20,835 nt of DNA from a virus. Below the pieces are notes generated by a model. That model saw only the letters and a program-made list of their open reading frames with translations. It searched no databases and was not told the origin of the DNA. The stretch is from positions 1 through 20,835 of IMG/VR virus record IMGVR_UViG_3300048536_000809, one strand, 5' to 3'. Both the position numbers and the translations under genes were made by a program. Below, piece after piece: positions 1-20,835 of this stretch (positions within the stretch are counted from its first letter, which is position 1; each line of letters opens with the position of its first letter).

Positions 1-516
1 TTCATAATCAGACAATCTTTTATTATTTGTATTAAATACATAATTTTCAACAATATTTTTATTATCATCTAAAAAATATATCCTGAAAATGTGAGGCTTT
101 TGAAATCCTGTTGTAGTTGAAGTTCCTGGAAGACCTTCAGAAGGTGAACCATCAAACGCGACTACGTAGTCTGTTATTGAATTTATTGCTTTAGTCAAAC
201 TAACAGGAACAATATATTCTTCATAAGAATCATCGTTACTAAGATTTAAAACTAGTGGTATATTTTCATATCTGTATTGATTTGATATTTTTGGGTTGTT
301 TGAATTTAAAAATCTATTATTGATTTTGTCTATATTTAAAATATCATATTGCACAAATTTTCCTGTAGAAGACTTCTCAACACACACTTTAATATAACTT
401 GCTCTTTTAGAAATAGCTTTACTTTTATTTATTAAAAAAGTAAAGTATAAAAAGTCTTCATCTTTAACAACATCATTATCAACATTAAAATTTTTAATTA
501 TTTCATTTGTATTCAT
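1..516 (-). CDS. Tail-associated protein of unknown function, 3' end cut by window edge
   Basis: The minus-strand frame starts with ATG at 516 and stays open for 172 codons to base 1 without a stop, so the C-terminus lies outside the window. The start overlaps the stop of the upstream gene by one base (TAATG), which suggests translation by reinitiation; the Shine-Dalgarno sequence is weak. The protein begins MNTNEIIKNF and has alternating polar and hydrophobic stretches, for example YIKVCVEKSSTGKFVQYDIL near residues 41-60. This looks like beta-rich structural protein rather than an enzyme. A Ser/Thr/Gly-rich loop sits near residues 124-134. No family is recognised. Its place at the end of a baseplate/tail operon suggests a virion or tail-assembly role, which is inference from context only. 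Confidence 0.75.
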   Translation of the reverse strand, partial: MNTNEIIKNFNVDNDVVKDEDFLYFTFLINKSKAISKRASYIKVCVEKSSTGKFVQYDILNIDKINNRFLNSNNPKISNQYRYENIPLVLNLSNDDSYEEYIVPVSLTKAINSITDYVVAFDGSPSEGLPGTSTTTGFQKPHIFRIYFLDDNKNIVENYVFNTNNKRLSDYE

Positions 517-1526
517 TATTCAACAACCAATGTAAACATATTAACAAAGCTATAGTCATTATTTAAATTAAAATAATATCTCTTATTTTCTTCGTTTATT
601 TCTTCTTTTAAATTTCTTGTTAAAAATACTTTTCCTATTAAATAAATGTTCTTGAAATTATACTCTTTTGAATCGTAAAATTCACCTAAATGAACAAAAG
701 AAAGTTTTGACAAGTTAACAACATTATCAGTCGATGTTACTTTTTTGTGCATCTCAAAAAGATAAACGTCTTCGTCTAACATTTTTTCTTCGTTAAAAAT
801 ATATTCTAGTCTATGGATATTACTATCTGTAGAAATTTTATTAATAATATCAATAACAAAGTCTTCTTTATTTGTAAATTGCGGTATTTCATCATCAATA
901 TTTAAACTTTTAAAAATAATTTCAAATGGTCTATCTAAAAAAATATCTTCATTAAGGAAAAGACTTCCTCCACTAGAAACAGTAGGAGGCATAAATTTAT
1001 TTCTTGTTTTATCAATAAATCGTTTGTCGTTTTTAACGTAATCAATATTGCTTAACAAAGTTTTGTATGATTTAATTGTAGGATAAGATGAAGGTTTTTG
1101 ATGAAAGTCGAACTCGTCTTTTTCATCTTTAAAGTCAAAATTAATTTCTCTATTATCGTTTTCTGATTTTAAAACTTTATTGTCTAATAATTTTAAATCA
1201 ATTAGATAATCAGATGTTGTTCTGTTCGATTCTTTATTTATAAACAATATGTTATTATCTAATTGATCAAAAGATATAACAGAAGACAACGTATATTCAG
1301 GATTAATTATATTATTAACATTTACATCAACTTCAAAAGGTAAATAAGATGAAATATCAGATACTTTAAAGCTTTTTAAAGATTCGTAATCTTCGTTATA
1401 AACAATACTACTATCAGAAAAAGTGTAATATTTTAAATCAAGAGATCCTAAAGATAACTTATCTCTACCAAACTCAGTTAATTTATAATCAATAAGTCTT
1501 TTATCTTTTTCTAGAAAACCTGCCAT
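516..1526 (-). CDS. Phage structural protein of unknown function with LIDYxLTExGR N-terminal module
   Basis: 336 codons starting at ATG 1526, with an AAAGGA Shine-Dalgarno sequence about ten bases upstream. The first 45 residues (MAGFLEKDKRLIDYKLTEFG, then RDKLSLGSLDLKYYTFSDS) carry a pattern I recognise from many phage tail-operon proteins: a short Leu/Asp start, an LTxxGR turn, then a beta strand ending in FSDS. No biochemical role is established for that module to my knowledge. The rest is acidic and Asn/Lys-rich, with no enzyme motif, signal peptide or membrane segment. It lies 25 bases after the 1036-residue tail protein and overlaps the next gene by one base. A virion component or tail/baseplate accessory protein is the most likely role. 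The existence of the gene is certain; its function is not. Confidence 0.8.
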   Translation of the reverse strand: MAGFLEKDKRLIDYKLTEFGRDKLSLGSLDLKYYTFSDSSIVYNEDYESLKSFKVSDISSYLPFEVDVNVNNIINPEYTLSSVISFDQLDNNILFINKESNRTTSDYLIDLKLLDNKVLKSENDNREINFDFKDEKDEFDFHQKPSSYPTIKSYKTLLSNIDYVKNDKRFIDKTRNKFMPPTVSSGGSLFLNEDIFLDRPFEIIFKSLNIDDEIPQFTNKEDFVIDIINKISTDSNIHRLEYIFNEEKMLDEDVYLFEMHKKVTSTDNVVNLSKLSFVHLGEFYDSKEYNFKNIYLIGKVFLTRNLKEEINEENKRYYFNLNNDYSFVNMFTLVVE

Positions 1527-1551
1527 TTAATTATATTCCTTTACTAATATG

Positions 1552-4500
1552 TTAAGTATCTGAAAATATTATTTCACTTGAATTATAATAAGCATTTTTA
1601 TTCGTATTGTAACTTTTAATTAATTCACCTTCTTCTATAGAAAAATCTTCAAACGAAACACAAGAATTAAATTCACCACCTTCAATTCTAGCTGTAGGGT
1701 TTCCAAATGTTCCTAATTTATCTAAAGTAATTTTTATCTCAACTAAGTTTGTATGTAAACTTTCTTCAACAACTTCAGCAGTAACATTTAATTTAAAATC
1801 TATAACATTACTTGGATTACCAATTTGTTTTTGAATTTTATCGTTTATTTGATTAATACTTGAAGCAACTAAGTCTACAAAAGCTCTTTTTTGTATTTCT
1901 AAATCTGCTGGGTATATTTCATTTGATTTGATAAAAGCGTTGTAAATAGTTGGGTCGACTTCTGTTAATATAACTTTGTTGTTTTCTATTTCACTAAATA
2001 AATCAGAAACAGAATATCTTGGAGGATCTAATTCATCTATACCTTCACTTGTAATACCTAATGCTGAATCTGTTAACAAATAAATACTTATTGAATTTTG
2101 ACAATTATCAGTAATCTTAAATGTAAGTGAAGATTGACCTGATGTTTTTCCTGTCGTTGAAGACATAATTTTTTCTTTTAGATAGTTTGTGCCTTTAAAT
2201 TCGTTAATTTTATTAAAATTAAAAATTAATTTTCCTGATATTTTTGCTGGATTTTTTTGTTTAAAATATCCTGACATGAATCTTTTATTAATATTGAAAT
2301 ATTTACTTTTATCAAATTGATGAATTAAAGAATAATATAGCTTATCATTAGGCATTCCAAAATGATATTTGTTAAAATAATGTTTAATTGAATATTTTTT
2401 ACTATTTTCAGTAAAATAATCGTTTTCTGGTAAAGAAGAAGTATATTCACTATGAGGATAATTAACACCTGCTATAGAGCTAACAATATCAGGTTTACCA
2501 AAACTAGGTAGTTCAAAAAAATTACCTAACTTTATTTTATTTTGATTAGAATACTTATTTTTATTTATAAGAAAACCTGATTTTCCTATTATTTCTCTAT
2601 CATAAAAATTGTTATCTAAATAACCTAGATTACTTCCAACTTGGTCTACCAATTCTTTTTGAAAATAACCTATTTTTTTTGTATTTTTGTATTGTTTACT
2701 TTCTTTATTTAAAATTATTTTTTTATTCTTATCTTCTTGATAATGTCCTATTAAATGTATTTTAAAGGGGTAATCATTACTAGAACTAATTTTAACTAAA
2801 TCCTCACCTATTCTTATATTATTATTTTCCGGATAGTCTTCTTGACATTCAAAAGAATTACTTAAAGAAATACCTAGAACTAGATTATCACTTGGTAATA
2901 ATATATAACTACTTTCTTCATACATTTTTTCATTTAATATAACATTTTTATTGTTTACATCTAAAATGATTTCTTTGTTTGAAGTATTATTTAAATTTTC
3001 TGCAATTATTGATCTTCCTGATTTTAAAGATAAATTTGTTCTATCACTTGAAGGCTTTTCAGGATATAAATTAAAACTAGTAAACTTTGGAAGATTTTTA
3101 TTTTCATAATAATGTTTAACTGGAGCAACAATTTTAATCGATTCATTAGTATAAATACACTCTGAATCATTTGAAGAATTCAATAAAGAAGATTGTGATT
3201 TGTTGATTAATAAATCAACAGATTTCTCTATTTTTTCTAAGTTTATTATATGATTGTCTGGATTAGATTTACCTGAAGAATAATTTGCAATAGAAACAGA
3301 AGTTATAATATCTCTTTGTTGCGTTTCATAATGTCTTTTATCAATGTTTTGTATGTTATTTTTTTGTATATAATTACTATCATGAACAGAGTCTCCAAGA
3401 ACTGTTCCATGTAATTCCATGTCATTAATCTGCGATTGAGTAAAGTTTACATTTTGATCTTTGTTATTAGAAGTAAACACAGTGTCACCTTCGTAATTAA
3501 TAGGATCAATATTAATAAAGTTATTACTTCCATAATAAGTCTTTAATGAATTATCTAAATTAGAAGTATTTAATTTTCCTCTTTGATTAATTAAAAATAA
3601 GTTTACAAAGTTTATACAAGGAGTATTTCCTTGTCCATCAAGCAAAGAAACAGACCAATTTGACATTGTAAATTCTAAACAGACTTTTTCAATTACAAAA
3701 GGTTTTGAAATATAGTCTGACGCTTTTATTATATGTCTATCTTTTGCTGTGTATTTTGAATCAAATGGAAATCCAAAATTACTAATTGGTATTGTTCCAT
3801 AAGAAGATTTAATAATATTATCTGAAAGAGACTGATTTGATAAAATATCTTCATATACAGATACACTACTAAAACATATTGGCGAATTCTCAACAAAAGA
3901 ACCAACATCATTTTTATAATCACTTGAAATGTTACCTAAATAATCATGTGGCCCAAAATTATTTTTTATATACTCTGGATTATATAGATAAACAGTATTA
4001 CCATTAAAAGTATGATAAGAAGTCCCATCAGGAAATGTAACTTCTCTAGTATTACCTTTTTTACTAAAAGACAGATAAATATCACTATTATTTGATTTTT
4101 TTAAATCATAATCGATCGTAATTATATTATTTATTTCTGTTTTTTCTAAAACATCATTATCTTCTTTGAAAGTGCATGGCATATCTTCAAGATAATTTTC
4201 TTTAAGCATTCTATCATAAACATGAGGATTTTGTGTAAAAGTCTGTTGTTCAAATCCAGAAACACCAACTTGTGAATTATTACTATTAATTATTTCATAA
4301 AAAGGATATGTATTAGGAGTATTAACTATTTTAGACTTGTTATAAAAACCAATTTCAGTCAATATGTTATTACTAATATATTTTGACTCTATACCAGCTG
4401 TTGGTACTATATTTTTTTCTAAAAAATTAATAGTTCTGCTATCATGGAAAAAATATTCTCTTTTATCTAATTTAATGTCTGAGTGGATTAATTCATTATC

Positions 4501-4662
4501 AAAAAAACTAAAGCTTAACTCTGAGTCTTTTCTTTGTTTGTTAAAAGATTGAGTTACTATTCCTGATTTTATTGTATGATGATTATCATTATGATTAACA
4601 GACAGACTTGATCCACCAAATTTACTATACCCTATTGAATTAAATTTTGTTCTATACTTCAT
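1552..4662 (-). CDS. Large tail structural protein of unknown function (1036 aa)
   Basis: 1036 codons from ATG 4662, overlapping the upstream stop by one base (TAATG), with a GGAAG Shine-Dalgarno sequence about ten bases upstream. The N-terminus (MKYRTKFNSIGYSKFGGSSL) is basic and Gly/Ser-rich. Residues about 254-362 form the most family-like part: a CFSSVSVYED element, then FGFPFDSKYTA, then DYISKPFVIEKVCLEF. I associate this order of motifs with phage tail proteins of beta-sandwich type, but cannot name a function. Residues 380-850 are low-complexity, Asn/Ser/Lys-rich and repeatedly aromatic. The last 170 residues (from about 865) look like a separate folded domain, with an amphipathic helix around QKRAFVDLVASSINQINDKI. 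There is no catalytic motif. An adhesin- or fibre-connector-like virion protein is plausible. Confidence 0.8.
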   Translation of the reverse strand: MKYRTKFNSIGYSKFGGSSLSVNHNDNHHTIKSGIVTQSFNKQRKDSELSFSFFDNELIHSDIKLDKREYFFHDSRTINFLEKNIVPTAGIESKYISNNILTEIGFYNKSKIVNTPNTYPFYEIINSNNSQVGVSGFEQQTFTQNPHVYDRMLKENYLEDMPCTFKEDNDVLEKTEINNIITIDYDLKKSNNSDIYLSFSKKGNTREVTFPDGTSYHTFNGNTVYLYNPEYIKNNFGPHDYLGNISSDYKNDVGSFVENSPICFSSVSVYEDILSNQSLSDNIIKSSYGTIPISNFGFPFDSKYTAKDRHIIKASDYISKPFVIEKVCLEFTMSNWSVSLLDGQGNTPCINFVNLFLINQRGKLNTSNLDNSLKTYYGSNNFINIDPINYEGDTVFTSNNKDQNVNFTQSQINDMELHGTVLGDSVHDSNYIQKNNIQNIDKRHYETQQRDIITSVSIANYSSGKSNPDNHIINLEKIEKSVDLLINKSQSSLLNSSNDSECIYTNESIKIVAPVKHYYENKNLPKFTSFNLYPEKPSSDRTNLSLKSGRSIIAENLNNTSNKEIILDVNNKNVILNEKMYEESSYILLPSDNLVLGISLSNSFECQEDYPENNNIRIGEDLVKISSSNDYPFKIHLIGHYQEDKNKKIILNKESKQYKNTKKIGYFQKELVDQVGSNLGYLDNNFYDREIIGKSGFLINKNKYSNQNKIKLGNFFELPSFGKPDIVSSIAGVNYPHSEYTSSLPENDYFTENSKKYSIKHYFNKYHFGMPNDKLYYSLIHQFDKSKYFNINKRFMSGYFKQKNPAKISGKLIFNFNKINEFKGTNYLKEKIMSSTTGKTSGQSSLTFKITDNCQNSISIYLLTDSALGITSEGIDELDPPRYSVSDLFSEIENNKVILTEVDPTIYNAFIKSNEIYPADLEIQKRAFVDLVASSINQINDKIQKQIGNPSNVIDFKLNVTAEVVEESLHTNLVEIKITLDKLGTFGNPTARIEGGEFNSCVSFEDFSIEEGELIKSYNTNKNAYYNSSEIIFSDT

Positions 4663-5585
4663 TAATCTATTCTTCCATAATATGCTAAAGAATCTATACC
4701 ATTTGATAAAGAATAGTCACAATCTATCCCTCTAGAAGAATATAAGGTAGATTCTTTTATAGCCTTATTTTTATCTCTTATTGACAATATTTTATTATTT
4801 ATAGATTCACTTGTAAACTTATATCTATTTTGTTTAGAGTCAATCTGATGATTATTTACTTTTTGTGTTCTATCAAAAAAAGGATTTACTTTTTGTTCTT
4901 TGTATGCAAAATATCTTACTTCACTTGATATTATATTTTTCTTTTTTGTAATAACCGTGTTTGTTGTTATTCCAGAAATAGGATTAACACTTTTTATTAT
5001 TTTATCTATAACTATTTTATCTTTTTCTGAATGTATGAAACTAGAAATAATATCATCTTCATAATGTGATACTGTATCGTCTATCTTTTCTGTTTTATCA
5101 TCTATTCTTAATATTTCTCCAAAAGAATTTTTTGAATTACCTAAAGAGTTACTTTTAAATCCTTTTAAATTATCAATATATGTTTGGTTCATTTGTATTT
5201 TACTGACATTAGAAAACACATCCAATCTATTAGTTAAAGTAAAAAAATTATCGTAATTAAAAGAAAAAGGATAATCTACAATATCATCTAATGAATCAAA
5301 TCCCGCATATTTCCTTGTAGACAAAATATTTCTTTCAACAAAACCATTATCTTTTCTGAATGTGTCTATTCCTAATTTTATCTTTGTGATAGTATTTTTA
5401 ACCTTAACTAATTTTCTGTCCCCAAAATCTAAAAAAGGATTAAAAACTTGAGTCTCTTGAAACATCTCCTTATATTTTTCTTCTGTTACATACTCACAGT
5501 TAGTATCAATTAAAGATTTAGATCTTTTAAAATTAAATTTAAATTCTTTTCTATTTTGTCTTTCTTCAAATCTAGAATCACTCAT
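4662..5585 (-). CDS. Tail-operon protein of unknown function (307 aa)
   Basis: 307 codons from ATG 5585, 12 bases after the stop of the 1181-residue tail protein, with a weak AGAAAG Shine-Dalgarno sequence. The protein is very polar and lysine-rich. It starts MSDSRFEERQNRKEFKFNFK and ends with a Tyr/Ser/Asp-rich tail (YSSRGIDCDYSLSNGIDSLA). Two short NPFxD/F elements are visible (NPFLDF near residue 49 and NPFFDR near residue 234), spaced like possible docking peptides. There is no transmembrane segment, coiled coil of note, or enzyme motif. It sits between two giant tail proteins and is translationally coupled to the next gene by a one-base overlap. That suggests a connector, chaperone or minor virion protein. 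I do not recognise its family. Confidence 0.75.
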   Translation of the reverse strand: MSDSRFEERQNRKEFKFNFKRSKSLIDTNCEYVTEEKYKEMFQETQVFNPFLDFGDRKLVKVKNTITKIKLGIDTFRKDNGFVERNILSTRKYAGFDSLDDIVDYPFSFNYDNFFTLTNRLDVFSNVSKIQMNQTYIDNLKGFKSNSLGNSKNSFGEILRIDDKTEKIDDTVSHYEDDIISSFIHSEKDKIVIDKIIKSVNPISGITTNTVITKKKNIISSEVRYFAYKEQKVNPFFDRTQKVNNHQIDSKQNRYKFTSESINNKILSIRDKNKAIKESTLYSSRGIDCDYSLSNGIDSLAYYGRID

Positions 5586-5597
5586 TTATAAATCTTT

Positions 5598-8500
5598 CTA
5601 TACTTTTTTAATTAAAGAGTTTTCTAAGAACTCTATAGAATCATCATATCTAAATTTGCTATTTTGTCTTCTATAATCTTGATAATTATATAAATCTGAG
5701 TTTGAAACTGAGATACGACTATCTGAGTTTTTATATTGATACTTATTTCTTTCTAAAATATGTGACTCATATACAAAATTAAATCCTAAATAGTTAACTC
5801 GAGATGGTATTGCTTCATATAATAAGTCTTCTAGAATATTATCAAAATATTTATATACCTGATATAACATATTAAAATTGATTTCTTCTCTCGGTTTTAT
5901 TCTCTTAAAGTAATCGTCTCTTAACTTAGAAAAATCTAAATAATCTTGTTCATAAAGATAACTAGAAATTGACAACTTATCAGTAAAATAATCATTAATT
6001 GATATAAGCTTTGATATATCTTGATTTAAAAAATGAACAGCAGAAAAATCAATGTATAATCTTTGATCGTCATGATATAAATATTCTGGATGGTGTTGTG
6101 AAGAAAAACTTAAATTGTAATTTTTATATTGATCTTTAATTGAGTCACTTTCAAAAGAATTTATATAAATCTTATTAGAATTACTAGGTGAATCTATTTC
6201 ATAATTTTGTTTAAAAAGTATCAAATCATCAGCAGAAAATATATTTTCACTATTAATGTTACCGTCTGTAAGAAGATCACTACCTACATAAAGATAAGAT
6301 TTTAAATCTGTTTCATTTTCAACTTTTGATAAATCACTAATATAATTAAATAGTTCATTTGAATCTTGATATTCTTGATTAATATTTTCACTTAAATCGA
6401 TATTTATGTAAAGATTATCAACAGACATATTATCTGTTTTTTCTCCAATGAATTGTATATCTTTAGACTTATTTCTTAATATATCATTATGTAAGTACTT
6501 ATCATATAATCTAATTTGGCTTATCTTGCCTTGAAAAGAAGTTTCATAAGATAAACCATCAATCTCAATACTTCTTACTGTATCTTTATATTTATAATCT
6601 CCACATGAAATTTGATAAATATTTGTTTGACCACCAGCATCTTCATAATTTAAAGATGTTTTTATCTTAATATTTTTATTATATGAGTAAGACAATTGAC
6701 CTATTGGAGATACATCAAGCTGATATTCATAAATGTCTTTTGAATCAATATACTTTTTCCTTAAACAAATATAGTATGTATAGCCATTTAATAGATTAAT
6801 ATTTTCTATTGTTTCTTTTAGAACTGTATTGTTATTTAAATTTTCAATATTTAAATAAAGATCTAAATCTCCAAAGTCTACTTCTTTATTTTTTCTATTA
6901 AACACAACATTAATATAAGGATTATCATGTTGTCCAGAAATGATAGTTCTGTCTATTCTAAAAAGTGACTGGCTATTATTAAACATTTTAACTTTTGACT
7001 TATCAAAGTTGAAATAAAATTCAAAAGTCCAGTTTTTTTCAAAACTGTTTATTTGACTATTAAACTTCGTCTTTCGAAACCTTTCAGTCTTAAAATAGAT
7101 TTTATTTAATGCATTACCCGTATTGTTATAAGTTGTAGTATCAAACTTTTTACTGTGTCGATTAAAATCAATAAATTTTATTTTTTGCCTACTTGAACAA
7201 AATTGATTATTTATATTTAATCTATTTTGCCCATTTAACTCTTTTATCTTTATAAACTTATTGGACTCTAAACCGAAAGAATTAAAAACAGAATTTATGC
7301 TTCTTACAGTTCCTTTTGACATAAGATAATCTTTTGAATTTAGTAAAAACCTTTTCCAAAGAATATTTTGTATTTGTCTTATACTTAATGTTGACATAAC
7401 TTCTTCGTAAGACAAATTTTTATTATCAAGTTTTTCTTTTAAAGGAAATGCATATAACTCTCTAAATTTAAAACCCATTTGATTTAATGCTAATGGTAAG
7501 ATTACACCATCAATTTTTTTATTTTTATTAATTTTATCATAATCAAAACTCAATAATTCCGTAAAATTGTCTATATACATTTTTATTTGATCAAAAAATC
7601 TTGCCCAAATAGAGATGAGTTTAATCAACTCTTGATTTATAGATCTTTCAGTACCAATTACATTAGATTGACTTTTTACTTTATCGCTGATATATGTTTC
7701 GCTAATATTGTCATAATCAGATCCTTCTAGAAAAATATTTTTAGGAAAAAGTTTCCAGAAAGAGTTTGGATTAATTAAGTCATATTCTTTAGCAGAATCT
7801 AATAATATAGTTTTTTGGTCGTGTGAATGTACTGAAAATAGAATAGGATTTAAATTATCTTTTTCATATTTTAATGGAATATCAATGGCTTCTTCGGCAT
7901 TAAATACAATCCCATTTCTTTCATAATTATCGATAATAGAAAATATATTATTTACATTATCAGCAGAGGTAACAGACTTTAATTCGCCATGTAATTTGTT
8001 TCCAGAGTAATCCAATACAATATGATTATTAGAGTATATACCAGATGGTTCATTTAATCTTAAATAAAGTTTTAAATTTTCTTGTGAATGTATATTTTCA
8101 TCTTTAAATTTTAATATGTCTTTAAAATCTCTATCTTTTCCAGAGAAAAACCTAAACTCATCAATTAGACCAACAAACCCTCCAGTAAAACTAACGTTAA
8201 CGCTGTTGTTAAGGTTATAAATTATCTTAGAAGAATTACCTATATATACTTTTGAGTTTTTAAATTCCTGGCTAGAAAAATTTAAATTTAAACTATTTAT
8301 ATTACCAATTATAGTAACGTCTGAAGAAGATTTATTTATTTCTTTTCCATTAACATATAAATGAAAACTATTTTCAAGTAAATCATTTTTTACTTCAAAA
8401 CAAATATGTTGGAATTTTTCTAATTTTATTTTAAAAGTAAACTCAAAATAATTTTGATCACTTGTCATTATAAATGATATATCACATGTATCATTAATTG

Positions 8501-9143
8501 AATTATGATTTTTTGCTTTTATAAAAAATCCTTCATTATTTCCATATTTTTCAAAAATACATACACTTGGACTTATACCCCCACCAAGAGAAATATTATT
8601 TGGATATATCCAGAAATCAAAAGAAAAAGATTTACCATTAGGGTTAAAGTTATCTAAAAAAGATTTTCCTTTATAATCGTTTAACAAACTTCCTTTTGAA
8701 TCATTTATAACAATTGACTTGTTACCGTCGAATTGCATATAATTTCTTGATTTATTTACTTTGTTGTCTAAAATATATTTTGTAAATCCATCAAGTTTCT
8801 TAAGGTATTGACTTACTTGAAATCTTGATTTATCATATGGAAATTCATTTATTGATTTATCAAAAGCAAAATTAACTTTTTCTACAGCAGAGTCAAAAAA
8901 CACATGTTCAGCAAAATTTTCATAATCAATACTTTCAATTTGCTGTGTGCTTATAAAACCATCATATCCATCTATTCTTTCAAAAAACTCTGTTTCATTA
9001 TTAAGATAAAGATCTATAAAAGTTCTAAAATCAGAATTTTCTAATAGATTTTTTGAAGTAACAAAATTACTATGAGATTTTCTCTTGTTAGTATTTTGTA
9101 GTGTATTTGCAATATCTGATTTAGAGGAAATTAAATTTGTCAT
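5598..9143 (-). CDS. Giant tail/baseplate protein with two LamG-like domains and a P2 gpI-like segment (1181 aa)
   Basis: 1181 codons from ATG 9143, overlapping the upstream stop by one base (TAATG), with AAGG eight to nine bases upstream. Residues about 135-390 read as a concanavalin/LamG jelly roll: SFSFDFWIYP near 172, HLYVNGKEI at 261-269, GFVGLIDEFRFF at 322-333, then LKLYLRLNEPSG and VLDYSGNKLHG. A second, similar fold lies at about 676-895 (NWTFEFYFNF at 704-713, GKISQIRLYDKYL at 872-884). Between them, residues about 490-640 are helical and contain LMSKGTVRSINSVFNSFGL (607-625), the pattern seen in P2 gpI-type baseplate proteins. The C-terminus has EAIPSRVN and ESHILERNK (1110-1134), also familiar from phage tail proteins. 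LamG-type folds usually bind glycans or proteins. The combined layout suggests a baseplate protein that carries adsorption domains. The domain calls are by eye. Confidence 0.75.
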   Translation of the reverse strand: MTNLISSKSDIANTLQNTNKRKSHSNFVTSKNLLENSDFRTFIDLYLNNETEFFERIDGYDGFISTQQIESIDYENFAEHVFFDSAVEKVNFAFDKSINEFPYDKSRFQVSQYLKKLDGFTKYILDNKVNKSRNYMQFDGNKSIVINDSKGSLLNDYKGKSFLDNFNPNGKSFSFDFWIYPNNISLGGGISPSVCIFEKYGNNEGFFIKAKNHNSINDTCDISFIMTSDQNYFEFTFKIKLEKFQHICFEVKNDLLENSFHLYVNGKEINKSSSDVTIIGNINSLNLNFSSQEFKNSKVYIGNSSKIIYNLNNSVNVSFTGGFVGLIDEFRFFSGKDRDFKDILKFKDENIHSQENLKLYLRLNEPSGIYSNNHIVLDYSGNKLHGELKSVTSADNVNNIFSIIDNYERNGIVFNAEEAIDIPLKYEKDNLNPILFSVHSHDQKTILLDSAKEYDLINPNSFWKLFPKNIFLEGSDYDNISETYISDKVKSQSNVIGTERSINQELIKLISIWARFFDQIKMYIDNFTELLSFDYDKINKNKKIDGVILPLALNQMGFKFRELYAFPLKEKLDNKNLSYEEVMSTLSIRQIQNILWKRFLLNSKDYLMSKGTVRSINSVFNSFGLESNKFIKIKELNGQNRLNINNQFCSSRQKIKFIDFNRHSKKFDTTTYNNTGNALNKIYFKTERFRKTKFNSQINSFEKNWTFEFYFNFDKSKVKMFNNSQSLFRIDRTIISGQHDNPYINVVFNRKNKEVDFGDLDLYLNIENLNNNTVLKETIENINLLNGYTYYICLRKKYIDSKDIYEYQLDVSPIGQLSYSYNKNIKIKTSLNYEDAGGQTNIYQISCGDYKYKDTVRSIEIDGLSYETSFQGKISQIRLYDKYLHNDILRNKSKDIQFIGEKTDNMSVDNLYINIDLSENINQEYQDSNELFNYISDLSKVENETDLKSYLYVGSDLLTDGNINSENIFSADDLILFKQNYEIDSPSNSNKIYINSFESDSIKDQYKNYNLSFSSQHHPEYLYHDDQRLYIDFSAVHFLNQDISKLISINDYFTDKLSISSYLYEQDYLDFSKLRDDYFKRIKPREEINFNMLYQVYKYFDNILEDLLYEAIPSRVNYLGFNFVYESHILERNKYQYKNSDSRISVSNSDLYNYQDYRRQNSKFRYDDSIEFLENSLIKKV

Positions 9144-10987
9144 TATACAAACCTTAAAATTGTATTGTCATTTAATACTTTTTTATAAAGACCAGTTAAT
9201 GGATCTGTATATTTGAATATGAAATTTACTCTTTTATTTTTAAAATTCTCAGAAGAGAACATATTCAATATATAATATTTTCCATTAAATTTAAGCATTG
9301 TATATGAATCTTCATCGCTAATAATCTTTTGACCTGTATCAACATCATACATTTCATATGTTATTTTTCCTAAATTTTCACTATAAAGTTTTGTAGGAAC
9401 ATTAACCGATTTATATTGTTTATTTATGTCAATAAAACTCATTTTTATTGATACAAATGTATTATTTGCTTTTAATTCACTTTGCAAAATATCTAAAGAA
9501 ACTCTGATGTTTTTATCGTCAAAAGATATTTCACTTTGATCAACTTCTGATAAATTAAAATTTATATTTTCTTTTTTAATTGTAGATGTTGTACCCGAAC
9601 CATTATCATAATAATATTCTAGTTCAACAGGGATATATCCTAACTTATTTAACTTATTATTAAAAATAGAATCAGTCTGGATTTGACTTATTATCGCATT
9701 AGATAAAGAAAACTTTTTTATTCCTATAATTTCATCACCTTTGTAATTATATATAGTCTGACCTGTTATTGCTTCTGTTTCTGAAAATATGTTTTGATTA
9801 CTATCTCCTATAAATGAAAACTTAAGTTTTACATTGAAACCATTTGTAAAACTTTTAAGAGAATTACCTTTAACATTCATAAGATAAAAATTTTCTTCAT
9901 TATCAAAATATCTTTTTTTGTCTACAATAACATTTTCAATTTCATTATCGTCTATTTTTATTATTAATTGTGGTATGAAACTTTTATTTTTTAAATTTCT
10001 ACTACCAAATCTTTTAACAAAATAAGTGTTTTTATCAAAAAGATTATCTAAATCAAAATGAATTACAAAAGACTCTTTGTCGAAGTTTGCTGTTCCTTTA
10101 AAAAACTCGTGTAAATAGTTTGTAACATCGAATGATAAATTTTCTTTTCCTGTTTCTATATTAAAACTTTCAAAAGAACTATTTGACTGAATGAAAAGAT
10201 CGTCACCAGAAACTATTCCTTCATTTGTCCAAGATACATTAGAATCGCTATTTAATATTTTAAAATTTGCATCATCTATATCAGAAAAGTGAATAACATC
10301 TTTACCTAGTCCTTCTCTAAAGTCATTATCTAGAACATTTAATTTTAATGAAAAACCTTTTGCTTTAGTTGAAGATTGACCTATATCTATTAATTTTATC
10401 TCGGCATTAAATTTAGGGTTTGCTAAGTCTCTAAAGACCGAGTTAGCTATACTACCATCAGAAATATGAGATTCTTTAATTTTTGAAATGTCAAACGATA
10501 TAAGTCCAGCTGAGTGCTCGAATCTAGTAAATCCTTTTGAAGAAATATTTGTACCAGATGTGCTTATTAGTGTGTCGCCAGATGAACCAGGTTTATTCTG
10601 TTTAAGCAGAATTTTGTCATCGTATAATTTCATCGCAGAAACACCAAAGTTGTTATCTGAGTTAATCTTAGAAATTGTATTAGTTAAAGAATCATTAACA
10701 TTGTTACCAATACTTATCAAAATATTATTACCAGTAACAGAAGAATTGTTATCATATTCATACGTGTTACTAGCGCCATCAGAATCTATGATTGTAAAAG
10801 TGTCACCATCTGATGGAATTCCAGAAATATGTAGTATGCCTCTAGCAAAAGTTTTTTTATTTTCTTCAGAAATTTTAAACAAATCTATTGATGAAGATTG
10901 TCCAACATTTGAATTTAAACCATTGTTACTTATAGTTTGAATATCAGTTACGTATGTATCTTTTATAGGATTTTCTATTATAATCAT
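9143..10987 (-). CDS. DNRLRE-type tail structural protein with an inserted domain
   Basis: The frame is open from GTG 10999, but I place the start at ATG 10987. That ATG lies just after the upstream stop, with a weak GTGGA Shine-Dalgarno sequence seven bases before it; the GTG has no such sequence. This gives 614 residues. The N-terminus has the DNRLRE beta-sandwich pattern: DTYVTD near residue 10, SIDLFKI near 33, AGLISFDIS near 160, then WTNEG near 252 and LSFDVTNYLHEFFKG near 285. DNRLRE domains are usual in secreted bacterial and phage-fibre proteins. The first strands are split from the rest by about 110 residues (48-158) beginning RGILHISGIPSDGDTFTI, which resemble a small beta domain common in phage tail proteins. 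The C-terminal half is beta-rich and unassigned. Likely a virion surface or tail-fibre component. Confidence 0.75.
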   Translation of the reverse strand: MIIIENPIKDTYVTDIQTISNNGLNSNVGQSSSIDLFKISEENKKTFARGILHISGIPSDGDTFTIIDSDGASNTYEYDNNSSVTGNNILISIGNNVNDSLTNTISKINSDNNFGVSAMKLYDDKILLKQNKPGSSGDTLISTSGTNISSKGFTRFEHSAGLISFDISKIKESHISDGSIANSVFRDLANPKFNAEIKLIDIGQSSTKAKGFSLKLNVLDNDFREGLGKDVIHFSDIDDANFKILNSDSNVSWTNEGIVSGDDLFIQSNSSFESFNIETGKENLSFDVTNYLHEFFKGTANFDKESFVIHFDLDNLFDKNTYFVKRFGSRNLKNKSFIPQLIIKIDDNEIENVIVDKKRYFDNEENFYLMNVKGNSLKSFTNGFNVKLKFSFIGDSNQNIFSETEAITGQTIYNYKGDEIIGIKKFSLSNAIISQIQTDSIFNNKLNKLGYIPVELEYYYDNGSGTTSTIKKENINFNLSEVDQSEISFDDKNIRVSLDILQSELKANNTFVSIKMSFIDINKQYKSVNVPTKLYSENLGKITYEMYDVDTGQKIISDEDSYTMLKFNGKYYILNMFSSENFKNKRVNFIFKYTDPLTGLYKKVLNDNTILRFV

Positions 10988-10991
10988 ATTA

Positions 10992-12839
10992 TTATCCACT
11001 CACAACTTCAATATCAGATGCATATTTAAGCTGGAATATTCCACCTTTTGGAGGAGATAATATTCCATCTTTATAATTTTCAAATACTGAAAAGCTGTTA
11101 TTGTTATATTTTCTATCTAAGTTTTCTAAATCAATTCTGTTTAAGTCGTTATTAGTTTTTGGTCTTATAATTGTCTTAAAATTAGAAGTTATTGTAAGTA
11201 CACCAGGAGTGTCTAATACTATTCTAACAATTTTATTAACATTTATAGCTTCCCCAATTTGAAGTTTTTCAAACATCATTAAAGTAAAAATTTTACTTTG
11301 TACTTCTACTATTACATCTTGCTGATCATGATTATTTGATATTTTAATTTTTAAATACAATCCAATATTAAACACATCTGTGTCAATTATATTAAATGTA
11401 TCACCAATTATTCTATATTCATTTAAATAATTAGATAAGTTATATTTAAGTGAATCATTTGATTTAACATAAAATCCGTCTTCATCACGACATATTATAT
11501 AAAGATCTTTTGTAGACTTGGAATATGGATTATCTAATACAGATGATTTACTAATTCTACCAAAGTTTGAAGGCATACTATGTATTCTAGCTAACAAATC
11601 TTCATGTGTTACAATTCTTGATTGAGCTTTCATTGAAGAAGATATATGACCTCTAAGTTCTTCTAAAGTTAACGCATTTGAACCACCTACCGCAGATTCA
11701 TCGTTTAGTACTGAAATTGAATTGATGATAAGATCAACTTGCGCATCGTTCTCATTTGATAAATGGGGGAAGAAATAATTTAAACTATCAATAATATTAA
11801 TACTTCTAGCAGAAACATTATGATCTTCTCCTCCTCCAAATTTATATTTAATATTTATTGTTTTCCCAGCTGGTGAAACACCTAGACTATTACTATTAAT
11901 TAATTTTTTAGGGTCTAATGAATAACTTCCAATATAGTCTCTAGATAATAAAGGTAATGCAATTTCTTCAGGATTAGTTAAAACACCATTTTCGTTAACT
12001 ACGTTTCCATTACTATTTCCAAATCTAATTGTAGTTAAACCATCTTCAAAGTCTCTTTCTAAAATATATCTAAAAGCTGCAGGTACTACATTAAAGTATG
12101 CATTTTCTCCTAAATCAACTTTTTCATAAACAGTGTCTTGTGATAAAAATTCAACTTCTTTATATTCATTTATATCTGAAGAATTATCGTTAACTTTAAA
12201 TATTTTTGTTATATTTTCATTACTTAATGTATAAGATAAAAAATTATCAACGCTATTTTCGTCGAACATAAAAGATTCGTTTATAATATTACCAGATATA
12301 CAAATACCTTCTTTTTTAAGCATTAAATATCTTGTACCTCCAACAAATACTTCTTGGATAATATTAATATCTTTTGAAAAATCAACATTTTCTTCTAGGA
12401 TAAATGTTATATCATCAATCGATCTTAGTTGTGTCTCTCTTTTTATAATAGGAAGGTATTCTTTTTGAGGCATATCCATATTATTAATAGCAGGGACGAT
12501 CATATAAAAAGAAACTTCAACACTTGAAGGTGAAGCAAAACCTGACTTTATATTAGCTTTTCTTAAATGATTCAACAAACTATATTCTGTTGATGCTGTT
12601 TCATAATCTAATTCGTTAATTTGCTGATCAATGTAAAAAGTTAAAGACTCACCTACAATCGCTGCAAAGTCGAGAAGCATACCGCCAAGAGAAGATTCAG
12701 AAAAATCAGAAATTCTATCAGGAAAATTGCTCCTTGCATAATCTAAAAGCTCACTTTTAAATTCTTCTTTATTTTTATTAATGAGTCTTTTTCTATTAAA
12801 ATAATTTTTTTCTTTATTAAGAATGCTTACGTTTGACAC
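10992..12839 (-). CDS. Baseplate wedge protein, gp6/J-like family
   Basis: 615 codons. The start is GTG 12839, supported by GAGG at 12848-12851 with an eight-base spacer that overlaps the gp25-like stop. The N-terminal J-like signature is clear: DFSESSLGGMLLDFAAIVGE at 45-64, then FYIDQQINE and an ETASTEYSLLNHLRKANIK run to about 98. The second signature, ESAVGGSNALTLEELRGHIS at 381-400 followed by AQSRIVTHEDLLARI, is the conserved core of P2 gpJ and T4 gp6 wedge proteins. In T4, gp6 dimers form the baseplate ring that ties wedges together around the hub. The length matches T4 gp6 (about 660 residues) better than P2 gpJ (about 300). The adjacent gp25-like gene supports the call, because gp25 and gp6 are direct partners in the wedge core bundle. 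Confidence 0.88.
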   Translation of the reverse strand: MSNVSILNKEKNYFNRKRLINKNKEEFKSELLDYARSNFPDRISDFSESSLGGMLLDFAAIVGESLTFYIDQQINELDYETASTEYSLLNHLRKANIKSGFASPSSVEVSFYMIVPAINNMDMPQKEYLPIIKRETQLRSIDDITFILEENVDFSKDINIIQEVFVGGTRYLMLKKEGICISGNIINESFMFDENSVDNFLSYTLSNENITKIFKVNDNSSDINEYKEVEFLSQDTVYEKVDLGENAYFNVVPAAFRYILERDFEDGLTTIRFGNSNGNVVNENGVLTNPEEIALPLLSRDYIGSYSLDPKKLINSNSLGVSPAGKTINIKYKFGGGEDHNVSARSINIIDSLNYFFPHLSNENDAQVDLIINSISVLNDESAVGGSNALTLEELRGHISSSMKAQSRIVTHEDLLARIHSMPSNFGRISKSSVLDNPYSKSTKDLYIICRDEDGFYVKSNDSLKYNLSNYLNEYRIIGDTFNIIDTDVFNIGLYLKIKISNNHDQQDVIVEVQSKIFTLMMFEKLQIGEAINVNKIVRIVLDTPGVLTITSNFKTIIRPKTNNDLNRIDLENLDRKYNNNSFSVFENYKDGILSPPKGGIFQLKYASDIEVVSG

Positions 12840-12844
12840 TGAAA

Positions 12845-13333
12845 TTACCTCGATGTTAATAATTTAATTATTAACTTGTTTTTTTCTTCTATATCACTTA
12901 TTGTATAATCAATATTAATTTCAAAATATTCTGGATTATCAAAAGTCTCAGGTATTTTAACTGAAGAGTAGTTATTTAAAGAAACAAATGGCATAAAAAT
13001 AGATACTGCAGTTTGTATCTCAGACATCACTATGTCTTCTATGTCTCCTAGTTCAGAACTGTTATACATGTCTATTAAGTTTGTTCCAAAATCAGGTAAA
13101 CAAAGGTATTCACCTTTTCTAGTTAAAACTAAATTTTTAAGATTACTTTTTACTTGGTCCGAAATTTCATAAGTCATTTCAAATAAAGTCTCTTTACTGT
13201 TCTTGGGAGGAGAAATAGGTAACTTTATTCCTATTGGATTTTTATTTGATTCAAGTATTTTATTTTTATACTTTTCTTTTTTGATATAATCTTTTCTAAG
13301 TTTACCTGTGTTTTTAAACTTTGAATTTAGCAT
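12845..13333 (-). CDS. Baseplate wedge protein, gp25-like
   Basis: 162 codons from ATG 13333, with AGGAAA eight bases upstream. Residues 62-120 follow the gp25/TssE family pattern: helix VKSNLKNLVLTRKGEYLCLP, then DFGTNLIDM, then helix DIVMSEIQTAVSIFMPFVSL. This family joins the sheath to the baseplate by binding the gp6-gp7 core bundle. The N-terminal 45 residues are a basic, Pro-containing extension beyond the usual 130-residue family length. The family's EPR signature is changed here: the aligned stretch reads MPFVSL at 114-119, keeping the proline but not the acidic and basic residues. The next gene downstream is its expected partner, the gp6/J-like protein. The family assignment rests mainly on the T-x-x-G-E-x-x-x-x-P-D-F-G core and on context. 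Confidence 0.85.
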   Translation of the reverse strand: MLNSKFKNTGKLRKDYIKKEKYKNKILESNKNPIGIKLPISPPKNSKETLFEMTYEISDQVKSNLKNLVLTRKGEYLCLPDFGTNLIDMYNSSELGDIEDIVMSEIQTAVSIFMPFVSLNNYSSVKIPETFDNPEYFEINIDYTISDIEEKNKLIIKLLTSR

Positions 13334-13389
13334 TTAAAAATTTCCTAGATTTATAATTAACAAAGATAATTATATAAACTTAAAATAAG
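13334..13389 (-). promoter_or_regulatory. Possible internal promoter in the longest gap of the leftward operon
   Basis: The leftward genes are otherwise separated by 25 bases or less, so this 56-base gap stands out. On the minus strand it holds TATAAT (13369-13374) without a convincing -35 element. It also holds TATAAATC (13348-13355), one base away from the T4 late promoter consensus TATAAATA. The second site is only about 14 bases from the gp25-like start codon, which leaves very little leader. In sequence this AT-rich both matches may be chance. Confidence 0.18.
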
Positions 13390-15270
13390 TCATGATGTTT
13401 TAACAAATTTACTAAGTAATTTATCTAAATTTTTTTCAATATTTTCTAGTCTTTTAAATAAATCTTCTTCTTTTGAAGCTTTAAAGTTATCTATTTGAGT
13501 TTGATAAGCATCAATATTTAATTTTGCAAACGAAGACATAGACTTAGAAACCTCAGTCAAAAGAGTTGTCCCTTGGCCTGAAATTGGTGTACCTGACAAC
13601 GAAATAGAAAAAGAATTTAAACCATTTAAAAGACCGTCAAAAGACTCTTTTGTTATTTTGTTAATTTCTTTAGATTGAATGAAAAGATCCTTTATAAGAT
13701 ATAAACTAGTTTTTTGTACAAATAAAATCTCTTCTAAAAAAGCATTTAACTGTTCTCCTAATACTAAACTATTCATTTCATTAGAGTAACCTAGGTAAAC
13801 TGATGCATTATATCCATTCTGTGTGTCTGGTAATCTATTATAATCTCCTATTACTATTTTTTGTCCGTTTAAATGAATATTTCCTTCATTTGATAACATT
13901 AAATACGAAGAAAAATTATCATTAGACACAGGATTTAAAAGTGTAATGCTACCTTGAGAGTCTTTGTGAAGACTAAATGTAATGTCATCTGATATTGATG
14001 TTATTGATGACATTTTATTTTGACTATAGTTTGATATTGGTCTGTTGTTTGGTATAAAAGAAACATAATCGTTACTTAACGGAGGTCTCTCTAAAGTGTT
14101 TTTTGGTAATAAAACAGGTTCTACAAAATTATCAATATGTGGAATTGTAAACTTAATATTATTTTTAATAATTTTACTCTCACTAGAAGATTCAGAAACT
14201 ATAAGAGAAGAACTATTGTTTTTTATGTTATATTGTTTTTTAATACCTAGTGAAGTCCTAATATTATTGTCTACTTTATCTGGGTTTTTAAACTGCTGTA
14301 TAGACTTAACTGTTTCATAAAATAAACCATTATCAACATCAGGACTAATATTATTGCCATATAAAATTAATTTTTTTCCATCATCATCAATTATATTTTC
14401 ATCTGAAATGAAACTAATTTTTTTAGTAGAATTAAACGATTTATTTTTTAATTTCTCATTAATACCAGCAATAATAGATATTTTTCCACTAGCAGGATCT
14501 CTAAATGTACTATCATTCTCAGATAAACTTTTTTTAACATTATAATAGTCAGAACCAAGTTCAATACTAGTATTATGAGTCCCTCTTAAGACTAAATCTT
14601 CATGATTAATTATTGAATCACAAGAAGGTCTTAGTCTATATTTTTTTAATTCACTTGTGTAGTATTCATTATTTAGTAACTTATTAGAAATAATAGATTT
14701 AACTTCTGTATCTGGATTGTGAATTAAATTATTATTTAAACTAAGAATTTCTTTTTTATTGTTTTCAATTCCAAGAATACCTTTTTGTTCTGACTTAATA
14801 CCGTCATTAATATCAAGTCTACTAGGTGAAAAATAAGATATTTCTCTTTCATTAAAGCAATAAGATGTATCTTCTGTATTTAATAAACTGTGTACTCTTC
14901 CTAAATAATACCCGTTTATATTGTATTTTTCTACACTATTAAACTTTTTATTATTTAAATTGTATCTATAAAACCATACAGTTTCTCCAATCTTTATTGG
15001 AAAGTTTATATGTGAAGAAATAAAAGGTATAGCAATATTTATAATGTTATCTTCTTGTTTAATATAATTATCATTATAGACTAAATCTACACAAAATACA
15101 GTATTTTGAGGTAATGAAGATATAAATCTTAAAAAGTTTTTGTCTTCAATAACACTATCATCATCAAAATATCTTTTAAGGATATTATTCTGAATTAAGT
15201 CGTTTGTTATTTTTACAACGTCACCTGCAAATTCTTTGATAACATAAACTACTTTATATTGAATAAACAT
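13390..15270 (-). CDS. Baseplate hub/spike protein with gp5-like OB-fold
   Basis: 626 codons from ATG 15270, preceded by GGGTAAA. Residues about 60-145 look like the OB-fold of gp5/VgrG-type phage spike proteins: NIAIPFISSHINFPIKIGET at 78-97, VWFYRYNL, then YYLGRVHSLLNTEDTSY at 121-137. The middle (160-420) is Asn/Ser-rich with little predicted structure. The C-terminal part has GNIHLNGQKIVIGD at 463-476 and VYLGYSNEMNSLVLGEQLNA at 491-510, patterns seen in gp5-like proteins of T4-type marine phages. The last 110 residues form a long amphipathic helix ending in LFKRLENIEKNLDKLLSKF. T4 gp5 carries a lysozyme domain between these parts; none is visible here. Its place directly before gp25 and gp6 homologues supports a central baseplate hub role. 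The OB-fold call is by pattern, not by search. Confidence 0.62.
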   Translation of the reverse strand: MFIQYKVVYVIKEFAGDVVKITNDLIQNNILKRYFDDDSVIEDKNFLRFISSLPQNTVFCVDLVYNDNYIKQEDNIINIAIPFISSHINFPIKIGETVWFYRYNLNNKKFNSVEKYNINGYYLGRVHSLLNTEDTSYCFNEREISYFSPSRLDINDGIKSEQKGILGIENNKKEILSLNNNLIHNPDTEVKSIISNKLLNNEYYTSELKKYRLRPSCDSIINHEDLVLRGTHNTSIELGSDYYNVKKSLSENDSTFRDPASGKISIIAGINEKLKNKSFNSTKKISFISDENIIDDDGKKLILYGNNISPDVDNGLFYETVKSIQQFKNPDKVDNNIRTSLGIKKQYNIKNNSSSLIVSESSSESKIIKNNIKFTIPHIDNFVEPVLLPKNTLERPPLSNDYVSFIPNNRPISNYSQNKMSSITSISDDITFSLHKDSQGSITLLNPVSNDNFSSYLMLSNEGNIHLNGQKIVIGDYNRLPDTQNGYNASVYLGYSNEMNSLVLGEQLNAFLEEILFVQKTSLYLIKDLFIQSKEINKITKESFDGLLNGLNSFSISLSGTPISGQGTTLLTEVSKSMSSFAKLNIDAYQTQIDNFKASKEEDLFKRLENIEKNLDKLLSKFVKTS

Positions 15271-15276
15271 AAATAT

Positions 15277-15657
15277 TTACCCATTAATCTTATTAAAGAT
15301 ATCGTCTTCTGAAATCTCAGAAGATTTTTCTTCTTCTTTAGCAATAAGTTCAGCAAGTTTTAATATTTGATCATTTGATTTACTCATTCTCTCAATATAT
15401 TTTGACATAATTGCACCAATGTTCATATGTTCATTAATACCTGCACCTGTCATAGAAATATATGCGTCATTAAAAAGCATTTTTGACTTTTCTCTGTCTT
15501 CAACTGAATTTTCATATATTTCTTTCCAGAGCATTTTCTTTTTATCTTCTAAAGAATCAATATTTTCCAAAATATCAGAAAAGTTTTTTATCTGTTCTTC
15601 TTTTTTTTCAACTACATCCAGTTTTTTAGAAATGGATTCAATGTTTTGTGTCTTCAT
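15277..15657 (-). CDS. Small helical protein, possible terminase small subunit (gp16-like)
   Basis: 126 codons from ATG 15657. AAGGATAA, 11 bases upstream, overlaps the stop region of the sigma gene. The protein is almost wholly helical: a charged coiled-coil N-terminus (residues 5-50), a central helix with EDREKSKMLFNDAYISMTGA (53-72), and a helix IGAIMSKYIERMSKSNDQIL (80-99) followed by KLAELIAKEEE. This layout, and particularly the MxxMxxxNxxILKL ending, resembles the small terminase gp16 of T4-like phages. In that protein a central coiled-coil hairpin ends with a TNREILKL-type stretch. Small terminases form rings that regulate the large-subunit nuclease/ATPase during packaging. The similarity is short and helical, so a scaffolding or tail-assembly chaperone role is also possible. 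No large-terminase gene is in the window to support the call. Confidence 0.42.
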   Translation of the reverse strand: MKTQNIESISKKLDVVEKKEEQIKNFSDILENIDSLEDKKKMLWKEIYENSVEDREKSKMLFNDAYISMTGAGINEHMNIGAIMSKYIERMSKSNDQILKLAELIAKEEEKSSEISEDDIFNKING

Positions 15658-15666
15658 AAATTATCC

Positions 15667-16371
15667 TTAGAATATATCGAACATCTTATCAGGTCCAGCT
15701 ATTTTTTTATAATGTTTTCTTATCGTTGACAAAGAAGAACTAAGCTCAGAACTATTAAGTCCTGATATTTCCCTTAAATAAACAAATATAGCTCTTTTAT
15801 TTAAGTAATCTAGATTGTCAACATTAGTAAATATCTGTTGAATAGCTTTTATACAACGTTTATCTCTACCATCTTTTAATTGATTTTCTATATAAATTAA
15901 CATTTCATCTATTACATTAGGAATATTATTTTTTCTCTCTTTTTCATCAGGAGATAATTCTATTCTACTTTCAGACAATTTTGATTTGTCTCTAAACGAC
16001 ATACTTTCTGGTGCATTTAAAGAAACACTTCTATTAGCATTCTTTGCTAATCGTCTTGAGTTAATAGTTAACCAATTTTTTGCAACAACATTAAAATAAG
16101 AAAAAGCTTTAGTACCATTATCTGGATTCCATTTATGAAGTGTTTCAAATAAAAAAGTCGAGCAATCATTTTTTAAGTGACTTATATCTTCTATAGTTGC
16201 TTTAAATTTATAGACAGATACAAGACTATGTACTAATTCATTAAAAGCAGGCATTATATGTTCTTCGTATAATGAATCTTTTTCTTTTTTACAATCAGAT
16301 TTTTGATATAAAACTATTTTTTCTTGTGTTTCTAGAGTAAAATATTGTTTTCTTTTTCTTTTTTTTGTCAC
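15667..16371 (-). CDS. Phage RNA polymerase sigma factor, gp55-like (late transcription)
   Basis: 234 codons from GTG 16371, whose GTGA overlaps the upstream stop by four bases; AAGGA lies six bases before it. The N-terminus is strongly basic (KKRKRKQ). Residues 40-110 match sigma region 2: HSLVSVYKFKATIEDISHLK, NDCSTFLFETLHKWNP, then GTKAFSYFNVVAKNWLTINS at 86-105. That is the core-polymerase-binding and -10-recognition part. Residues 195-222 (LREISGLNSSELSSSLSTIR) read as a helix-turn-helix, which could stand in for region 4. T4 gp55, a minimal sigma factor for late TATAAATA promoters, lacks an obvious region 4. The protein ends PDKMFDIF, which resembles the hydrophobic sliding-clamp-binding tail of T4-family DNA polymerases. 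Late transcription of the structural operon is the likely role; dependence on the clamp is inference. Confidence 0.7.
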   Translation of the reverse strand: MTKKRKRKQYFTLETQEKIVLYQKSDCKKEKDSLYEEHIMPAFNELVHSLVSVYKFKATIEDISHLKNDCSTFLFETLHKWNPDNGTKAFSYFNVVAKNWLTINSRRLAKNANRSVSLNAPESMSFRDKSKLSESRIELSPDEKERKNNIPNVIDEMLIYIENQLKDGRDKRCIKAIQQIFTNVDNLDYLNKRAIFVYLREISGLNSSELSSSLSTIRKHYKKIAGPDKMFDIF

Positions 16372-16679
16372 ATTTTTTCCTTATGATCTTCTAAGTCTGA
16401 ATATTCTTTTTTTGGTTTATCTATATTACTTAATTCATAAGAAATATCTAGTATAATATCTCTTGTTTCTTCTATTTCAAACAAAAGTCTTCTAATTTCA
16501 GGGCTATCAAAAAATAAAGGAATTTCTAATATTTCATTGATTCTTATATATTTTTCATCTATTTTTGTTAGTGAATTTTCTAATTTATCTTGTATGTTTA
16601 ATACAATTAATGCAAATTTAATACAGTAATAAACAAAAAAAATCAATAAAAAAAACAAAACTAATATTAATATAGTCAT
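16368..16679 (-). CDS. Small single-pass membrane protein with helical cytoplasmic tail
   Basis: 103 codons from ATG 16679, overlapping the upstream glycosyltransferase stop (ATGA) and, at its own end, the sigma factor start (GTGA). Residues 2-26 (TILILVLFFLLIFFVYYCIK) form one strongly hydrophobic helix with no charged residues until a lysine near 21. It could be a signal anchor, and there is no cleavage site. The remainder (27-103) is amphipathic helix rich in Glu, Ile and Leu, consistent with a coiled coil on one side of the membrane. The family is not recognised. The membrane helix and the overlap with a glycosyltransferase gene would fit a membrane anchor or partner for that enzyme. A spanin- or holin-like role is not supported, because there is no lipobox and no lysis-gene neighbour. 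Confidence 0.72.
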   Translation of the reverse strand: MTILILVLFFLLIFFVYYCIKFALIVLNIQDKLENSLTKIDEKYIRINEILEIPLFFDSPEIRRLLFEIEETRDIILDISYELSNIDKPKKEYSDLEDHKEKM

Positions 16680-17839
16680 AGTAAATTCTCAAAAAAGTAA
16701 TTATATTCTTTTAGTATTTTACTAATATTATAATTTTGTTTAATTTTTTCTTTATTATCTAAAGATATCTTCTTATAAAAAGTTTCTTTATCAAAAAATT
16801 TATCTAAACATTCAATCATACTCACCTCACAGAATTCTGCCCATGTTGGTTCCTGGTTTTCATCAATAAAATTATTACTAAAAAAATCTAATTTTTTTAA
16901 ATTATAGTCAACACCTAAAAAACTATCTTTTAAGTATTCTTTATATGCTGAATGATTTGTAGCAATAATAGGTAAACCAGAAACTGCTGATTCAATAAAA
17001 GACAGACCCCACCCTTCACCTCTTGTTCCTGAAAGAAAGCAACTAATCTTCTTGCAATTATATAAATCATATAATTCTTCTATAGATACATTTCCAAATA
17101 TTAATTGAATCTTCTCTCTTTCTTTAAGAGAAAATCTTTTTTTTATGTTATCTAATAAAATATTTTTTTCTAATAAAGAATATTTTCCTGTGTTTACTTT
17201 TAATAAAACACCAATATCTTTATCTTTCACAAAATCAATAGCTGTTTTTAAAGTCTTATATGTATTCTTTCTATCTGAAATGTCTTCATTACTTGTTATT
17301 TGACCCATTATTAAAATATTTTTGTCGTATTTTAATTTTTCATCTATATTAATAACACTCTTATGATCATCTTCAAAGTAATCATAATATGCTTCGTTAA
17401 TTACTTCTATCGGAGTTTGTATATTTATACCAAAAAGATTAGAAGTGTTAACAAAAGCTCTTTTAGTAAACTCTGATGGTACTATTACTTTTGTCATTGA
17501 GTTAACATTGTCAATCCAAGATTTTTTAACAATATTTGTTTCGAAACCAGCAGTAATTCCTATATTAATAGGTGATATATTAATCCATTCATGTGGCAGA
17601 CCAATTTGATATGATATATTAAAAGAACTATTTTTTTTATTTGCTAAAAGAACAATATTATTTATTAAGTCTTTTTGTAAATTATCATTAATTAACCACG
17701 AAGTTTCTCCCCACGAAGTAACTTTTACATATAAATCAATATCTTTTCTGTTTAATAATGATCTAAATACTTGTCTACTATGGACACCATACCCAGATTG
17801 TGATAAAAGAGGTCCTTGAATTAAAACTTTTTTTAACAA
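16676..17839 (-). CDS. GT4-family (GT-B fold) glycosyltransferase
   Basis: 387 codons. The start is TTG 17839, chosen because GGAG at 17848-17851 sits eight bases upstream and no other start codon lies near the conserved N-terminus. GT-B features are seen in order: the Gly-rich donor/acceptor loop GPLLSQSGYGVHSRQ at 9-23, a middle NIGITAGFETNIVKKSWIDN (92-111) and KVIVPSEFTKRAF, the domain-2 strand ILIMGQITSN (175-184) with a following lysine-rich loop, and the retaining-enzyme EX7E motif GEGWGLSFIESAVSGLPIIA at 274-293. GT4 enzymes move a sugar from a nucleotide donor to an acceptor. The acceptor cannot be read from sequence. Candidates are virion proteins, modified DNA bases or host surface glycans. 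The gene overlaps its neighbours on both sides, which points to co-translation with the other glycosyltransferase and the membrane protein. Confidence 0.85.
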   Translation of the reverse strand: MLKKVLIQGPLLSQSGYGVHSRQVFRSLLNRKDIDLYVKVTSWGETSWLINDNLQKDLINNIVLLANKKNSSFNISYQIGLPHEWINISPINIGITAGFETNIVKKSWIDNVNSMTKVIVPSEFTKRAFVNTSNLFGINIQTPIEVINEAYYDYFEDDHKSVINIDEKLKYDKNILIMGQITSNEDISDRKNTYKTLKTAIDFVKDKDIGVLLKVNTGKYSLLEKNILLDNIKKRFSLKEREKIQLIFGNVSIEELYDLYNCKKISCFLSGTRGEGWGLSFIESAVSGLPIIATNHSAYKEYLKDSFLGVDYNLKKLDFFSNNFIDENQEPTWAEFCEVSMIECLDKFFDKETFYKKISLDNKEKIKQNYNISKILKEYNYFFENLL

Positions 17840-19074
17840 TCGATTATCTCCATTTTTGATTTATTTTTAAATTCATTAATAGAATTTTCTATTGATATAT
17901 CCCATTTGTTAATAGAATCTTGATAATTAAAATCTTTTCTTGCAAAGTTAGAAACTTTTATACTTAAATTTTCTTTTGTTTCTTTAGAAAGATTATAATA
18001 TTTCTTAATTCCTTTTGCAACGTTATCACATGAAGTATAATCTTCATAAATATAAGGAATTTTTTGATTACCTACAAGGGTTGACATATCAATATCTAAA
18101 GCAACACCATTTTCAGTATTATCAAAATGATCTATTACTTGATATGTTAAACCACCGGTTTTAGAAGCAATTATAGGTGTCCCCGTCATCATAGACTCTA
18201 AAGTAGTTAACCCAAATCCTTCATTAAAAGAAATGTTAATCGTACAATCAGAAATATTATACAATATATTTAACACTTCTTTTTCTAACAAAGAACTTGA
18301 TATTAATACATTATTTTTCATGTTAAGCTCTTCAATTACAGCAAATAAATTTACACCTGCTTTATCGTTAGGATTTGTATGCATTAAAAGAATACATGTA
18401 TTTTTTTCTTTATCACTTAAACTGTTTATAAAAATTGACCAAGATCTAACAACGTCAGATGGCCTTTTTCTTTTGCAGTTTCTATTTACCCATAAGCAAA
18501 CAAAAGAATCTTTATTTTTTTCGCCTAGAATTTTTACTTTCTCTTTACAAAGATTATTTTTTTCAATCTTATAAAAATCTGTTTCTGGATAAGAATGAGG
18601 TATATAATTTACAGATTTTTTATCTAAATTTTCTTTTAAAAGTTTATATGTTAAATAGGAATGACAATTAATTGTATCAACTGAGTCGTATATCCATTCG
18701 TTAAACTTAGGATATGGTTTATTATCCCAAACATGCCACCATAATATAGGACAAACTTGATGAATTTCGTCTTCCATCTTAAATATATATTCAAAAAATC
18801 TAGCATCTGTAAATAAAATCAGTGCGTCAGGTTTTTCATTTAACAAGATAGATCTAATTAAGTTAGGGTCTCCAAAACCGTTAATAGGTTTAATAAAAAA
18901 GTCTTCTTTTACTTTTAAACTTTTTAAATCATCATGTCTAATTGCAGCACCTAATTGTAAAAAAGTATATTTATTTTTTTTTAACAAACCTTCTATTAAA
19001 AGCTTTGTTTGAACTCCTACACCACTTGGCGACATAGCATGGTCTGATAATATTAGTATTTTTAATTTTTCCAT
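17833..19074 (-). CDS. GT4-family (GT-B fold) glycosyltransferase
   Basis: 413 codons from ATG 19074, six bases after the nuclease stop, with AGGT upstream at the end of that gene. The N-terminal Rossmann half has LKILILSDHAMSPSGVGVQT (4-23), the usual nucleotide-sugar glycosyltransferase entry loop, and WWHVWDNKPYPKFNEWIYDS (112-131). The C-terminal half has the conserved VNRNCKRKRPSDVVRSW (196-212), whose Arg/Lys residues bind the donor phosphate in GT4 enzymes, and the EX7E motif EGFGLTTLESMMTGTPIIAS (285-304). It shares only general fold features with the downstream glycosyltransferase, so the pair does not look like a recent duplication. The overlap of seven bases with that gene, and the nuclease just upstream, put it in an operon expressed before the structural genes. 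The donor and acceptor are unknown. Confidence 0.87.
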   Translation of the reverse strand: MEKLKILILSDHAMSPSGVGVQTKLLIEGLLKKNKYTFLQLGAAIRHDDLKSLKVKEDFFIKPINGFGDPNLIRSILLNEKPDALILFTDARFFEYIFKMEDEIHQVCPILWWHVWDNKPYPKFNEWIYDSVDTINCHSYLTYKLLKENLDKKSVNYIPHSYPETDFYKIEKNNLCKEKVKILGEKNKDSFVCLWVNRNCKRKRPSDVVRSWSIFINSLSDKEKNTCILLMHTNPNDKAGVNLFAVIEELNMKNNVLISSSLLEKEVLNILYNISDCTINISFNEGFGLTTLESMMTGTPIIASKTGGLTYQVIDHFDNTENGVALDIDMSTLVGNQKIPYIYEDYTSCDNVAKGIKKYYNLSKETKENLSIKVSNFARKDFNYQDSINKWDISIENSINEFKNKSKMEIIDC

Positions 19075-19080
19075 TTAACA

Positions 19081-19914
19081 CTACCTACAATATTCTGTAT
19101 TTTTAAATTCACAAAACATACATGAGTTTCTATTTTTAAGAAACATTCCTTTACCTACAGTTTTAATCATACTTCTTATCATTTTTTGAGATTTTTCTAG
19201 GCTTTTTGGTCCACTTGAAACTTTTATTAATTGACACGGTTTACCTACAGTTTTTAGCTTCTTTAACAAGACAAAACCACATTGTATTTCTTTTAACGGA
19301 ATATTGTTTTTATTCCCCCAGAAGTGCTTATAAAGTATAACTTGTGCTTGCATATTAAAATCTCTTTGTTTGTCCAAAGTCCATCCTCTTCCGCTTGAAG
19401 TCTTCCAGTCAATAACCCAATATTTATACTTACCTTTATTAGGAACTTTTATGATACAGTCAATATAACCTTTAAATTTTGTATCAACACTCTCAATGTT
19501 TTCGTATAAAGCTTCTTCAGCAGATTGAAGTTCCCAACCAGGAAAAGTATCATCTAGAAATTGTGGCAACGAGAGAATACTAGCTTCAGCCCATTGAAGC
19601 CAGTCTTTAAGTTTACTATGTTTATATTTCCATCCTTGTAATTCAGCTCTTTGTGTCTGTAATTGAATAAAATCTTCTGAATCAAATCCATATTCACTCC
19701 ATACATTAGTAATTTTATTTTTTGATTCTTCTAACTTAAGCTCTTTATTCTTAAGATAATACTCACAAGCATCATGTATTATTGTTCCGTAATGTAAATG
19801 TGGACTCTCTTCAAATGATCTTAACTTGTCAATATATAGAAGTTTATGTCGCCAGCCACACTCTCTCCATTGTTTTATCTCAGAATACGAGATATGTTCT
19901 TTTATCACAGTCAT
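19081..19914 (-). CDS. PD-(D/E)XK nuclease of the Cas4/RecB family with Fe-S cluster
   Basis: I place the start at ATG 19914, giving 277 residues. GAGG at 19921-19924 lies six bases upstream, and the in-frame GTG at 19926 is part of that ribosome-binding site. The nuclease core is complete: GTIIHD with His47, the conserved acidic GYIDCII (Asp152), WVIDWKTSS (Asp169 and Lys171) and a QAQVILYK helix (189-196). Four cysteines in the arrangement used by Cas4 and AddB to hold a 4Fe-4S cluster are present: C19 in the first helix and C265, C268 and C276 at the C-terminus. Phage members of this group act as single-strand exonucleases or ends-processing enzymes in recombination and replication. There is no cas1, cas2 or CRISPR nearby, so a CRISPR role is not indicated. 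It is the first gene of the leftward operon, beside the divergent spacer. Confidence 0.88.
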   Translation of the reverse strand: MTVIKEHISYSEIKQWRECGWRHKLLYIDKLRSFEESPHLHYGTIIHDACEYYLKNKELKLEESKNKITNVWSEYGFDSEDFIQLQTQRAELQGWKYKHSKLKDWLQWAEASILSLPQFLDDTFPGWELQSAEEALYENIESVDTKFKGYIDCIIKVPNKGKYKYWVIDWKTSSGRGWTLDKQRDFNMQAQVILYKHFWGNKNNIPLKEIQCGFVLLKKLKTVGKPCQLIKVSSGPKSLEKSQKMIRSMIKTVGKGMFLKNRNSCMFCEFKNTEYCR

Positions 19915-19979
19915 ACTAGACCTCACTTTTATTTTATATTATATAACATTGATAACAAGTTTATAAGAAAAAATAAAAA

Positions 19980-19987
19980 TATAAAGA
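19980..19987 (+). promoter_or_regulatory. T4-like late promoter candidate for the fibre gene
   Basis: TATAAAGA differs from the T4 late promoter element TATAAATA at one base. Initiation would fall near 19993, giving a leader of about 40 bases before the ATG at 20034. It is plausible because the window encodes a gp55-like sigma factor, and fibre genes are usually late. A chance match is possible in this composition. Confidence 0.28.
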
Positions 19988-19990
19988 ATA

Positions 19991-20002
19991 GTTATTAATA
20001 AC
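19991..20002. repeat. Perfect 12-bp palindrome GTTATTAATAAC, possible operator
   Basis: GTTATTAATAAC is its own reverse complement. It lies just downstream of the late-like element and about 30 bases before the fibre start codon. The half-site ATAAC/GTTAT recurs at 19943-19947 and 19952-19956, giving four copies within 60 bases. A dimeric DNA-binding protein site is possible, but the sequence is AT-rich and could also simply form a weak hairpin. Confidence 0.35.
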
Positions 20003-20033
20003 AGTAATATTATTCATGAAAGGGTACATTTAA

Positions 20034-20835
20034 ATGGCTAACTATACATTCTCAGGAGGCAACGGGCTTGTTGTTTGGGATCAAAATTCAGCTTTACAAA
20101 AAGTTGCAAATTCTAGTGATTCAATTCAAATAAACGATATAATTATAACAGGTAATTCGCCAAAATTAACTGTTCCAGAAAACAGTCTATATCTTGGTTC
20201 AACACAAGTAACTGCGACAGCAGCAGAGATAAATAAACTAGATGGATTAAATGCCAGCACAGCTGAATTAAATTATCTGGACATTAGTACATTAGGCACT
20301 GCAGAAGCGTCTAAAGCAATAATTGTAGATGCATCGTCACAAGTAGACGCTAATGCAATAACATTTACTAACTTAGGAACAGTAACAACTGTCGATATTA
20401 ATGGAGGTACGGTTGACGGTGTTAATATTGGTGCATCTACAGCTGGAACTGGTGCTTTTACAACACTTGATTGTAGTGATGGTGCATTTGCAATTGTAAA
20501 CTTAGATATTGACGGTGGAACAGATATTGGTGCTGCGCTTGTTGATGCTGATCTTATGGTTGTTGATGACGGTGCAAATGGAACAAATAGAAAAACAGAA
20601 GTTTCTAGATTAAAAACATATATACAAACTTCACAATTGTCGTTTACACAGTCTAATACATTTGAAAATTCAACAGGACAGATTTTTCAAGGTGATGAAG
20701 GAAGTGCGGGTTCACTTTATCTTAAAGCTGATCAAGGCGATGATGCCGGTGATTCATGGAAAATGTCTGTTGCTGATGGTGGCGTTCTAACACTTGGAAA
20801 CGATATTGCTGTAAAAGACACTTTTGTAACACATA
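20034..20835 (+). CDS. Phage tail fibre-like protein, 3' end cut by window edge
   Basis: The frame starts at ATG 20034, with AAAGGG about nine bases upstream, and is open for 267 codons to the right edge. An earlier ATG at 20016 stops after five codons. The sequence begins MANYTFSGGNGLVVWDQNSA and contains the phage-fibre repeat pair TAAEINKLDGL and TAELNYLDI at 62-84, then DGVNIGASTAGTGAFTTLD at 128-146 and IDGGTDIGAALVDADLMVVD at 159-178, followed by GTNRKTEVSRLKTYI. These are common in fibres and other structural proteins of marine phages and are probably triple-beta or collagen-like shaft segments. The protein is Gly/Ala/Thr/Asp-rich, unlike the Asn/Lys-rich proteins of the leftward operon, and the DNA is visibly richer in G+C. 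It is the only rightward gene. A receptor-binding or virion decoration role is likely. Confidence 0.8.
   Translation, partial: MANYTFSGGNGLVVWDQNSALQKVANSSDSIQINDIIITGNSPKLTVPENSLYLGSTQVTATAAEINKLDGLNASTAELNYLDISTLGTAEASKAIIVDASSQVDANAITFTNLGTVTTVDINGGTVDGVNIGASTAGTGAFTTLDCSDGAFAIVNLDIDGGTDIGAALVDADLMVVDDGANGTNRKTEVSRLKTYIQTSQLSFTQSNTFENSTGQIFQGDEGSAGSLYLKADQGDDAGDSWKMSVADGGVLTLGNDIAVKDTFVTH

Follow-up and report, generated by a model that had tools for sequence, protein, structure and literature searches.

A virus record of 20,835 bases, which is a fragment of a genome and is called the window below, carries the gene of a gp55-type late sigma factor that ends in a short hydrophobic and acidic peptide resembling the clamp-binding tails of phage T4. 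The coding sequence lies on the minus strand (16371..15667), starts with GTG, and specifies a protein of 234 aa whose translation closes with RKHYKKIAGPDKMFDIF; the C-terminal sequence KIAGPDKMFDIF is followed by a TAA stop codon at 15667-15669. The terminal peptide PDKMFDIF (15670..15693, minus strand), with the conserved core FDIF at 15670-15681, reads as the first-pass annotation had reported. The protein belongs to a large group of marine phages with a two-domain late sigma factor and an F-D-L-F-type tail. The observation is well founded and extends further than had been recognized. The interpretation given to it is right in kind, in that the protein is a late sigma factor with a clamp-type tail, while the literal partner named then, a clamp of the phage itself, is unsupported.

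The conservation of the tail was examined in two sets of relatives. The first search included the tail itself among its patterns and is therefore biased; the 9 loci it yielded end in PDKMFDIF, PGKKFDIF, PDMMFDWF, PDKMFDWF, TKEEFDLFF or PDKMFDIFG. The second search was run with two internal patterns alone, KAFSYFN and VVAKNWL, which introduce no bias toward the C-terminus, and showed that there are at least 559 relatives in IMG/VR. The 80 loci kept among the matches listed have tails such as FDLF, FNLF, FELF, VDLF, VDLL, YDIF and YGLF after a variable linker. When the 60 non-redundant relatives among the matches listed were aligned, the column information was 1.05-2.08 bits at residues 227-230 compared with 2.70-3.02 bits at residues 231-234, where the consensus is F-D-L-F. 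A loose form of the tail, [FVYILW][DNESGQ][LIFWMV][FLYW]x0-4$, is found in 50 of the 60 relatives and in 30 of 958 phage ORF C-termini. After reduction to 31 representatives with <70% identity, the strict form h-[DN]-h-[FL] still makes up the exact last four residues in 14 of them; over 2000 runs with shuffled tails, the average was 0.125 and no run exceeded 2. The first-pass annotation had regarded a terminal hydrophobic/Asp motif shared by homologs as support for its idea and unrelated ends as evidence against it. Most relatives keep the motif; 10 of the 60 deviate from the tail form (KKFSLKEKDLL and KTFDLSKRIN are examples), and the sigma C-termini of a distant immuto-like clade and of Microcystis phage Mel-JY01 are unrelated to it. 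As judged from the alignments, the tail is a conservation island behind a variable linker, that is, a real linear motif of the lineage, and is not universal across the wider sigma family. The same sigma factor also occurs on metagenome-assembled contigs binned as Halobacteriovorax and Methylococcaceae (L199 and L201; three genome_contigs matches). These contigs may be mis-binned phage, and no host is claimed from them; the searches turned up no isolate belonging to the lineage.

The assignment of the protein as a gp55-type late sigma factor, already made in the first-pass annotation, is supported by profile matches in relatives and by fold comparison. The PHROG_234 profile (late sigma transcription factor) matches 25 of the 60 relatives, the best at 5.9e-7, and its positions 20-165 of 181 align to residues 25-180 of the protein from a large relative (G016; L095); it does not match the sigma protein of the window itself. 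PF04542 (Sigma70 region 2) gives weak matches in 8 of the 60, with a best E of 0.0094. The AF2 model, with a mean pLDDT of 86, consists of a sigma2-like block that ends at residue 114, a stretch of lower certainty, a helical block at 141-224, and the tail. The region-2-like domain, to which PF04542 and PHROG_234 also point, is predicted at residues 28-114 (16030..16290, minus strand) with helices at 28-54, 63-76, and 89-114, and the C-terminal domain at residues 141-224 (15700..15951, minus strand) with helices at 141-164, 168-182, 192-203, and 207-224. The last two of these helices form a helix-turn-helix-like pair (residues 192-224; 15700..15798, minus strand) with the strongly conserved pattern Y.REISGL...LS.SLS.IRKHY, and they agree with the helix-turn-helix that had been predicted at 195-222 as a feature absent from gp55. 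Foldseek searches against the PDB returned top matches that are nearly all sigma factors, two-domain sigmas among them, with almost full-length alignments and weak E-values. Against viral models, the best E was 2.7e-4 with a probability of 1.00, and the named top matches were mostly phage sigma factors. Sequence homology of the helix-turn-helix domain to sigma region 4 was considered and dropped, as neither PF04545 nor PF08281 matched and PDB sequence searches found none; because sequence comparison does not detect region 4, the term "sigma4-like" for the second helical block is taken from the fold search and describes a predicted resemblance. A pairwise hhalign comparison of the sigma family with T4 gp55 alone was not significant. 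In members of the gp55 family, the N-terminal segment is conserved and has aromatic residues at two positions (10 and 23 in T4). In the present family, F11 is invariant and Y10 and Y22 are nearly so, in register with gp55 in that non-significant alignment. The gp55 family is further characterized by a sigma2 part only, with no sigma4/-35 module, and the window protein is a variant rather than a standard gp55 because it has the extra helical domain with the helix-turn-helix-like pair.

A candidate for the late promoter of these phages was found upstream of the gene for a gp25-like baseplate wedge protein (12845..13333, minus strand; PF04965 1.5e-6, phrog_261 1.7e-6), which was used as the late gene for promoter finding. 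In the window, the putative -10 element ATAATTA (consensus ATANTTA) is situated at 13367..13373 on the minus strand, 40 nt ahead of gp25. The 60 nt upstream of gp25 contain ATANTTA in 65 of 66 distinct loci, compared with 22 loci for the reverse complement and a mean of 10.1 (maximum 20) for shuffles. In the 22 G+C-richer loci, the forward element is found in 22/22 and the reverse in 0/22. Genes of the structural region follow the same pattern, with 16 forward and 2 reverse occurrences upstream of 55 genes in G016 and 13 and 0 upstream of 56 genes in another relative, G017. No -35 hexamer upstream of gp25 is conserved across the 66 loci. This -10-only arrangement contrasts with that of the early-type promoters of a third relative, G010, which have a -35-like AGTGTAA: strong bipartite promoters of the form AGTGTAA-N~17-TATAATA stand before short ORFs, probably early genes, in its 88-121 kb region (for example, at contig positions 90260 and 96387). 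T4-like late sigma factors read a -10-only late element, and we infer that ATANTTA is read by the sigma family of the window. In some, mostly related, loci, such as L097, L110, L112, and L099, ATANTTA is preceded at a distance of about 11-15 nt by a T-rich AATTT/TATTT signal, with which the extra sigma domain may make contact; it is not claimed as a -35 element. A further relative, G002, encodes an additional phage sigma factor at 25962-26711 on the minus strand (L019:5962-6711), in which regions 1.2, 2, and 3 are present; its homolog in G016 (L169:4883-5641) has a region 4 match that covers the first half only.

Which clamp the tail might meet was judged from the relatives, the window itself being only 20.8 kb long. 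G002, whose sigma factor is 88% identical to that of the window, has 239,550 bases with identical 141-base ends, so that its genome is probably closed and 239,409 bp long. G002 and the 211-281 kb contigs G010, G016, and G017 all encode a DnaE-type bacterial polymerase, and no gp45-like clamp, DnaN domain or clamp-loader ATPase was detectable in these four. The searches for clamps used PF02916, PF02768, PF00712, and a 9-sequence gp45 profile, and PF00705 on the window alone. As positive controls, the gp45-profile and loader searches detected T4 and Mel-JY01, and the DnaN searches detected bacterial control genomes. The gp45 profile reaches divergent clamps, such as those of Mel-JY01 (4.5e-11) and LR756508 (7.8e-5), the former of which is missed by PF02916 alone. 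Three PF00712 matches with E of 0.003-0.005 lie inside long ORFs, fall short of the family cut-off, and were regarded as chance matches. The T4-type combination of a phage gp45 clamp with a gp44/62 loader is thus not seen in these four relatives and others, and PolB was found in none of the related records searched for it. The phage DnaE was also inspected for a clamp motif of its own: the candidates SVFDI (before an OB-like domain) and INAFD (at the C-terminus) in G002-like DnaE are not conserved in G016 and G017, and no beta-binding motif is conserved in the phage DnaE of the relatives. In G002, the DnaE gene (46232-51081, minus strand; in L020) is interrupted by intein/HNH-like sequence, and the ribonucleotide reductase gene (67387-70418) appears to be intein-split. 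As for the proposal that the phage couples late transcription to its own replication clamp, what is supported is a late sigma factor with a conserved clamp-type tail; a clamp gene of the phage is not, since profile searches of the relatives, G002 and the long contigs included, found no phage-encoded gp45 or DnaN clamp and no loader. The first-pass annotation had listed a genome without a sliding clamp gene among the results that would refute it, and the relatives give that result for the literal claim. This absence leaves room for either the host beta clamp or an unrecognized phage clamp.

We tentatively favor a mechanism, plausible if short of probable, in which the late sigma factor, with its sigma2-like and sigma4/helix-turn-helix-like domains, docks by its tail on the host beta clamp. 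The sigma2-like domain would read the -10-only promoter ATANTTA, and the C-terminal domain would probably sit on the beta-flap of RNA polymerase over the upstream DNA. The flexible h-[D/N]-h-[F/L] tail, starting about 6 residues past the last helix, would dock in the peptide-binding pocket of a sliding clamp that tracks along DNA. That clamp would most probably be the host beta clamp that remains on phage DNA after replication, because the phages encode a bacterial-type DnaE and no recognizable clamp or clamp loader; on these genomic grounds the host beta clamp seems the most likely partner of the tail. The clamp would tether the late holoenzyme, stand in for the -35 contact, and link late transcription to replication. 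Several points argue against docking on the host clamp: Gln occupies position 1 of the tail in only 2 of the 60 relatives, 10 of them have no tail of this form, no beta motif was recognized in the phage DnaE, and the distant relatives, including the clamp-encoding Mel-JY01, lack the tail. A rival is the same tether on a clamp of the phage itself, the T4 arrangement of the first-pass annotation, with a clamp so divergent that the profiles used would overlook it. In its favor, the tails, with no Gln and an h-D-h-h core, are at least as close to gp45-binding tails as to beta motifs, several conserved ORFs of unknown function are left in the relatives, and a very divergent phage clamp could be missed. 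Even so, such a clamp seems quite improbable, as the gp45 profile that finds the Mel-JY01 and LR756508 clamps finds none in the large DnaE-encoding relatives, one of them closed, the clamp-loader family is absent although T4 and Mel-JY01 score, and no PolB was found in the related records searched for it. That the tail is a structural end cap or a part of the helix-turn-helix domain with no partner at all is also very doubtful. The AF2 model gives its last residues a mean pLDDT of about 79 and isolated bridge residues at 225 and 231, so that some packing of the tail against the rest of the protein is possible, but a variable linker precedes the core, extra residues sometimes follow it, and its acidic and aromatic residues are arranged as in a linear motif.

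A more serious rival arises from the adjacent gene. A small-terminase-like helical protein of 126 aa is encoded 9 bp downstream of sigma (15277..15657, minus strand), and its C-terminal DDIFNKI (15286..15306, minus strand) is a second conserved D-[IL]-F tail, of the form [DE]D[IL]F..I, in which F121 and I124 are invariant in 56 sequences. Of 78 gene families that four or more of five large relatives have in common as conserved families, sigma and this neighbor are the sole two in which every genome has [DEN][LIMVWF][FLW] among the last 14 residues. All loci examined have the two genes side by side, and both tails are missing together in the immuto-like clade. These findings speak for a reading in which the sigma tail docks on some other partner, such as host RNA polymerase, a phage coactivator or the packaging machinery, and the neighbor shares that partner, for example the large terminase. 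Since gp55 of T4 interacts with the terminase gp17 (PMC9026906), a shared partner or a link to packaging has to be taken seriously, even if we consider it possible rather than likely. The neighbor tail DDIFxKI, however, has nothing hydrophobic just ahead of its acidic residue, so the motifs may differ, and the identity of the neighbor as a small terminase is drawn from weak scores: its top Foldseek matches include 44RR gp16 (3txq/3txs) with E of 0.78-1.4, hhalign to the gp16 family gave p 0.026, and a search with the gp16 HMM did not match it. The shared D-[IL]-F ends prompted us to consider gp33 as the identity of the neighbor; nothing was found in support, and the fold search weakly favors gp16. 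An identity as UvsY was not supported either. Another possibility, fairly unlikely in our estimate, is that the single-chain late sigma factor couples to the host beta clamp and the adjacent packaging protein uses its similar tail on the same clamp, which would place replication, late transcription, and packaging on one shared host platform.

The architecture of the protein bears on a question raised in a review of T4 late transcription, which asked why no fused late-transcription sigma exists and reported that none had been found (PMC2988020). The sigma family of the window is a candidate for such a natural fused late sigma factor, and with at least 559 members in IMG/VR it opens the question to direct test. 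Should the tail prove to bind the host beta clamp, viral gene expression would be tied to replication without a clamp of the phage's own, a coupling of which no other case was found in the literature searched.

Among the closest known systems is that of T4, where a late sigma factor with a clamp-type tail is a familiar kind of protein. The T4 tails read SLDFLFG in gp43, SLDFLYEAND in gp55, and TNTLDFLL in gp33, and the h-D-h-h core is common to all of them and to the sigma tail. Clamp tails of T4 are interchangeable (PMC2988020), and they are tethered by 3 residues in gp33 and by a 21-residue linker in gp55, so that the tether of about 6 residues in the window sigma factor is nearer to that of gp33 (PMC7892883). 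Like gp55, it has a sigma2-like domain, a hydrophobic/acidic h-D-h-h tail, and a -10-only element by a late gene. It differs from gp55 in its length (234 against 185 aa), in having a helix-turn-helix-like domain where gp55 has a disordered linker, in a tail linker of about 6 rather than about 17-21 residues, and in that its relatives have no detected gp45, gp44/62 or PolB. With gp33 it shares a module that follows the sigma2 part and a clamp-type tail on a short tether, but here the module is in the same chain as sigma and the second domain is helix-turn-helix-like. The sigma-like proteins of Flavobacterium phage immuto and of Mel-JY01 are 24-29% identical over about residues 3-202 and have a related downstream neighbor gene, but lack the F-D-L-F tail. 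PolB, a clamp loader, and a gp45-like clamp are all encoded by Mel-JY01, and a query with it found no relatives in viral_contigs. Outside the T4 tails, the beta-clamp motif Q-L-x-L-F, which is often C-terminal (PMC4549789), occurs in bacterial proteins and transposases. The sigma tail agrees with it in being short and C-terminal with L-F at positions 4-5, and differs in having no conserved Gln at position 1 and mostly Phe or Val, not Leu, at position 2. A parallel in design is provided by the functional artificial gp55-gp33 fusions described in the same review of T4 late transcription, which likewise combine sigma2, an upstream RNA polymerase-binding module, and a clamp tail in one chain (PMC2988020). 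In contrast to these constructs, the window sigma factor is natural, has a single C-terminal tail, and carries a second domain that is sigma4-like in its predicted fold.
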